From Bdellovibrio sp. 22V (lineage in GTDB: Bacteria > Bdellovibrionota > Bdellovibrionia > Bdellovibrionales > Bdellovibrionaceae), in the NCBI RefSeq assembly GCF_030169785.1, contig NZ_CP125854.1:3100001-3164000 (forward strand): a stretch of 64,000 nt of DNA, written 5' to 3'. The translations under genes were made by a program, and so were the position numbers. Shown piece by piece: positions 1 to 64,000 of the stretch. The number at the start of each line of letters is the position of its first letter. The stretch's first letter is position 1. The notes under the pieces were generated by a model, which saw only the letters and a program-made list of their open reading frames with translations, was not told the DNA's origin and ran no database searches.

Positions 1-2
1 CC

Positions 3-431
3 GTAAAAAATGCAGAGATTCAACTTGCTTTGGTCGGTGGCGGATACGAACGCAAGCTCGAAGGAAATCTTCTCGGCATCGCCTCTGAAGACGAAGTCGT
101 TATCCCCGTCAGCCATGTCCGTTACTATATGGATGTGGTCGATAAGATTCCTGTCACGCAAACATTTGGCAAACTGAATCTTCGTATCAACCTTGTTCGC
201 AACGGTCAGGTTGTCGCCACCAAGATGATTGATTTGCGCCCCGCTGACGTGAATGCACGTGAACTTGATGATATTCAAGTAAACTACATCAATTTGTCTG
301 AGGGTTCGAGCTCTGCAAGTCTGCGACTGTTGCTGACCAATGCCGCGCAACTTCAATGTACTTGGGTCAACCTTAAGGTCGCTACCTATTGCGATCCTGA
401 CGTTTACAAGAAGTTAAACAAGAACTGGTAA
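3..431 (+). CDS. Hypothetical protein, 5' end outside the window
   Basis: The reading frame is open from the first bases of the window, and the first possible start (a TTG at 30) has no ribosome binding site, so the gene begins upstream. The visible part is about 142 residues, rich in alternating hydrophobic and polar stretches typical of beta structure, with a segment near the end holding two cysteines (CTW and YCDP). No family was recognised. It converges on the next gene with only about 20 bases between the two stop codons. The function is unknown. Confidence 0.7.
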   Translation, partial: VKNAEIQLALVGGGYERKLEGNLLGIASEDEVVIPVSHVRYYMDVVDKIPVTQTFGKLNLRINLVRNGQVVATKMIDLRPADVNARELDDIQVNYINLSEGSSSASLRLLLTNAAQLQCTWVNLKVATYCDPDVYKKLNKNW

Positions 432-451
432 GCTTTTTGACTGCTTGATAT

Positions 452-1069
452 TTATGGAGCACCCAGTGCGGCCTTTGGGGTCCCTGGATATAGAACTTTA
501 TAAGACTTTTTATCGATTGGGAGTTCGACTCCCAATTTCTTTTTTGTGAGCTGCACGGACGCTTTCGGGTCTAGCTTCAAACCACAACTGCCCTTTGAAA
601 AATTAAAGACCTTCCCCGAACTGCAAGAAGACGTATGCATATCCAGCGGCTCACACGGAGGCTCATTGACGAGTTTATTTTCGAGAATAGAAGCGTCTCC
701 ACAGTACTCGGCCACTTCTCCAATGGGGCTGCAGTCCTTCAAACTCAAAATACGATGCTGCCCACAACTGCCGCTATATTCTTTAACCAGAAGCACATTC
801 GCGGAGCGATTTAAATAGATGTCGGAAAAAATGCCACCGTCTATTTTGCAAACCTTTTTTCCCTTCACTTCAAGCCATAGAGGACCTTCGTGCGTTTTTC
901 TGTCTGCGCTGGCTCCCTCTAAAAGGATTTTTTTCGACGGAGAAATCACTAATTCACTTAATTCCGAAGTTTTGGCCGTGACTTTTACGTTTACGAAGTG
1001 ACATCGATCTGCCGCGCGAGAAATAGCTGCTTGAGATAAAACGGCAACCATAAGACTGACTTTAAGCAT
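452..1069 (-). CDS. Secreted cysteine-rich hypothetical protein
   Basis: This is a protein of about 205 residues. I chose the ATG at 1069 rather than the longer frame to 1270 because a clear Sec signal peptide (MLKVSLMVAVLSQAAISRA) starts there and a GAGG-like ribosome binding site lies just upstream. The mature part starts ADRCHF and holds about ten cysteines, most in the C-terminal half in spaced pairs, which suggests a disulfide-bonded periplasmic or extracellular protein. No known domain was recognised. The gene is divergent from the NADAR lipoprotein gene. Confidence 0.7.
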   Translation of the reverse strand: MLKVSLMVAVLSQAAISRAADRCHFVNVKVTAKTSELSELVISPSKKILLEGASADRKTHEGPLWLEVKGKKVCKIDGGIFSDIYLNRSANVLLVKEYSGSCGQHRILSLKDCSPIGEVAEYCGDASILENKLVNEPPCEPLDMHTSSCSSGKVFNFSKGSCGLKLDPKASVQLTKKKLGVELPIDKKSYKVLYPGTPKAALGAP

Positions 1070-1180
1070 TGGAGGCCCCTCGCTTTGATGATGAGTTTCT
1101 ATGCTAAAACCGTCGATAGCAGAATGCAACACGCTAAAATTTGATTGAGCTTTAGAAGCGTTTTTGAAATAACCATCTCT

Positions 1181-1753
1181 ATGATGAATTTTTCTGTGAG
1201 ATGTCGTTATCTTAACCTGATTTTCTTTCTTGCGCTTGCTGTCTCTTGCACACACAGAAAGGTTTCTCACTACGACAGTTTCCCGCGAACGGCATCGACT
1301 CCTTACACAGAAGATGTTTTAGACTTTTATTCGACGAAGCAAGCTTATGGCGAGTTTTCCAACTTTGCTCTTTTCCCGGTTTTTGTTGATGGCCAATGGT
1401 GGCCCACGAGTGAACACTATTACCAGGCACATAAGTACGAAGACGCGAAGCTGATCGCCTGGGTGCAAGAGGCGCCGACGCCTATGGAAGCCGCCAATCG
1501 TGGACGCGACAAAAGCATTCCCAAAAGAGCCGATTGGGAACAGCGTAAAGATGAATTTATGGAGAAGGCCGTCTGGGATAAATTCACTCGCTATCCGGAG
1601 CTCACGACGCTTTTACTTTCAACCGGCGACGCCCGCCTTTATGAACACACGAAGAATGACTGTTATTGGGGCGACTGCGGCGACCGCACAGGCAAAAACA
1701 AGCTGGGACTTCTTTTAGAGAAGATTCGGGGCTCTCTTAAGAAAAAGCCGTAA
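1181..1753 (+). CDS. NADAR (YbiA-like) domain lipoprotein
   Basis: The protein has about 190 residues. After an N-terminal hydrophobic helix it shows a lipobox (LAVSC, Cys about residue 23), then a NADAR/RibX domain with the recognisable motifs YGEFSNFA, WPTSEHYYQAHKY and CYWGDCGDRTGKNKLG. NADAR enzymes are N-glycosidases on ADP-ribose-like or riboflavin-pathway substrates: YbiA cleaves damaged riboflavin intermediates, and others remove ADP-ribose from guanine. They are normally cytoplasmic, so a lipid-anchored copy is unusual. The start is uncertain: tandem ATGs at 1181 and 1184 lack a strong ribosome binding site, and the frame stays open back to a TTG at 1145. The domain call is firm; the export call rests on the lipobox. 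Confidence 0.8.
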   Translation: MMNFSVRCRYLNLIFFLALAVSCTHRKVSHYDSFPRTASTPYTEDVLDFYSTKQAYGEFSNFALFPVFVDGQWWPTSEHYYQAHKYEDAKLIAWVQEAPTPMEAANRGRDKSIPKRADWEQRKDEFMEKAVWDKFTRYPELTTLLLSTGDARLYEHTKNDCYWGDCGDRTGKNKLGLLLEKIRGSLKKKP

Positions 1754-1785
1754 GGGAGTGTGTTCTTAAGGCCCCCCACCGATCT

Positions 1786-1808
1786 CCGGATTCTTTTCCT
1801 GAATCCGG
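1786..1808 (+). terminator. Hairpin downstream of the NADAR gene
   Basis: An 8-bp perfect inverted repeat (CCGGATTC with GAATCCGG) encloses a 7-base loop about 30 bases after the stop codon. It is followed by mixed rather than pure T sequence, so it is only a possible terminator. Confidence 0.3.
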
Positions 1809-1930
1809 GATTGCTTTCCTTTAAATAAGATTTTAATCAGCCGTTTTTACGTCAGCTCAAATATATCAGCACCCCAGCCTGGGAATGGTTTTGCATTAAG
1901 GACACGCATCCATTTAACAGGAGGAAACAA

Positions 1931-2374
1931 ATGAAAAAATTAACTTTACTATCTATATTCGTAGTCGCGCTTTCAGGCTGCCAAGGTGACGACGGTGGTG
2001 GAGTTCTTTATCACCAGGTTGGGCCGCTTGCAGTTGATTGTCACAACGGCAAGGTTCTTGAGGAGACGTTTGACATCACGACGCAAGATCGTAAAAAACG
2101 CTACAGCCTTCAACTTGTCGGAGAAAACTACACTTTTACAGAGAAATTTGTCGACTGTGAATCCTGTGGGGCGGTATTTGAGAGCGGAAAATGGAGCATG
2201 AAAAACGGTGTCGTTACCTTTGGTAAAGAAAATTCTATTTATAACCAGGGCGACAACTACTATCTATTCCTGTCAAAGACGAACGAACATCTTTGGGTTA
2301 TCAGAAATAAAGAAGAGCGTTCGATGAGCACCCAAGAATATACCGAGTTGTGTTCTAAAAACGCTTCTCGCTAA
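1931..2374 (+). CDS. Small lipoprotein, unknown function
   Basis: This is a protein of 147 residues with a strong ribosome binding site (AGGAGG, about 8 bases before the ATG). It has a lipoprotein signal peptide ending in the lipobox LSGC, followed by DDGGG. The mature part contains a CESC pair and reads like a small beta-rich domain (FESGKWSMKNGVVTFG), reminiscent of lipocalin-like or META-like folds, but no family can be named. It stands alone between hairpins on both sides and is probably monocistronic and membrane-anchored. Confidence 0.75.
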   Translation: MKKLTLLSIFVVALSGCQGDDGGGVLYHQVGPLAVDCHNGKVLEETFDITTQDRKKRYSLQLVGENYTFTEKFVDCESCGAVFESGKWSMKNGVVTFGKENSIYNQGDNYYLFLSKTNEHLWVIRNKEERSMSTQEYTELCSKNASR

Positions 2375-2380
2375 AATATC

Positions 2381-2404
2381 AAGCTGCCGGGTTACCGGCA
2401 GCTT
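2381..2404 (+). terminator. Hairpin after the small lipoprotein gene
   Basis: A perfect 10-bp inverted repeat (AAGCTGCCGG / CCGGCAGCTT) with a 4-base loop sits 7 bases after the stop codon. No T-run follows immediately, so it may act together with the second hairpin downstream. Confidence 0.5.
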
Positions 2405-2434
2405 CTTGCCGGAGACTCGGCAACGCTCCAGGAC

Positions 2435-2460
2435 GAGACGCTTCGTCTCTTTATAGTTTT
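2435..2460 (+). terminator. Rho-independent terminator candidate
   Basis: A 6-bp stem (GAGACG / CGTCTC, 3-base loop) is followed by TTTATAGTTTT. The position, some 60 bases after the lipoprotein stop and 85 bases before the next gene, fits transcription termination. Confidence 0.5.
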
Positions 2461-2543
2461 GTTCTGAGGATTTTCATCCTTGGTCTGTTCATTGCTACCA
2501 CTCTTTGTAGGTTTGGAGACTTCAAGCCCAAAGCGAGGTGTCA

Positions 2544-2969
2544 ATGAGTCCCGTTGCTGTTTCCGCGAAGAATGTGTTTCAATTAGGCATGTGCAAATCT
2601 AAAAAAAATTTTCCGTTTACTATTCTCTTTTTATTGCTGGCGACTGCGTGTTCTCATCAGCCTCAAAAAACGACTTTAGTTAAAGCGCCCACTGTCGATC
2701 TGGAAGAGGGCGTCACCGATGAGGAGTTTCGGGATCACGCCTGCGACTACTTTCAGTATGTCGATAAAAATGGTGATGGCCGCTTAAGTAACGACGAAAC
2801 GGCAAAGCTCCCGTCGTGGCTGGGAGAGATTCAAGCGGCGAGCCCCGAAAGACAGGTCACAATTATTGACGTCGTCGAAGCAGCAGATCGTAAATTCAAA
2901 TCCCATGCGAAATCTAAAAAGGATTCTCTGACCGTTGAAGAGTTCAATGCTCTTCAGAAGGGACGTTAA
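2544..2969 (+). CDS. EF-hand lipoprotein
   Basis: The protein has about 141 residues from the ATG at 2544, which has GAGG six bases upstream. A later ATG at 2589 would give a more normal signal peptide, so the start is open. The signal sequence ends in a lipobox (LATAC). The mature part has one clear calcium-binding EF-hand loop, DKNGDGRLSNDE, preceded by an amphipathic helix (FRDHACDYFQYV), and a second, degenerate helix-loop-helix with SKKDSLTVEEF. It probably binds calcium at a membrane surface. The next gene starts 3 bases after its stop, so the two are co-transcribed. Confidence 0.75.
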   Translation: MSPVAVSAKNVFQLGMCKSKKNFPFTILFLLLATACSHQPQKTTLVKAPTVDLEEGVTDEEFRDHACDYFQYVDKNGDGRLSNDETAKLPSWLGEIQAASPERQVTIIDVVEAADRKFKSHAKSKKDSLTVEEFNALQKGR

Positions 2970-2971
2970 TC

Positions 2972-4543
2972 ATGAAAAATATTTTTAAGGCGTTTTTATT
3001 ATTACTGTTCTTCCCGTCTCTAACTCTGGCCGCGCCTTTCTGCGTGGGGAATTTTTCGGGACAAAAGCTTTCTTGGAACTATCGCGACCCGGGAAGACAC
3101 GTTTTTGAACAGGAGCCCGATCAGCAGTGGCAGTGCGCGGAGTTTGGGCGCTCGGATTATCCCGTCGAGGTTTTTTTAGCAGAGCATAAATTTCTTTCTC
3201 CGAGTTGTTTTTTTACTACTAAAGCCCGCGACTGGGTTCAAGTGACCGTGGAACGAATCAACGGCGCGCCGACTTTAAAATGCACGGGATTTGCGACGGA
3301 TGGTCCTGCTCCCCAAGTTGAAATGGGTGAAGTCGGCTCTCGCTATGGCTGGAGAATCGCTGGAACGGTGATGTATGGCGGGAGTTTTAAAAAAGGCGAT
3401 GTCTTTCTTTTCACTCCGGATCGCAAGCAGTACTTCGCCGCGCACATGAATGTTGTGAAAGCAGACGGATCTTTTGCGATCGAGGCGCCGACGGCCCATC
3501 TCGCGGGCTATGCCGTTCAAGTCGTGCTTGATGACGGACGCCAAAATAATCTATACGCGATTATTCCTTCGGGTTTTGACCTTGAAAAGGATCTTATCCA
3601 AGTAAATGCAGCGACAACCCTGGCCTCTTATCTTGTGCTGCCGGAAAGACCTTTAGCAAAAGCGGAAGAGCGTGTACGAAATTTCCTAGGGCTTTATGAA
3701 GGCATGAAGTTAGGAGACGCTGGAATTCACGGTTTATGTTCATTTAGCCCGGCGATCTTCTGGAGTGAAGCTCGCAGATATGGCGGATGGGATAATTTCA
3801 TGTTTACTCTTTATCAGAAAATGAAAGACCCAAAGGCTGTCTATGTTGCTCCAGTACAAGTACGCAGTAAATGCGTAAAAAGATCTTACATGAGTGACTT
3901 TGCTCCGGCCTTACTAACGGAAAACTATCCGTTTGTTTTTAATAACATTGGGAACGCGCAACCGATTCCTGATGGCGAAAACAGATTAGCTCTTCGCCTT
4001 GAAAATATGAAAATCTTACTGGAGGAAGTAAAGTTTCAACAAGCCACCTTTGAAGCGACAATCGTTAAAGACAGCTATGACCTGCGCTCTAGGGAAATTG
4101 AGAAGAACTTTGCCGCGATTGAGGACATTTACAACTCCATGAGGGTTCAAAGCGCTTTGCTGCAAAGGTTTACAGTGGCCGACTTCCCAAAACTGGGGCC
4201 CGGGATAACGGCTACTGCGCGGATTACGGCGCAACAAAATGCGGAAAAACTTAAAACCCTGGCGAAAAACTTTATCAGCTTGGTGAATGCCAATTTGCAA
4301 ACCTCGGCAGAGAAAAAATCTATGAACACTCTTTTCGGAGAAGCACTTTACGAAAAGCGAGGGTTGATGGATGAGAAGTATTACGAACAGCTTGATTTGC
4401 AGCTGGTGCGCTATCAGCTTATGCAGCTTTATGCTTCCGCCTTGTGGTTGGATTCTTTGCTTGCCCAAGGTGATAAGGCTGCAGCTCAGACTATGAAAAA
4501 GACTTATATCGAAGGAATGATCCAAAAAGAGGAAGCTCTATGA
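2972..4543 (+). CDS. Large secreted hypothetical protein
   Basis: This 523-residue protein has a Sec signal peptide (MKNIFKAFLLLLFFPSLTLA) cleaved before APFCV. The N-terminal 120 residues are cysteine-containing and beta-like. Residues about 120-210 look like a sandwich domain, and the region from about 340 to the end is helical and charged, probably coiled coil. No named family was recognised. It is tightly coupled to the upstream EF-hand lipoprotein gene (stop TAA, then ATG two bases on), so the two products may work together in the periplasm or at the cell surface. Confidence 0.7.
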   Translation: MKNIFKAFLLLLFFPSLTLAAPFCVGNFSGQKLSWNYRDPGRHVFEQEPDQQWQCAEFGRSDYPVEVFLAEHKFLSPSCFFTTKARDWVQVTVERINGAPTLKCTGFATDGPAPQVEMGEVGSRYGWRIAGTVMYGGSFKKGDVFLFTPDRKQYFAAHMNVVKADGSFAIEAPTAHLAGYAVQVVLDDGRQNNLYAIIPSGFDLEKDLIQVNAATTLASYLVLPERPLAKAEERVRNFLGLYEGMKLGDAGIHGLCSFSPAIFWSEARRYGGWDNFMFTLYQKMKDPKAVYVAPVQVRSKCVKRSYMSDFAPALLTENYPFVFNNIGNAQPIPDGENRLALRLENMKILLEEVKFQQATFEATIVKDSYDLRSREIEKNFAAIEDIYNSMRVQSALLQRFTVADFPKLGPGITATARITAQQNAEKLKTLAKNFISLVNANLQTSAEKKSMNTLFGEALYEKRGLMDEKYYEQLDLQLVRYQLMQLYASALWLDSLLAQGDKAAAQTMKKTYIEGMIQKEEAL

Positions 4544-4566
4544 GCTCCCTCTTTACGGCGATAACC

Positions 4567-4779
4567 TCACGACTCAAGGTCTCGGCTATTTAAAACTTCG
4601 TATCCGGCTTTTTCAATGAGTGATGCAATTTCTTCTTTTCCGGTTTCACTTTGAACTTGGACTAGCTGTTGACCTATGTCCACTTGGACTTTGACATCCG
4701 GATCAACCTTCTTGATCACCTTTTGAATTGAAATTGCGCAACTTCCACACGTCATACCTTCTACTTTAAATTCGTACAT
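4567..4779 (-). CDS. copZ: CopZ-type copper chaperone (HMA domain)
   Basis: The whole 70-residue protein is one heavy-metal-associated domain with the metal site GMTCGSC near residues 8-14. Such proteins carry Cu(I) in the cytoplasm to P1B ATPases. The start is supported by AGGAGG eight bases upstream. It is transcribed away from the ferredoxin-type reductase gene, and a MerR-type palindrome lies about 40 bases upstream, so it should be copper-induced by the CueR-like protein encoded nearby. It is close to certain as an HMA protein; copper as the metal comes from context. Confidence 0.93.
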   Translation of the reverse strand: MYEFKVEGMTCGSCAISIQKVIKKVDPDVKVQVDIGQQLVQVQSETGKEEIASLIEKAGYEVLNSRDLES

Positions 4780-4819
4780 GAGATCCTCCTACTATTGAGA
4801 TCTTGTTAGATTCATCTTC

Positions 4820-4846
4820 GGCCTTCCCACCGTTGGAAGGTCAATA
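4820..4846 (-). promoter_or_regulatory. CueR-type operator/promoter for copZ
   Basis: Read on the minus strand: TTGACCTTCC, 7 bases, then GGAAGG. The palindrome sits directly after a TTGACC -35 element, the layout typical of MerR-family copper promoters with a long spacer. It lies about 40 bases upstream of copZ and matches the boxes at 4894 and 11566. Confidence 0.75.
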
Positions 4847-4893
4847 GCAAATAATAAAAAATATCAAAATGAGAAGGGCGTTCTGCAGGACCG

Positions 4894-4924
4894 TTGACCT
4901 TCCAATAGTTGGAAGCTCTAGGCT
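4894..4924 (+). promoter_or_regulatory. CueR-type operator/promoter for the reductase-regulator operon
   Basis: TTGACC is followed by TTCC-AATAGTT-GGAA, then CTC and TAGGCT as a possible -10, giving a 19-base spacer as expected for MerR-activated promoters. The site is 30 bases upstream of the reductase start and faces it. Confidence 0.75.
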
Positions 4925-4953
4925 TATTGGATTGATAACTAAGGAGCCGCACA

Positions 4954-5964
4954 ATGCGCTTTAAAGCAAAAATTATTCAGACGGATTCGGAAATCACTGT
5001 CGAAGCAGACGAAACTCTATTGGCAGCAGCACGCAGACAAAATGTTCCCTACCCGTTTTCTTGTTCAAAAGGAAACTGTGGTGCTTGCAAATCAAGATTG
5101 GTTGCCGGCGAGATTGAACAGCTAAGTCATCGTCCGACAACATTGGATGATGAAGAAAAATCGTTAGGCTTGTTTCTTGCTTGCAGAACAAAGGCGAAAT
5201 CCGATGTCGTGATTTCATGGTTAGAAGAATCTGAGGACGCCATTCCCGCTCAGAAGTTTGTGGGTCAGGTCACTAATCTCGAGGCTTTGACTCACGACAT
5301 TCGCAGGGTTGTTGTTAAGATTGCCGACACAACAGTGTTTAAGTTTAAACCTGGTCAGTACGTTCAATTCTCCGTCAACGGCTATGAACCGCGGAGTTAT
5401 TCGCTGGCAAATCAGCCGGGAGAAACTCATCTTGAGTTCTTCATTCGTCTAACTCCCGGAGGGAAAACCAGTTCATTCATTCACAAGGAACTTAGAGTTG
5501 GCGATTCCGTTCAACTCGAGGGTCCATTTGGAAATGCTCATTTAAGAACGGATCACACGGGACCTATTCTGGCGGTTGCCGGCGGTTCGGGTCTTGCTCC
5601 GATTCATTCGATTGTCAGTACGGCGCTTAAAAGCGGATTTAAACAGGCAATATATTTCTATTTTGGTGTTCGAGCGGAAAAGGAACTTTTCTTTCTTAAC
5701 GAAATGGAGCACCTCACGGATTTATATCCTAACTTTAAATTTATACCTGTTGTCGATCAAGGCTCCCCTTCATTTCGCACGGGACGGGTCGGCGAGGCTC
5801 TTCTGCAAGACTGGCCAAAATTTGAAGGCCTTTGGCAAGCCTATATCGCCGGTCCACCGCCGATGGTTGATTCTATCCATCCTCACCTCCTCGAGCGTGG
5901 ATTTAAAAAACACAACATTTTCTCAGATCCATTTTACTTCCAAAATAAAGGTTCCAACTCTTAG
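4954..5964 (+). CDS. 2Fe-2S ferredoxin-NAD(P)H reductase
   Basis: The 336-residue protein has a plant-type [2Fe-2S] ferredoxin domain (residues 1-90; Cys37, Cys42, Cys45, Cys77). An FAD-binding reductase domain follows, with RSYSLAN near residue 149, then an NAD(P) domain with GGSGLAP and AGPPPMV. This is the architecture of oxygenase reductases and of CDP-deoxyglucoseen reductase. AAGGAG precedes the ATG. A copper-type MerR box controls it and the cueR-like gene follows 32 bases after its stop, so a role in copper stress is likely (for example electron supply for metal reduction or cluster repair). That role is inference; the substrate is unknown. Confidence 0.88.
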   Translation: MRFKAKIIQTDSEITVEADETLLAAARRQNVPYPFSCSKGNCGACKSRLVAGEIEQLSHRPTTLDDEEKSLGLFLACRTKAKSDVVISWLEESEDAIPAQKFVGQVTNLEALTHDIRRVVVKIADTTVFKFKPGQYVQFSVNGYEPRSYSLANQPGETHLEFFIRLTPGGKTSSFIHKELRVGDSVQLEGPFGNAHLRTDHTGPILAVAGGSGLAPIHSIVSTALKSGFKQAIYFYFGVRAEKELFFLNEMEHLTDLYPNFKFIPVVDQGSPSFRTGRVGEALLQDWPKFEGLWQAYIAGPPPMVDSIHPHLLERGFKKHNIFSDPFYFQNKGSNS

Positions 5965-5996
5965 AAGGTTGGGTTAAAATTAGCACAGAGGTTTTT

Positions 5997-6386
5997 ATGA
6001 ACATTGGTCAGGCCGCAAAAATTTCAGGCGTAAATGCTAAATTGATTCGTCATTATGAGTCGATCGGAATTATTCCCAAAGCCAGTAGAAGTGATGCTGG
6101 TTATAGAACATACTCCGAAGCGGACGTGCATATTTTGTCTTTCGTGAAAAGAGCCCGCTCTCTGGGTTTTTCAATGAAAGAAATTAAGAAACTTGTCAGC
6201 CTTTGGCGAAACAAATCTCGAGCAAGCTCCGAGGTAAAGTCTCTCGCGCTGAAACACGTAGAGGAAATGGAAAAAAAGATATTTGAGCTTCAAGAGATGG
6301 TAAAAACATTAAAAAATCTATCCAGGAACTGCCACGGCGATCATAGACCCGACTGTCCGATTCTTGATAGCTTATCTATTAGCTAA
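5997..6386 (+). CDS. cueR: MerR-family copper regulator CueR
   Basis: This 129-residue protein has an N-terminal MerR winged helix (IGQAAKISGV..LIRHYESIG, DAGYRTYSE), a dimerisation helix, and a C-terminal metal loop with Cys112 and Cys120 in CHGDHRPDCPIL. Ser77 matches the residue that in E. coli CueR helps exclude divalent ions. It should sense Cu(I) and activate the boxes before copZ, the reductase and the first ATPase gene. It lies in the reductase operon, so its own level should rise with copper. A strong terminator follows. Confidence 0.95.
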   Translation: MNIGQAAKISGVNAKLIRHYESIGIIPKASRSDAGYRTYSEADVHILSFVKRARSLGFSMKEIKKLVSLWRNKSRASSEVKSLALKHVEEMEKKIFELQEMVKTLKNLSRNCHGDHRPDCPILDSLSIS

Positions 6387-6390
6387 ATTA

Positions 6391-6418
6391 AAAAAAGCGC
6401 CGTCTTCGGCGCTTTTTT
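6391..6418. terminator. Bidirectional rho-independent terminator
   Basis: AAAAAAGCGCCG, a TCTT loop and CGGCGCTTTTTT form a perfect 12-bp inverted repeat with A- and T-runs at the ends. It serves both the cueR operon (plus) and the copper oxidase operon ending at 6422 (minus). Confidence 0.9.
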
Positions 6419-6421
6419 GTA

Positions 6422-6676
6422 TTATTTCTTTTTTGTTTTCATTTCTTTCATCGCTTTTTCTTCGCAGAATTTTTTATCATTCTTCTTTTTCATACAGTCA
6501 TCTATCATGCTCTGCATGTGTGACATATCATGGTCATGGTGGCCACCATGGTGCCCTTTGCTTGCTTCATCAGATGCGGACGTCGGGTGATGCCCTTGAT
6601 GTGAATCTTGTGCGTAGGCTGCGCCTGCGAAATTCAAAACAAAAGCCACCAAAAGTGCTTTAGTAATATCTTTCAT
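6422..6676 (-). CDS. Small secreted His/Met-rich metal-binding protein
   Basis: The 84-residue protein has a signal peptide ending AAYA before QDSHQGHH. The mature peptide is dense in His (GHHGGHHDHDMSHM) and ends in a Lys-rich tail with two Cys. Such periplasmic peptides typically bind copper. AAGGAGG precedes the ATG. It is the last gene of the minus-strand operon after the ATPase and the oxidase, so copper is the likely ligand. No named family is claimed. Confidence 0.8.
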   Translation of the reverse strand: MKDITKALLVAFVLNFAGAAYAQDSHQGHHPTSASDEASKGHHGGHHDHDMSHMQSMIDDCMKKKNDKKFCEEKAMKEMKTKKK

Positions 6677-6740
6677 CGAATCCTCCTTAAATAGGCCCCA
6701 GATAAAATCTGAGGCTGTGAAAATTTAATACGTGTTCTAT

Positions 6741-9002
6741 TTAGAACTGGATCTGAGCACCAATGCCGGCACTCTTTTCCGTGAACATAAACCCCGCTGA
6801 CCAATGCCAAGATGGTCCATACATAAGCGAGATTTCAAATTCGCTGTCACGCTCTCCACCCCAGTCGGGTCTCCATGTGAATTCAGCATCCGAAAATACA
6901 TTCTTCGTCCATTGAAAGCGTTTCTCAAGGTCAAATCTTAATTTACCTTCGTGATTGATAGCAACGTTGACCTCAAACAACATCGGAAGAATGTATCCTA
7001 CACCCAACATTCCGAATCCTTCTTCATGGTAAAGCGTACCTCCGCCGAACACGTTGAAGTAATTCGAGAACCAACGACGGTAGACGAGATCGCCTTCGGT
7101 CTCCCAGTCTTCGCTGAAGGAGAAATTTTTACCATCCATATTTGCAGATTCAACTTCCAAGTTGATCTCATCCCATACTCTCATCAGACGAACCTGCGCC
7201 TTTGCGTGATTGCTGGCTGCTTCGAGTTGAGTATGACTGTAGATGTGTTCGTGAAGATGCGGATCTTTATGGACGTTCGCTTCCATCTCCGGTGTCAGCT
7301 TATAATCGTTGTAACGAACGATTCGCGCCATGCCGGTCTTCATATGGTAAAGGTTGTGACAGTGAAGCATCCACTGGCCGGGCTCATTCGCATAGAACTC
7401 AATAGTGCGCGCCCCATGTGGCGGAACGTCGACCGTGTGCTTAAGTGGAGACCGCTCGCCTTGCGCATTTACAACTCTGAAAAAATGTCCGTGCAAGTGC
7501 ATCGGGTGATGCATCATTGTGTCGTTTTGAAAAACGATACGAACAACTTCACCGCTATTGATTCTGAGCAGGCTGTCCTGGTTGATTGCTTTTCCGTTGA
7601 TGTGCCATACGTAGCGCTCCATGTCCCCACCAAGTACGAGTTTTAGCTCGTGAACTTTGGCTTCTTTAGGAAGAGTTGTAGACTGAAGTGCTGTCAATGC
7701 ATCCACCGTCAGTGTTTCAACCGCAGGTGTTGTCGATGCCGCTTTTGGATCGCGGGCGCCGGCGTTTTGTCTTAACATGGCATCCGACTGAGTTGACCAA
7801 TCGATCGCACCACGTTCGATTGACAACGGCATTGACTCTTTACGAGCACTTTCTTTTTCAGCCTTTTTAGCCTTTGGTGGCTCATGCATCGTGTGGGCGG
7901 AGTGATCCATCGAGTGATGTCCTGCATGATCCGCGTGATCTGAGTGGTCCATTCCTGACATGGAACCAGTACCGTGACCACTGTGGTCCATCGACGCATA
8001 CATATCTGGAAGAGGTTTATCCGGCGCTACGACCTTGGGAGCGCCCGCCATTCCGATCCACGCCGAACCAAAGCCTGTGACATCTTGAACGGTGGCACGC
8101 AGTTCGTAATTCTTATGCTCTGGCAGAGTGACAAGAATATCATATGTTTCAGCCATTCCCATCAAAAGTTCTTTGGCCTGAATAGGCTCAATGTCAACGC
8201 CGTCAGCAGCGATAACTGTCATCGGCACACCCATAGATACATAGAAGTAGCTCGAGGCTGCCGCATTGATGATGCGCACTCTGATCTTTTCTCCTGGATG
8301 TGCGTTAACGAGTTGAGCATCCCTTTTACCGTTGATCAAGAAGGCATCGTAACCGACATCAGAAAGATCCATTCCTCCCATGCGCGTCCACTCATTTTGC
8401 AGATGAGTTTTCAAACCCCCGGCTTGAACAGCGCCGAAGTACGAGCGCATGGAGTCTTTCTTGTAAAGATAGTAATCTCCGTCTTTGCGGAGATTACGAA
8501 TAATTTGATCCGCGTTTTCATCAGACCAGTCACTTAAGACAACGACAGCATCCTTGTCATACTGAAAGGCCTTTTTCTTCGGATGAATGATGAACGCACC
8601 ATACACGCCCTTTTGTTCCTGCACAGCCGTGTGGGAATGGTACCAATACGTTCCATTCTGGCGAATCTTGAATTTAAAAAGACGAGACTTGCCGGGATGA
8701 ATTGGCGGCGTGTTAACATAAGCAACGCCGTCCTCTTCCGGCGGAAGCAGAATACCGTGCCAGTGAATGGAAACCTCCTCATTGGGGATTTCATTTTTTA
8801 CGAGGATCTCTGCGTCGTCTCCCTCTGTAAATTCGAGAGTTGGCGCGGGAATACCGCCATTGACTGTCAGCGCAAAGTCGACTTCTTTCTTGCCGCTCAT
8901 GTTGACCTTTTCATTACGAACAGTCAGTTCATAGCGAACGGTTTTGGCTTCCCCTATTGAGGCAAAAAATAAAATTGAAAGTAAAAGTGTTACATATTTC
9001 AT
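6741..9002 (-). CDS. Multicopper oxidase fused to a CopB-like outer-membrane domain
   Basis: The protein has 753 residues. After a signal peptide (about 1-19) it carries three cupredoxin domains of the CopA/PcoA multicopper oxidase type. Copper motifs are HWHG (80-83), YWYHSHT (119-125), HHPMHLHGHFFRV (498-510) and HCHNLYHMKTGM (547-558), the last holding the type 1 Cys548. A His/Met-rich insert spans about 334-372. From about 580 the sequence changes to amphipathic beta strands like CopB/PcoB (DLVYRRWFSNYFNVFGGG) and ends in Phe, as outer-membrane barrels do. It probably oxidises Cu(I) in the periplasm while tethered to the outer membrane. It lies 29 bases after the ATPase gene, in the same operon. 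Confidence 0.9.
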   Translation of the reverse strand: MKYVTLLLSILFFASIGEAKTVRYELTVRNEKVNMSGKKEVDFALTVNGGIPAPTLEFTEGDDAEILVKNEIPNEEVSIHWHGILLPPEEDGVAYVNTPPIHPGKSRLFKFKIRQNGTYWYHSHTAVQEQKGVYGAFIIHPKKKAFQYDKDAVVVLSDWSDENADQIIRNLRKDGDYYLYKKDSMRSYFGAVQAGGLKTHLQNEWTRMGGMDLSDVGYDAFLINGKRDAQLVNAHPGEKIRVRIINAAASSYFYVSMGVPMTVIAADGVDIEPIQAKELLMGMAETYDILVTLPEHKNYELRATVQDVTGFGSAWIGMAGAPKVVAPDKPLPDMYASMDHSGHGTGSMSGMDHSDHADHAGHHSMDHSAHTMHEPPKAKKAEKESARKESMPLSIERGAIDWSTQSDAMLRQNAGARDPKAASTTPAVETLTVDALTALQSTTLPKEAKVHELKLVLGGDMERYVWHINGKAINQDSLLRINSGEVVRIVFQNDTMMHHPMHLHGHFFRVVNAQGERSPLKHTVDVPPHGARTIEFYANEPGQWMLHCHNLYHMKTGMARIVRYNDYKLTPEMEANVHKDPHLHEHIYSHTQLEAASNHAKAQVRLMRVWDEINLEVESANMDGKNFSFSEDWETEGDLVYRRWFSNYFNVFGGGTLYHEEGFGMLGVGYILPMLFEVNVAINHEGKLRFDLEKRFQWTKNVFSDAEFTWRPDWGGERDSEFEISLMYGPSWHWSAGFMFTEKSAGIGAQIQF

Positions 9003-9031
9003 AATTGTTCTCGCTATTCTTTCTTAACTCA

Positions 9032-11536
9032 CTAACCTTGTGCTTGAATCGGCAACGGACAAGCTGCTTCAGCTTCGTAAGAAGCATTTGCCTCTGTACG
9101 ACTTGAAGGTTTCCAGCGCTTTAAAAGAAGCGCATTCGAAACAACGCTCACGCTACTTAAAGCCATTGCCGCGCCTGCGATCACGGGACTTAGAAGTCCC
9201 AATGCTGCAAGCGGGATTCCTATTACGTTGTAGATAAAGGCCCAGAATAAATTCTGCTTGATCTTACGATACGTTTTTCTGGAAATATCGATCGCATCGG
9301 GAATCAGAAGAGGATTTCCGCGCATCAACGTAATTCCGGCAGTATGCATCGCCACATCTGTTCCTGTCGACATCGCAATTCCTACGTGAGCCGCGGCAAG
9401 TGCTGGAGCATCGTTGATGCCGTCTCCGACCATCGCAACAATTTCGCCTTTGGCTTTCAATTCTTCAATGATACGCGACTTGTCTTGTGGCAAAACTTCG
9501 GCTCTGACTTCGTCGATCCCAAGCTCACGCGCTGCTTTTTCTGCCGCTCCGCGGTTGTCGCCAGTGATCATGACGGTTTTCACGCCTAAACGTTTTAGCT
9601 CTTCGATCGTCGCTTTGGATGTGGCCTTTACTTTGTCTCTAAATGCGATAAGACCCAGAGCTTCCGTTTCGCCTTCCTGCGCGATGAAAGAGACTGTGTT
9701 TCCCTCAGCAGCAAGGCGTGCGGACTCAGCTTCTAGCTTGTGGGTGCTAACACGACGCTCATCCATCAGCCTTTTGGTGCCGATGAAAACAAGCTTGTCG
9801 GCAACCCGGGCTTCAAGACCTCTTCCGGGGATCGCTTGAAATTCGCGAGCGTCATCAAACTCAAGACCACGTTTTCTAGCCTCTTCCATGACCGCCTTTG
9901 CAAGCGGATGTTCAGATCCAGCTTGAACGCTGGCAGCAAGAGTGATGATCTCGTTTTGCGGTTTTTGACTAAGAACGCTTGATACTTGAGGGCGGCCTTC
10001 CGTCAATGTGCCCGTTTTATCAAATGCAACTGTCGTAACGGAGTGAGCGACTTCCAGAGCCTCCGCATCTTTAATAAGAATGCCCGCTTTCGCGCCCTGA
10101 CCTGTTCCAACCATGATGGACGTCGGTGTTGCAAGACCTAAAGCGCACGGACAAGCGATAACAAGGACCGCGACACCGGCGATAATTGCCGATTCCCAGT
10201 CACCTGTGATGAATCCCCATGCAAGAATTGTGATAGCTGCGATGACAAGAACGACAGGAACAAAGATGCTGCTGACTTTATCTACCAGACGTTGAATTGG
10301 AGCTTTCCCCGCTTGTGCGGACTCAACCAGGCGAATGATGCGCGCCAAAGTTGTTTCACTGCCAAGAGCGGCCGTTTGCACAATTAGCAAACCATCCGCA
10401 TTGACGGATCCTCCAGTCACCTTGTCGCCATTGGATTTTGCGACTGGCAAACTTTCACCCGTGATTAAAGACTCATCGATTTGACTTGAACCTTCAATGA
10501 CGATGCCGTCGACGGGAACTCTTTCGCCGGGGCGGACAACAACAAGGTCCCCCAAGCGGACTTCTTCAATAGAAATTTCCAATTCTTTACGGTCTCGTTT
10601 AACACGAGCTGTTTCGGGACGCAGAGCTTGAAGCGCTTTGATAGCGGCTGATGTCTGCTGCTTTGCTTTCGATTCGAGATATTTGCCAAGAAGAATCAAT
10701 GTAATGACGACTGCAGCACTTTCAAAATAAAGATGTCCCGTTCCTTCGTGACCGACATGCTCGCCAAAGCGGGCAACGTAGTAAACGCTTAGAAAATAAG
10801 CCGCTGATGTGCCCAGCGACACAAGAAGATCCATATTGCCGGATTTTGCTTTCACAGCTTTCCATGCCGCTTTATAGAAGCGCGCGCCTAACCAAAACTG
10901 CACCGGGGTTGCAAGCAGAAGCTGCACCCAGCCTGGCGGCATCCAATGAATTCCAAATGGCATTAGCAACATCGGAAGAACCAATGGACTTGAGAGAATT
11001 GCCGCAATAATAAGATGATTGCGCTCTTTCTTTAAAAGTTTTTCTTTTTCCTTATCTAAATTATCCGCAGAGCCTTTTTCTGAACCGACTGGCTTCGCTT
11101 CATAGCCGGCACGGGAGACCGCACCGATCAAATCATTCATTGAGACCAGACCCGGAACGTAGGTGACTTTTGCTTTCTCGGTAGCGAGATTCACAGACGC
11201 TGTCTTTAGGCCGGGCACAGCTTTGAGTGACTTCTCAATTCGGCCCACGCAAGAAGCACAGGTCATACCCTCAATACTAAGTTCAGCTTCTTGAGTTGGC
11301 ACTTCGTACCCGGAATTTTCAATCGCAGCCACGACAAGAGGAAGCTTTGCGGGATTATCCAATTTCACTTTGGCAGATTCCGTAGCGAGACTCACAGAGA
11401 CATCAATAAGGCCTTCAACCTTACGAACTGATTTTTCGATTCGAGCGACGCAAGACGCACATGTCATTCCAGTCACGGGAATGGTGGTCTCAAAATCAGA
11501 TACTTTCGAATCGGTGGTATTTATTAGGTTTTGCAT
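9032..11536 (-). CDS. copA: Cu+-exporting P1B-type ATPase CopA
   Basis: The 834-residue pump has two N-terminal HMA domains (GMTCASC at 23-29 and 90-96), transmembrane helices, the TGE actuator motif (about 359), the ion-site CPC (462-464) and the phosphorylation site DKTGT (506-510). It exports cytoplasmic Cu(I) to the periplasm. I set the start at the ATG at 11536, preceded by GGAGG; the longer frame to 11590 begins with a TTG inside the operator. A CueR-type box lies just upstream, and the oxidase fusion and His-rich peptide follow in the same operon. Confidence 0.95.
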
Positions 11537-11565
11537 TTTCAGTTCCTCCAACACAATCCACTCTA

Positions 11566-11590
11566 GGGCTTCCAATTGTTGGAAGGTCAA
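11566..11590 (-). promoter_or_regulatory. CueR-type operator/promoter for copA
   Basis: On the minus strand: TTGACC, then TTCC-AACAATT-GGAA, then CCCTAGAGT. It is almost the same as the box before the reductase gene and lies about 30 bases upstream of the copA start. Confidence 0.8.
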
Positions 11591-11672
11591 GGGTCCAAAG
11601 TCATTTTTTGGGGGTTGTGTCGTAAAAAACCGTTATAATTCCTCATTTTAGGACATTCGCTACAAGGCGTCT

Positions 11673-11700
11673 TAACCTTCCAGTCGTTGGAATCTCGACC
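11673..11700. promoter_or_regulatory. Degenerate fourth CueR-like box
   Basis: TTAACCTTCC-AGTCGTT-GGAA keeps the palindrome core and a near-consensus -35 when read on the plus strand. No -10 or plus-strand gene follows, only the 3' end of the second ATPase gene in antisense. It could be a decoy, a remnant, or an upstream binding site for copA. Confidence 0.4.
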
Positions 11701-11711
11701 AGAGTGGAGGC

Positions 11712-13949
11712 TTAGACCTCGAATTTTTTACTCCTTAATCGCAGGGAATTCCCAATAACAGACACCGAACTTAAGCTCATAGCCGCGGCGGCAATCATGG
11801 GGCTTAGCAGAAGCCCCGTAAACGGGTAAAGAACTCCCGCAGCGACAGGCACTCCCAGAGTGTTATAGATAAATGCAAAGAAGAGGTTTTGCTTAATATT
11901 TTTCAGAGTTGCCTCACTTAAAGCCCTTGCTCTTACAATCCCTGTCAGATCACCTTTAATTAAGGTGACGCCAGCGCTATTCATAGCCACATCCGTTCCC
12001 GTCCCCATGGCAATACCCACCTGAGCTTGCGCCAGTGCGGGAGCATCGTTGATACCATCGCCTGCCATTGCGACGAACTTTCCTTCCGATTGCAGTTTTT
12101 TGATAACGTCGGCTTTTCCTTGCGGAAGAACATCAGCGAAATAATCATCTAAGCCCACTTTTTTCGCCACGGCCTGTGCTGTTTTCTCATTGTCTCCGGT
12201 CATCATGATTACTTTGATGCCGGATTCCCTTAAAGCTTGAATCGCAGGAATGGTTGTTTCCTTGATCGGGTCCGTAACGCCTAAAAGACCTGCGATATTG
12301 CCGTCAATTCCTACATACATCACGGTCTGTCCGTCTTCGCGCAGTTTGTTCGCTTCGGCCTCTGCATTTTCTAAAGGAATCGACAGCTCTTCAAAGAGGG
12401 CTTTGTTTCCGATCGCCACGCGATGATTTTTGATTCGAGCTTGTGCTCCTTTGCCAGTGATGGATTTAAAATCCTGGGTTTCACTGAATGTTATACGTCG
12501 TTCCTCAGCTCCCACGACAATTGCGTGAGCCAGCGGATGTTCACTGGCTTTTTCCAGACTCGCGGAAAGAGATAAAAACTCCTCTTCGGAAAACTTCCCG
12601 AATGGTTTTACAGTGACGAGTTTGGGTTTTCCATGCGTGAGCGTTCCTGTTTTATCTACCACGATCGTATCCACTTTTCGCATCATCTCGATCGCTTCGG
12701 CATTTCTAAATAAAACACCCATCGAGGCGCCACGTCCTGAAGCCACCATGATTGACATCGGTGTCGCAAGACCCAAGGCACAAGGGCACGCAATAATAAG
12801 AACGGCGACGGCATTAATAATTCCGTGAGCGAGTTTTGGATCTGGTCCCCACAAGGACCACACCGCAAATGCAATAAGCGCAATGACGATCACCGATGGC
12901 ACGAAGATCGCTGAAACCTGATCGACCAATTTTTGAATCGGCGCGCGAGAGCGCTGAGCTTCGGCCACCATCTGCACGATTTGGGACAACAATGTGTCTT
13001 TTCCGACTTTCTCCGCTTCAATGACTAAGGAGCCCGTGCCGTTGATGGTTGCGCCAACAACTTTTGCTCCCGGGAGTTTTTCAACGGGGATCGGCTCCCC
13101 TGAAACCATCGACTCATCGACGGAGGACTGACCGGAAAGAACTTTGCCGTCGACTGGGATTTTTTCTCCGGGCCGTACTCGAAATTGATCTCCCACGTGG
13201 ATATGTTCAACGGGAATGTCGACTTCGCTGCCATCGGGATTCACTTTTCTTGCAGTCTTCGGTGCTAATCCTAAGAGCGACTTAATAGCAGAGCTTGTTT
13301 GTCCTCGCGCGCGAAGTTCTAAGACTTGTCCTAACAATACCAAGGTGACAATGACTGCGGCGGCCTCGAAATAAAGTCCCACCTCCCCTGTCATCGGATC
13401 TTTAAACGAAGCGGGAAAGACATTCGGAAAAACAATTGCCACTACGCTGTAGACGTATGCAACAGCGACTCCGAGTCCAATTAAGGTGAACATGTTCATG
13501 CTTTTGTTTTTAAGTGACTGCCAAAATCTTTCAAAGAAAGGCCAACCTCCCCACAGAACGACTGGAGTTGCGAGTGCGAGTTCGACCCATTTGAAAACCG
13601 AATAAAGGGTTTCAGAGGCAAAAAGACGGCGGCCTCCCATTGTCAGCATTAAGAGCGGGATACTTAGAATCGCGCTGACCCAAAAACGTTTTTTCATATC
13701 CAGGTATTCGCGGTTGTCTTCTTCTTGCTCCAAGGAAACCGTCACGGGCTCGAGGGCCATACCACAGATGGGACAATTTCCTGGGCCCTTTTGGCGGATC
13801 TGGGGATGCATGGGGCAAGTGTACTCGGTGTCGGCCGTTTGATTTTTCGGCTCTGGTTTTGGAGGTGGTGCTGGATGATGGTGGCTGTGGTGATGATGAG
13901 TATGAGTATGCGTTTGCGGCGACTGCTGATTATGATTGTGTGATTTCAT
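11712..13949 (-). CDS. Second P1B-type copper ATPase with His-rich N-terminus
   Basis: The 745-residue pump begins with a His-rich tail (about residues 4-25), then a heavy-metal-binding domain (TCPMHPQ at 44-50, CPICGMAL at 59-66) in place of HMA domains. It has the CPC ion site (388-390) and DKTGT (432-436). CPC predicts monovalent copper or silver. I chose the ATG at 13949, which has GGAG upstream; the longer frame adds a poorly supported extension. It has its own promoter region without a CueR box, so it is probably regulated differently from copA. Confidence 0.92.
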
Positions 13950-14003
13950 GACAACTCCGTATGCCCCTTGATTGTCGATAGTTGAGCAGCCTAGGGTCAA
14001 TAC

Positions 14004-14020
14004 TGAAGGACGGAATTGTG
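14004..14020. repeat. 17-base element shared with 31078-31094
   Basis: TGAAGGACGGAATTGTG occurs here, about 55 bases upstream of the second ATPase gene, and again between the outer-membrane protein and sigma-factor genes at 31 kb. Both copies have the same orientation relative to the downstream minus-strand metal gene. A shared regulatory site is inferred. Confidence 0.5.
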
Positions 14021-14031
14021 GGAAGGCAAAG

Positions 14032-14160
14032 TTAATTCTTCGCTAACGCCTTTTTCAAAAGATCTCTATGCTTTTGATCGGAGTGCATCACTGAAAGAGT
14101 GTTGTCTGTACTGAAAAAGCAATTTTGCAAACACTCTAAGATCTCAGAGAAGCATCTAGT
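14032..14160 (-). pseudogene. Coding remnant overlapping the end of the 14.1-14.5 kb gene
   Basis: In a different frame from the neighbouring gene, the minus strand reads a convincing C-terminus (SEILECLQNCFFSTDN, then [18 protein letters not shown] and a TAA at 14032-14034). It has no credible start of its own. It may be the true end of the adjacent gene after a frameshift near 14140-14165, or debris of a second gene. No family was recognised. Confidence 0.35.
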
Positions 14161-14522
14161 AATCGCGACGCCTCGCCTGCTAACCGAGTGATCTCTCCCC
14201 AACGCGGATCCACCAAAATTTCTTCCTCTTTAAGTCCAAGCTTAATTGCATCTTCCGCAAATGCGTTAAAGGCATTATAAAATGGACTGAGAGTATTAGC
14301 TTCTGACTCACTCAGTAAGCCTGTGGCCACCGAATAAGCAAGGTCTTGGCTTGAAAGACAATCACCCAAAAACATCTCTACATCTTCAGCAAAAGATCGA
14401 ATAACGCTTGGATTATTTCCAGCCCACTCAAGCTTGGTTCTCTCAAGATCAGCCGTATCAATAAGAAAATCGGCGATAAAATTCCGCCAATTCTTTCGAG
14501 CTTCGGGAGTCATCTTAACCAT
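14136..14522 (-). CDS. Hypothetical helical protein
   Basis: This protein has about 128 residues from the ATG at 14522, which has AAGGA 9 bases upstream; an in-frame ATG at 14531 lacks that spacing. It has no signal peptide and is predicted mostly helical and acidic. No domain was recognised. Its end overlaps another coding-looking frame that continues to 14032, so the annotated C-terminus may result from a frameshift. It lies beside tRNA-His and is probably accessory. Confidence 0.5.
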   Translation of the reverse strand: MVKMTPEARKNWRNFIADFLIDTADLERTKLEWAGNNPSVIRSFAEDVEMFLGDCLSSQDLAYSVATGLLSESEANTLSPFYNAFNAFAEDAIKLGLKEEEILVDPRWGEITRLAGEASRLLDASLRS

Positions 14523-14605
14523 TATCCACATCCTTAAGAAACGCTTGAATCCTTATTCTTTGAATCGTCACAAATAAAAAAATTGATATAAGATCATCAA
14601 CCTAT

Positions 14606-14872
14606 TTATTGCTCTGTAATGAGATTAAGGCACTCAGTGTTTCTCTGATAACTCCCGATAGTCTCACGATTTCCCTTAGATAAAAACTCAGCCATAGAAA
14701 AATCCCTTATATGGGCCGAGTCAGCGTTTAGGGACGATTCAACAAAGTTAGGCTCAAAGTTGTACTTTAGTTGCACCAAGCACTGTGTTTCATTGTGGTG
14801 TTTTGTGTTGCACGAATTTTTAAACGAAATTAAACGCGCAACGAGACTCGTTAACGATTTCGGATACTTAGA
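14606..14872 (-). pseudogene. Truncated reading frame beside tRNA-His
   Basis: An 88-codon open frame on the minus strand ends at 14606-14608 and reads like real protein (for example NTKHHNETQCLVQLKYNF and GSYQRNTECLNLITEQ). Its first possible start is only a TTG/GTG pair at 14779/14776, leaving about 30 coding-like codons upstream. It is either a small gene with a rare start or a gene that lost its 5' end next to the tRNA. Apart from this frame, nothing else is seen in the roughly 380-base gap. Confidence 0.35.
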
Positions 14873-14900
14873 TTATTCAGGGATAAAAAGAGAAGAAAAA

Positions 14901-14977
14901 TGGGGTGACTGACGGGGCTTGAACCCGCGACACTCGGAATCACAATCCGATGCTCTACCAACTGAGCTACAGCCACC
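14901..14977 (-). tRNA. tRNA-His (GTG)
   Basis: The minus strand folds as a full cloverleaf: acceptor GTGGCTG/CAGTCAC, D arm with AGCTCAGTTGGTAGAGC, anticodon GTG at 14941-14943 in the loop TTGTGAT, and T arm with GGGTTCAAGCCCC. The extra 5' G (-1) opposite C73, the hallmark of tRNA-His, is encoded at 14977, and the 3' CCA is encoded at 14901-14903. Confidence 0.97.
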
Positions 14978-14991
14978 ACAAAGGAAGGTCT

Positions 14992-15020
14992 TTTATAGGA
15001 CTTTGTTGTCCAAAGTGCAA
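14992..15020 (-). promoter_or_regulatory. Sigma-70 promoter of tRNA-His
   Basis: On the minus strand TTGCAC (15020-15015) and TATAAA (14997-14992) are separated by exactly 17 bases. The -10 ends 15 bases before the tRNA. Confidence 0.7.
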
Positions 15021-15059
15021 GAGGGAATTTAACCGACTTGCGGGTTTTTTGGAAAAATC

Positions 15060-16031
15060 TTAATAATCACAAGGGGCTACGCGGGGCTGCGGGCGGCAGG
15101 AGGTGCTGGATTTTTCAGCACTCAGGACAGTTTCTTCGGCCCATTCCCCGTTTGCGTTGCAGCGTCGACGCACACAAGAAGCCCCGGCATCGACCGCGCA
15201 GGCCTTCTTTTCTGATTTAGGATTGTTCAAACAAACCCACGCGCATTCGTTAAATTTCGCCGGAGGAGCCGAGCAAATCACGCCTTCACGTTTGGCTTTG
15301 GCGATAGCTTCCCGCGCACGAGCCTGTTTTTTAGCGATATCCTGACGACGTTTTTTCTCTTCGTCAGCCGCTCGGCTGAGCTCTTTCGCATCAAGCGAAG
15401 TCACCGACGTCAACTGACCCTTGGGAATCTTCTTTCCTTTTAAAAGAACATCGTAAGAAATTTCCCCGCCCTCAAGGACCCCTTGAAACCCGGCTTGCTG
15501 CCCGGTCTTCACAGTGACGGATTCCTCCCCGTTCAGAGCGGAAAATTCAATTGTGCCTTCAAGAACCTTAACTCCGGCAAAAGCTTTCGTTGGATAAATC
15601 GAAAAAATAAAATCACCCGGCGGAGCAATGAACTCGAACAGATCCGAGCGCAGAGCGATGTTGTACCGAGGCTTTTCTTTACCTCGTTGAGTCCACTGCA
15701 TCTCTCCGGATTTTAAAATCAAAACCGGCGCATCGCCTTCTTCCCAACTAATGATCGGAATGGAAAGAACGCTGTCGCCCATCAAAGTGACCATGCGGTT
15801 TTCATCAAGTTGAACTTTGACTTGTCCTGATAAAGACGTTTCAAGAAGAGCCTTCTCGCGCAGAATCTGCTTATTGCGAACTTGCAGGCGCTTGCCATCT
15901 TTGCCCGTCACCCAAACTTGTCCGTACCATTCTTTAACGAGAGGATACTTCACGACCGCGTGAGCATTGAAAGCGACCATCATCACCAAAAGTGAAAGTA
16001 ATCCTTTAACCTTGAGACTTTTTGCGAACAC
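15060..16031 (-). CDS. Exported FecR-domain protein with Cys-rich tail
   Basis: The 323-residue protein has a signal peptide (ending FNAHA). A FecR-like beta domain at about 30-190 contains the pattern of LLETSLSGQVKVQLDENRMVTL and KVLEGTIEF. A charged helix follows (about 225-255), then a C-terminal segment with about ten cysteines. FecR domains outside iron signalling usually act as periplasmic sensing or binding modules. It starts inside the 3' end of the upstream glycosyltransferase gene (26-base overlap), so the two are translationally coupled. The exact role is unknown. Confidence 0.8.
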   Translation of the reverse strand: MFAKSLKVKGLLSLLVMMVAFNAHAVVKYPLVKEWYGQVWVTGKDGKRLQVRNKQILREKALLETSLSGQVKVQLDENRMVTLMGDSVLSIPIISWEEGDAPVLILKSGEMQWTQRGKEKPRYNIALRSDLFEFIAPPGDFIFSIYPTKAFAGVKVLEGTIEFSALNGEESVTVKTGQQAGFQGVLEGGEISYDVLLKGKKIPKGQLTSVTSLDAKELSRAADEEKKRRQDIAKKQARAREAIAKAKREGVICSAPPAKFNECAWVCLNNPKSEKKACAVDAGASCVRRRCNANGEWAEETVLSAEKSSTSCRPQPRVAPCDY

Positions 16032-16797
16032 GTTCCATCTCCCACACTTTGGCGAATTTTAAAAACAAAGAGTAAGCGGCTCCGACAGAAATGATAAACC
16101 CGGGTAAACCATCGCGGAAACCGCCTTTAAAAAAGTACGTCTCTACAAACTTACCCCAGGGCTTAAAGATCAACTTGAAGTAGGAAAAGCGCTTCCCCTT
16201 AGCAACCATCTGCTGAGCACCCAAAGTGGAGTAACGATCGTTCGTGCGCACCTGATCGCTTAAGTCGTCGAACACCCAGTGAAGCAGATCTTTCTTCATC
16301 TTGAGGGTTCTTTTTACTTCCACTTTTTCATGTAAGGCTGCGGAATTCCACTGCGATTTATCTTTATTAAACAGGCGAAGCTGATAATCGGGATACCAGC
16401 CTCCATGCGAAATCCAGCGCCCCAAATGGAAGGACTTGCGCGGGAACAGATACCCCGCCTCGGAGTCCAAATCCGTAAACTTTTGCATGATCTCGGCCGC
16501 CAGGTCAGGACTCAAAGCTTCGTCAGCATCAAGAGAAAGAACCCAAGGGTTTTTCGCCTGAGAGGTGGCGAAGGCCTTCTGAGGACCGAAACCGCGCCAA
16601 GCTTCTTTAAAAACACGGGCGCCACATTTTTCAGCAATCTCAACGGTGCGATCCGTCGAAAAGCTATCGACCACGACGACGTCGTCGGCGAAGGGAGCGG
16701 AGCGAATACAGCGCTCAATGTGGTTTTCTTCATTCAAAGTGATGATCACGAGAGATATTGGAAGTTTCGTCACCCTTTTAGGGTCTCTTTGGATCAA
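16006..16797 (-). CDS. Family 2 glycosyltransferase, WaaE/KdtX-like
   Basis: The 263-residue protein has a GT-A fold: N-terminal LVIITLNEENHIERC, the nucleotide-binding DDVVVVDSFSTDRT and the metal-binding DADEALS. A C-terminal hydrophobic stretch may attach it to the membrane. It resembles lipopolysaccharide core beta-1,4-glucosyltransferases (WaaE/KdtX) and probably adds a sugar to LPS core at the inner membrane. The start is uncertain: a TTG at 16797 or a GTG at 16773, neither with a strong ribosome binding site. It is divergent from the mreB operon. Confidence 0.85.
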   Translation of the reverse strand: MIQRDPKRVTKLPISLVIITLNEENHIERCIRSAPFADDVVVVDSFSTDRTVEIAEKCGARVFKEAWRGFGPQKAFATSQAKNPWVLSLDADEALSPDLAAEIMQKFTDLDSEAGYLFPRKSFHLGRWISHGGWYPDYQLRLFNKDKSQWNSAALHEKVEVKRTLKMKKDLLHWVFDDLSDQVRTNDRYSTLGAQQMVAKGKRFSYFKLIFKPWGKFVETYFFKGGFRDGLPGFIISVGAAYSLFLKFAKVWEMERVRKKSQG

Positions 16798-16866
16798 GGT
16801 CTTGTCAAACGATTCGCAACTCGCTACGATTTTTGCGTGCGCGTTTGCTGCGAAAGGTTTTTATAC

Positions 16867-17481
16867 ATGAAATTTGCTAAATACTTCGTTTTAGGTCTCT
16901 TTTTAAGTTCGACATCGCATGCTTATCTAAGCATCGCGGAATCCGGCGAACTTCTTCCGGTCGGCACTTACCAAGTCGGCGCGGAACCTCAATTGCTTTT
17001 GAATAAGGGCGGTGGAGCCAACTTCAACGTTTTCTTCGATGCCGCGATCAATGAGTCTATGAGCGGTCGTATCTCTATGGGCGCAGGGGCTGTTGATTTC
17101 AACGCTTTTGCAAGCGCTAAGTGGATGCCATTCCCCGATGTCGACAATCAACCGGCGATGGGACTTCGTGCCGGCGCAGGTATTGCGCGTGACGAAGGCG
17201 AAAATCTTCTGCAACTGCAGTTGGCTCCGATGTTGAGCAAAAAGTTTGAAACCGAGTACGGACTTTCCGTTCCTTACTTCGCATTGCCTTTCACATTCCT
17301 TAACACAAAAGAAGAAAACACGATCGCGTCCAATTTGACAGTTGGCACTGAATTCCACTATGCCGACTGGAAGGATGTGACATTGGGAGCCGAACTCGGT
17401 ATCGAACTGAATAAGTCGTATTCATATCTCTCTATTTTTGCGACATTCCCATTTGAGAGCCACAAAGGATTTGGGAAGTAA
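16867..17481 (+). CDS. Outer-membrane beta-barrel-like protein upstream of mreB
   Basis: This 204-residue protein has a signal peptide ending TSHA. The true start is the ATG at 16867 (AAAGG upstream); the longer frame is antisense to the glycosyltransferase gene. The mature part alternates short amphipathic strands with glycine-rich turns, as in a small barrel. It ends one base before the mreB start region, so it is co-transcribed with mreB. Its family is not named here; placement in the outer membrane is inference. Confidence 0.7.
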   Translation: MKFAKYFVLGLFLSSTSHAYLSIAESGELLPVGTYQVGAEPQLLLNKGGGANFNVFFDAAINESMSGRISMGAGAVDFNAFASAKWMPFPDVDNQPAMGLRAGAGIARDEGENLLQLQLAPMLSKKFETEYGLSVPYFALPFTFLNTKEENTIASNLTVGTEFHYADWKDVTLGAELGIELNKSYSYLSIFATFPFESHKGFGK

Positions 17482-17482
17482 T

Positions 17483-18526
17483 ATGTTGTCATGGTTCTTT
17501 AAGGACGAAGCCGGCACTGCTGCAGATCTTTATGTGGATCTCGGCACGGCGAACACATTGATCGCAGCGCGCGGAAAAGGGATTATTCTCAATGAGCCCT
17601 CTTTGATCGCTTACCAACAAACAAGCCCCGGTAAAAAACGCGTGATCGCTGTTGGAAACGACGCCAAAGAAAAATTGGCGAACAATCCCGGCAGTATCTT
17701 CGCACAAAAACCTATCCGTGACGGAGTGATTGCGGACTTCGAAACAACTGAAGTCATGTTGAAACATTTCTTGAGCGGCCCCGGAGTTAAATCCGTTTTC
17801 TCTCGTCCACGAGTGGTGGTTTCTCTTCCCTACGGCGTGACGGAAGTTGAAAAGAAAGCGGTCATTCAATCTTGCAAAACAGCGGGCGCAAAAGACGTAT
17901 TTCTGATTGACGAGCCTATGGCGGCGGCGATCGGTTCCGGTCTTAATATTAAATCCGCTGAAGGCAATATGATCATCGACATCGGTGGCGGCACCACAGA
18001 GGTGGCCGTGATTGCTTTGGCGGATATCGTGTATTGCGAAGCTGCGCGCGTAGGCGGTCACAAGATTGACGATGCGATCATGGACTATTTCCGTCGCTAC
18101 AAAAAACTGATCATCTCTGAAACGACGGCGGAGTACCTGAAAGTTTCTATCGGCACCGCAGTTCCTAAAAAAGACATTCGCACGGCGACTATTTCAGGCC
18201 GTGACGCTGAAACAGGGATGACAAAGACGATGGAAGTCAGCTCTGAAGACGTAGGACTTGCGATGAATAACTGCATTCAAGAAGTTATCAACGCCATTCA
18301 CCGCGCCTTGGAACATACTCCGCCAGAGCTTGTTTCTGACATTATCGAAAGAGGTGTCGTGCTTGCCGGTGGTGGCGCTTTGATTCGCGACTTTGATTTG
18401 CGTATTCAGAATGAAGTTCGTTTGCCAGTGAGAATTGCGGAAAGCCCGCTCACGGCGATCGCGAAAGGCGGCGAGGCCGTTTTGAGCGACCCCGAGCTTC
18501 TTGATAAGATTCAATTGGAAGTTTAA
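17483..18526 (+). CDS. mreB: Rod-shape protein MreB
   Basis: The 347-residue actin-fold protein has the phosphate loops DLGTANTLI (near residue 19) and DIGGGTTEVAVI, the MreB-typical RPRVVVSLPYGVTEVEKKAV and a C-terminal VVLAGGGALI. The N-terminal MLSWFF can form the membrane-binding amphipathic helix. It polymerises under the inner membrane and guides cell-wall synthesis. The start at 17483 follows the stop of the barrel-protein gene by one base. No mreC or mreD follows, which fits a second mreB paralogue as known in Bdellovibrio. It overlaps the convergent aminotransferase gene by 4 bases. Confidence 0.95.
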   Translation: MLSWFFKDEAGTAADLYVDLGTANTLIAARGKGIILNEPSLIAYQQTSPGKKRVIAVGNDAKEKLANNPGSIFAQKPIRDGVIADFETTEVMLKHFLSGPGVKSVFSRPRVVVSLPYGVTEVEKKAVIQSCKTAGAKDVFLIDEPMAAAIGSGLNIKSAEGNMIIDIGGGTTEVAVIALADIVYCEAARVGGHKIDDAIMDYFRRYKKLIISETTAEYLKVSIGTAVPKKDIRTATISGRDAETGMTKTMEVSSEDVGLAMNNCIQEVINAIHRALEHTPPELVSDIIERGVVLAGGGALIRDFDLRIQNEVRLPVRIAESPLTAIAKGGEAVLSDPELLDKIQLEV

Positions 18527-19515
18527 GCCAAAACTTTTTCTGTTCGATACACAGGGGTCACTTTCGGCCCCTGTTTCATATCTTCACGCAAAAGCTGCAA
18601 AAGACGTTGCGCCACAGGCCCTTGCTTGCCCGTCCCGATTTTTGCACCTTCGTATTCCGTAACCGGAAGCACATCTAATGTTGTTCCGATCATCATCACT
18701 TCTTGCGCCTCGAAAATATCTTTCTCGGTCAGATCTTTTTCCTGAACAGAGTCAAGAATCCCCTCGGCAACAAGCGCTTGCGCAAGTTCAAAACTGCGCA
18801 TCATCGTCGTGCCCTTTAAAATCTGGCGCAGCTTCGGACGAAGCAGGTTTTTGTTCTTATCGACAAGAACAATGTTCTCGGTGCTTCCTTCCGTCATGAA
18901 ACCTTGCGGATCAACGCCGATTGTAAAATCGATTTTGCGGTCGACACTTTCTTTCTTCATCAAAACGTTTGGCAAGTAGTTGCAGGTTTTAATTTTTGCG
19001 AGCCATGGTTCTTTCGGAGGAATCTGACTGCGCCCGACTTTCACGCCGTTTAAATATTTCTCTTCAGAAAGCGGCGTATAAGAAGTCACAACCAGATACA
19101 TTTGCGAGGCAATAGAGTCGTAAGGGTTCGTTGTAAAGCCGCCCGGTCCGCGCGAAATGTACAATCTTAAAACGGCATTTTGGACACCAGACACTTCGGT
19201 GGTTTTCAGAATGATATTGCGCATTTCTTCGATGGACATTGGTAATTGCAAATGAATTTGCGCGGCCGAGGAAGCCAGTCTTTCCAAGTGCTCCTGCATC
19301 AAGAAAACCTGGCCATTGACGACCTTCAAGGCTTCAAACACTCCGTCCCCGCGATGCACAAGATGATCGTCAACGGGCACCATCATCAAGCTCGGGTCTT
19401 TCACGATGCCGCCAAGCCAGGTGCTGTACATCGCTAAATAGGTTTTCTGAGCGGCGTAGGATTTTTCGAGTAGTTTTGCTTGAATCTCAGAGGGGGAAAG
19501 AATTGAAACAGACAT
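18523..19515 (-). CDS. Class IV PLP aminotransferase
   Basis: The 330-residue fold-type IV enzyme has HRGDGVFEALKVVNG near the N-terminus, the probable PLP lysine in KIKTCNYLPNVL and the cofactor-binding TEGSTENIVLV. It belongs to the family of branched-chain aminotransferase IlvE, D-amino acid aminotransferase and aminodeoxychorismate lyase. The length and GPGGFTTNPY region do not allow a sure choice among these. It is cytosolic and stands alone, convergent with mreB. Confidence 0.85.
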   Translation of the reverse strand: MSVSILSPSEIQAKLLEKSYAAQKTYLAMYSTWLGGIVKDPSLMMVPVDDHLVHRGDGVFEALKVVNGQVFLMQEHLERLASSAAQIHLQLPMSIEEMRNIILKTTEVSGVQNAVLRLYISRGPGGFTTNPYDSIASQMYLVVTSYTPLSEEKYLNGVKVGRSQIPPKEPWLAKIKTCNYLPNVLMKKESVDRKIDFTIGVDPQGFMTEGSTENIVLVDKNKNLLRPKLRQILKGTTMMRSFELAQALVAEGILDSVQEKDLTEKDIFEAQEVMMIGTTLDVLPVTEYEGAKIGTGKQGPVAQRLLQLLREDMKQGPKVTPVYRTEKVLA

Positions 19516-19641
19516 GATTTACTCTCCTCAATGCAGGTATTCTAATGGCACCTTGGTAGAGGTAAAAGTTTTTTTGTTTTTAATTTGACGTCCCTCGCTA
19601 GAGGTCCTGAGAATAGAATTCATCTTGAGGAGGATTGTTAA

Positions 19642-20532
19642 ATGTTAAGACTATTCACGTTGAGCTTGCTAGTTATCAGTGTATCCGGGTGCTCTTCTAT
19701 TCAGACGAAGCGTACACCCACACAAGACACAAAAGTTTTGTTGAAAGACTCGCAAGGCACAAAGACGGAAGCCCCTGCTCAAGCACAAAGTAACGGCATT
19801 AAAGAGATCACGCCGGTCCAAGTCGATGAGGCCGAAGCGGACGCTCATCATGAAGCTGCGGAAATGAAGCAAGCGGTCGCAGCTGCGGCTCAACATATTG
19901 AAGCCACTCACGGCAAACAACACTCTGCCCGACAGCCCGGCTCCGTGCCTGCTGATAAATCCTTGGGCTGGTTGAAGAATGGAAACACCCGCTTTGTAAA
20001 AGGCACTTTCCGTAATGACGGCGCTAGCGCGAAAGATCGCTCACGCCTGATCGCAACTCAAAAACCGCATGCTGTGATTCTTTCCTGCAGTGATTCACGC
20101 GTTCCTCCCGAAGTCGTTTTCGATCAAAAGCTAGGTGAAGTTTTCGTTGTGAGAACAGCCGGCGAGTCTTTGGATAACAACGTGATCGGCAGTATTGAGT
20201 ACGCCGTTCAACATTTGGGCGCAAATCTGATCGTGATTATGGGCCATGAATCCTGTGGCGCCGTTCGCGCAAGCCTTGCGTCGCTTCAGGGATCTGACCT
20301 TGGAAGCCCTGCTATTAACGCTTTGGCAGAGGATATTAAACCTCGCATCCAAAAATACGCCACTTCCCAACCTTCCCAAGGACTTTTGGACGAGTCTTGG
20401 GCGAACGTGGATGGTGTCGCTCGCGATCTTGCTGAACGCTCCGCAATCCTGCGTGACGTTTTGGCCTCAGGTGAGGTAAAAATAATGAAGGCTATGTACC
20501 ACCTCGATTCCGGCAAGGTCGAGTGGCGTTAA
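19642..20532 (+). CDS. Beta-carbonic anhydrase lipoprotein
   Basis: The 296-residue protein starts with a lipoprotein signal peptide (lipobox VSGC, Cys17) and a low-complexity Ala/Glu/His-rich linker to about residue 105. A beta-class carbonic anhydrase domain follows, with zinc ligands Cys149, His202 and Cys205 (CSDSR at 149-153, GHESCGAV at 201-208). It would convert CO2 and bicarbonate at the membrane surface. GAGGA precedes the ATG. Beta enzymes are usually cytosolic, so the lipid anchor is unusual. It is 27 bases upstream of metG. Confidence 0.92.
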   Translation: MLRLFTLSLLVISVSGCSSIQTKRTPTQDTKVLLKDSQGTKTEAPAQAQSNGIKEITPVQVDEAEADAHHEAAEMKQAVAAAAQHIEATHGKQHSARQPGSVPADKSLGWLKNGNTRFVKGTFRNDGASAKDRSRLIATQKPHAVILSCSDSRVPPEVVFDQKLGEVFVVRTAGESLDNNVIGSIEYAVQHLGANLIVIMGHESCGAVRASLASLQGSDLGSPAINALAEDIKPRIQKYATSQPSQGLLDESWANVDGVARDLAERSAILRDVLASGEVKIMKAMYHLDSGKVEWR

Positions 20533-20559
20533 TCTGTTCGTGAATTTGAAAGGCGCTCC

Positions 20560-22632
20560 ATGAATCAAAATCGTAAAATTCTCATCACCTGTGCTCTTCC
20601 CTACGCCAATGGATACATCCATTTGGGTCACTTGGTGGAATACCTTCAAGCAGATTTCTGGGCACGCTTTCAGACGATGAGAGGCAACGAATGCGTTTAC
20701 ATTTGCGCCGATGATACACATGGCACGCCGATTATGGTGAAAGCTCGCGAAATGGGCATCACTCCGGAAGCTTTGATTGCCAAAAGTTATGAAGAACACA
20801 CCAAAGACTTCGCAGATTTCCAAGTGGAGTTTTCACTATACGGATCAACGAACTCTGCGGAAAACAAAGCTTTGTGCGAACACTTCTACAAAAAAATGGT
20901 GGAAGGAAATCACACGCGCAGCCAAGCGATTCAACAACTTTATTGTAACCATGACAAAATGTTCTTGCCGGACCGTTTTGTTAAAGGCACGTGCCCTAAG
21001 TGTGGCGCGAAAGAACAATATGGCGATTCATGCGACGTCTGCGGATCGACTTATTCGCCAAGCGATATGAAAGACGTGCACTGCTCTCTTTGTGGTAATG
21101 CGCCTGTCTTGAAAGACAGTGAGAGTATTTTCTTTAAACTTAATGATTTCAAAAAGTATCTTGAAGAGTGGATTCCACAGCACTGCTCGCCTGAAATTTC
21201 CAAAAAAATGCTCGAGTGGTTTAACGAAGATCTTCACGATCTGGATATTTCTCGTGATGAGCCTTATTTCGGTTTCCCGATTCCGGGGACGAACAATAAA
21301 AAGTTCTTCTATGTGTGGGTCGATGCCCCAATGGGCTACATGTCCACGACAGAGCAATGGGCGAAATCCAAGGGCATGACGTTGAAAGATGTTTGGCAAG
21401 ATCCCAACCGCGAAGTGTATCACTTCATCGGGAAAGACATTGCCCGCTTCCATACAATTTTCTGGCCAGCGTTTTTGAAAGCGGCCGAGTTCAGATCTCC
21501 GAATCAAGTTTTCGTCCATGGTCACTTGATGGTGAATGGCGAGAAAATGTCGAAGTCCAAAGGGACCTTCATCGCGGCTCGCACTTACTTGAATCATTTG
21601 AATCCGGAATATCTTCGTTACTATTACTCAACAAAGTTGAATAGCTCTGTTGACGATATCGATTTGAATCTTGAAGACTTCGTAAATCGTGTGAATTCCG
21701 AGCTTGTGGGTAAAATCACCAACCTAGGTTCCCGTGGCGGCCAAATGCTTAAAAAGAAAATGGACGGCATGATGAGTGAACCTGATGCGGAAGGCTTGAA
21801 ACTGATCGAGCATGCTCAGAAAAAAGGCGAAGTGATCGCTGGTCACTATGAGGCGCGTGATTTTGCAAAAGCTGTGAATGAAATCCGCTCTTTGGCGGAT
21901 GATGCGAATAAGTACTTCGACGAAAAAGCTCCTTGGAAAACGTTGGAGGCTGATGCAAGCGGCACGAAGCAAGTTATTACCACAACGCTCAATATGTTCC
22001 GTTTGCTTGCGATTTACTTAAAACCCGTTCTCCCGCATTACACAGCCAAAGTGGCGAAACTTTTGGGTGAACAAGACTACAAGTGGTCTGATATCAATAC
22101 GGTTCTCAAACATCGTCCCATCAATGACTATGAACATCTTGCGACTCGTGTTGAGGCCGATAAAGTAAAAGCGATGGTTGAAGAAAGCCGCAAGATCAAC
22201 GAAGAAATTCAAGCGGCTAAAGCAAAAAGCTCGACAGCGCCTGCGAAAACAACGGCCGTTGCGGCAGCCGCTAAGAACGACGATCGCAACGCCGAACGTC
22301 CTGCGGAAATTGAATTTGCGGATTTTGAAAAAGTGGATCTGCGCATTGGTCAGGTGATTGAAGCAGAAGAAATCAAAGAAGCCGACAAGCTTTTGCGCTT
22401 GAAGGTGGACATTGGCGACGGTCAAGTTCGTCAGATCATTGCGGGTATTAAAACAGCTTACAAACCAGAGCAGCTTTTGGGTCGTAAGATTCTTGTGTGC
22501 GTAAATTTAAAACCGCGCAAGATGAAATTCGGCATGTCCGAAGGCATGGTGCTCGCAGCCGGCAGTGGCGGCAGCGATTTATTTGTATTAGCGGCCGATG
22601 ACGGAGCTCAAGTCGGTCAGCGTGTGAAATAA
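20560..22632 (+). CDS. metG: Methionyl-tRNA synthetase
   Basis: The 690-residue enzyme has HLGH (21-24), a zinc-knuckle region with Cys145, 148, 158, 161, 175 and 178, KMSKS (329-333) and a C-terminal EMAP/Trbp111-type tRNA-binding domain from about 588. An Ala/Lys-rich linker precedes that domain. It charges tRNA-Met in the cytosol. Its stop shares one base with the start of the next gene, so it heads an operon with two RNA methyltransferase genes. Confidence 0.97.
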   Translation: MNQNRKILITCALPYANGYIHLGHLVEYLQADFWARFQTMRGNECVYICADDTHGTPIMVKAREMGITPEALIAKSYEEHTKDFADFQVEFSLYGSTNSAENKALCEHFYKKMVEGNHTRSQAIQQLYCNHDKMFLPDRFVKGTCPKCGAKEQYGDSCDVCGSTYSPSDMKDVHCSLCGNAPVLKDSESIFFKLNDFKKYLEEWIPQHCSPEISKKMLEWFNEDLHDLDISRDEPYFGFPIPGTNNKKFFYVWVDAPMGYMSTTEQWAKSKGMTLKDVWQDPNREVYHFIGKDIARFHTIFWPAFLKAAEFRSPNQVFVHGHLMVNGEKMSKSKGTFIAARTYLNHLNPEYLRYYYSTKLNSSVDDIDLNLEDFVNRVNSELVGKITNLGSRGGQMLKKKMDGMMSEPDAEGLKLIEHAQKKGEVIAGHYEARDFAKAVNEIRSLADDANKYFDEKAPWKTLEADASGTKQVITTTLNMFRLLAIYLKPVLPHYTAKVAKLLGEQDYKWSDINTVLKHRPINDYEHLATRVEADKVKAMVEESRKINEEIQAAKAKSSTAPAKTTAVAAAAKNDDRNAERPAEIEFADFEKVDLRIGQVIEAEEIKEADKLLRLKVDIGDGQVRQIIAGIKTAYKPEQLLGRKILVCVNLKPRKMKFGMSEGMVLAAGSGGSDLFVLAADDGAQVGQRVK

Positions 22633-23414
22633 TGTCTCTTTCGAACTCAGATAAAAAATCCCTCGAAGAAATTCATCAGCTTTTTCTAAAGCTTGAAAAG
22701 TCCTCGGGGGATTTTTCTTTTTCGGACAGTGATCTTAAAAATCTGAAAGAGAAAATCAGAAATTTAAAATCGTCCGACAACACTGACGTCTCCCGCCTAG
22801 CGGAGACCGAAAAACATCTTGTTGCTGCTATGACGTTAAAGCACTTTGTGAGCTTTGCCGTTCCGTTTGAACGCCTTTTGCACAGAAATTTACAAGATGA
22901 TGACTTCCTGATCGTGGAAAACGACAAAGAGTCAGCTCCTGCAGAAAAGCTTCCTCTTGTTTTTGTTCTCGATAATATTCGTTCGGCCTTCAATGTCGGC
23001 TCTATCTTTAGAACGGCCGAATGCTTGGGTGCGGAAAAGATCTACCTTTGCGGCTACACACCCCTTCCTACACAATGGAAAGTGGAAAAGACCGCAATGG
23101 GCACGCAAGAATATTTAGAATGGCAAGAGTCCGCAAAACTTTTGGAATGCCTCGAAGAACTCAAAGACGAAGGCTATCGCATAGTCGCTCTTGAAACAGC
23201 GGCAAGTGCCACGGATCTCTATGAACCTTTTGAAAGCGAACCCACCGCCTTTGTTTTAGGAAACGAACGCTTTGGCTTAGATCCTGAAGTTTTAAAGGTC
23301 ATTGATGAAGTTCGCATCGTTCCCCTGCGCGGGCGCAAGAACTCTTTAAACGTCGGTGTGACAGCTGCTATTGCAGGCTTTGAATGGATGAGACAGTGGC
23401 GCAACAAGAAATAA
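22632..23414 (+). CDS. SpoU-family RNA 2'-O-methyltransferase
   Basis: The 260-residue protein has a charged helical N-terminal extension (1-90) and a SpoU/TrmH SPOUT domain. It shows motif 1 (VLDNIRSAFNVGSIFRTAE), motif 2 (FVLGNERFGLDPEVL) and motif 3 (IVPLRGRKNSLNVGVTAAI). It methylates a ribose in rRNA or tRNA using S-adenosylmethionine; the target is not known. The TAATG overlap with metG implies translational coupling. Confidence 0.92.
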   Translation: MSLSNSDKKSLEEIHQLFLKLEKSSGDFSFSDSDLKNLKEKIRNLKSSDNTDVSRLAETEKHLVAAMTLKHFVSFAVPFERLLHRNLQDDDFLIVENDKESAPAEKLPLVFVLDNIRSAFNVGSIFRTAECLGAEKIYLCGYTPLPTQWKVEKTAMGTQEYLEWQESAKLLECLEELKDEGYRIVALETAASATDLYEPFESEPTAFVLGNERFGLDPEVLKVIDEVRIVPLRGRKNSLNVGVTAAIAGFEWMRQWRNKK

Positions 23415-24172
23415 AACTCAACGCCATTGGCGTTTTTCGCAGCAACCAAGTGCATCCTTACGAAGCCGGTCGACAACCCGATGAGTTTCACTCTGAAGGT
23501 TACATTGAATTGGAACCAGGTCACAACTTTGAACAAGCGCTTATTGGCCTTGAAGGCTGCGAGCGCATTTGGGTTCTCTTCACCTTTCATCATAATCCGC
23601 ATTGGAATCCGATGGTGCTTCCGCCACGAGGGCGCACAACAAAACTTGGCGTCTTTGCAACCCGCTCCCCTTATCGTCCAAACCCTGTGGGCATGAGCTG
23701 TGTGAAGGTGCTCTCCATTGATAAACTTAAAATTCGCGTTGCCGGAGCGGATTTACTTGATGGCAGTCCGATATTAGACATCAAACCTTATATCGCTTAC
23801 GCTGACTCGTTTCCGGGCGTGGAGCCGGCATGGCTGCACGATGCCGACAAGCACACCATTCATTTATCTGATAAAGCGCTTCAGCAAATCGCGTGGCTGA
23901 ACAGCCAAGGGGTGACTCAGCTTCAAGGATTTTTACAGCATCAGTTAGAGTACGAACCGACAAACGCAAAGAAAAAACGCGTGAAACCCACAAACGAAAA
24001 TTTTGTTATCGCCTATAGAACATGGCGAGCTGAGTTTTCTGTCCATGCTGACAAGGTGGATGTGCTGCACGTATTTTCGGGATATAGCGACGAGGATCTG
24101 CAAAACACCGAAGATCCTTACGAAGATAAAGAAATTCACAGAAAATTTAAGACGCTTTTTCCGTTGAAGTAG
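23384..24172 (+). CDS. trmO: tRNA m6t6A37 methyltransferase TrmO (TsaA/YaeB)
   Basis: The 262-residue protein matches the TsaA/YaeB family, with the signature RSPYRPNPVGMS near residue 100, an N-terminal IGVFRSN and DLLDGSPILDIKPY. TrmO methylates N6 of t6A37 in some tRNAs. It starts 31 bases before the stop of the SpoU methyltransferase gene, so metG and both RNA modification genes form one operon. Its 3' end overlaps the convergent transporter gene by 26 bases. Confidence 0.92.
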   Translation: MDETVAQQEIKLNAIGVFRSNQVHPYEAGRQPDEFHSEGYIELEPGHNFEQALIGLEGCERIWVLFTFHHNPHWNPMVLPPRGRTTKLGVFATRSPYRPNPVGMSCVKVLSIDKLKIRVAGADLLDGSPILDIKPYIAYADSFPGVEPAWLHDADKHTIHLSDKALQQIAWLNSQGVTQLQGFLQHQLEYEPTNAKKKRVKPTNENFVIAYRTWRAEFSVHADKVDVLHVFSGYSDEDLQNTEDPYEDKEIHRKFKTLFPLK

Positions 24173-25403
24173 AAGTCTTTGCCGTCACAAGGTCCAGAGA
24201 CTGATTCTTAATGTATCGGTAAAGAGGAACAAACCCGGCTGCGCGAGCGACCGTGCCAAGAATAAAGACCGCATAATAGCTCACAACGTTTTCCCCGAAG
24301 TACCACAGAAATTTTCCGCCCACGTAAGTTCCAAAAATAATCGCGAGCGAATTGAGAAGATTGTAGACCGTAAGCACAGGAACTTTTTCTTCTTGTTTAA
24401 TGTCTTTGAAGAAAATTAAAGACAGACCCACTTCCACGAAGGCCCAGGAAAGACCGCTGAGAAGCTGCAACGCAAAAATATAATACGAGTGCGAGCTGAT
24501 CGCCCACATCGCTGGCAGCGGCACGATTGCCCCCGCCCCGAACACCAAAAGATTAAATCCTGAAATATTACCGCGATAACGATCGATCAAAGATAACGCT
24601 AATATCTTACCGACAAAAAGAACTCCAATGGCCGTCATATAAGTGCCGTAGTCCATCTTCACTTGAGCGAGCATGTAGGGTGTCACAAACGGAGAAGAAA
24701 CAAAAACCGCCGCTTGAAAAGGCGCGAGATAAAAGAAGAACTGTCTTTTGGAAGTATTCGCCCAAAAGACTTTCCACGAAGCGCGGAAACCCAGCTTCGG
24801 CTCCTTCTTCCAAGTCGGATCAAAAAACTGACTGGAAAGAACAAAAGACGAAACCAGACGACAGCCGAAAGCGAAAACAAACAACAGAGTAAAGACTGAA
24901 GAAAACGGTCCGATCTCGACGTTATTATGAAGTGCGACTCCCCCGCCGATCAATCCCAAGAGAATACCTATTTGCGACACGCGAGCTCGTTTGGCGAAGT
25001 AGCGGTTGCCCTCTTCGACTTGCACCAGACGCCCCATCCAATAGTTCCACGCGGGTCCCGCAGAGAAACCCGAACCCCAGTACAGAGTTAAAATAAAAAA
25101 CAATGTCCAAAAATTCGGTGCGCGCGTGGCAGAGAAATATATCAAAGGGACAAACGTCAACGCCTGAAGAATCGCGGAAGCAACGACCCAGTTTTTATGC
25201 GATTGAACTCTTTGTAAACCACGCGGAGTAATGAGCTGCAAGAACGCCCCGCTCACGATAGGCAAAGTCGAAAGAACACCGGCGAAAATTTCACCCATGC
25301 CGATCGATAAAGAATATGCCGGCAAGTACGTCTCGCCGGCACCAATCATTAACGAATATAGAAAAGCGTCTATCAAACTCAGACGAAGACTTTTCTCTCT
25401 CAT
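24147..25403 (-). CDS. MFS transporter
   Basis: The 418-residue integral membrane protein has about 12 hydrophobic helices and a central charged loop (about 185-210), as in the major facilitator superfamily. The N-terminal part contains AGETYLPAYSLSIG, and a GWSAG-like GSGFSAGPAWNYW is present in the first half. The substrate cannot be read from the sequence. It probably forms a short operon with no other gene; a Cys-rich protein gene lies 7 bases upstream on the same strand. Confidence 0.85.
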   Translation of the reverse strand: MREKSLRLSLIDAFLYSLMIGAGETYLPAYSLSIGMGEIFAGVLSTLPIVSGAFLQLITPRGLQRVQSHKNWVVASAILQALTFVPLIYFSATRAPNFWTLFFILTLYWGSGFSAGPAWNYWMGRLVQVEEGNRYFAKRARVSQIGILLGLIGGGVALHNNVEIGPFSSVFTLLFVFAFGCRLVSSFVLSSQFFDPTWKKEPKLGFRASWKVFWANTSKRQFFFYLAPFQAAVFVSSPFVTPYMLAQVKMDYGTYMTAIGVLFVGKILALSLIDRYRGNISGFNLLVFGAGAIVPLPAMWAISSHSYYIFALQLLSGLSWAFVEVGLSLIFFKDIKQEEKVPVLTVYNLLNSLAIIFGTYVGGKFLWYFGENVVSYYAVFILGTVARAAGFVPLYRYIKNQSLDLVTAKTSTSTEKAS

Positions 25404-25410
25404 CTAAATA

Positions 25411-25806
25411 CTACGATCCTTTTTTCATTTTTTTGCGCATTTCTTTCATTGCGCCCATCTCGTCTTTGCAAGCTTGAGACAATTCGTCTTTGTGCTTTTT
25501 CAAACACTTCATGATCCGACCATGTCCCGGCTTTTCATTGCCACAGAATTTTTCATAGTCATCATGACATGCTTCTTTAACTTCTTTCATCGCGCCTTTC
25601 ATCGTCTCGATGTGCGCTTTGCACTCCGCTGAAAGTTGCGCTTCATTGTCTTTCATACACTTCATCATCGCGCCTTTGCCATGCTCTACGCCCGCACAAA
25701 GTTTTTCGCGATCGGCTTTACAAGGACCATTTCCGTGCATCTCATTTGCTTGCGCAAACGAAGACACACCCAACATAAATGCACACACGGTAACGAACTT
25801 AAACAC
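25411..25806 (-). CDS. Secreted protein with two GLG1-type Cys-rich repeats
   Basis: The 131-residue protein starts at a GTG with AGGAGG six bases upstream. After a signal peptide (ending AQA) it has two repeats of the pattern CxxDxxKxC..GxGxxxxCxxxxxxxxxxxC (C29-C62 and C80-C113 regions), like the Cys_rich_FGFR (GLG1) repeat. These repeats are found in Golgi apparatus protein 1 and in many bacterial periplasmic proteins. The tail is Met/Lys-rich. It is probably disulfide-bonded; metal binding is possible but unproven. Confidence 0.8.
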   Translation of the reverse strand: MFKFVTVCAFMLGVSSFAQANEMHGNGPCKADREKLCAGVEHGKGAMMKCMKDNEAQLSAECKAHIETMKGAMKEVKEACHDDYEKFCGNEKPGHGRIMKCLKKHKDELSQACKDEMGAMKEMRKKMKKGS

Positions 25807-25906
25807 AATGCACCTCCTATGCAGCTCATTCTAGAAGAGCTTCCGAAGTCCGACAAAGACCTTGAGGTCTTAAGGACCTTAGATTGCCACCTCGACTTTG
25901 AGAGGG

Positions 25907-26494
25907 TTAGGAGAAGTGAATCGCCCCCAGCGCCAAAGTTGCGAAGAAGGATGCAACTATAAGACACCAGAAGTAGCTAAAAAGGATAAAAATGCCGTCT
26001 CTTTCCATGTGGCCGATAGCACACAGAATGATGGCGACGACAGGAACGGTATTAGAAAAAGGTATGGGAAGCGGCAAAGCCAACAGCATCGAGTTCACAA
26101 CAAACACGATCAAATTGATGATGCGGAAAAACCAATGGTCATGAAAAAAGACCCAACGGCTTTTAACAATGCGTGAAGCATAACCCCAAATTTTTTCTGC
26201 GACCTCGGATACTTTCGTTACGACTTCCGCAGAAATTTTTAAGTTCTCAAATCTCTTTGGCAACCAGGGTGGACGACGGCGAAATAAGAAAAACGCAACG
26301 AGTGCTATAAGGATTCCTAGAGGAGTCGAAAGGCCCGGAATAGGGATCGGTTGCAGGAACGGCAGACATAAAAAGAGCATCAAAATAGCGTGCCCCTCTT
26401 CTCCCATTAGAAAGAAGATGCGATGGAGGGTGAGATCTTCTTGCGCAGCTTCCGCCTGCAAAAGATCCATGGCTGCAATAAAACGGCTTTTCAA
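25907..26494 (-). CDS. ExoD-family membrane protein
   Basis: The 195-residue protein has an N-terminal soluble part with TLHRIFFLMGEEGHAILML, typical of ExoD, and about four hydrophobic helices including PFLQPIPIPGLSTPLG. ExoD affects exopolysaccharide production and alkaline tolerance in rhizobia; the molecular role is unknown. It is divergent from the GDT1-like gene, with about 80 bases between the starts. Confidence 0.87.
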   Translation of the reverse strand: MKSRFIAAMDLLQAEAAQEDLTLHRIFFLMGEEGHAILMLFLCLPFLQPIPIPGLSTPLGILIALVAFFLFRRRPPWLPKRFENLKISAEVVTKVSEVAEKIWGYASRIVKSRWVFFHDHWFFRIINLIVFVVNSMLLALPLPIPFSNTVPVVAIILCAIGHMERDGIFILFSYFWCLIVASFFATLALGAIHFS

Positions 26495-26573
26495 ACTTGC
26501 CTTCCTTAACCTCAGCCTTTATCAATATTCTTGCAATTGGGAAAGGCGCATCCCCTATTCTAAAGGACCTGAC

Positions 26574-26846
26574 ATGGATTGGAAGATTTTTGCGAGTACT
26601 TTTATCACAATTTTTTTGGCTGAAATGGGTGACAAAACTCAATTTGCTGCGTTAGCTGCGTCCTCACAAACAAAGTCGACGGTCACTGTGATGATTGCGG
26701 TCGTCTTGGCCTTGGGCCTAGCTGGAGCTTTAGGCGTTGTTTTCGGCCGCTTCCTTGGCAGCGTCCTCAATCCAGCCGTGATGAAGTACGTTTCCGGAAC
26801 TCTTTTTATTCTAGTTGGTATTTGGGTTTTAACAGCGAAGGCTTAG
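26574..26846 (+). CDS. Half-size GDT1/UPF0016 cation transporter
   Basis: The 90-residue protein has three transmembrane helices and one EMGDKTQ motif (residues 17-23). The full-length family (TMEM165, Gdt1, bacterial MneA) has two such motifs and moves Mn2+ or Ca2+. This half-size form must dimerise to make a transporter. I chose the ATG at 26574 with AAAGGA upstream; the longer frame overlaps exoD in antisense. No second half is found nearby. Confidence 0.85.
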   Translation: MDWKIFASTFITIFLAEMGDKTQFAALAASSQTKSTVTVMIAVVLALGLAGALGVVFGRFLGSVLNPAVMKYVSGTLFILVGIWVLTAKA

Positions 26847-26856
26847 GACTTCGCTT

Positions 26857-27387
26857 CTAGTAGCCACAATACTGGGCGCGATCGCTGTCCAGCCCCGTAA
26901 GTGAGCTCCACAAATGAAATCGGGCTTTCTTGCCGTTCAACTGTGAAGAATGAATATCGACGTTGTATTGAAAATCCAAAGCATATCGCCCGTTTCTTTG
27001 GATGACTCTCCCCTGACCTAAATTAGCAAAAGATATCTCACCGTTTTCTGGATTGACGACGTAAGAGCCACTCAGCCGAGTTTCATAAGAAGCCGCGCCC
27101 GAAGTTCCGGGAAATTCGCGGTAACGAACTGTGAACGTTCCGTCTTTTTGCAAATACATATCTGATTGAGCTGTAAGGACTTGCGCAGGGTCTGTCCAGA
27201 GCGGAGTTCCGCCTGCTGCTAAAATTTTGAAAACGAGATCGCCATTTTCGCAGTGGCCATCCGTTTGATAGTACATTTCATCGGGGATCCACTTCGGAGC
27301 CGAGGAAATACTCCCCTCGATTCCTCCGCAAGATGTGATGGTCAGAGACAGAAGCGTGCCGATAGTTCCAAGTTGAATTCTTCTCAT
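26857..27387 (-). CDS. Lipoprotein, unknown function
   Basis: This protein has about 176 residues from the ATG at 27387 (MRRIQLG); an in-frame ATG at 27423 would add 12 residues, and neither has a strong ribosome binding site. The signal ends in the lipobox TITSC. The mature part is beta-rich (GSYVVNPENGEISFANLGQG, FQYNVDIHSSQLNG) and ends CGY. It may be a small barrel-like lipoprotein similar in style to the one at 1931, but no family is recognised. Confidence 0.7.
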   Translation of the reverse strand: MRRIQLGTIGTLLSLTITSCGGIEGSISSAPKWIPDEMYYQTDGHCENGDLVFKILAAGGTPLWTDPAQVLTAQSDMYLQKDGTFTVRYREFPGTSGAASYETRLSGSYVVNPENGEISFANLGQGRVIQRNGRYALDFQYNVDIHSSQLNGKKARFHLWSSLTGLDSDRAQYCGY

Positions 27388-27494
27388 GATCTTATTTATA
27401 AAATTCAGAGGAATACTTGTCATAGAGATTACGATGATTCGGTCTCTTGTCTAGATAGAATGAGCTCGCGGAAAGAGCGAGTTCCTAAAAAAAC

Positions 27495-27522
27495 AAACCC
27501 ATAGTCGGGAGACTATGGGTTT
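27495..27522 (-). terminator. Rho-independent terminator of hppA
   Basis: A perfect 12-bp inverted repeat (AAACCCATAGTC / GACTATGGGTTT) has a GGGA loop. On the minus strand it is followed by TTTGTTTTTTT. It lies about 65 bases after the hppA stop and is also usable on the plus strand. Confidence 0.85.
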
Positions 27523-27586
27523 TAGTTTTTGATGCTGCTTCAGCCTTAGCGTCTGGCGACGCTTCGGCACTGCCCGCGTCCGCGGA

Positions 27587-29653
27587 CTAACCGCCGATAG
27601 TAGCGATCAATTGTGCGATCAACAAAGATACGACAGACATAACTTTGATCAAGATCGCGATACCAGGACCAGAAGTATCTTTGAACGGGTCACCAACAGT
27701 GTCACCAACGACCGCTGCTTTGTGAGCGTCAGATCCTTTTGGATGACCAGGCAATCCACCTTTTTCGATGAATTTCTTAGCGTTGTCCCATGCTCCACCG
27801 GCATTCGCCATGTAAAGAGACATCGTTGCACCCACAGCCAAACCACCAGCAAGAAGACCTGCAAGAGCTTGAGGTCCCAAGATGAAGCCCACTGCTACCG
27901 GAGCAAGGATCGCAATCATACCTGGAAGAATCATTTCCCAAAGAGCCGCTTGAGTTGCGATGTCTACGATCGCAGCTGGTTGTGGCTCTGCTTTACCTTC
28001 ACGAAGGCCTGGGATTTCTTTAAATTGACGAGCAATTTCTTTTACGATTTTTTGCGCAGCCTTACCTACCGCCGTCATTGTTGTAGAACCAACAAGGAAT
28101 GGAAGGATAGAACCGATCAAGATACCGATCAAAACTCCAGAAGAAGTCAGATCCAAAGACATTTTTGCAAGACCTGCTTTTTCACGCACATGGTTTACTT
28201 CCATGTTGAATGCAGAGAAAAGAGCAAGAACAGTCAAGATCGCAGAACCGATCGCGAAACCCTTACCGATAGCTGCTGTTGTGTTACCAACTGCATCCAA
28301 CTCATCAGTGATGTCACGAACGTTTTTACCAAGACCTGACATTTCAGAGATACCACCTGCGTTGTCAGCGATAGGACCGTAAGCATCCACAGTCATTACA
28401 ACTGCTGTACCAGCCAACATACCTACTGCCGCCATAGCGATACCGTAAAGACCCAAAGCTTGGTCAGCCACGTAAGCTGCGATAACAACGATCAACATTG
28501 GGATCGCTGTTGATTCCATACCTACTGCCAAACCACGGATCACACCAGTACCCGCACCCGTCAACGCTGCTTCAGCAACAAGACGGATTGGACGAGCCGC
28601 TGTGTAGTACTCAGTGATAAGACCGATCAAAGCTCCACCGAAAGCACCCGCAGCCAAAGCCACAGTGACTGATTGGCTGATACCAAACATTGGCATCAAC
28701 ACCGCAGAAGCGATTGTCAAAATAATTGGTGGAACGATCAAAGCATTGCGAAGAACTGTCGCTGGCTTGCCGTTTTTAAACATGCGAGCTGCGAAGATCA
28801 CAAGAATAGAGATCACCAAACCAAGCGTAGAAAGAAGCAATGGCAAAGCCACGCCAGTCATACGAGTTGTTTCAGCATCTGCACCGTTCATCAAAGAAGA
28901 CAAAGCGTCAACCGGGATTGTCAAAGCAATCGCCATAGCAGAAACGATCGCAGCAACCATTGACTCATAGATGTCTGCGCCCATACCTGCAACGTCACCG
29001 ACGTTGTCACCCACGTTATCTGCGATAACGCCTGGATTACGAGGATCGTCTTCAGGAATGTTTTCGATCACTTTACCAGCGATATCAGCACCAACGTCCG
29101 CTGCTTTTGTATAGATACCACCGCCGATACGCGCGAAAAGAGCGATCGAAGAAGCACCTACTGCGAAAGAGTGAAGGATAGTTCCAACAACATCTTGGCC
29201 TTTGAAGATAAGATAAAGAGCGCCAAGACCGATCAAACCAAGACCTGCAACAGAAAGACCCATTACAGCGCCACCATCAAGAGCGACAAGCAAAGCGGCT
29301 GCTTTAGAACCACCAGCGGCTGCTTGAGAAGTACGAACGTTGGCATAAGTCGCAGCCTTCATACCGAAGAAGCCCGCAAGCAAAGACAAGAATGCGCCCA
29401 GGATGAAAGATCCTGCTGCGATTCCGCCCAAGGCGAACCAAAGAGCTGCGCCTACGACGATTGCGTAGACAAAAAGAACCTTGTACTCGCGCACAAGGAA
29501 AGCCATCGAACCTTCACGAACATAAGTCGCGATGCGGTTCATTGTCTCGTTGCCTGTTGGTTGTGCCTTCACGCGAAGGTACAAAGCCAAGGCCACGATC
29601 AAACCAACTACTCCGGCAATAGCAGGAGAAATTAGCAAAGATTCACTGAACAT
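27587..29653 (-). CDS. hppA: K+-dependent membrane pyrophosphatase HppA
   Basis: The 688-residue protein has about 16 transmembrane helices. It shows the pyrophosphate-binding motifs [20 protein letters not shown] and [15 protein letters not shown] near residue 200 and [14 protein letters not shown] near the end. [10 protein letters not shown] carries Ala where K+-independent enzymes have Lys, so the enzyme should need K+. It couples PPi hydrolysis to H+ or Na+ pumping across the inner membrane; the ion cannot be decided by eye. GGAGTG precedes the ATG, and a terminator follows. Confidence 0.96.
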
Positions 29654-29766
29654 TGTTGCACTCCATGTTTGATTTCTCGTTTAAATTACGAAGACTTAGG
29701 GGTACCTGATTTCATTGCAATTAGTCAATCTACAGGTACACCGGTTTTTAACTGAAGTGCGGCGCA

Positions 29767-30144
29767 TTAAAGAAGTGTCGGAGCTAGGAAGGCGAAGAAA
29801 AATCCGACTAAGAAAATGAATACAGAGAGAAAATAAACTCGGCGCGAGAACTTTCTGCCTGTTAAACAGGCATCTCTCTGTTTGGGATCGATGGGACACG
29901 GAGCGTTGCGCATCTTCCACATCCAGAATCCATTCATTGCGAGCATTGCTCCCGCAAATATAAAGACGGCGAGTTTGTTTTCAGAAACCCAGATAAGACC
30001 AGGAACATTCCCCGCCAGTCCGGCAAGCACGGCTCCCGCGCCGATGCTCACCAAGAGTGCAGGAAGAGCACAGCAAACGAGTGTGCCTGCGGAACTAAAA
30101 AGAGTTAGAAACGTGAAAAACTTATTTGCCGAAAGAGGCTTCAT
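29767..30144 (-). CDS. MerT-like membrane metal transporter
   Basis: The 125-residue protein has about three transmembrane helices. A Cys-Cys pair sits in the first (Cys24-Cys25, TLVCCALPALLVSIGAG), and a cytoplasmic or periplasmic loop has Cys83 and Cys93 (CPIDPKQRDAC). This is the layout of MerT-type mercury importers, but many relatives serve other metals. It overlaps the MerP-like gene by 23 bases. No MerA or MerR is nearby, so mercury detoxification is not indicated; copper handling is more likely from context. Confidence 0.8.
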   Translation of the reverse strand: MKPLSANKFFTFLTLFSSAGTLVCCALPALLVSIGAGAVLAGLAGNVPGLIWVSENKLAVFIFAGAMLAMNGFWMWKMRNAPCPIDPKQRDACLTGRKFSRRVYFLSVFIFLVGFFFAFLAPTLL

Positions 30145-30391
30145 AACCCGCTTCTTTCAAAAGAGTCGCGATCTTGTCGTGAGAAAGCTTCTGACCGTCT
30201 TTGTAAGTCAGCTTTACGAATTTTTGCTCAAGACTGACTTGCACTTCCGCGACTTCCGGTTGCTCTTTAAATTTTTTTGTAATTCCTTGAGCACAGAACG
30301 AACACACCATGCCCTTAACACCCACTGTTTCCACTTCACCTGCAAAAGCGGCAGAGGCCAAAAATGTAATAGCAAGAATAATCTTTTTCAT
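30122..30391 (-). CDS. Periplasmic MerP-like HMA protein
   Basis: The 89-residue protein has a signal peptide (ending AAFA) and one HMA domain with the metal site GMVCSFCAQG (Cys30, Cys33). GGGAG precedes the ATG at 30391; the longer frame to 30592 overlaps the barrel gene. Such proteins pass metal in the periplasm to a partner transporter, here the MerT-like protein whose gene overlaps its 3' end. The metal is probably copper or a similar thiophilic ion. Confidence 0.88.
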   Translation of the reverse strand: MKKIILAITFLASAAFAGEVETVGVKGMVCSFCAQGITKKFKEQPEVAEVQVSLEQKFVKLTYKDGQKLSHDKIATLLKEAGYEASFGK

Positions 30392-30401
30392 AAAATCTCC
30401 C

Positions 30402-31034
30402 TTAGAAATGCACCATGTAGTTGAATGCCCAGCCGCCGCCGATAGTGGCGCCGAATTCAACAAGAACGTTTTTGTAAAACAAACGAATGAATTGCGTTGT
30501 CTCAATGGCTTTATCATTGGATTTTTCAAACTGCACAATGAACCAGGCATTGAGTTCGTTGTATTCGGCAAGATACGGAGCCACCCCGACACGCGCTTTC
30601 ATCATCTCAAAATCCGTGCGGTTTGCGGCTTCCGTGTCTTGACGGAAATATTTGTTGTACTGAAATGACGTGTAGTACTTGCGCGACTCCCAATCTACAT
30701 CCGCTGAAACTAGGGTCACACCGTTTCTTTCCTCGAAAGATCTTTCAGAACCATATCCGGCACTAAGATAAATATTTCCCTGAGAATCTTCATTATTCCA
30801 GCGCTTCGCCAGAAAATTCAAACGCGGAACCGTGTATTCGACATCTTCGACTTTATAATAAGTCAAACCCGCCGCGAGATAGTTTTTTACTGAATACGTC
30901 AGCATAAGTTCGTTTTCATTTTCTTTATTATAAGACATCAAAGAGGTCGCGCCTTGAAAAGACACAGGATGCGCGAAAGAAAACTCGGCACTTAAAAAAA
31001 TCAAGGCAAGAATCGCTAAATACATTTTTCTCAT
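30402..31034 (-). CDS. Outer-membrane beta-barrel protein of the metal cluster
   Basis: The 210-residue protein has a signal peptide (ending FSFA) and then alternating amphipathic strands (YYTSFQYNKYF, NAWFIVQFEK, NVLVEFGATIGGG). It ends in Phe (NYMVHF), as outer-membrane barrels do. It is followed within 10 bases by the MerP-like gene, so the operon makes an outer-membrane, a periplasmic and an inner-membrane component. A role as a metal channel or sensor is inference. Confidence 0.75.
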   Translation of the reverse strand: MRKMYLAILALIFLSAEFSFAHPVSFQGATSLMSYNKENENELMLTYSVKNYLAAGLTYYKVEDVEYTVPRLNFLAKRWNNEDSQGNIYLSAGYGSERSFEERNGVTLVSADVDWESRKYYTSFQYNKYFRQDTEAANRTDFEMMKARVGVAPYLAEYNELNAWFIVQFEKSNDKAIETTQFIRLFYKNVLVEFGATIGGGWAFNYMVHF

Positions 31035-31077
31035 GATTTATTTTCCACTTTTCATTTTTCTATTTTCTATTAGGATG

Positions 31078-31094
31078 TGAAGGACGGAATTGTG
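31078..31094. repeat. Second copy of the 17-base element
   Basis: TGAAGGACGGAATTGTG, identical to 14004-14020, lies in the divergent promoter region between the outer-membrane protein and sigma-factor genes. Here it is extended by ACAAAG. On the minus strand it reads TTTGTCACAATTCCGTCC, which contains TGTCACA and CGTCC, sequences seen in some ECF sigma promoters, though too close together for a normal -35/-10 pair. Confidence 0.5.
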
Positions 31095-31102
31095 ACAAAG
31101 TA

Positions 31103-31636
31103 GTGAAAATAAATTTTCAAACTCTTAGTGATGAAGAACTTCTTTTGAAGTTGGCCGGGGGTGATTTTAAAGCTCTCGATGATCTCTATTTAAGACATTC
31201 CGCCAGAATCCTAAGTTATTCTCTTAAAAGAGGTCTTTCGCGTGAAAGAGCCGAGGACCTTTTGCAGATTGTATTCTTACAGCTCCATCGCAAAAAACAC
31301 CTCTACGATCCTCGCCATTCGGCCTTAGCCTGGATTTACGTCATTACCCGGAGCGAACTTAAAGATTATAAAAACCGCGAAATAAAAGATTTCTCGGAAT
31401 GGGATGACTCTTTGTCACAAACGGAGCCGTCGCATCCTATTAATGAAGCGAAAGAGGAAGCTTCAGCCTTGTTGAAGGAACTGAAACCTCGCGAGCAAGA
31501 AGTTATGAAACTGCGCTATCTCGATGAACTTGAATACAACGAGATCGCGGAAATTTTGAAAGAATCAGAAAGCAATATTCGACAGATCGTCAGCCGCAGC
31601 CTTCGTTTACTGCGGGGACTTGGAAAAAAGAGCTAG
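31103..31636 (+). CDS. ECF-type RNA polymerase sigma factor
   Basis: The 177-residue protein has a sigma-2 region (LYLRHSARILSYSLKRGLS, AEDLLQIVFLQLHRKKHLYD) and a sigma-4 helix-turn-helix (LKPREQEVMKLRYLDE, YNEIAEILKESESNIRQIV), with no sigma-1.1 or sigma-3 region. It starts with GTG at 31103 without a clear ribosome binding site. It is followed 9 bases later by a membrane protein gene, the usual place of an anti-sigma factor. It is divergent from the metal operon, which it probably controls. Confidence 0.92.
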   Translation: MKINFQTLSDEELLLKLAGGDFKALDDLYLRHSARILSYSLKRGLSRERAEDLLQIVFLQLHRKKHLYDPRHSALAWIYVITRSELKDYKNREIKDFSEWDDSLSQTEPSHPINEAKEEASALLKELKPREQEVMKLRYLDELEYNEIAEILKESESNIRQIVSRSLRLLRGLGKKS

Positions 31637-31645
31637 GAGGAGTTC

Positions 31646-32176
31646 ATGAAAGACATAAAAAAAGATTTTGAGTCTTTTGCTAATGACACTGCTACAGAAA
31701 GCGGCTCTTCTTTTGTGCTGTCGAAGATTCATTCGCAACTCAAAAAGGAACTCCCTTCACCCTGGAGAGTTGCTAGTAAGTTAGGCCTTGCACATCTTGC
31801 GGGCTCTTTTGTGACTCTGATGAGCTGTTCGCAATTTGGCGTGCAGTTGTTTTTTGACGGCGGCGGATTGATGCATCTCTTCATGAAGATCAGTCCTTCT
31901 TTTTGTTATGCTTTCTGCGGTGCCCTTTATTTCTCTATTTCTTTCCTTATCGCTCGTATGACTTTGCGTCCTGACGAATGGTTGATGATTGCGCGCTCTA
32001 AAGTATTGAGCATTTCAAGTTTAGCTTTGGTGTCTTTGGGCGGTCTTTCTTTAGTGAGTCATGAGGTCAATTTTGAAACCGGGCTTTTATGGCTCTTTGG
32101 TGCGGCCGTCGGCGGAGAGCTTGTAACCTTGATTAAATCGCCCTCGTTGTGGCGGGCTCGCATCCGCTCTAAATAA
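31646..32176 (+). CDS. Four-helix membrane protein, probable anti-sigma factor
   Basis: The 176-residue protein has a soluble N-terminal part of about 40 residues, which could bind the sigma factor, then four transmembrane helices (about 46-70, 82-105, 119-137, 143-163). Cysteines 61, 87 and 91 lie in or near the first two helices and could sense metals or redox change. AGGAGG precedes the ATG. It is reminiscent of NrsF-type anti-sigma factors but shorter. The anti-sigma role is inferred from position and topology. Confidence 0.65.
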   Translation: MKDIKKDFESFANDTATESGSSFVLSKIHSQLKKELPSPWRVASKLGLAHLAGSFVTLMSCSQFGVQLFFDGGGLMHLFMKISPSFCYAFCGALYFSISFLIARMTLRPDEWLMIARSKVLSISSLALVSLGGLSLVSHEVNFETGLLWLFGAAVGGELVTLIKSPSLWRARIRSK

Positions 32177-32240
32177 ATTATAAGAGCCGCTGCGGTATCG
32201 GCGGTGTTTCTTGCCATCATCTTAAAATAAACGTACTTAA

Positions 32241-32267
32241 AGCCCATGAAATTCGTGGGCTTTTTTC
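32241..32267 (+). terminator. Terminator-like hairpin over the start of the amidase gene
   Basis: AGCCCA and TGGGCT form a stem, extended inward by further pairs, and are followed by TTTTTC. It suits termination of the sigma/anti-sigma operon, but the ATG of the next frame (32246) lies inside the stem. Confidence 0.55.
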
Positions 32268-32752
32268 TTTCTTCTCTTCTGCTTTTTTCAGCTTCGCTTG
32301 CCAGTGCAACAACTCGCATCGCTTTTCTTGAACTTTACGATCGTCATGGTCGTCTTGTTCAGTATGAACCCGGTGGACGTTTTGCTCACACGGCCATTCA
32401 ATTCGATGATATCGGCGACAAGTGGCTCAACGCTTACCCCGGCGAAGGTGTTGCCATTGTCACATGGGAAGATCTGCAAGATCGCGGCGTGATCGCGGAG
32501 GTTATTGAAATCCCGCAAACCGTGCGCCTTTCGCAAGTAAAGCCTTACATGGGCCTGCCTTTTGATTTTTGGTATTCATGGACTGACGACGCTCTTTACT
32601 GCACGGAGCTCATCGCCAAGTTATTAAATATCCCAACTCATCCCATGCGCTTCAACAAGCAAGTATGGCCCAAGAACTACTGGCCGCTCGAGGGCACTCC
32701 GGGGCTGTCGCCGGATGGATTGTATAAGTGGGCGCAGCAACAAATTCAATAA
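32246..32752 (+). CDS. Secreted YiiX-like permuted papain-fold amidase
   Basis: The 168-residue protein has a signal peptide (MKFVGFFLSSLLLFSASLAS). A permuted NlpC/P60 (YaeF/YiiX) domain follows, with the catalytic His48 in AHTAIQF and Cys119 in YCTELIAKLL. These enzymes cut amide bonds in peptidoglycan-related or lipid substrates. The exact substrate is unknown. No ribosome binding site is seen before the ATG, which is buried in a terminator-like stem, so the start is the weakest part of this call. Confidence 0.8.
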   Translation: MKFVGFFLSSLLLFSASLASATTRIAFLELYDRHGRLVQYEPGGRFAHTAIQFDDIGDKWLNAYPGEGVAIVTWEDLQDRGVIAEVIEIPQTVRLSQVKPYMGLPFDFWYSWTDDALYCTELIAKLLNIPTHPMRFNKQVWPKNYWPLEGTPGLSPDGLYKWAQQQIQ

Positions 32753-32983
32753 CAAGGTAGAGCGTTAACAAGCCCTTGATCTTCAATTGTCACGGACTGG
32801 CCGTATTTCTATGTAAGATCCATAAGCATAAGACAATGAGCTTTTAACCTCTCCCGAAGGGCATTTTTTTGCCCCTCTGTCCTAGTCCGTAACAGTCCTG
32901 CAAATACTTCCTGTCTAAAATCCTGACAGTGGAACTACCCACGGCATTTGCGGTATAAACCTCTAATCTTTACGAGGTTTATC

Positions 32984-34213
32984 ATGCGTCTTCTTACCAT
33001 TGCTGTTCTTTCGATTTCAGTGGTTCTGAATGCTTGTTCTTTTAAAAAGGACGATGAAGCTCCTGCGCCGGAAGTAAAACCCAATTTGATCGAGACTATT
33101 GAGCAAGAGCAGACGAAGCAGGCTGTTGAGGGCTTACTTACGAAGGAGAACGTGAAAGTTTCCTACGAAGAAATGCCGAATCCTGGCTCGTATAAAATGA
33201 TTGTTCAATGGCCGGAGAATATTCGCAAGGTGAGCATTCAAGTTAACAGCCGCCTTGAAGTCATCGTGAATCAAACGTCTCGATATGAAGAAGTGGTAAA
33301 CGACGATTCCGTGTCCAATCTAAAGCTTCGCTCCTTTGATCAATTTGGATCTCCAATTTCAACGTTAGAAATAGAAACAAAAAGCCCGGATGATTTAGTA
33401 TTAAATGATTTAATCGTAATGACTGAATCAAAAGCAATTAATGTAAACCGTGCCTATTTTCAAACCAATGGGCAAATCCGAACTGAAGGCCATCTCTTAA
33501 GCTTCAAAGCTAATAAAATCTTTATTTCTGAGATTCCAAAGGCCGGGGAAGCTTTCACAAAAACAGCACAAATCGTGACATTTATTCCGGGGCGAATAGC
33601 AAAGGCTAACGAAGAGCTTTCGGGTTCTTCCATCGCTATTCAAGCTGAAGAAGCTTACGGAACTCTCCGAGTCGCTCTCGTAGGAGTTAACGGCATTAAC
33701 GGAAGAGACGGCACCGAGCTTGCGAAAGAAAAAATCTTCGATCTCAGCAAACTCAACGGAGCCAACGGACAGGCCGGCGAAACTCGTGAGATGACAAGAC
33801 CATGCACGGCTTCACGCATGGACCGCCCTTGCAACGATATCACTTACATTTGCAGCAAAGCTCCCACGAATGGAGAAGATGGCAAACCTGGTTATGATGG
33901 TATTGATGGTGAAGCCGGTTCTAACGGTGGCAATACGGGCAATCTCGCTGTCTTCGTCAATAAATCAGATAACTTTACTCTCGAGATTGGGAAATATCGT
34001 GGCTTACCCGGTAAAGGCGGAAAAGGCAGCCCCGGCACCCTGGGCGGACGCGGCGGTAAAGCTGGAGCTCATCCTGGCAGCGGTTGTCCCATCGCGAAAG
34101 ATGGAGCTAATGGCCGTGCTGGAAATCCTGGCGTCGATGGCGCCGATGGAAAACCCGGCAACGACGGCACTATCACGACGGGGCCATTCAAAGTAGAAAC
34201 GCGCGACATATAA
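32984..34213 (+). CDS. Lipoprotein with collagen-like Gly-X-Y repeats
   Basis: This protein has about 409 residues. The start at 32984 is chosen because GAGG lies 7 bases upstream and a lipoprotein signal (lipobox LNAC) begins there. Residues about 20-230 form a beta-rich region with no recognised domain. From about 235 there are runs of Gly-X-Y triplets (GVNGINGRDG, GEDGKPGYDGIDGEAG, GANGRAGNPGVDGADGKPG), interrupted by a Cys-containing loop. A short beta segment (NLAVFVNKSDNFTLEIG) splits the repeats. It is probably an outer-surface protein with a collagen-like rod, as in some bacterial adhesins. The 230-base gap upstream holds no other gene. Confidence 0.82.
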   Translation: MRLLTIAVLSISVVLNACSFKKDDEAPAPEVKPNLIETIEQEQTKQAVEGLLTKENVKVSYEEMPNPGSYKMIVQWPENIRKVSIQVNSRLEVIVNQTSRYEEVVNDDSVSNLKLRSFDQFGSPISTLEIETKSPDDLVLNDLIVMTESKAINVNRAYFQTNGQIRTEGHLLSFKANKIFISEIPKAGEAFTKTAQIVTFIPGRIAKANEELSGSSIAIQAEEAYGTLRVALVGVNGINGRDGTELAKEKIFDLSKLNGANGQAGETREMTRPCTASRMDRPCNDITYICSKAPTNGEDGKPGYDGIDGEAGSNGGNTGNLAVFVNKSDNFTLEIGKYRGLPGKGGKGSPGTLGGRGGKAGAHPGSGCPIAKDGANGRAGNPGVDGADGKPGNDGTITTGPFKVETRDI

Positions 34214-34268
34214 TCAGTCGCTCAACAATTGGCATGTTGTAACAGAGACAGGGCCTAGTACCTACCGC

Positions 34269-35057
34269 CTATCCGAGGATGGGGTTTGGAGTTGCTGTGG
34301 GGTCTTTGAGTTTGAGGCGGATTTCTAGAGGGAAATGGTCAGAGCTTACGATGGTGTGATGTACGCGGGCTTTGACGACGTCGAAGCCGCGCACGAAGAC
34401 GTGATCGAGTTTTAGCAAACGACCGTCGTCTTCGAGATCCAAGTGCTCGAGATTGAGATCGCGGAAAATACTCTTCATAATCATATAGCGCTTGAAATTC
34501 CAAGTATTAAAATCCCCAGCCAACACGATGGGGCCTCTGAACTCGGACATTTTCTCTGCGATTTCATAGAGAGAATCTGTAAAGGCACCTAAGGTCACAA
34601 AATTGAGAACGTGTGTGCAGACGAATAAAGCTTTCGTGCCGCCGAAATCATACTCGTTAAAAAGCGTCAGCTTGGGCGTGAGCCAGAAGAGTTCTCTTGT
34701 TTTGGCGCGGATAAAATCCACCGCTTGAGGATGCAACTTAGAACCTATAGCCACACCCGTGCTGCGCAGGTCTTTTTTATAGTGAAAACTCTGCGCTAAA
34801 TGCCACTCATAAGAAGAAAAACTTTCTTTCCAAATCCTAGGCATGCGCTGATCAATAATCGCCTCTTGAAGGAGAATAAAATCTTTCCCCTCCCCGAGCT
34901 TGCGGAAATCATTTTCAAAGATGTGAGCTTTTTGCCCTTTGTAGACATTCCACACGAAGATATCAAATTCCGAAGGCGGAGTGATAAGTGGTAAAGACTC
35001 CACTTCTCCGATCTTCATCAAAACTTTTTCCTTCGCAGGAATGACGTAAGGAACCAT
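34269..35057 (-). CDS. Endonuclease/exonuclease/phosphatase-family protein
   Basis: The 262-residue protein has the EEP-fold motifs VWNVYKG, LLQEAI (Mg-binding Glu), AGDFNTW and SSDHFPL (catalytic His/Asp). The family includes YafD-like proteins, nucleases and phosphodiesterases; the substrate is not known. No signal peptide is seen. It overlaps the last base of cysK, so both are in one operon. Confidence 0.85.
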   Translation of the reverse strand: MVPYVIPAKEKVLMKIGEVESLPLITPPSEFDIFVWNVYKGQKAHIFENDFRKLGEGKDFILLQEAIIDQRMPRIWKESFSSYEWHLAQSFHYKKDLRSTGVAIGSKLHPQAVDFIRAKTRELFWLTPKLTLFNEYDFGGTKALFVCTHVLNFVTLGAFTDSLYEIAEKMSEFRGPIVLAGDFNTWNFKRYMIMKSIFRDLNLEHLDLEDDGRLLKLDHVFVRGFDVVKARVHHTIVSSDHFPLEIRLKLKDPTATPNPILG

Positions 35058-36046
35058 TACTTCACTCGATTCAAGTACGCCTCATCAACGGTTGCAACTT
35101 GCAAAGCTTGCGCTTCTTGTCGCTCTTGCTCTGCAAGCAAAGTTGAAAGATAGCGTTCTGTATAACTTGGAATAATAACAACAATGTTTTTTCCGCGATT
35201 TTCTTCGCGCGATGCCTGACGAAGACCTGCGGCAATCGCAGCACCCGACGAAATTCCCACGGGAATTCCTTCTGTCTTGATCACTTCGCGCGCCACCTTC
35301 ATGGATTCTTCGGAAGAAACTTGCTCCACGCCATCAACGACGGAGCGATCCATCACCGAAGGCACAAAGCCCGCGCCGAGTCCTTGAATTTTATGCGGGC
35401 CGGGTTTGCCGCCCGAAAGCACAGGGCTTTCTGTAGGCTCGACTGCGATCATTTTGATCTTCGGATTTTTCGCTTTCAAAACCTGGCCAACACCGGTGAT
35501 TGTCCCAGAAGTTCCTACGCCACTGATCACCATGTCGACTTTACCGTCAGTGTCTCTCCAGATTTCAAGAGCAGTGGTTTCTTTGTGAATCTCGGGATTT
35601 GCTTTATTATCGAATTGCGCCGGCATCCAAGCGTTGCCTGTTTTATCGATCAACTCCATCGCCTTCGCAATGGCCCCTTTCATTCCAAGAGGCCCCGGAG
35701 TCAAAATAATTTTCGCTCCCAAAAGAAGCAACAGCGTTCTGCGTTCTGCTGACATCGTCTCTGGCATCACGAGAGTTAAAGGATAACCTTTGGCCGCCGC
35801 GACGAAAGCTAAAGCAATGCCGGTGTTGCCGCTTGTGGGTTCGATGATCTGCATTCCTGGCTTCAATTTTCCAGTAAGCTCTGCGTCTTCCACCATCGCA
35901 AGGCCGATGCGGTCTTTCACAGAACCAAGAGGATTAAAAAATTCCAACTTCAAAAGAAGTTTTCCTGGCAAATTCTTGCCGATCCTTTGCATTTCCACCA
36001 AGGGGGTTTGACCAATTGTCTTTGTGATATCAGAATATATTTTCAT
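35057..36046 (-). CDS. cysK: Cysteine synthase A
   Basis: The 329-residue enzyme has the PLP lysine in NPLGSVKDRIG (about residue 44), the substrate loop TSGNTGIALA and the phosphate-binding GVGTSGTITGVG. It makes L-cysteine from O-acetylserine and sulfide in the cytosol. The final 30 residues (LLAEQERQEAQALQVATVDE) extend slightly past the usual end. It is followed directly by the EEP-family gene. It is well supported as the CysK/CysM family; the A type is preferred by overall similarity. Confidence 0.94.
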   Translation of the reverse strand: MKIYSDITKTIGQTPLVEMQRIGKNLPGKLLLKLEFFNPLGSVKDRIGLAMVEDAELTGKLKPGMQIIEPTSGNTGIALAFVAAAKGYPLTLVMPETMSAERRTLLLLLGAKIILTPGPLGMKGAIAKAMELIDKTGNAWMPAQFDNKANPEIHKETTALEIWRDTDGKVDMVISGVGTSGTITGVGQVLKAKNPKIKMIAVEPTESPVLSGGKPGPHKIQGLGAGFVPSVMDRSVVDGVEQVSSEESMKVAREVIKTEGIPVGISSGAAIAAGLRQASREENRGKNIVVIIPSYTERYLSTLLAEQERQEAQALQVATVDEAYLNRVK

Positions 36047-36193
36047 ATGTTGCCTGCTCGTCGGTTACATACAGTTTAGCCGGGCTTTTGACAGTAAAAA
36101 TGGCCCTTGTTTAATGATACTCCCTGAGGCGCGGCGATAAAAGTTTAAGTTGAATAAATTTGCGTTCTATTTGTGTTTATAAAGGAGCCCGTG

Positions 36194-36616
36194 ATGTCGA
36201 CCCAACCTTATACTAGCTCTGTCACTACTCACTGTTTCCGTTTGAGACCCGGCCAAGACCTCAAAAAAGAGCTTCTCTATTATTGCCAAATGCATCATCT
36301 GCATGCGGCCTGCGTAATTTCCAGTGTCGGGAGCCTCACGAAGGCACACATTCGCTTGAGTGGTGGCAAAGACGTCGTGGAGTTTCAGGGGCCCTTTGAA
36401 ATCATCTCGCTCAATGGAACCTTGAGCGCTGAAGGAATTCATTTGCATGTTTCTTTGTCGAACTTTGAAGGCGATGTGATTGGCGGGCACTTGATGGATG
36501 GATGTGAAATCTACACGACCGCGGAGATTGTGTTACTTGAAAACGTAGACCTGTCTTTCACGCGCGAGATGGACGGACATACGGGGTATAAGGAGCTGAT
36601 CGTTAAGCAGCGATAG
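36194..36616 (+). CDS. PPC/DUF296-domain protein
   Basis: The 140-residue protein is a single PPC (plants and prokaryotes conserved, DUF296) domain: FRLRPGQDLKKELLYYC, ISSVGSLTKAHIRL, ISLNGTLS and HLHVSLSNFEGDVIGGHL. The His-rich HLHVSL and GGHL patches are the metal/trimer region. In bacteria this domain stands alone and has no agreed function, while in plants it is joined to AT-hooks. I chose the ATG at 36194 with AAAGGAG six bases upstream. Confidence 0.88.
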   Translation: MSTQPYTSSVTTHCFRLRPGQDLKKELLYYCQMHHLHAACVISSVGSLTKAHIRLSGGKDVVEFQGPFEIISLNGTLSAEGIHLHVSLSNFEGDVIGGHLMDGCEIYTTAEIVLLENVDLSFTREMDGHTGYKELIVKQR

Positions 36617-36631
36617 TTTTTCGCCGAAAAA

Positions 36632-36892
36632 TTAAGCGCTATACTTCTTTGCGTATTGTTTCAATACTTCTCGCATAAGGCGCTGATATTTATTTCCAGT
36701 TTTTTCTGCCTGAGTTCGAAAGAAATCAAGCGTGGTTCCTTCGATCTCGATTGTGATTTTCACTTTATCGTCTGTGGCAAAGAGAACCTCTGGAGGTGGC
36801 AAAAAATCTTCCATTTTTTCGACTTTGCCAATTGGCGCCTCGAATTGTTCTGATGAATACTTAGATCTTCTTTTTGCTGATTTCTTTTTCAT
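36632..36892 (-). CDS. brnA: BrnA-type antitoxin
   Basis: The 86-residue protein has a basic N-terminus (MKKKSAKRRSKYSSEQ) and a C-terminal ribbon-helix-helix-like segment (VKITIEIEGTTLDFFRTQ, QRLMREVLKQYAKK). It starts at 36892, inside the 3' end of the toxin gene, so the two are translated together. BrnA neutralises BrnT and represses the operon through its ribbon-helix-helix. This is the expected order for brnTA, toxin first. Confidence 0.85.
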   Translation of the reverse strand: MKKKSAKRRSKYSSEQFEAPIGKVEKMEDFLPPPEVLFATDDKVKITIEIEGTTLDFFRTQAEKTGNKYQRLMREVLKQYAKKYSA

Positions 36893-37169
36893 AAAATCTC
36901 TTCCATTTTCTCCAGCGACCAGCACCATATATTCTAATTCTTTTATGGATGACTTTAAATCGCACCGTCAAAATGTCTTCTCCGACTTTGCCTATACAAA
37001 AGTATCTAGACTCGTATTGGCTGTGGAGTTCATCAAAAATAAATATTCTATTGGGATCCCTGAATACGAATCTTGCTAACGAAAAATCAACACCGTGCTT
37101 ACGCACATTAACTTCTTCTTTTTCGAGATCCCATTCAAAAGATCCTCTTATTACTATTGTTTTTAGCAT
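36861..37169 (-). CDS. brnT: BrnT-type ribonuclease toxin
   Basis: The 102-residue protein belongs to the BrnT/DUF497 family: FEWDLEKEEVNVRKHGVDFSLA at the N-terminus, then FVFRDPNRIFIFDE, DILTVRFKVIHKRIRIYGAGR and a basic C-terminus. BrnT is a RelE-like RNase that stops translation in stress. The gene and its surroundings are AT-rich, which suggests horizontal transfer. Three direct repeats lie just upstream of the ATG, probable operator sites. Confidence 0.88.
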   Translation of the reverse strand: MLKTIVIRGSFEWDLEKEEVNVRKHGVDFSLARFVFRDPNRIFIFDELHSQYESRYFCIGKVGEDILTVRFKVIHKRIRIYGAGRWRKWKRFYEKEISKKKI

Positions 37170-37174
37170 ATAAC

Positions 37175-37210
37175 CATACTTTTATACATACTTTTTTACA
37201 TAGATTTTTT
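37175..37210 (-). promoter_or_regulatory. Three 12-bp direct repeats upstream of brnT
   Basis: CATACTTTTATA, CATACTTTTTTA and CATAGATTTTTT follow each other without gaps at 37175, 37187 and 37199. They start 6 bases upstream of the brnT ATG. Iterated sites with such a period are typical for ribbon-helix-helix repressors, so this is probably where BrnA binds. Confidence 0.55.
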
Positions 37211-37387
37211 AAGGATAGAGCAAAAGTTCGTCATTTCGCTGAGAATATATATGTCCGCAGAAATGTGGAATTTCGCATATTCTTGCCAAGGTTTTTGACA
37301 GTGCTTCCACCCTTGAAACACCTCACGAAGTTCGCTGGTAACATCTCGGCGACTTCGCGATAATATTTGTCAGCGGAGGACCACTTC

Positions 37388-37855
37388 ATGATGAAGGTAT
37401 TCTTTATATTTCTGCTTCTATTGTCTCTTCTTGGAATCGAACACGCTCACGCAACGAATGCACTGGGCGTTGTTCTTGGTGACCCTACCGGGGTTTCTGG
37501 GAGAATGGGTCTAGATAATGCTCACTCGCTGGAAGGAGCTGTGGCTTTTTCATTGGGTAAGGATGAGGATTTGCACTTGCATGCGACCTATCTTTGGGAC
37601 CGGGCACGCTCATTTAACGTTGAAGGTGGCGGACCTCTTGAGATGTATTACGGCCTTGGTGTTCGCTTGATCACATTCGACGGCGGCAAACATGACGGCG
37701 AAGTTGCGATCGGACCGCGTGCGCCTCTAGGCTTGCTTTACAACTTTAATAATCCTGATATCGAGCTTTTTGGTGAAATTTCCGTCGCATTGGATCTCAC
37801 GCCGGAAACCGATGTCGATTTGGATTTAGGTATCGGCGTTCGCGTGCGCTTTTAG
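37388..37855 (+). CDS. Small outer-membrane-type protein
   Basis: The 155-residue protein has a signal peptide (ending EHAHA) and a mature part of short beta strands with glycine turns (NALGVVLGDPTGVSG, MYYGLGVRLITF, LDLGIGVRVRF). It ends in Phe. This resembles a small beta-barrel or DUF3996-like protein. GGAGG precedes the ATG at 37388. The 217-base gap upstream holds the brnT operator and otherwise nothing clear. The function is unknown. Confidence 0.72.
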   Translation: MMKVFFIFLLLLSLLGIEHAHATNALGVVLGDPTGVSGRMGLDNAHSLEGAVAFSLGKDEDLHLHATYLWDRARSFNVEGGGPLEMYYGLGVRLITFDGGKHDGEVAIGPRAPLGLLYNFNNPDIELFGEISVALDLTPETDVDLDLGIGVRVRF

Positions 37856-37906
37856 TTCGGGGGCCTTCTTAAAAAGATGTAGCCATGCTTTGCTAAAAGT
37901 TTAACA

Positions 37907-39034
37907 ATGAGAGCACAGAAAGTTGTTCTCATGCCGAAAAAAATTCTGCAAATCTGCCTTTCATCTTCATGGGGCGGCCTGGAAATGGTCGCCTTTGAGA
38001 CTGCGGAGAAATTGAACTCTTCGGAGTACCGTTGTGTTACTTTCGCACCGGCAAATTCACCTCTGGCGCAACGCCTTTTAAAAAATGGTCTTCCTGTCAT
38101 CGAAACTTCTTCGCGCCGCAAATCCTCATGGGCCAACGTTCAGAAATTGCGCTCTTTGATCATCGAAGAAAAGATTGAAAGCATTTTGGTTCAGCATCTT
38201 GGAGACTTGTTTTTGCTACGTTTAGCAATGTGGGGCTTCCATTCTCCCCGTGTAATTGGTTTTTCTCATACGTTTGTTGGAGTCTCCAAAAGAGACTTCT
38301 ATCATCGCTGGCTCTATCGTTTACTGAACAAACTGATTGCACTCACGCCATCCCATGCACAAAATCTGCGGGAACATATCGCCATCGACCCAGAAAAAAT
38401 CGTGGTTATTCCTAATTCTGTAGACACAGAGAAATTCTCTCCGAACAAGCGCAGTGAAAAAATCCGTCATGAGTTCGATCCTTCGGGAAAATGCTGTTTG
38501 ATTGGACTCGTTGGGAGATTAGATAAAGCGAAGGGGCAAAAGCTTCTTATTGAAGCGGCGGCGCTTTTGAAAAAAGACCATGAAGTTTTTGATTTTAAAA
38601 TCATTCTTGTAGGAGCGGAGACTTTAAATGAACCCGGCATTTTAAAAAATCTTGAAGCATTTACTAAAGAGTTGAGTCTTGAAAAGAATGTAATCTTCAC
38701 GGGCCATCGTGAAGATGTTCCAGATATCATGGCCTCTTTGGATGTCGTTGTGATGGCGTCAGATGCGGAGACCTTTGGGCGCGTGATTATTGAAGCGATG
38801 GCAAGTGGAAGTGCCATTGTCGCTACTGACGCTGGCGGCGTTATCGACATAGTTAAACACGAAAATACAGGCCTTCTTTTTAAACCTAGAGACAGCCGAG
38901 GTCTCGCAAAAGCTCTTTACACCTTGAGCACGGATACAGTTATAAGAAACAAGCTTGCAAAGACCGGTTACGAACAAGCGTTAAAAACGTATTCCAATCA
39001 TATAGTGTTAAAAAAACTAAACGCGCTCTTCTAA
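37907..39034 (+). CDS. GT4-family glycosyltransferase
   Basis: The 375-residue GT-B enzyme has SSSWGGLEMVAFETAEKL near the N-terminus, NSVDTEKFSP at the domain joint, GRLDKAKGQKLLIEA for the donor domain and ASDAETFGRVIIEAMASG with the EX7E-type motif. It transfers a sugar from a nucleotide donor in polysaccharide or LPS synthesis. An ATG at 37931 (MPKKILQIC) may be the true start; neither start has a strong ribosome binding site. It is the first gene of the large polysaccharide region. Confidence 0.87.
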   Translation: MRAQKVVLMPKKILQICLSSSWGGLEMVAFETAEKLNSSEYRCVTFAPANSPLAQRLLKNGLPVIETSSRRKSSWANVQKLRSLIIEEKIESILVQHLGDLFLLRLAMWGFHSPRVIGFSHTFVGVSKRDFYHRWLYRLLNKLIALTPSHAQNLREHIAIDPEKIVVIPNSVDTEKFSPNKRSEKIRHEFDPSGKCCLIGLVGRLDKAKGQKLLIEAAALLKKDHEVFDFKIILVGAETLNEPGILKNLEAFTKELSLEKNVIFTGHREDVPDIMASLDVVVMASDAETFGRVIIEAMASGSAIVATDAGGVIDIVKHENTGLLFKPRDSRGLAKALYTLSTDTVIRNKLAKTGYEQALKTYSNHIVLKKLNALF

Positions 39035-40885
39035 ATCTTGCGCCGGTTGGTATTCTTTAACCAAATCTCTTAAGATATTTCTGACATGAACCGAGTCCCC
39101 AACCTCGCAAGAGCGCTTCAGCTCCTCTAGTTTTGGGAACAATATGTGCTCCTCGATCATGTTTTCAACGGCTCTGCGAATTCGCGGATGGTGAGTCCGC
39201 TCCACATTTTCTCCGATAAGAAGCTCTTCATAAAGCTTTTCACCAGGTCTTAATCCAACAAACTCAATAGAAATATCACCGGAGCCTGTTTTTGGATCAC
39301 GCACTTCCAAACCGCTCAACTCAATCATCTTTTTAGCGAGGTCTACGATTTTAACGGGTTCCCCCATATCTAAGACAAATACGTCTCCCCCCGTTCCCAT
39401 CGCCCCTGCTTGCAAAACAAGCTGTGCCGCCTCTGGGATAGTCATAAAATAGCGAGTGACATCCGGATGGGTCACCGTTACAGGGCCTCCTGCCCGGATT
39501 TGTTCCCTAAACAAAGGGACTACCGAGCCAGAAGATCCCAAAACGTTTCCGAAACGAACCATCGTCACACGCGTTTTTCCCGAGCCTGCCGTTGAGATGG
39601 CTTGCAAGACAAGCTCAGCCAGTCTTTTTGTCGCCCCCATGACGTTTGTAGGTCGCACAGCTTTATCCGTCGAAATTAAAACAAAGTTTTCGACTCCGGC
39701 TTCAATACTAGCGGAAACACAACTCCAAGTACCGAAAACATTGTTTTTTAATCCAGCAATAACATTGGCTTCAACAAGGGGCACATGCTTGTAGGCGGCC
39801 GCGTGATATACAGTACCGATCTTGTACGTACGAATTACATTCAGAACGTGTTCACGATTTAGTACGTCGCCGAGAATGGGGTAAACTTTTAGACATGGAT
39901 GATGTCTTTTTAGGTCTTGTTCAATCTTATAGAGAGCATATTCACTTCGCTCAAAAAGAATGAGCGCTTCGGGCGAGTTTTGCGCTATTTGACGACATAA
40001 CTCTGCTCCGATGGATCCCCCAGCCCCAGTCACCAGAACCATTTTGTTGAGTATGCAACTCGCAATTAAGTCTTGATAAGGCGGAACTGGATCGCGCCCC
40101 AGAAGATCCTCGACTCCGACTTCACGGATGTCCTCAATACGCACTCGCCCATCAACAAGCTCACCCATACCAGGAAGGGTTTTAAGAACAATGTCTTTGC
40201 CTTCAAACTTTTGAATGACTTCGCGACGACGAGACCGCGTAGCCGATGGCATCGCAATGAGAAGCTGATGGCATTCACGTTCGGCCATAACCTGCAATGC
40301 ATCTTTAGGATCGTAAACGCGGATTCCCGCCACGTTCGTGCCTTGTAGTTCTTTATTATCATCAAAGAAAGCTACGGGCACAAACTCTGGACTCGATAAC
40401 AAAGCCAATGCCGTTTGCAATCCTGAACGTCCCGCACCATAGATAGCGACCTTCTGACGTCGATCGGATCTACTCTCCAAAGTTCTTAATACTCCTCTTG
40501 CCATAAAACGGCTCGAAGCGATGTAGGCGATGGCGATGATCCAGTATATGACAATCGAAGAGCGCGGAATACCTTCCACGCGTCCCATGACCACAGCCGC
40601 TGTCAGCATAAATACCGATAGCGTGACTCCGTAGAAAACGGTCGCGATAATTTTATCGTCCATATAACGAATAACAGCACGATAAAGTCCGACACGAATA
40701 AAAATTGGAACAGTCAGAAACGGAAGAACGATGAAAAGCCAATAGTAAGATGAAACTTCAGGATAAAAAGTGCCGAATCTCAATGCAATCGCAGAATACA
40801 ATGCCAAGGGAAGAAGCAAAACATCACAAAAAAGCATGATTAAAATTTTAGTTCTTCTTGGGAGTCCAGCGATTCGAACAAACAT
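39017..40885 (-). CDS. CapD/FlaA1-type membrane-bound sugar-nucleotide 4,6-dehydratase
   Basis: The 622-residue protein has four N-terminal transmembrane helices (to about 135), a first Rossmann fold (AIYGAGRSGLQTALAL) and a short-chain dehydrogenase domain with VTGAGGSIGAELCRQIA near residue 285. STDKAVRPTNVMGATKR carries the active-site lysine, with Met in place of the usual Tyr, as in the PglF/WbpM/CapD group. Members dehydrate UDP-GlcNAc to the 4-keto-6-deoxy sugar at the inner membrane. It overlaps the convergent glycosyltransferase gene by 18 bases. Confidence 0.92.
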   Translation of the reverse strand: MFVRIAGLPRRTKILIMLFCDVLLLPLALYSAIALRFGTFYPEVSSYYWLFIVLPFLTVPIFIRVGLYRAVIRYMDDKIIATVFYGVTLSVFMLTAAVVMGRVEGIPRSSIVIYWIIAIAYIASSRFMARGVLRTLESRSDRRQKVAIYGAGRSGLQTALALLSSPEFVPVAFFDDNKELQGTNVAGIRVYDPKDALQVMAERECHQLLIAMPSATRSRRREVIQKFEGKDIVLKTLPGMGELVDGRVRIEDIREVGVEDLLGRDPVPPYQDLIASCILNKMVLVTGAGGSIGAELCRQIAQNSPEALILFERSEYALYKIEQDLKRHHPCLKVYPILGDVLNREHVLNVIRTYKIGTVYHAAAYKHVPLVEANVIAGLKNNVFGTWSCVSASIEAGVENFVLISTDKAVRPTNVMGATKRLAELVLQAISTAGSGKTRVTMVRFGNVLGSSGSVVPLFREQIRAGGPVTVTHPDVTRYFMTIPEAAQLVLQAGAMGTGGDVFVLDMGEPVKIVDLAKKMIELSGLEVRDPKTGSGDISIEFVGLRPGEKLYEELLIGENVERTHHPRIRRAVENMIEEHILFPKLEELKRSCEVGDSVHVRNILRDLVKEYQPAQDLEERV

Positions 40886-41020
40886 TTAAAAACCCTTTAT
40901 TTGCCTAGCGCACCATAATGACATAACGAAAGAGGTTCAGCAACAAGTCGCGCCCAAGGGAGAGCCCCGTATTGACGCAGACTCCAATGAGCCAGTAGTC
41001 TGTCTTCCCAAGGAAGTATT

Positions 41021-41590
41021 ATGAAAAAACAGATTCTTGTCGTCGGAGCTGGCGGTCATTCTAAAGTCGTTACAGAAATCGTTAACATGTCTTCAGAGTG
41101 GGAGATTGTCGCATATCTCGACGAGCAACCTAAAGCCGACCTTTTTCTCGGAAAGCCGGTGTTTACATCTCTAGAAAGCCTGAAATTCCACTTCCCTGCC
41201 GTACGCTTCGCATTTGTGGCCATAGGACAGAATAACATCCGAAAATTGTGGCACGAAAGTCTTGAAAAAAATGACTACAATTTGCCTTGGCTCAAGCATC
41301 CTACAGCAGAGGTTTCCGCCTCTGCGCAGATAGGCTCTGGCACTCTCATAGCTGCAAAATCTTTTGTAGGTCCTGATGCCAAAGTCGGCCGCGGAGTTAT
41401 TGTCAATACGGCAGCGATTCTTGATCATGACTCCTCAATCGGAGATTTCTCACATCTTAGTCAGGGCGCCATCGCTTGTGGAGGAGCGCAGATTAGCGCA
41501 GAAGTTTTGATCGGGCCCGGCTGCATTCTGGAAAAGATGGCCGTAGCATCAGCAACAACGCCTGCAAATGACGTTGTGACAGCGCAATAG
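41021..41590 (+). CDS. PglD/NeuD-type sugar O- or N-acetyltransferase
   Basis: The 189-residue protein has an N-terminal Rossmann-like part with VVGAGGHSKVV and a left-handed beta-helix of hexapeptide repeats (ASAQIGSGTLIAAKSFVG, VGRGVIVNTAAILDHDSSIG) with the catalytic His. PglD acetylates UDP-4-amino-sugars; NeuD-type relatives act on nonulosonic acids. AAGGAAGT precedes the ATG. It is followed by the PglC-like transferase, so a UDP-sugar is the likely substrate, but it could also serve the legionaminic route at 53-60 kb. Confidence 0.88.
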   Translation: MKKQILVVGAGGHSKVVTEIVNMSSEWEIVAYLDEQPKADLFLGKPVFTSLESLKFHFPAVRFAFVAIGQNNIRKLWHESLEKNDYNLPWLKHPTAEVSASAQIGSGTLIAAKSFVGPDAKVGRGVIVNTAAILDHDSSIGDFSHLSQGAIACGGAQISAEVLIGPGCILEKMAVASATTPANDVVTAQ

Positions 41591-41640
41591 CGCATTTTCT
41601 AGTCAATTGAAAAAAATGAATGTAGGTTTTTAAACGACTT

Positions 41641-42204
41641 ATGAGCAAACGTATTCTCGATCTACTTTTATGTTTTATTGCCTTTTTATTTTTAGGCATC
41701 CCTCTAATTCTCGTTTTCATTGCCGTAAGGCTGACATCCAAAGGCCCCGCGCTTCACTGGTCCAAACGCATCGGTCAGAACAACGAAATTTTTCTGATGC
41801 CTAAGTTTAGATCCATGCGCGTGAACACTCCGCAAGTGGCTACCCACCTTCTGACGGATCCGAGCCAGTACCTCACGCCCATCGGCGGATTCATCCGCAA
41901 AACAAGTTTGGATGAACTTCCGCAGCTACTCTCGGTCCTCAAAGGTGATATGAGTTTTGTCGGGCCACGCCCGGCACTCTTTAATCAAGACGATTTACGC
42001 GATCTTCGCACTCAATATGGGGTTCAAAAACTCAAGCCTGGAATTACTGGCTGGGCGCAAGTTAACGGGCGAGACGAACTGCCTATTCCTGTGAAGGTGG
42101 AGTTCGACAAGTATTATCTTGAACACTGCTCTATTGGTCTCGATATAAAAATTCTTTTTCTTACAGTTCTAAAAGTTCTAAAACGTGATGGCGTTAGCCA
42201 CTAG
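41641..42204 (+). CDS. PglC-type initiating phosphoglycosyl transferase
   Basis: The 187-residue protein has a single N-terminal re-entrant hydrophobic helix ([21 protein letters not shown]) and the monotopic transferase domain with MPKFRSMR, the Asp-Glu dyad in [18 protein letters not shown] and [13 protein letters not shown]. It moves a sugar-1-phosphate from UDP-sugar to undecaprenyl phosphate and so starts repeat-unit assembly. The next gene starts 6 bases after its stop. Confidence 0.93.
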
Positions 42205-42210
42205 GATGTC

Positions 42211-43080
42211 ATGAAGAAAAAAGTTCTCCTTACGGGAGCCACAGGTTTTGTTGGAAGTAATTTTTTAAAACGTCATGGGAATGATTTCGACATCACTTGT
42301 TTGGATCTTCGCAAAGTTGCCTTAGAGTCGACTTCCTTTGCAGGATGTGACAGTCTGGTTCACTGTGCAGCCTTGGTTCATCAAATGCAAGGCGCTCCCG
42401 AGCAAGAGTACTTTAAGGTCAACTATGAATTGACAAAAGCTCTTGCAGAAAAAGCAAAACAAGAAGGCGTAAAACATTTTATCTTTATTAGCACAGCGCA
42501 CGTTTATGGCGACTCTGGAAGCCTCACAGATCATCAAACACGGCTTACTGAAGAGACCGTCTGTCACCCGCATGATCCTTATGGACGAAGCAAATTAGCG
42601 GCGGAGGAATTCCTGTTAACGGTGCAATCCAATGACTTCACGGTGTCGATTATTCGTCCTCCGATGGTCTACGGCAAAGGTGCCAAAGGCAATATCGTAA
42701 GCTTGGCAAAACTTATTAAACTCTGCCCTCTTCTGCCTTTGGACTATACGAAGAATAGAAGAAGTATCGTTTTCGTCGGGAATCTCTGTCACTTCATCGC
42801 TTTGACTGTCGAAAAGAAGGCACCTGGAATACTTCTACCACAGGATGCTGAGGCCGTTTCGATCAGCACGCTCGTTAAGGAGATTGCAGGAGCCATGGAT
42901 AGAAAAGTCGTTCTTTTTTCCGTCCCCAGCTTTTTATTAACTCTGATTTTCAAAGCCTCAAAAAAACTCTCTCTACGGCTTTTCGGTTCACTTGCCATGG
43001 ACAGTAGCGCTAGCAATAAGAAGTTAGGATACACGGCGAAGTATTCAACAAGAGAAGGACTGAGAGAGCTTGTTACTTAG
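42211..43080 (+). CDS. NAD-dependent sugar epimerase/dehydratase
   Basis: The 289-residue extended short-chain dehydrogenase has GATGFVGSNF at the N-terminus (NAD binding) and the catalytic YGRSKLAAEEF (YxxxK) near residue 127. The closest group is WbpV/WbpP- and Gne-like epimerases and reductases of 4-keto sugars in O-antigen clusters, often beside a PglC- or WecA-like enzyme. The exact reaction cannot be set. Its stop overlaps the convergent gene by 8 bases. Confidence 0.87.
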   Translation: MKKKVLLTGATGFVGSNFLKRHGNDFDITCLDLRKVALESTSFAGCDSLVHCAALVHQMQGAPEQEYFKVNYELTKALAEKAKQEGVKHFIFISTAHVYGDSGSLTDHQTRLTEETVCHPHDPYGRSKLAAEEFLLTVQSNDFTVSIIRPPMVYGKGAKGNIVSLAKLIKLCPLLPLDYTKNRRSIVFVGNLCHFIALTVEKKAPGILLPQDAEAVSISTLVKEIAGAMDRKVVLFSVPSFLLTLIFKASKKLSLRLFGSLAMDSSASNKKLGYTAKYSTREGLRELVT

Positions 43081-44293
43081 CTCTCTCTGAAAAAATGCCC
43101 AAGAGTCTTTTGACTTGCGCAACCATTTCGAAATTTTTTTCAAAATAGTTAAATCCAGAAGTTCCCATCGCCTGTAGCTTCTCCGGAGCCATCGCATGCA
43201 TTTGACGTATATTCTCTGCCAGCGTCTTTCCGTCCTCGGCAGGCCCTACAAGACCACATTGAGATTCGAGAATAATCCGCGCACCTTCACCGTCGATGGC
43301 GCCAACGATGGGCTTTCCTGCGGCCATGTACGACTGCGTTTTCCATGGCAAGGTGTATTGCAATATTTCGTCCGAGTTTAGAGTCAGCATGAGCACTTTG
43401 GATTTAGCGTAGATCGTTGGAATGTAACTAATATCGAAACGTCCCAAACATTCTAGATTATCGAGACGGTGCTCTTTCTTCATATCTTGCACCCAGGAAA
43501 GCATACTTCCGCTCCCCACCAGGACAAGTTTGAGATCTTTGATATCTTTTAAATATTTTGCTGCATCGACAATAGTCTCCACAGACTGAGCCTTGCCGAT
43601 GTTTCCGGCAAACACGACACAGAAGTTCTCACGAAGAACTTTCTCCGCTTCATCCGGAAGCGCCAACATTTCGCGATTTGCAACTCTCTTAAATGAATTA
43701 GGATAATAAAGGACTTCAGTTCCGCCTGCGAGACTTTTAATAGGCGCAATAAAACGCTCTGACTGCGCCAAGATCAGATCACAACATCGGTAGATAATCC
43801 GAACCATCACTTCAACTGCTTTTAGAATGATGCGGTTTTTTACAAATTTCGTGACGACGAGGCTTTCAGGCCACAGATCCAACACCCATAAAGCCAGAGT
43901 AGACCTTTTAAAAAACTTAAGCACAATTGCAGGAATTGTTGCTGTAATCGGAGATGGTGCGAATACAAAAATAACATCGAATTTTCGTTTTCTCAGAATC
44001 CAAGGACCAAGAACCGATGCAAAGAAAGCAAAGGACAAATAATTAAGAGCAAGATTTTTCGCTCCTCCACGTCCACGGGGACGAAGAGGGACACGATAGA
44101 TATCTATATCTTTCCCGAACTTTTCAGTTTGAACACCGGAAACTTGATAACCTTTAAAGATGGCGCCATCCGGATAGTTAGGTTTTCCCGTGAGAACGGC
44201 AACTTCATGACCCAACTTCTCCATCTCCTCAACGAGCTCGTTGATAATGAAGGTTTCCGGCATAAAATACTGACTAACAACTAAAACCTTCAT
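43073..44293 (-). CDS. WbuB-type glycosyltransferase (probable L-FucNAc transferase)
   Basis: The 406-residue GT4 enzyme starts at the ATG at 44293 (MKVLVVSQYFMPETFIINEL); a longer frame has only a TTG and overlaps fnlC. It has GKPNYPDGAIFKGY, LWVLDLWPESL, VFAGNIGKAQSVETIVDA and IVGAIDGEGARIILES, all typical of WbuB of E. coli O26 and its relatives, which add L-FucNAc. It follows fnlABC directly, which supports this substrate. Confidence 0.88.
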   Translation of the reverse strand: MKVLVVSQYFMPETFIINELVEEMEKLGHEVAVLTGKPNYPDGAIFKGYQVSGVQTEKFGKDIDIYRVPLRPRGRGGAKNLALNYLSFAFFASVLGPWILRKRKFDVIFVFAPSPITATIPAIVLKFFKRSTLALWVLDLWPESLVVTKFVKNRIILKAVEVMVRIIYRCCDLILAQSERFIAPIKSLAGGTEVLYYPNSFKRVANREMLALPDEAEKVLRENFCVVFAGNIGKAQSVETIVDAAKYLKDIKDLKLVLVGSGSMLSWVQDMKKEHRLDNLECLGRFDISYIPTIYAKSKVLMLTLNSDEILQYTLPWKTQSYMAAGKPIVGAIDGEGARIILESQCGLVGPAEDGKTLAENIRQMHAMAPEKLQAMGTSGFNYFEKNFEMVAQVKRLLGIFSERAK

Positions 44294-44307
44294 CTTAAAA
44301 CCTGGAA

Positions 44308-45429
44308 CTAGCTTTTGCGCCAAACAACACGATTAACATAGTCTGTATAACTAAGAATAATTCTGACCACTTTGTCCGAAACATTCGGCATTGAGTAGTC
44401 ACCTACCAATCGCAACAATCTTTCTGCGCCGGAAGGCTGTTTGCTCAACACCTCCAATGCTTGAAGCACTCGTTCCGTCTCAAGTCCCACCATCATAACC
44501 GCAGCTTCTTCAAATCCCTCGGGTCTTTCATGGGCTTCACGAATATTTAAAGCCGGGAAATTCAAAACTGAAGACTCTTCGGTGATTGTTCCGCTATCAG
44601 AAAGAACCGCTCGAGCGTTCAGTTGCAAATTGTTGTAATCAGAAAACCCTAATGGCTTCATTAAGCGAACATTCGCGTGAAAAACACTTCCTCTTTTATT
44701 AATGCGATTTTGTGTTCGAGGGTGAGTAGATACAACCACAGGGAGGTTGAAATGCTCGGCCACGGAGTTTAGCGCTTTGACGAGCTTATCGAAATTCACG
44801 TCAGATTCGATGTTCTCTTCACGATGCGCGCTAACTAAAAAATACTGTCCTTTTGTTAAGCCCAGACGCTGTAAAACATCTGACGATGCAATCTTGCTTT
44901 GATAGTGATTCAACACCTCAAACATCGGACTGCCCGTTTTAATCACACGGTCTGGAGGCAAACCCTCTCTTAGAAGGTATTCCCTGGCAATGGTGCTGTA
45001 AGTAAGGTTGATATCAGCCGTATGGTCTACAATTCGTCTGTTAGTTTCTTCCGGAACGCGCTGATCAAAGCATCTGTTACCCGCCTCCATATGAAAGATT
45101 GGAATCTTTCTTCTTTTTGCAGCGATAACACTTAGACAGCTATTCGTATCACCAAGAACCAGTAAAGCTTCCGGTTGAACTTGGTCCATCACCTTATCTA
45201 CAAGCTTTATGATGTTCCCAATCGTGTCGGTCGCGGATTCGCCGACAGCATTTAAAAAATGATCAGGCTTACGAACGCCCAAGTCTTGGAAGAAGATTTC
45301 ATTCAGCTCGTAGTCGTAATTTTGGCCGGTATGGACAAGAGTGTGATCACAAAATTCATCAAGCTTCGCCAAGACGCGGGACAAGCGAATGATCTCCGGT
45401 CTTGTGCCTAATACTGTCATTACTTTCAT
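44308..45429 (-). CDS. fnlC: UDP-sugar 2-epimerase FnlC (WecB-like)
   Basis: The 373-residue non-hydrolysing epimerase has GTRPEIIRLSRVL, HTGQNYDYELNEIFF, HMEAGNRCFDQRVPEETNR and SDSGTITEESSVLN. In the set with FnlA and FnlB it makes UDP-L-FucNAc from UDP-L-PneNAc-type intermediates. I chose the ATG at 45429; the frame runs further into fnlB but starts there would overlap. The alternative role, WecB making UDP-ManNAc, is less likely given the neighbours. Confidence 0.9.
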   Translation of the reverse strand: MKVMTVLGTRPEIIRLSRVLAKLDEFCDHTLVHTGQNYDYELNEIFFQDLGVRKPDHFLNAVGESATDTIGNIIKLVDKVMDQVQPEALLVLGDTNSCLSVIAAKRRKIPIFHMEAGNRCFDQRVPEETNRRIVDHTADINLTYSTIAREYLLREGLPPDRVIKTGSPMFEVLNHYQSKIASSDVLQRLGLTKGQYFLVSAHREENIESDVNFDKLVKALNSVAEHFNLPVVVSTHPRTQNRINKRGSVFHANVRLMKPLGFSDYNNLQLNARAVLSDSGTITEESSVLNFPALNIREAHERPEGFEEAAVMMVGLETERVLQALEVLSKQPSGAERLLRLVGDYSMPNVSDKVVRIILSYTDYVNRVVWRKS

Positions 45430-45439
45430 TTTCTTCACT

Positions 45440-46552
45440 CTAAACCTCATGCCCGATGGTATCGGGTTTTTGCCTATCAAAGATCTCGTTCGCCCATAAC
45501 ATCACGACAAGCTCGTCAGAACCGATATTTGTAATGTCGTGCGACCACCCTGGAATCGTTTCTACAATTTTCGACTCGGATGCATCGACATCAAGTTCGT
45601 AAAATTCTTTTGTCACAATATGACGAAAGCGATAGCGACCTTTGCCTCTTAAGATCAAAAACTTTTCCGTTTTAGTGTGGTGATAATGCCCACCTCTTGT
45701 GATGCCTGGCCCCGCAGTAAAGAAAGAGAACTGACCTGACTCTTTGGTTTTCAGCATCTCAACAAACACACCCCGTTGATCGGCGTACCGCGGAACACTA
45801 TAGGAAAACTGCTCAGGCTTTAGAAAGCTCAGGTAGGTGGCATGCAAAGCTCTATCAAGTCCGACTCCGACATGCTCGGTAACGAGCGTGTGGCGGCTGC
45901 TCTTGAAAGCTCTGATTCTTTCCGCCAACTCTCCCACCTTTACCGTAAACACGGGCGCCACCTGACGGTAACCTTGCGGTGGAGGATTTTCAGAAAAAGA
46001 ATCCTCAAGAACCGAAATGAATTCTGACACGACATCATCGACATAAACCAGGTTCACTACGGCTTGTTCATCGTGAATTGTGATCGGTAGGTCATTAGCA
46101 ATATTGTAGCAAAATGTCGCGACCGCCGAGTTGTAATTAGGCTTGCTCCACTTGCCGAAAATATTCGGAAGTCTGTAGATATAAACCGGAGCTTGCTTTT
46201 GCAAAGCAAATAAAAAATCCTCAGCTTGTTTTTTACTAACGCCGTAGTCGTTATTCTTTTCCGCCTGAATTGAGGATGTGTAGACGATGGGTGTTTTATT
46301 GCCTGAGTGAGCAACCAAGTCACAGATCTTTTGTGTTAGCGTCGCATTGCCTTCAGAGAACTCTTTAACATCAAGAGGTCGATTCACACCGGCTAAATGA
46401 AAAATGAAATCTGCATTATGAACAAGCGTTGCCAACTCACTCTCGGCTACACCACGATGAAACTCGAGGATGTCGAATTTCTTTAACTCTCGCAGTCTCA
46501 CGATAAGGTTTTTGCCAAGAAATCCCTGGGAGCCCGTCACCAACACTTTCAT
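45440..46552 (-). CDS. fnlB: FnlB/WbjC-type reductase for UDP-L-FucNAc
   Basis: The 370-residue protein has two parts: an N-terminal short-chain dehydrogenase (VTGSQGFLGKNLI, VYTSSIQAEKNNDYGVSKK) and a C-terminal cupin with HYHHTKTEKFLILRGKGRYRFR. This is the CapF/FnlB/WbjC architecture, an epimerase-reductase acting after the FnlA dehydratase. It starts 2 bases after fnlA. Confidence 0.93.
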   Translation of the reverse strand: MKVLVTGSQGFLGKNLIVRLRELKKFDILEFHRGVAESELATLVHNADFIFHLAGVNRPLDVKEFSEGNATLTQKICDLVAHSGNKTPIVYTSSIQAEKNNDYGVSKKQAEDFLFALQKQAPVYIYRLPNIFGKWSKPNYNSAVATFCYNIANDLPITIHDEQAVVNLVYVDDVVSEFISVLEDSFSENPPPQGYRQVAPVFTVKVGELAERIRAFKSSRHTLVTEHVGVGLDRALHATYLSFLKPEQFSYSVPRYADQRGVFVEMLKTKESGQFSFFTAGPGITRGGHYHHTKTEKFLILRGKGRYRFRHIVTKEFYELDVDASESKIVETIPGWSHDITNIGSDELVVMLWANEIFDRQKPDTIGHEV

Positions 46553-46554
46553 AA

Positions 46555-47592
46555 CTATTCCTCAGGATTTGCGGCGCGACCTTCACGAATGGCACGAATA
46601 AAGTCCAACTTCAACAAAAGCTCTTTCATGCCCGCAACATCAAGTCTTTCCGTATTGTGAGAGTTATAATCCTCAGATTGGGAAATTGCCACTTCACCTT
46701 GATCAACAAACTTTCCATAATTGAGATCACGTAAATCTGGTGGTACGCGATAGTAATCGCCCAGATCCTGAGCGGAGGCCATTTCTTCTCGGCTCAAAAG
46801 TGTTTCGTAAAGCTTCTCTCCGTGACGAGTACCCATGATGCTGATCGGATGCTGAGGAACACCGAGAAGTTCACGCAATGCTTTCGCTAAAACATCCACG
46901 GTAGCTGCCGGCGCTTTTTGCACGAAAATATCACCGTTTTTTGCGTGCTCAAAAGCATACAAGACAAGATCAACCGCATCCGCCAACGACATCATAAAAC
47001 GCGTCATATGAGGATCCGTGATAGTTATCGGCTTTCCAGCTTTGATCTGTTCTACGAAAAGAGGAATCACCGACCCTCTGGACGCCATCACGTTTCCGTA
47101 ACGAGTGCCAGAAATAACAATGTTTTCATCTTTTAAACCACGCGACTTCGCGACCATAACTTTTTCCATCATGGCTTTTGAAATTCCCATGGCATTGATC
47201 GGATAGACAGCTTTGTCTGTACTCAAACAGACAACTTTTTTGACTCCCGCTTGAATCGCCGCTTCAAGAACATTTTCAGTCCCGTTGACGTTCGTTTTAA
47301 CTGCTTCCATGGGGTGGAATTCGCAAGAGGGAACTTGCTTCAAGGCAGCGGCGTGGAAAATAAAGTCAACGCCTCGACAAGCACTTGCGATACTATTGAA
47401 GTCACGCACGTCGCCAATATAAAATTTTAATTTATTAGATTTATATTTCTTACGAAGATCGTCTTGTTTTTTTTCGTCACGACTAAAAATTCGTATTTCG
47501 CCGATATCCGTTTCTAGGAAGCGCGACAAAACAGCATTTCCGAATGAACCAGTTCCGCCCGTAATTAAGAGTGTCTTGCCATTGAATAACAC
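46555..47592 (-). CDS. fnlA: FnlA/WbjB-type UDP-GlcNAc 4,6-dehydratase/5-epimerase
   Basis: The 345-residue soluble dehydrogenase has ITGGTGSFGNAVLSRFL, FHAAALKQVPSCEFHPMEA, CLSTDKAVYPINAMGISKA and GTRHGEKLYETLLSREE. These match CapE/WbjB/FnlA, which turns UDP-GlcNAc into UDP-2-acetamido-2,6-dideoxy-beta-L-arabino-hexos-4-ulose. It opens the UDP-L-FucNAc set; hisF lies 17 bases upstream. Confidence 0.93.
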   Translation of the reverse strand: MLFNGKTLLITGGTGSFGNAVLSRFLETDIGEIRIFSRDEKKQDDLRKKYKSNKLKFYIGDVRDFNSIASACRGVDFIFHAAALKQVPSCEFHPMEAVKTNVNGTENVLEAAIQAGVKKVVCLSTDKAVYPINAMGISKAMMEKVMVAKSRGLKDENIVISGTRYGNVMASRGSVIPLFVEQIKAGKPITITDPHMTRFMMSLADAVDLVLYAFEHAKNGDIFVQKAPAATVDVLAKALRELLGVPQHPISIMGTRHGEKLYETLLSREEMASAQDLGDYYRVPPDLRDLNYGKFVDQGEVAISQSEDYNSHNTERLDVAGMKELLLKLDFIRAIREGRAANPEE

Positions 47593-47609
47593 TAAAATTC
47601 TCCTATCCG

Positions 47610-48389
47610 TTACTTTGATAAAGACGACCGAATGAGGTCGTCCTTTTGCTGGGAACTTGGATAATTAATTAGAACAGCTCGATAGGGTCCCTTAAAAACA
47701 AAAAGACTTCCTGCTGCGACCCCAACTACGCCACAAGCGGAAATTACCTTTCCCATATCTGCTAAAGAACCGGCCCCACCCATGACGGTAATAGGAATTT
47801 TAACACTTTGACGGAGCTTCTGAGCTAGCTCCACGTCGTAGCCCTTCATGCGTCCGTCATCCTCTATTGAGTTAATGACTATTTCGCCTGCGCCTTTTTT
47901 TTCAGCTTCGATAGCGAACTCTAAGGCATTTTTCTTCGTGTTTTTCGTGCCGTTATGAGTCCACACATCATAGGTCTTGCCAAGAAGACGCTGTTTAACG
48001 TCAAGCACTACCACTACGCTTTGTTTTCCGATCTCATCCGCGATTTGAGTGATTAAATCAGGATTTTCAATAGCTGCAGCGCTGATCGCCACTTTTTCTA
48101 CACCAAGAGAAATAATTTTTTTTGCTTGGGCAGCCGTCGTGATTCCGCCTCCGTAACAAAGGGGCATTCTGCACTCCGCAGCTAAAAACGCGATTTGCTT
48201 ATAGTTCGGTTCTAGTCCTTTGGCAGTTGCATCTATATCAAGAACAACCAATTCATCCGCTTCTTTTTCGTTGAAAATTTTCACGGCGTTGATGGGATCC
48301 CCGACATATTTCGGATCTTTAAATCGAACTGTCTTAACGAGGCCACCATCTTGAATTAACAAACAAGGAATAACTCGAGGTCGTAACAT
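47610..48389 (-). CDS. HisF-like synthase subunit for sugar amidination
   Basis: The 259-residue TIM-barrel protein is a HisF relative (RVIPCLLIQDGGLVKTVRF, LVVLDIDATAKG, PLCYGGGIT, GEIVINSIEDDGRMKG). It starts at the ATG at 48389 (GGAG six bases before), overlapping the hisH-like stop region. Because it sits with a HisH and a WbpG homologue in a polysaccharide cluster rather than a his operon, it most likely supplies ammonia-derived nitrogen for acetamidino sugar synthesis, as HisF2 does in Pseudomonas. Confidence 0.88.
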   Translation of the reverse strand: MLRPRVIPCLLIQDGGLVKTVRFKDPKYVGDPINAVKIFNEKEADELVVLDIDATAKGLEPNYKQIAFLAAECRMPLCYGGGITTAAQAKKIISLGVEKVAISAAAIENPDLITQIADEIGKQSVVVVLDVKQRLLGKTYDVWTHNGTKNTKKNALEFAIEAEKKGAGEIVINSIEDDGRMKGYDVELAQKLRQSVKIPITVMGGAGSLADMGKVISACGVVGVAAGSLFVFKGPYRAVLINYPSSQQKDDLIRSSLSK

Positions 48390-48390
48390 T

Positions 48391-49005
48391 TTACAACTCC
48401 GCAAAATTCTTTAGGAGTGTGACACCAAAGTGGTGACTTTTCTCTGGGTGAAACTGAACACCATACACATGACCTTCAGAGACAACGCAGCTAAAATTTA
48501 AGCCGTAAGACGCCGTAGCTGCAATATTCTGATTTTGACTGCATTCAAAATAGTATGAGTGAAGAAAATAAAACCGTGCTTCTTTTTCGATTCCCTTGAA
48601 TAAGGGACAACCTGTCACAGGCTCAACGTCATTCCAGCCCATATGAGGCATCGGCAACTCAGCAAGATCAGGATTCGACTTAAACCATCGTACTTTTCCA
48701 GGTATCCACTGAAGACCTGGCAAGACGCCTTCTTCACTGCTATCTGCAAGCATTTGCATGCCTACGCAAATACCGAGCACAGGAACACGATCTTTTTGCA
48801 CAAGATTTGTGACCACTTCGCGCATACCGGAAGCGCTAAATCTTTCCATCGCATGATCGAAGGCGCCTACTCCCGGCAGGATAAGTTTAGTCGCGCCAAT
48901 CAATTCGTCCGCTGTTTTTGCCACCTTCACAGGGATGTGAAGGCGCTTATATACGTTCACGAATGCCTGAATGTTACCCAAACCGTAGTCGATGATGGTA
49001 ATCAT
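48391..49005 (-). CDS. HisH-like glutamine amidotransferase subunit
   Basis: The 204-residue class I glutaminase has IDYGLGNIQAFVN, PGVGAFDHAM, the nucleophile in LGICVGMQML and the His-Glu pair in YGVQFHPEKSHHFG. It releases ammonia from glutamine for the HisF-like partner. Here it belongs to the amidotransferase set with WbpG. Its start overlaps the end of wbpG by 4 bases. Confidence 0.92.
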   Translation of the reverse strand: MITIIDYGLGNIQAFVNVYKRLHIPVKVAKTADELIGATKLILPGVGAFDHAMERFSASGMREVVTNLVQKDRVPVLGICVGMQMLADSSEEGVLPGLQWIPGKVRWFKSNPDLAELPMPHMGWNDVEPVTGCPLFKGIEKEARFYFLHSYYFECSQNQNIAATASYGLNFSCVVSEGHVYGVQFHPEKSHHFGVTLLKNFAEL

Positions 49006-50144
49006 CTAAATAGCCTTTTCTCAAGCCCCATCGCTGTCATTGCTCGAGAGCCAATTCCAATAAGGAATCTTTTATTTTTATAGTCCAAGCATGTCTTATT
49101 CTTACCTTCAAAGATTGTTTGAAGTTCTGCGACACTCATATCAAGTTTATTCGCGACGTATTCAAATTCTGTTTTCAAAAACTCTTCATTCATTTCAGGT
49201 TTAGAGATCCGCTCAAGTGCCTCATCTCTCGTCATCTGACCTGTCATGATAAGACTTGAAAAATGCGCGCGACGTTTCTCGTAACCAAACTTTCGCGGCA
49301 TCCAGTAATCTTCATAAAAACGCGTGAAACGAGATTCATGGTGCTTGTGCTGGAACTTTTTCCAACCGAAACGCTTCTCTAAAGTTTCCTCAGCTTCACG
49401 CTTAATGTAGGGAACCAAATTGAGAGGACGTACGACTTCCATTCCTAATACATATCGATAGAAAATTTTGTACGACAAAATGTCTACAATAGGGAAAGTC
49501 TTCAATGGTCTTTTCCCGAACTTGGAGTGGATGTCTTTAATTAAGGTCTTATCAATACCTGGATAAGCTCCCCATTCTTCGGGTTCTCGACAACATTCAG
49601 TGGAGTAATTCCCACCCGTCAAAACATATTTAATTTTGTGCTTCTTCGCGAATTTATATAGAGCCGAAAAAAATGCTGTATCTTGGGGAATATCTTGATC
49701 AGGAACTTGCGCCTTTAGAAACGCTGTTTGCAGATCCTTCATTTCTTCCCAATTGATAACTTCCGTATAAAGATCGAGCCCCAAACCATCGACAAGCTTT
49801 TCAACATTTCCTACGGCCTGGTCTGTATTCCATCCTGCATCGACGTGAAATAAAAGTGGACGGAGGCCCATTTTTTCCTTCGCAATGTATGCTGCGTATG
49901 AACTGTCGAGCCCACCGCTCAAACCGATGATACAATCGAATTCACGTCCTTTTCCGTCCTTTTTAATTTTTTCCGTGAGTCGCTCTAACTTCGCCTCACC
50001 TCGAATATCGGAATGCCAACTAGGTTTTATACTTTCGCTGAAATTTCGACAGTAATCGCAGAGACCGGCCTCATCAAAAGTAATATTTGGATCGCTAGTA
50101 TCCATAATACAATTACTACAAATTTTGTACTCGCTCGAAGACAC
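49002..50144 (-). CDS. N-acetyl sugar amidotransferase (WbpG/PseA-like)
   Basis: The 380-residue protein has an N-terminal zinc-ribbon-like part (CSNCIMDTSDPNITFDE, LCDYC), an ATP PP-loop motif GLSGGLDSSYAAY and further GGNYSTECC. WbpG and PseA use ATP and ammonia to turn an N-acetyl into an acetamidino group. Likely targets are L-FucNAc (giving L-FucNAm) or legionaminic acid. The downstream HisH and HisF genes complete the complex. Confidence 0.92.
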   Translation of the reverse strand: MSSSEYKICSNCIMDTSDPNITFDEAGLCDYCRNFSESIKPSWHSDIRGEAKLERLTEKIKKDGKGREFDCIIGLSGGLDSSYAAYIAKEKMGLRPLLFHVDAGWNTDQAVGNVEKLVDGLGLDLYTEVINWEEMKDLQTAFLKAQVPDQDIPQDTAFFSALYKFAKKHKIKYVLTGGNYSTECCREPEEWGAYPGIDKTLIKDIHSKFGKRPLKTFPIVDILSYKIFYRYVLGMEVVRPLNLVPYIKREAEETLEKRFGWKKFQHKHHESRFTRFYEDYWMPRKFGYEKRRAHFSSLIMTGQMTRDEALERISKPEMNEEFLKTEFEYVANKLDMSVAELQTIFEGKNKTCLDYKNKRFLIGIGSRAMTAMGLEKRLFR

Positions 50145-50259
50145 TGGATCTCCAAATTAATTTAATTAGAAAGTTCAATACGCATCGTTAAAATATAAAT
50201 ATCTAACATAAATATATAGAAATCAGCTACTTCGGACCCCATAACGCAAATTGCTATAG

Positions 50260-51387
50260 CTATGCTTGTTCTGAATTTCTATAATTGATTCTTACGATCG
50301 CATACAGGGTCGCAAAATAAAATAAGTCAATAAGGGTGGGGAAAAGGACAGGCTCTGTCATGGCGCGGAAGAATATAACAAGCAGAGTTATTAACAAATA
50401 AAGACTGTTTCTATTAACTTTATTCTTCAAAAAAACCACAAAAGGGCTTGCAAGCAATAAAATTACATAAACTATACCGAACTTGCCATGAGCTCTAATA
50501 AAAGAATTATGTGGATTTCCCGAATAAAAATCACCGATGATAGAGCCTTTAAAATCACCTCCAAGAATCAGGTCCATAGGAGTTAAGCGCCTATAATAAT
50601 CAATCCACATTTCAATACGCGGTTGATCATAGAATCCTCTCGCTAAGTTTGTATTCATAATTAATGCTAAAATAGAGTCAAATCTCTTTACAATTAGGAA
50701 CGATCCAAAAATTACGACCGCCAAGTACACCCATCTTTTTGCTTTATCAAAGGCCAACCCATAAAAGAAGTTTATAGAAAGCAACATCAAGGACGCAAGG
50801 ATAGAACCACGCCCAAATCCTACATAGCAAATGAACAGCGTGAGAAAGTTTTGTGCCCAAGAAGGGAGAGTTCTTTTATAATGAAAATGTAAAGCATTAT
50901 AGCACGCCTGCAAAATTATTAGATATGAGGTAATACCATTTGCACTGGAACCTCCCACCAAAGAACTTAACGGATCAGATGCCGGATGCAAAATGATTAT
51001 AGAAATAAGTCCCATCTGAATAAGAAACAACGAGCCCCTGAAACAAACGTAAAAATAGTTGGTATTTTTTGAAAGGAAGTGGGAAACAAAAAAAATTAAA
51101 AGAATATAAATAAAATAAGCTAAATTGGTAAGACTTCTCTGTACGGAAAAAGGCAAAACAAGAAGACATGCTAATAATATGGAAGTTACAAAAGTAACAA
51201 CCGTTCGCTCTTCTCGAAGAAGGATTAGCTCAGATTTCTTTAAATATAAGAAAATAAATAATGTACTGATACCTCCCCACGAAAACATTACGAGAAAATT
51301 CTGAGATGCAAACGCTACAAATGTAAATACTAAATAAATGATCCCAAGTAGAATTAGATTTGTCCTTATGGCTTTATCTGCACTCAT
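50260..51387 (-). CDS. O-antigen polymerase Wzy-like protein
   Basis: The 375-residue membrane protein has about 10-11 hydrophobic helices and a periplasmic loop with FYSGNPHNSFIRAHGKFG, typical of Wzy/WaaL-type proteins. It would join repeat units on the periplasmic side. The region is AT-rich, as is usual for wzy. Wzy proteins share little sequence, so the name rests on topology and position next to wzx. The 115-base gap upstream shows nothing clear. Confidence 0.8.
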   Translation of the reverse strand: MSADKAIRTNLILLGIIYLVFTFVAFASQNFLVMFSWGGISTLFIFLYLKKSELILLREERTVVTFVTSILLACLLVLPFSVQRSLTNLAYFIYILLIFFVSHFLSKNTNYFYVCFRGSLFLIQMGLISIIILHPASDPLSSLVGGSSANGITSYLIILQACYNALHFHYKRTLPSWAQNFLTLFICYVGFGRGSILASLMLLSINFFYGLAFDKAKRWVYLAVVIFGSFLIVKRFDSILALIMNTNLARGFYDQPRIEMWIDYYRRLTPMDLILGGDFKGSIIGDFYSGNPHNSFIRAHGKFGIVYVILLLASPFVVFLKNKVNRNSLYLLITLLVIFFRAMTEPVLFPTLIDLFYFATLYAIVRINYRNSEQA

Positions 51388-51406
51388 ATCGAAATCTTTC
51401 CCTTTG

Positions 51407-52666
51407 TTACCTTAATCGCCACGGCATGCTATAGTTGAGATTGGATATCCACCAAACCAAAAAAAATGCAATAACCCGAGTGATCAAAAAAGCGTAAGCG
51501 GCCCCCATTACCTGATTCTCTTTTATTAAAAAGTAACTTAAACCAAGCCCCAAAAGATTTGAACCAATAGTAACAACAGAAAGGATAGCGGTTTTTTCGG
51601 TATAGAATAGATAGTTCGTAACCATTAAATACATCCCGCCAAATGCCTGACCAAGCACCAGGACACCGATTAGAGACTTAGCTTCCTGATACTCTTCGTT
51701 AAAGACTAAACTAATAAAGAGTGGACCTACTAGAAAAGCCAGAGCTGCTATGCCTAACATAACAACGAAATGTGCATAAGTTATTTTAACAACCAAGATT
51801 CTGGTTTGCTCTAAACCCTCTTTGAGATGTTCAAAAAGCCAAGGAACAAAAGCCCGATTGAAAGCATCACATGCAACCCCCAGTATCATCGACAACTGAA
51901 ACGCAAACAAGTAAATACCGACTGAGGATGCGTCTACGAGTTTCTTCAAAAAAAATAACGATGCCCAATTACTAAGAAAAATGGTCAACCCGTGGGGTAT
52001 TAAAGGAACACCAAATTTAAGAGCATTACGGATGTGCCTAGCATCATAACTTGCCACCACTCTCCGCTTTTTAACAATTCCCAATATAGAGACAATACCC
52101 ATAACAGCTGAAGCCAACAAAATAGAATAAATCCGCTCTCTTCCTCCTCCAGAAAAGTGGACGACGGCAATTAATCCTAGAACGACATTTAAAAGAATAC
52201 TGAGAATTTGGAAAATACTATAAAGAACCGTCTCACCTTCCGATTGAAGGATCGCAAGCAAGAAATTTAAGCCAAAAGAAAAAAAAGCGTATCCAAATCC
52301 TGCCCAGACTATAAATGGAGAAATATCGAAAAGATTTTTAGTTGGATTAATTAACGTGGCTAAAACAATGGAAATTACAATACCGCTTAACAACCACAAT
52401 AGAATAATATTATAATTATAAACACCAAATTCAGAGTCGCTAAATTCAACTTTCTTTTTACTTACTGAACCCGAAGCTCCAAACCCCACCACAGCAAGGA
52501 AAATTGTGTAAATACCTTGAAAAAGTCCCACCATCCCATACTCTTCAGTGCTTAAGTGTTTAGTAAAGAGAGGCATTGCGAGAAATGGAATCACCGCGCT
52601 GATTATTCCTGAAATAAGATAAATTAAGGAGTTGAAACCTAATCCCTTAATGATCGAGACTTTCAT
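51407..52666 (-). CDS. Wzx-type polysaccharide flippase
   Basis: The 419-residue protein has about 12-14 transmembrane helices of the polysaccharide transporter (MATE-like) family, beginning GLGFNSLIYLISGIISAVI with HLSTEEYGMVGLFQG. It moves undecaprenyl-linked repeat units across the inner membrane. It is AT-rich and follows the Wzz-like gene by 5 bases. Confidence 0.88.
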   Translation of the reverse strand: MKVSIIKGLGFNSLIYLISGIISAVIPFLAMPLFTKHLSTEEYGMVGLFQGIYTIFLAVVGFGASGSVSKKKVEFSDSEFGVYNYNIILLWLLSGIVISIVLATLINPTKNLFDISPFIVWAGFGYAFFSFGLNFLLAILQSEGETVLYSIFQILSILLNVVLGLIAVVHFSGGGRERIYSILLASAVMGIVSILGIVKKRRVVASYDARHIRNALKFGVPLIPHGLTIFLSNWASLFFLKKLVDASSVGIYLFAFQLSMILGVACDAFNRAFVPWLFEHLKEGLEQTRILVVKITYAHFVVMLGIAALAFLVGPLFISLVFNEEYQEAKSLIGVLVLGQAFGGMYLMVTNYLFYTEKTAILSVVTIGSNLLGLGLSYFLIKENQVMGAAYAFLITRVIAFFLVWWISNLNYSMPWRLR

Positions 52667-52671
52667 ACAAT

Positions 52672-53487
52672 CTAAGTCTCTTTAAATTCATAAGTCATGT
52701 CCCCTCTAACCGCAGAATAGCTAACAACTAACACGGCTATCGCTACGCCCGAAAAAGCACACAAAATTGCAAATAATAAGCTTTTTCCAGAATTACCGCT
52801 ATCTGTAGATTCAGTCTTCTCGATGCGAAACAAATTCAATCCACTAAGTGAAATTTTTCGAGAGGACAGATCTTCAAGGTCACTCCTTATTTCCGTTAGG
52901 GTAGTTAAATTGTCGGACTTAGCGTCGGCTTTTCTTTGGGCACCATTCTTTCTATTAAAGATCTCTTTTCTGGTCACTCGCATTTCTTGTGCTCGAAGCT
53001 CCGCAAGCTTTCTTTGAACCTCAATTTTTACCTTATCCAAAAAACGCTCAACGATACGTACCTGAAGCCTCCCTAGCACATCAACCGATGTGCTAGGGAG
53101 GCTCATAGAATTTTTGGTAAGAAAAAGATTATACTGTTTGCGATAAGGGTCATAATAACTTCGAATATCCAGCAAACCTGAATCACCCGTTTCCAATCTG
53201 ATTCTTTTTAAGTCATCGACGTTATAAAAAACTTCTCCGATTGTTTGACGAAGCAAGTCTCCAGCTAAGATCACTGTTTCATTATTAATCCATTTAATAT
53301 CCCATGAATTAATATAAATAATATCTTCATTGCTCTCGAGTTCATCATTCACCGAAAACGTAACTCGCTCAATTCGATTATCCGAGAGTAAATTAAAAGA
53401 AAATAAAAAGCCAAGTATGCCACACGTAGTTGCACAAATGAGGAAAAGCCATTTTCTATACATTAGAATACTAAGAATTTTACACAT
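52672..53487 (-). CDS. Wzz-like chain-length determinant, short
   Basis: The 271-residue protein has two transmembrane helices, near residues 13-33 and 233-256, around a periplasmic helical domain. This is the layout of polysaccharide co-polymerases (Wzz). The periplasmic part is shorter than usual and lacks a clear Wzz signature, so the family is inferred from topology and place beside wzx and wzy. Residues 129-141 are coded by a perfect inverted repeat (53066-53103). Confidence 0.65.
   Translation of the reverse strand: MCKILSILMYRKWLFLICATTCGILGFLFSFNLLSDNRIERVTFSVNDELESNEDIIYINSWDIKWINNETVILAGDLLRQTIGEVFYNVDDLKRIRLETGDSGLLDIRSYYDPYRKQYNLFLTKNSMSLPSTSVDVLGRLQVRIVERFLDKVKIEVQRKLAELRAQEMRVTRKEIFNRKNGAQRKADAKSDNLTTLTEIRSDLEDLSSRKISLSGLNLFRIEKTESTDSGNSGKSLLFAILCAFSGVAIAVLVVSYSAVRGDMTYEFKET
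53066..53103. repeat. Perfect 17-bp inverted repeat inside the Wzz-like gene
   Basis: Bases 53066-53082 and 53087-53103 are exact reverse complements, with AACC as the only loop. The frame stays open and codes for SLPSTSVDVLGRL. In RNA this would be a very stable hairpin. No T-run follows on either strand, so it is not a simple terminator. Confidence 0.9.
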
Positions 53488-53490
53488 GAC

Positions 53491-54174
53491 TTACGGCCTT
53501 TCGCCTTTGAGCATGCGTACGCCTGCTTGTTCAGCTTTAATCCAATCTTCTTCATAATCTATATCAATGGAAATACTAGATTCCATTTCAAAGGCGCCTG
53601 TTTTTTCTGTAAATAAGGACTTCTTTTGGATAAAATAATTGTAATTGGATATATAAATCGCTCCGTTTAGAACTACTAACTTATTCTCCGGGCTTTTTAC
53701 AGGAAGAAAATTTGTTAACTTTGTTAATAGTCCTTGTGATTCTATCGCGATATGGGAAATATTTTCGGAGCAAGGACGCACACTAACAATCTGCTCAAAT
53801 TCACTCTCATAAAAAACCTTAAGACACTCTGCAATATCCTTGCTGCCACGAAGTGGTGATGTTGGTTGCAACAGAATAATATTATCAAATTCATCTTTTA
53901 TCTTCGATATCACGTCCAATATCACTTCGACACTCGTTGCACCGTCTGTCGCCAGATGTCCTTCTCGCTCAATAAATGTAATAGACGGATATGAACTTTT
54001 CATATTGAGAATATCAATATCATCAGTAGTGACCACAACGCGTGATATTTTCTCAACCGCAATCGCTGCGTCCATGGTCCACTGGATTAATGGTTTTCCT
54101 AGAAATTTTCGTTTATTTTTTCCTGGAACTCTTTTGGAGCCAGCTCTTGCAGGTATTATTGCGAGGTTCTTCAT
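53491..54174 (-). CDS. CMP-nonulosonate cytidylyltransferase (LegF-like)
   Basis: The 227-residue protein has the CMP-sialic acid synthetase motifs IPARAGSKRVPGKNKR, PLIQWTMDAA, ILLQPTSPLRG and IDIDYEEDW. It activates a nonulosonic acid with CTP. With LegB, LegC, LegI, LegG and PtmE nearby the substrate is probably legionaminic acid or a variant. It starts 4 bases before the end of the PtmE-like gene region. Confidence 0.92.
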   Translation of the reverse strand: MKNLAIIPARAGSKRVPGKNKRKFLGKPLIQWTMDAAIAVEKISRVVVTTDDIDILNMKSSYPSITFIEREGHLATDGATSVEVILDVISKIKDEFDNIILLQPTSPLRGSKDIAECLKVFYESEFEQIVSVRPCSENISHIAIESQGLLTKLTNFLPVKSPENKLVVLNGAIYISNYNYFIQKKSLFTEKTGAFEMESSISIDIDYEEDWIKAEQAGVRMLKGERP

Positions 54175-54177
54175 GAA

Positions 54178-55230
54178 TTACTCACCAAAATGTCCTTCGA
54201 ACTCTGCCTGAGCTCTATGGAAATCTTCCAAGCGCCCAATATCGACCCAATAGTCTTTTAACTTGTAACATCGAACCGACTTATTCTCCTGCTTTAAAGC
54301 CGTAAATAGATTCGGCATATCAAAGAACTGTCCTTGAGGAATGTGTTTTAATGCTTCTGGTGATAAAATATAGATTCCAGCGTTTACAAATGTACGCTCC
54401 CTAGGCTTTTCTTCTATAGACAAAATATTATCACCGTCGACTCTAACTACTCCATACGGAATTTCAATATAATGCTCACGCACTACCATCGTTGCTGCTG
54501 CTCCCGTAAAAGAGTGAGCATCAAGCATTTCAGAAAAGTTCGCACGAGTTAAAATGTCACCATTCATTACAAAAAAAGGTTCTTTAGGAATATCAGGCAT
54601 AATTGAAAGACCTCCGCAGGTTCCAAGAGGTATATCTTCGTGTAGATATTCAATTGCAACCCCCCACTTCTCTCCATTTGCAAAGTATTCTTTAATCATT
54701 TCAGCGCGATAATTAACGACGAAGACGAACTTATAGAATCCGAGTTCGCTAAAACGCCGAACGATAGTTTCCAGTATGGGCCTACCCCCAACCTTCAAAA
54801 GAGGCTTTGGTATACTATCAGTGAGAGGACTTAACCTTTTTCCAAAACCTCCCACCATGAGAATAACTTTGTTTTCTCGCTTAATAAGGCCAAATAGCTC
54901 ATCTGAACCCTCAATGCGAACAACACGCCCAGTACTATCAAGTACTGGCAAATGACGAATTCGCCACTGACGCATTTTGGCCAACACCTCACTCCGAGAT
55001 AATCCTTCGGATATGGCCCTTGGACTTTTGTTCATTACATCGACAACCTTTTGATCCATATTGGGTGATTTCAAAAGTGCACGACGAATATCACCATCAG
55101 TTAATGCACCAACAAGCTTTCCCTCTTGGTTTAACACAAAACATATCTGCAATAGATTTTTATCCAAAATTTCCATCGCGCGACGAAGCGTATCCTGAGG
55201 TGATACAAAAATATCGGATGTAACTTTCAT
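54178..55230 (-). CDS. PtmE-like GlcN-1-P guanylyltransferase with CBS domains
   Basis: The 350-residue protein has two N-terminal CBS domains (GALTDGDIRRALL, RHLPVLDSTGRVV) and a nucleotidyltransferase domain with VILMVGGFGKRLSPLTDSIPKP. PtmE of Campylobacter has the same build and makes the GDP-glucosamine that starts legionaminic acid synthesis. This shows the GDP-linked route rather than the UDP route. CBS domains suggest control by nucleotides. Confidence 0.9.
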   Translation of the reverse strand: MKVTSDIFVSPQDTLRRAMEILDKNLLQICFVLNQEGKLVGALTDGDIRRALLKSPNMDQKVVDVMNKSPRAISEGLSRSEVLAKMRQWRIRHLPVLDSTGRVVRIEGSDELFGLIKRENKVILMVGGFGKRLSPLTDSIPKPLLKVGGRPILETIVRRFSELGFYKFVFVVNYRAEMIKEYFANGEKWGVAIEYLHEDIPLGTCGGLSIMPDIPKEPFFVMNGDILTRANFSEMLDAHSFTGAAATMVVREHYIEIPYGVVRVDGDNILSIEEKPRERTFVNAGIYILSPEALKHIPQGQFFDMPNLFTALKQENKSVRCYKLKDYWVDIGRLEDFHRAQAEFEGHFGE

Positions 55231-55248
55231 TATTAATCCACCATATTC

Positions 55249-56412
55249 TTATTTTCGATCATAAAACATTTTTTTAGGAAAGATGGTAAACTTCGTTGAC
55301 TTCAGAATTTCAACCATCTGTTCCGCAGCATTTCCAATTCCATACAAGGAGAAAGAACATGCACCGTGAGTCTCTTTAAAACGCACGGCCGCATTTATCG
55401 CATCAGAGATTTCATCAACGGTACCAGCGACGTTAAATATAGATTTGGCCATTTCACGTCCTTTTTGACGATCTCCTATATTTACAGTTGGAGTTCCAAT
55501 CGCAGGAGCCTCAATAATTCCGCTTGAAGAATTACCGGCAACAACACTTGCAATCTTTAAGAGAGACAAATAGCGTTTCATTCCGAGTGAGTAAACGTAA
55601 GCCGTCGTTCTTGAGTGAACTTTAACGAACTCTTCAATCTCTTTGTGAATCGCTTCATTCCCATGATCTGCATTAGCCCTTGTGAATACAACACTTGTAA
55701 TTCCAGCTTCAATTCTACTCTCTAAGGCCGTCAATAGAGCTTTAACTTGAGCATGATCTTTTTCAGGATTTAATGTTTCGGGATGATATGTGATCGCAAT
55801 GACCTCGGAGCGCAAGTCTATCCCGAGGATAGCTTCCATTTCCTTCTTTGAAAGTAGCTGAACATTTTTAATGTTATCGACGCCAAGTGCGCCTACATTA
55901 AACACACGATCCGGGGCTTCACCTAACGAAATGACACGTTCACGATATCGTTCCGTCGCTACAAAGTGAATGTATGAAAGTTTAGAAATACAATGGCGAT
56001 AAGCTTCATCCAAAGCGCCTTCCGTCACCTCTCCTCCATGTAGATGAACTATCGGAATTCCCAAGCCATTGCATGCAACTGCAAATGCAAGGGCTTCGAA
56101 CCTATCACCTAGAAGAATTGCAAAATCGGGTTTATCTGCAGCCAAAACTTTCGCAAAACTACTTAAAGCCTCAGCCATAATCCCTAGATGAAATATATCG
56201 ACAGAGTCCTCCATAATCACAGGAACTTGATAGAAAATAGGTATTTGTTGAGCTTTTATTTCGTCTACTGTTAGGCCATGCCCTTTTGACAAATGCGTAC
56301 CGGTAACAAAAAGCCTTAATTCAAATACAGGTTCAGATAGAAGACGTTTTAACAGGGGTGTTAATATACCAAAATCAGCTCGAGTGCTCGTAAAAACACA
56401 AACCTTATTCAT
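55249..56412 (-). CDS. Hydrolysing 2-epimerase (LegG/NeuC-like)
   Basis: The 387-residue protein starts at the ATG at 56412 (MNKVCVFTSTRADFGIL); the longer frame overlaps legI too far. It shows VTGTHLSKGHGLT, LLGDRFEALAFA, HLHGGEVTEGALDEAYRH and GNSSSGIIEAPAIGTP. It opens GDP-sugar at C1 and epimerises C2 to give the ManNAc-like hexose used by LegI. It overlaps the legI stop by 8 bases. Confidence 0.92.
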   Translation of the reverse strand: MNKVCVFTSTRADFGILTPLLKRLLSEPVFELRLFVTGTHLSKGHGLTVDEIKAQQIPIFYQVPVIMEDSVDIFHLGIMAEALSSFAKVLAADKPDFAILLGDRFEALAFAVACNGLGIPIVHLHGGEVTEGALDEAYRHCISKLSYIHFVATERYRERVISLGEAPDRVFNVGALGVDNIKNVQLLSKKEMEAILGIDLRSEVIAITYHPETLNPEKDHAQVKALLTALESRIEAGITSVVFTRANADHGNEAIHKEIEEFVKVHSRTTAYVYSLGMKRYLSLLKIASVVAGNSSSGIIEAPAIGTPTVNIGDRQKGREMAKSIFNVAGTVDEISDAINAAVRFKETHGACSFSLYGIGNAAEQMVEILKSTKFTIFPKKMFYDRK

Positions 56413-57418
56413 CGATGAGCTCGTTGATAGAATAATCCCTAGCAGCGGTCTTGCCAAGAAACTCGTACCATCGCATCGGAGATATGCCAGTTCCAGGTCT
56501 CAACACAGTCAAATTTTCTTCAGAGAACACTTCGCCTCTTTTAATATTTACTTTAGCCACGAGCGATTTACGAGCTACAGCTCTATTCTTAAACTCACTT
56601 TGCGTTGGTATTTTTTGAGAGACACCTAACGCCTCCTCAATATTTCGGATTGAAGTCACCATAGCCTTAAGCTCATGTGGCTCAAGAGACGCTTTGTGAT
56701 CTGGTCCTTCCATATTACGATCTAAAGTAAAATGTTTTTCGATAACGGTTGCTCCCAAAGCAACAGCCGCAATTGGAACCTCAATTCCCATTGTGTGATC
56801 AGAATATCCGACAGCAACACCTAAATCAGCTCCCAAAGTAGCCATTACATTTAGATTAACGTCAGACATCTTCGTCGGATAATCAGTATTGCAGTGAAGA
56901 ACGGTAATTTTAGACAGCGGAGTTCCCTTTGACGTGAGAACTTTTACTGCATCACGTACCTCGACAAGGTCAGCCATACCTGTTGACAAAATGATTGGAT
57001 CACCAGTAGCTGCCAACCTCTCGAGATATGGCAGGTTAGTGATCTCTCCACTTGGAATCTTCCAAATTCCCATTCCAAGAGTCTTAAGAAAGTCTAAACT
57101 TGCGACATCGAATCCTGTTGACAGAAACTTAATATTTTTCTTACGGCAGTGCTCTATGAGAGCATGATGATACTCCGGCTTTAATTCTAGTTTCTTCAGC
57201 ATGTTAAATTGACTTCCGCCGTTCATGCCAATGTTATTTTTTTGATACTCTGCCATCGGAGCTTCGCTTGTCACTAGTGTCTCCGCCTTGAACGTTTGGA
57301 ATTTGACGATGTCTGCTCCTGCTTCCGCAGCAACATCAATGAGCTTAATAGCCGTCTCGAGATCACCGTTATGGTTCACTCCTGCTTCGGCAATGATTAA
57401 CACTTTCTTCAACCTCAT
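56405..57418 (-). CDS. Legionaminate synthase (LegI/NeuB-like)
   Basis: The 337-residue protein has the NeuB TIM barrel (IIAEAGVNHNGDLETAIKLI, STGFDVASLDFL, GYSDHTMGIEVPIAAVALGA, EKHFTLDRNMEGPDHKASLE) and a C-terminal antifreeze-like SAF domain (RKSLVAKVNIKRGE). It condenses the 2,4-diamino hexose with phosphoenolpyruvate to the C9 nonulosonic acid. It overlaps the formyltransferase gene by 4 bases. Confidence 0.93.
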   Translation of the reverse strand: MRLKKVLIIAEAGVNHNGDLETAIKLIDVAAEAGADIVKFQTFKAETLVTSEAPMAEYQKNNIGMNGGSQFNMLKKLELKPEYHHALIEHCRKKNIKFLSTGFDVASLDFLKTLGMGIWKIPSGEITNLPYLERLAATGDPIILSTGMADLVEVRDAVKVLTSKGTPLSKITVLHCNTDYPTKMSDVNLNVMATLGADLGVAVGYSDHTMGIEVPIAAVALGATVIEKHFTLDRNMEGPDHKASLEPHELKAMVTSIRNIEEALGVSQKIPTQSEFKNRAVARKSLVAKVNIKRGEVFSEENLTVLRPGTGISPMRWYEFLGKTAARDYSINELIDE

Positions 57419-58299
57419 GATAGTCTGTCTCCAATTTTCAATATCTTTTGCTCTTCGGCTAGATGGATCTCGATAGAAGAATCTACAGTCTTAACAATGT
57501 ATCCTTTTTCCGTTTTACCAATCACAGAACCGGGAATGCCTTTAAAAGAAAGAACTTCTTTGCGCTGAAAAGCTTTGCTGATCTTAACAATGTCTTCGCA
57601 ATGTCTTGTGTGAGCCATCGGACCAGGTGCAGAAACAGCCCTAATAAAATTGAAGATATCACGACTGCTTTGATGCCAATTGATGAACTCATCGCCCGGC
57701 AGCCTACGCACACAATAGAAGCCTTCAGGATGAATTGACGCTTGAACAATTCGCTCATATGAGCCTTCACTAATTACCTTAAGCGCCTTAAACAATAAGA
57801 ATGCGCATTCATTTTGCGCAATCCGGAGCAAACTTCCGTAGTCATCTTCGTCACTAATAGGATATGTTTCCTGCAAAATGATATCGCCGGTATCAATACC
57901 CTCATCAACAAAGTGCACGGTAATACCAAACTCTTTCTCGTCGTTAATCAGAGCCCAATTTAAAATATTTCTGCCACGATAAAAAGGAAGCTTACCAGCA
58001 TGACAATTAATGACTCCTAAAGGAGGAATATTCAATATCTGCTTTTTAAATATCTGATTAAATGACATCGAGACGAAAATATCGCATTCATAAGATACCA
58101 AGTTGGAACGAAACTCTTCACTGTTGATTTTAGGATGCATCAAAACCGGGATTGAATTTTTTTCCCCCATCTCGATCAAAACCGGATCCCGTGCGTCAAA
58201 ACGCACACAGATAAATTTCACTTCAAACGCAGACGATGCAAAAATTAATTCCAAAGCTTTATGGGCCCAAGGACCGTCCGCAAAATATCCAATTTTCAT
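57415..58299 (-). CDS. Sugar N-formyltransferase
   Basis: The 294-residue protein has the N10-formyltetrahydrofolate transferase fold: the Asn98/His100 site in GVINCHAGKLPFYRGRNIL and the Asp motif DEGIDTGDIILQ, followed by a C-terminal FMT-like domain (about 200-290). It lies between legC and legI, overlapping both by 4 bases, exactly where an N-acetyltransferase (LegH) is expected. It probably formylates the 4-amino group made by LegC, which becomes the C7 nitrogen. Methionyl-tRNA formylation is unlikely in this context. Confidence 0.87.
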   Translation of the reverse strand: MKIGYFADGPWAHKALELIFASSAFEVKFICVRFDARDPVLIEMGEKNSIPVLMHPKINSEEFRSNLVSYECDIFVSMSFNQIFKKQILNIPPLGVINCHAGKLPFYRGRNILNWALINDEKEFGITVHFVDEGIDTGDIILQETYPISDEDDYGSLLRIAQNECAFLLFKALKVISEGSYERIVQASIHPEGFYCVRRLPGDEFINWHQSSRDIFNFIRAVSAPGPMAHTRHCEDIVKISKAFQRKEVLSFKGIPGSVIGKTEKGYIVKTVDSSIEIHLAEEQKILKIGDRLS

Positions 58300-59450
58300 A
58301 CATTCTCTCCGTGAACTCTAACGCTGCTTGGGATGTTCACGATTCGATCACCCAAACTTCTCGCTACGGTTAAATCGCCAGTATATGCTGACTTATACAT
58401 TGGCAAATCAGGCATCAGGTTCCAAATCGGTCTAGTCATTATCCCATTTTGATTTGTCTCCTGCAGAAACAAATCCCGTTCAGAGCGATCTTTTAAGAGT
58501 ATAGCATTCAGCCAATAGTTTGACTTTGCTAACTGAGGTTCAGAAAAAAACTGGATACCTTTTTTTGAAAAGTAATTTTTATAAATTTCAGCCGTCTCTC
58601 GTTTATTTAATATAAAGCTAGGAAGTTGTTCGAGTTGGCCAAATACAAGAGCAGCATTCAAATTTGGCATTCGATAATTAAAACCAATTTCGTCGTGATA
58701 AAACTCCCAAGCGTGAGGGACTTTGGCCGTGGTAGTAAGATGCTTTGCCCTTTTACCCAAAGCTTCATCATTTGTTACAATCATACCCCCGCCACCGGAA
58801 GTAATGATCTTGTTTCCGTTGAAACTGAAAACACCTATTCGCCCATAAAGACCGGTATGAACACCATCGTAGACACTTCCAAGGGACTCTGCTGCGTCCT
58901 CAAGAACCGGAATGCAAAAGGCGTCGCAAATTTTAACAATATCTCTGATTTTAACCGGATGCCCGAATACGTGCATAGGCATGCAAGCCCTAATACGTCT
59001 ATTCGTTTTTTTATTATAGCAAACACCATCTCGAATTTCTGCACAATCAGACAAAAATTGTTCCAAGGATGATGGCGACAATCCCAAAGTGTCCTCATCA
59101 CTGTCTAAAAAGATAGGATGAGCACCACAATATGAGATTGCATTTGGCGTAGCTACAAAAGTAAGCGCCTGTGTAACAACCTCATCATCGTTAGAGACGC
59201 CCAAAAGATGCAAAGCCGCATGTAGCGCCGAGGTTCCATTGCCTGTAACTACCGCTTTTTTTGCGCCGACGTACTTAGCGAACTCTACCTCAAAGCGATC
59301 AACAAATGCACCGACAGAAGAGACAAAAGTAGAGTCAATCGCCTCATTCACATATTTTTTTTCGTTTCCCTTGAAAACTGGTGCATGAAGAGGAATAAAT
59401 TGTTCATTGCCGTATAACTCTTTAATAAACCCGATAACGTCGCTAAACAT
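58296..59450 (-). CDS. LegC-like sugar aminotransferase
   Basis: The 384-residue DegT/DnrJ/EryC1 enzyme has TGNGTSALHAALHLLGV, the PLP Asp/Gln-containing DAAESLGSVYDGVHTG and the probable Lys in FNGNKIITSGGGGMIV. N-terminal VIGFIKELYGNEQFIPLHAP is typical for LegC. It transfers an amino group from glutamate to the C4 ketone of the LegB product. It overlaps the start region of legB's 3' end by 8 bases. Confidence 0.92.
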   Translation of the reverse strand: MFSDVIGFIKELYGNEQFIPLHAPVFKGNEKKYVNEAIDSTFVSSVGAFVDRFEVEFAKYVGAKKAVVTGNGTSALHAALHLLGVSNDDEVVTQALTFVATPNAISYCGAHPIFLDSDEDTLGLSPSSLEQFLSDCAEIRDGVCYNKKTNRRIRACMPMHVFGHPVKIRDIVKICDAFCIPVLEDAAESLGSVYDGVHTGLYGRIGVFSFNGNKIITSGGGGMIVTNDEALGKRAKHLTTTAKVPHAWEFYHDEIGFNYRMPNLNAALVFGQLEQLPSFILNKRETAEIYKNYFSKKGIQFFSEPQLAKSNYWLNAILLKDRSERDLFLQETNQNGIMTRPIWNLMPDLPMYKSAYTGDLTVARSLGDRIVNIPSSVRVHGENV

Positions 59451-60426
59451 TATAAATGTCTGCCTTATATTTTGCTAGATTTGAGGGGTTACAAAACCAT
59501 TCAACGGTCTTTTCTAATCCCTCTTCAATAGAAACTTCCGGCTTAAATCCAGTGATGGATTGAATAACAGAATTATCACACCACAACCTATGAACTTCTG
59601 AGTTTTTTGGACGAGTACGGTCGGCGTCATGCTGAATCCTAACGTCTGATTTCATTATTCTTCTAATAAGCTCGAACGTTTCACCTATAGATATTTCGTA
59701 ATTTGATCCAATATTGACGGTCTTCCCAACACAATTAGTAGCCTTCTCTAATGCTAGAAATCCTCTGCACGTATCGGTCACATAATTAAAATCACGAGTT
59801 GGAGTCACATCACCTAAACTAATTTCCTTTTTCCCAGACGCAATTTGCGCAATAATTGTGGGAATTACTGCACGAGCCGATTGACGAGGGCCATATGTAT
59901 TAAATGGTCGAGCAATTGTTAGAGGAAGACTAAAAGAATTGAAGAAGCTCATTGCCATAGCATCAGCGGCGATTTTCGAGGCGCTATAAGGAGACTGCGG
60001 TTGCAAAGGATGTTTCTCGTCGATAGGAACATACTGAGCGGTTCCATATACTTCACTCGTTGAAGTATGTATAACCCGTGAAACGCCAGCATCCATTGCA
60101 GCTTTGCAAATATTCAACGTCCCCGTGACATTGGTCTCAACATAACATTGTGGAGCAACGTAAGAAAATGGAATTGCGATTAAAGCCGCTAAATGGAAAA
60201 TCGTATCCATCCCTGTGGAAATTTCTTTGCAGAAAAAAGGGTCACGAATATCCCCAGATACAACTTCGAATTCATTTTTTAATGGGGACGAGTCCAACCA
60301 TCCCCACGAGTTAAAAGAATTGTATTGCGCTAGCGCGCGGACTTCATAACCTTCGGAAACGAGTAGTTCCGTTAAATGAGAACCAATAAAACCATCTGCA
60401 CCTGTTATCAGAACTTTTTTTGACAA
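59443..60426 (-). CDS. LegB-like GDP-sugar 4,6-dehydratase
   Basis: The 327-residue dehydrogenase has VLITGADGFIGSHLTELL, HTSTSEVYGTAQYVPIDE, SPYSASKIAADAMA and RPFNTYGPRQSARAVIP. I chose a TTG start at 60426 because GAGGAG lies 7 bases before it; the GTG at 60441 has no such site. LegB makes the 4-keto-6-deoxy GDP sugar for LegC. It begins the legionaminic set in the reading direction. The 95-base gap upstream shows no clear signal. Confidence 0.9.
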   Translation of the reverse strand: MSKKVLITGADGFIGSHLTELLVSEGYEVRALAQYNSFNSWGWLDSSPLKNEFEVVSGDIRDPFFCKEISTGMDTIFHLAALIAIPFSYVAPQCYVETNVTGTLNICKAAMDAGVSRVIHTSTSEVYGTAQYVPIDEKHPLQPQSPYSASKIAADAMAMSFFNSFSLPLTIARPFNTYGPRQSARAVIPTIIAQIASGKKEISLGDVTPTRDFNYVTDTCRGFLALEKATNCVGKTVNIGSNYEISIGETFELIRRIMKSDVRIQHDADRTRPKNSEVHRLWCDNSVIQSITGFKPEVSIEEGLEKTVEWFCNPSNLAKYKADIYNV

Positions 60427-60536
60427 AAGACAACTCCTCACTGAGCGGCAAATCTTATCTCCGCGGAATTCTTGAGTCTATTCAAAGCATTTAATGACTT
60501 AAAGCAATATCCATGACGTACAAAAATGGTGTCACA

Positions 60537-61328
60537 TTAGTTCGCAGGCAGTCTTCCTTTAGGATAGGCATCCAGCAGACTGTTGGGCGTTGCGTTAATT
60601 ATCTCAATACCAATACCTCTCGCAAGCTTATTCAACGCATAATGATGGTAGCAGACTTCCGCATAAAATTTTAATTCGTCGCCTAATGAGAGAGCTTTCT
60701 CATCATTCTTATTCTCATAAAAATGCTGCATTTTGTTTGAAGTAAACGAGTTGAAATCACAACCTACGAGATAGATGCGTTTAAAACCCATGTAGATGGC
60801 ACACTGTATGCAATGATTGATTACGTTAATCGACGCTGTAAAATTCTTTGTCATGTCGTAGTGAACACTTGAATCGACCAAAGCCTTTTGATTAAAGGTT
60901 ACAATTGCCTTACTACTTGTCATTGCGAAGCTTCTCAAGAAATCGCTTTTTAAACATTTACTTTTAAAAAGAAAAGTACACTGCGGGTATTTTTTGATGG
61001 CTTCCTTTGTTGCTGCAATTTCGCCCTCATAAAAAAGCTCATCTATCAATGCATAATAATCAGGCTGCAATGTGGGAAATGCATTACTTTTAAAAAAATA
61101 ATTAACGACAAAAGTGAAATGCCCTTTGGTCCCAGATACATCAAAACTCTTTAAAGATGGCCCGTTACCAAAAATTATACAGCTTTGCCCTTCGTGTTTA
61201 TTTTTATAAGACTCATTACGCTGCACAATCTTTCGCGCGGGAGATAACCAAAAAAGTAAATCAAGAACCGTGTTGTGTAATACTAGTATTGAGCTATCGA
61301 GGGTTTGTTTTATCAACTGTCTGTTCAT
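60537..61328 (-). CDS. GT42/DUF115-like protein, nonulosonate transferase candidate
   Basis: The 263-residue protein has a Rossmann-like nucleotide site [14 protein letters not shown] (about 50-63), a middle region with [19 protein letters not shown] and [15 protein letters not shown] (181-195). The same two blocks occur in GT42 sialyltransferases such as CstII (GNGPSLK and GYKEIYLSGIDF) and in DUF115 proteins. Next to a nonulosonic acid pathway, it is a reasonable transferase for that sugar. This is a motif-based guess. Its start overlaps the CatB-like gene by 35 bases. Confidence 0.65.
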
Positions 61329-61941
61329 GAAGCTTTCCTAAAAAAATTGAAGGCTCTTGGATATACGCAGCAAGTTTAGTCAATGTAGAATCGTCAAGAT
61401 TCCACCACTGGCTCTGAAGCAACCTAACTGACACATCGTCGGGAAATCGCCTACGGATCAGCTTTGCAGGCACACCACCCCAAATTTCATATGGAGGCAC
61501 ATCTTTGGTCACGACACTACCGGCCCCTATTACTGCTCCAGTCCCAATATTAACGCCAGATTTAATCACCACGTTCTCGCCGATCCAAACATCGTGACCT
61601 ATGTTTACGTGTGTTCTTGTCTTGAACTCATGAAACGAAAATTTAGTTTTGATTTGATCTCTATTCCTGTTAAAAACCGGGGATGTAGAAACCCAGTTTA
61701 TTGAGTGAGTATCCAATCCGAAAGAACATCCGTTTGCAATTGAACAGAAACTTCCGATTGTTGTGTCGACAGCTCGACATTCCATCCCAAGATAAGAGTG
61801 TCTACCCATTCTAGAGTTTATAAACTCAGAACCGGGGCCGACGCTTGAGCTTACATGAACCACGCTATTTTTGATGGCCCTCGGCTTAAGTTTCTTTAAA
61901 GCTTTGCAAAAATAATACTCTATCAGAATCAATATTTTCAT
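61294..61941 (-). CDS. CatB-like hexapeptide acetyltransferase
   Basis: The 215-residue left-handed beta-helix protein has [39 protein letters not shown] and [11 protein letters not shown], typical of xenobiotic/O-antigen acetyltransferases. It starts at the ATG at 61941; the longer frame runs into the divergent promoter region. It probably O- or N-acetylates a sugar of the repeat unit. It could also provide acetyl groups for the legionaminic route. Confidence 0.85.
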
Positions 61942-62054
61942 AATCCTCAAGCCCCAGAAAACGCGTAAAAATGTTTTACGCAAAAGAGTTAATTCAAAAC
62001 AAACGGCGACCACATGGAAAGAGCAATTGCCCTGCGTCAGAGACATTACGCCCC

Positions 62055-62071
62055 TCAACGCCAAGCGTTGA
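62055..62071. promoter_or_regulatory. Small palindrome in the divergent region
   Basis: TCAACGC-CAA-GCGTTGA is a perfect 7-bp inverted repeat between the CatB-like and ligase-like genes, which are divergent and about 200 bases apart. It may be an operator. Nothing else is seen in this gap. Confidence 0.3.
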
Positions 62072-62144
62072 ATCGTAATTCAGAGTGCTATCGCTTTTAA
62101 AAGCCCTTACAACTACCCCTACCCAACAACGATTTAATTTGACT

Positions 62145-63416
62145 ATGCCGGACACGAAAAAAAACTTGATATCACTCTCAGCGACGACATTATTTACTCT
62201 TTGCCTCACCCTTAGTCTGTTCTCGAGAAATTTAGGCGAGTACTCTTTCGATATAATAATACTTTTTGTTCTATTCGTAACATTGTACCAAAAAACACCT
62301 TGGACTTGGCGCAACATTTATTACAACGTCGGTTTCTACAAATGGCTATATATATTCTATTTCTGGATATTCCTAACGATCTTATTCAACCCACCACTTC
62401 ATGCAAAAAGCTTTAGTTATCTACTAGAGTTCCTCTGGATTCCTGCGCTGCCAATTTTTTCTCGGGTCCTTTCTTTATGGCGACCAGGTCGGGTCTTTGT
62501 TGCCACCTTTGCGGGTATAACTTCTACATCCATGGTAGCTATTATCGCTCACTATTTTTTGATGCCAGAGAACCCTCAATACTTTGGATATCCAAATCGA
62601 CTTCAGGGCACCTTCACAAATATCAACTTTCTAGCTCATTCATACTTTTTAGTTTTTCTTTTGGTACTAGGTCTTTTTATTACACACTTTCAGAATAACC
62701 AAAAACGCCTTGCGGTCCTATTAGGAATTACAGTCTTCACAATCTCCAGTGCACTATTTTTGACGTTCACTCGCACAATTTGGGTAGCTATGATATTGTC
62801 ACTGCCTATCATGCTTGTCTTGGTAAACAAGAAAACTGCCGTAAAAACATTTTTTGCTTCCTGTTTAATTTTTGGAGCTTTGTTTATTACTGATGTCGGG
62901 GGCACTAGAGAACGTGTTCTTCAGACTCTCTCTACAAATCCTGGGGACGCGATTAGAATAACTTTGTGGAGAACCTCTGTTAAAATCTTCCGTGACAATC
63001 CTATTATGGGCGTTGGCTACATGAATAATAAGCGTGACATTATGAAGTACTTTGAAATGTACGGAGAAAAAGACATTACTGCTGAGTTCGACACCCATCC
63101 TCATAACGAAATTCTGTCTTTCTTGGCTGGAACAGGCTTCGTTGGAGCTATACTTTACGTGGGTAATTTTGTTCTGTTCTTTTTACTGGGATTGAAAACT
63201 CTCAAAATAATCCCCAACTCCGAAACAATAAAAAGAGGATTGTTGCTTGGCGCAATTACTATACAGCCTGCCTTTTTGATTGCTGGATTTGCTGATAATA
63301 ACTTCGAGATTCATGTGGCTCGCAATTGGCTGGTGATTTCATGGGCCATTTTAATTTGGCTCGCAACCGAAAACAATACTACCGTAACATTTGATTTTAA
63401 ACGAAGACCACGATAG
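62145..63416 (+). CDS. O-antigen ligase/polymerase-family membrane protein
   Basis: This protein has about 423 residues from the ATG at 62145; a GTG at 62085 is possible. It has about 11 transmembrane helices and the periplasmic DTHPHNEILSFLAGTGFVG with a preceding Arg-rich part (GDAIRITLWRTSVKIFRDNP), as in WaaL/RfaL. It would attach the finished polysaccharide to lipid A core. A Wzy role cannot be excluded, but another Wzy candidate lies at 50-51 kb. Confidence 0.83.
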   Translation: MPDTKKNLISLSATTLFTLCLTLSLFSRNLGEYSFDIIILFVLFVTLYQKTPWTWRNIYYNVGFYKWLYIFYFWIFLTILFNPPLHAKSFSYLLEFLWIPALPIFSRVLSLWRPGRVFVATFAGITSTSMVAIIAHYFLMPENPQYFGYPNRLQGTFTNINFLAHSYFLVFLLVLGLFITHFQNNQKRLAVLLGITVFTISSALFLTFTRTIWVAMILSLPIMLVLVNKKTAVKTFFASCLIFGALFITDVGGTRERVLQTLSTNPGDAIRITLWRTSVKIFRDNPIMGVGYMNNKRDIMKYFEMYGEKDITAEFDTHPHNEILSFLAGTGFVGAILYVGNFVLFFLLGLKTLKIIPNSETIKRGLLLGAITIQPAFLIAGFADNNFEIHVARNWLVISWAILIWLATENNTTVTFDFKRRPR

Positions 63417-63544
63417 ATAACTTCACTTGAGCTGATTAGGCAACGAACGGATCCTTCATTTGAACTGAAACCGAATGCCGCAGCATTGTTTTCCATGCGT
63501 GATTTTACCTTGCTCAAAGGCTTACAAGTAACTAGATTGACACA

Positions 63545-64000
63545 ATGAAACATTTCATTGTGTGCGATCTGGATGACTGCCTTTTAAAAACAGACTTGCT
63601 CTACGAACAGTGGCTTGTTTTGCTTAAATCAAAACCACTCATCTTCTTGCTAAGCCCCTTTTGGTTACTTTGTGGAAAGGCCTACTTTAAGTCTCAACTT
63701 GCGGAACATATTCCGCATGTTCCCAAACTTATTCCCTTTCGAAGCGATGTGCTTTCTTATTTGAAGACTAAAAATGATTCAAACAATTACGAACTCATAC
63801 TGGCTTCTGCAAGCCCTTTTGTTTGGGTCAACGAAATCTCTCAAAGACTTGAACTTTTTAACCAAGTTATTGGAAGCGACACAAAAACAAATCTCAAAGG
63901 TACACACAAATTGAAGGCGATAAAGAATTTGATAGGAGATGCTTCATTTTCTTATGTGGGAGATGCCTTTGCCGATTTAGACGTTTGGAGAGCATCCACG
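63545..64000 (+). CDS. HAD-family phosphatase domain, 3' end outside the window
   Basis: An ATG at 63545 opens a frame of 152 codons that runs off the window. It has HAD motif I DLDDCLLKTD, motif II ILASASP, the motif III Lys in THKLKAIKNL and motif IV VGDAFADLDVW. The same N-terminal domain is found in proteins that join HAD to a UbiA-type prenyltransferase, so the missing part may hold membrane helices. That extension is inference. Confidence 0.75.
   Translation, partial: MKHFIVCDLDDCLLKTDLLYEQWLVLLKSKPLIFLLSPFWLLCGKAYFKSQLAEHIPHVPKLIPFRSDVLSYLKTKNDSNNYELILASASPFVWVNEISQRLELFNQVIGSDTKTNLKGTHKLKAIKNLIGDASFSYVGDAFADLDVWRAST

Follow-up and report, generated by a model that had tools for sequence, protein, structure and literature searches.

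The inverted repeat and its host operon

The window (the whole 64,000-nucleotide stretch of DNA that was analysed) carries a minus-strand operon of tightly spaced genes for a sialic-acid-type surface polysaccharide (Table 1). In the sugar nucleotidyltransferase of this operon, weak N-terminal matches to CBS-bearing families (the C-terminal part of KpsF/GutQ, and HhpR) were observed. The gene of interest lies between those for the cytidylyltransferase and the flippase. Its product was characterized by a hydrophobic stretch near residues 13-34 and by a C-terminal segment that is strongly hydrophobic from about residue 237. The initial annotation had called this gene Wzz-like, a description that fits the operon position and the two hydrophobic ends; a search of the protein against Pfam, NCBIfam, and PDB sequences, however, returned no match to Wzz.

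Within this ORF, two 17-nt arms with 100% complementarity, separated by a 4-nt loop, form a perfect inverted repeat, which reads AGCCTCCCTAGCACATC / AACC / GATGTGCTAGGGAGGCT on the plus strand and AGCCTCCCTAGCACATC GGTT GATGTGCTAGGGAGGCT on the coding strand. This was the longest fully complementary pair of the window within a search distance of 60 nt. The repeat is contained entirely in the ORF, with its first base at the boundary of codon 129 and its end in codon 141, and the reading frame is uninterrupted across the whole palindrome. Rare codons were concentrated in one arm, the 3' arm of the mRNA.

Table 1. Coordinates of the inverted repeat, its host gene and the surrounding operon (window positions), and of two palindromes from elsewhere in the same genome (positions in the stretches named)
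Feature	Position	Strand	Description
Perfect inverted repeat	53066-53103	-	Two 17-nt arms and a 4-nt loop
3' arm (mRNA sense)	53066-53082	-	Encodes DVLGRL; rare codons CTA, GGG, AGG
Loop, 4 nt	53083-53086	-	GGTT in mRNA sense; AACC on the plus strand
5' arm (mRNA sense)	53087-53103	-	Encodes SLPSTS; codons more ordinary
Host ORF, 271 aa	52672-53487	-	Polysaccharide co-polymerase (Wzz/PCP)-like topology; putative family assignment
NeuB-type synthase	56405-57418	-	Operon gene
NeuC-type epimerase	55249-56457	-	Operon gene
Sugar nucleotidyltransferase	54178-55230	-	Operon gene; N-terminal CBS-like match
CMP-sugar cytidylyltransferase	53491-54174	-	Upstream gene; CTP_transf_3; nearest NCBIfam model PseF, below cut-off
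Wzx-type flippase	51407-52666	-	Downstream gene; Polysacc_synt, PF01943
Evidently membrane-spanning protein	50260-51387	-	Unassigned; where a polymerase would stand
WbuX-like amidotransferase	49002-50144	-	Operon gene
27-nt palindrome, example 1	L017 16718-16746		Same genome
27-nt palindrome, example 2	L030 2790-2820		Same genome

On the coding strand, the repeat folds into a hairpin of about -36 to -38.4 kcal/mol, which was the dominant local structure, with a z-score of -6.65 against dinucleotide shuffles and of about -6 against synonymous shuffles. The stem reaches 18 pairs in RNA when a wobble pair is counted. No T-run directly follows the hairpin on either strand, in agreement with the initial annotation. 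The hairpin was not reported by the terminator scan, and the promoter and terminator search found nothing at the site; the possibility of an intrinsic terminator was therefore rejected. A search of Rfam with the hairpin returned no family, the best E-value being 0.2, far below the gathering score.

Comparison of the stem with chance expectation

Based on base composition, a stem of 17 bp or longer with a loop of 3-20 nt is expected about 7 × 10⁻⁵ times per 64-kb window, which is a per-window figure and not a final P value, since the total number of windows scanned enters too; the corresponding expectation is 0.004 per 3.6-Mb genome. For comparison with coding DNA, we used 1,017 ORFs (1.17 Mb of coding sequence) sampled in stretches that cover 1.66 Mb (46%) of this genome. 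The next longest perfect coding stem in this set was 12 bp, and synonymous-codon shuffles of the set (20 replicates) gave longest stems of 11 to 15 bp, which makes the 17-bp stem an outlier within its own genome. Moreover, when the hairpin residues were recoded 20,000 times with random synonymous codons, no stem was longer than 14 bp, so the pairing is no ordinary by-product of the protein sequence. The very small chance expectation proposed in the initial annotation was thus borne out, both by composition and in the sampled coding DNA. Perfect coding stems of 9, 10, 11, and 12 bp were observed 64, 23, 5, and 2 times in the 1.17-Mb set, versus 58, 16, 4, and 1 times after shuffling, respectively; as there was no clear genome-wide excess of these shorter stems, no general process is evident. 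Overall, the hairpin is genuine and unusually perfect for coding DNA.

Coincidental complementarity, noticed among the very many windows that were read, was retained as a rival explanation, for the per-window figure takes no account of the size of that scan. At the per-window expectation given above, one such stem would be expected across many thousands of scanned windows, and the absence of conservation in the orthologue (see below) is what coincidence would leave. Against this, the stem exceeds the next coding stem of the sampled DNA by 5 bp, which is roughly a thousandfold step, and its loop lies at the short end of the range, where template switching is favoured. We therefore consider pure coincidence unlikely.

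Copy number, orthologue and other palindromes

The initial annotation had proposed a search of the genome for further copies and an alignment with orthologues to reveal a 38-base insertion, and both were performed. With up to three mismatches allowed, neither the palindrome nor its paired arms were found elsewhere in the same genome; besides the two arms themselves, the search gave one single-arm match with two mismatches, which had no partner arm. Nor was the palindrome matched in the order's 140 remaining genomes (up to three mismatches), in GTDB contigs, or in viral contigs. A repeat family was therefore rejected.

Among 24 genomes of the genus, 141 of the order, and 369 of the phylum, one orthologue of the host protein was identified (31-35% identity), in a genome of the same genus (G006), and one scan of genome contigs added no others. 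The G006 gene has the same gene order around it, with matching neighbours on both sides. The alignment was gap-free between about codons 15 and 175, with equal length across the hairpin, which indicates that sequence was replaced there and not added; when residues 129-141 were removed from the host protein, the alignment score to G006 dropped from 383 to 366. The hairpin stretch belongs to the least conserved parts of the gene (for amino-acid identity to G006, rank 10 of 162 windows), and nearly all of its residues differ in G006.

The equivalent stretch of this single distant orthologue showed no significant hairpin (z = -1.06, with 31 of 200 shuffles equally good), and the site was absent from the structured windows of the G006 gene. 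A G006 fold centred at nearly the same codons was considered as a conserved structure, yet it was no better than shuffles and was dropped. There was thus no sign of conserved structure; one distant orthologue is compatible with a lineage-specific element.

These results bear on a possible function of the hairpin in RNA, as a translation pause, an RNase processing point, or an RNA stabiliser within the coding sequence, which would fix how much Wzz-like protein is made relative to the products of wzx and the wzy-like gene downstream. Such a function would fit the high stability of the coding-strand stem (-38.4 kcal/mol), its location in the middle of an operon of tightly packed genes, and the position of the rare codons in the 3' arm. 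Against it, the G006 orthologue shares the gene order yet shows no significant hairpin, Rfam gave no family, and the site has neither a T-run nor a promoter or terminator; we regard an RNA function as doubtful. The more specific proposal, that a lineage-specific stable hairpin serves as a pause or RNA-processing point tuning the chain-length regulator against flippase and polymerase output, appears quite improbable.

Several other palindromes were observed in the same genome. A dispersed 27-nt palindrome, GGAAAAAGGTACC-N-GGTACCTTTTTCC, was present at 38 places (up to three mismatches), with 18 copies in one other genome of the genus (G020) and 0-2 in the remaining members, a distribution that, by analogy, may reflect the patchy expansion of a REP-like element. 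A second REP-like family, AAAAGGTGCCTGCTTCTTTTTTCTGGC, borders a Y1_Tnp gene on either side, in inverted orientation (L129, positions 1152 and 1916), and recurs at about 20 sites of the 46% sample, including copies in L067, L069, L080, L094, L113, and others; together with the Y1 transposase gene, it resembles a RAYT and its associated REP/REPIN elements. Among the papers searched, none covered RAYT together with Bdellovibrio. Another sequence, GGTACCTGCTTCCC, and a partial inverted copy of it flank another Y1 transposase gene (L127, positions 1182 and 1968), and GGTACCTGCTTCCC also occurs as a perfect 17-bp palindrome with a 4-nt loop between two convergent gene ends (L069, 14145-14182). Finally, a perfect 22-23-bp hairpin, GGTACGGCCTTACTTTTGGTTG, was present in two copies at gene ends (L116, 6841-6896, and L122, 2390-2443), with 10-nt loops of differing sequence, and further single-arm relatives were present.

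The stems of 17-23 bp at L116, L122, L114, and L069 were considered as coding parallels to the hairpin and rejected, since they lie between genes or at gene ends.

The initial annotation had suggested a mobile palindromic element that inserted in frame; candidates, whole or as a remnant, would be REP/REPIN, MITE, or sequences of the Rickettsia-palindromic-element type. Such an element would suit a genome that has palindromic repeat families, two of which match sequences beside Y1 transposase genes, and perfect 17-23-bp stems between its genes. The palindrome itself, however, is a single copy without a relative in the order or in the other collections, its 38 nt are not a multiple of three, and its length equals that of the gapless orthologue, so that a mobile origin is very unlikely. 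The palindrome was likewise rejected as a member of the REP-like families of this genome: the sequences are unrelated except for a flanking 7-mer, GTACCTG, beside the left arm, which was judged to be due to chance.

A site acting at the DNA level, either for protein binding or for recombination and strand inversion, was the least probable of the explanations considered. Long palindromes can form cruciforms or bind dimeric proteins; perfect arms of 17 bp, however, are longer than ordinary operator half-sites. The site is also buried in the middle of a gene and has no conserved counterpart, and no second copy was found that could serve as a recombination partner, which leaves the suggested inversion site unsupported. 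As judged from these sequence comparisons, the single copy and the orthologue of equal length indicate that the hairpin is not a length-adding insertion, a repeat family, or an inversion site; nor is it a terminator.

Template switching as the probable origin

We suggest that the hairpin probably arose by a short template switch during replication (quasipalindrome correction), an event that we infer, with moderate confidence, from its product. A template switch would be expected to leave a perfect inverted repeat with a short spacer, beyond chance expectation, at a unique locus outside any dispersed repeat family, and the hairpin shows both features; changes clustered in one arm, as compared with a close relative that carries an imperfect repeat, would be a third. 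In such an event, the replicating strand would fold back or jump strands where a short, imperfect inverted repeat already existed, one arm would be rewritten to pair fully with the other, and the strand would then return to its template, so that sequence is replaced at unchanged length. As a template switch is length-neutral, the frame would have remained open. The event would have fallen where this membrane-anchored surface-polysaccharide protein is poorly conserved and residue changes may be tolerated.

As for which arm was rewritten, the concentration of rare codons hints that the 3' arm is the derived copy, whereas amino-acid similarity to G006 weakly hints that the 5' arm may be derived: DVLGRL is closer to the EIFLLL of G006 than SLPSTS is to its SQRQIG. 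These two hints conflict, and G006, at its level of identity, is too distant for reconstruction of the ancestor.

This kind of event is documented in other organisms. In E. coli, when the polymerase stalls at an imperfect inverted repeat, it takes the nascent strand as its template, which yields a perfect repeat (PMC7202029). In yeast coding genes, template switches changed as many as five adjacent residues and left perfect repeats with arms of up to 16 bp, short spacers being favoured (PMC8604942). Among rRNA hairpins, loops of four bases are enriched among instantaneous compensatory changes attributed to template switching (PMC8794818).

The quasipalindrome template switches of E. coli thyA and lacZ (Ripley model) likewise consist of a perfect short-spacer repeat in a gene, without a repeat family, but the ancestral imperfect repeat is unseen in the present case. 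The S. cerevisiae repeats resemble the hairpin in their coding location, in their similar arm length, and in the change of several adjacent residues; those events were polarised on strain trees (PMC8604942), whereas the hairpin was read from a single genome. The coding palindromes of Nematomorpha mitochondria are also perfect inverted repeats with both arms translated, but they are numerous, with a mean of 43 bp, and their arms encode conserved residues, in contrast to the single 17-bp stem and unconserved residues found here (PMC6649704). Rickettsia palindromic elements, which are likewise in-frame palindromes in bacterial genes, belong to repeat families whose insertion makes the protein longer, unlike this single copy in a protein of unchanged length.

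Most probably, the hairpin is a scar left by mutation, of a kind already known, and not a new element or switch. If template switching is indeed its origin, it would provide a clean bacterial case in which a single replication error rewrote up to about six neighbouring codons of a surface-polysaccharide gene while the frame was kept, the value of which is modest and illustrative pending the ancestral state from a close strain. It would also mean that fast-evolving membrane proteins can acquire multi-residue changes in a single step.
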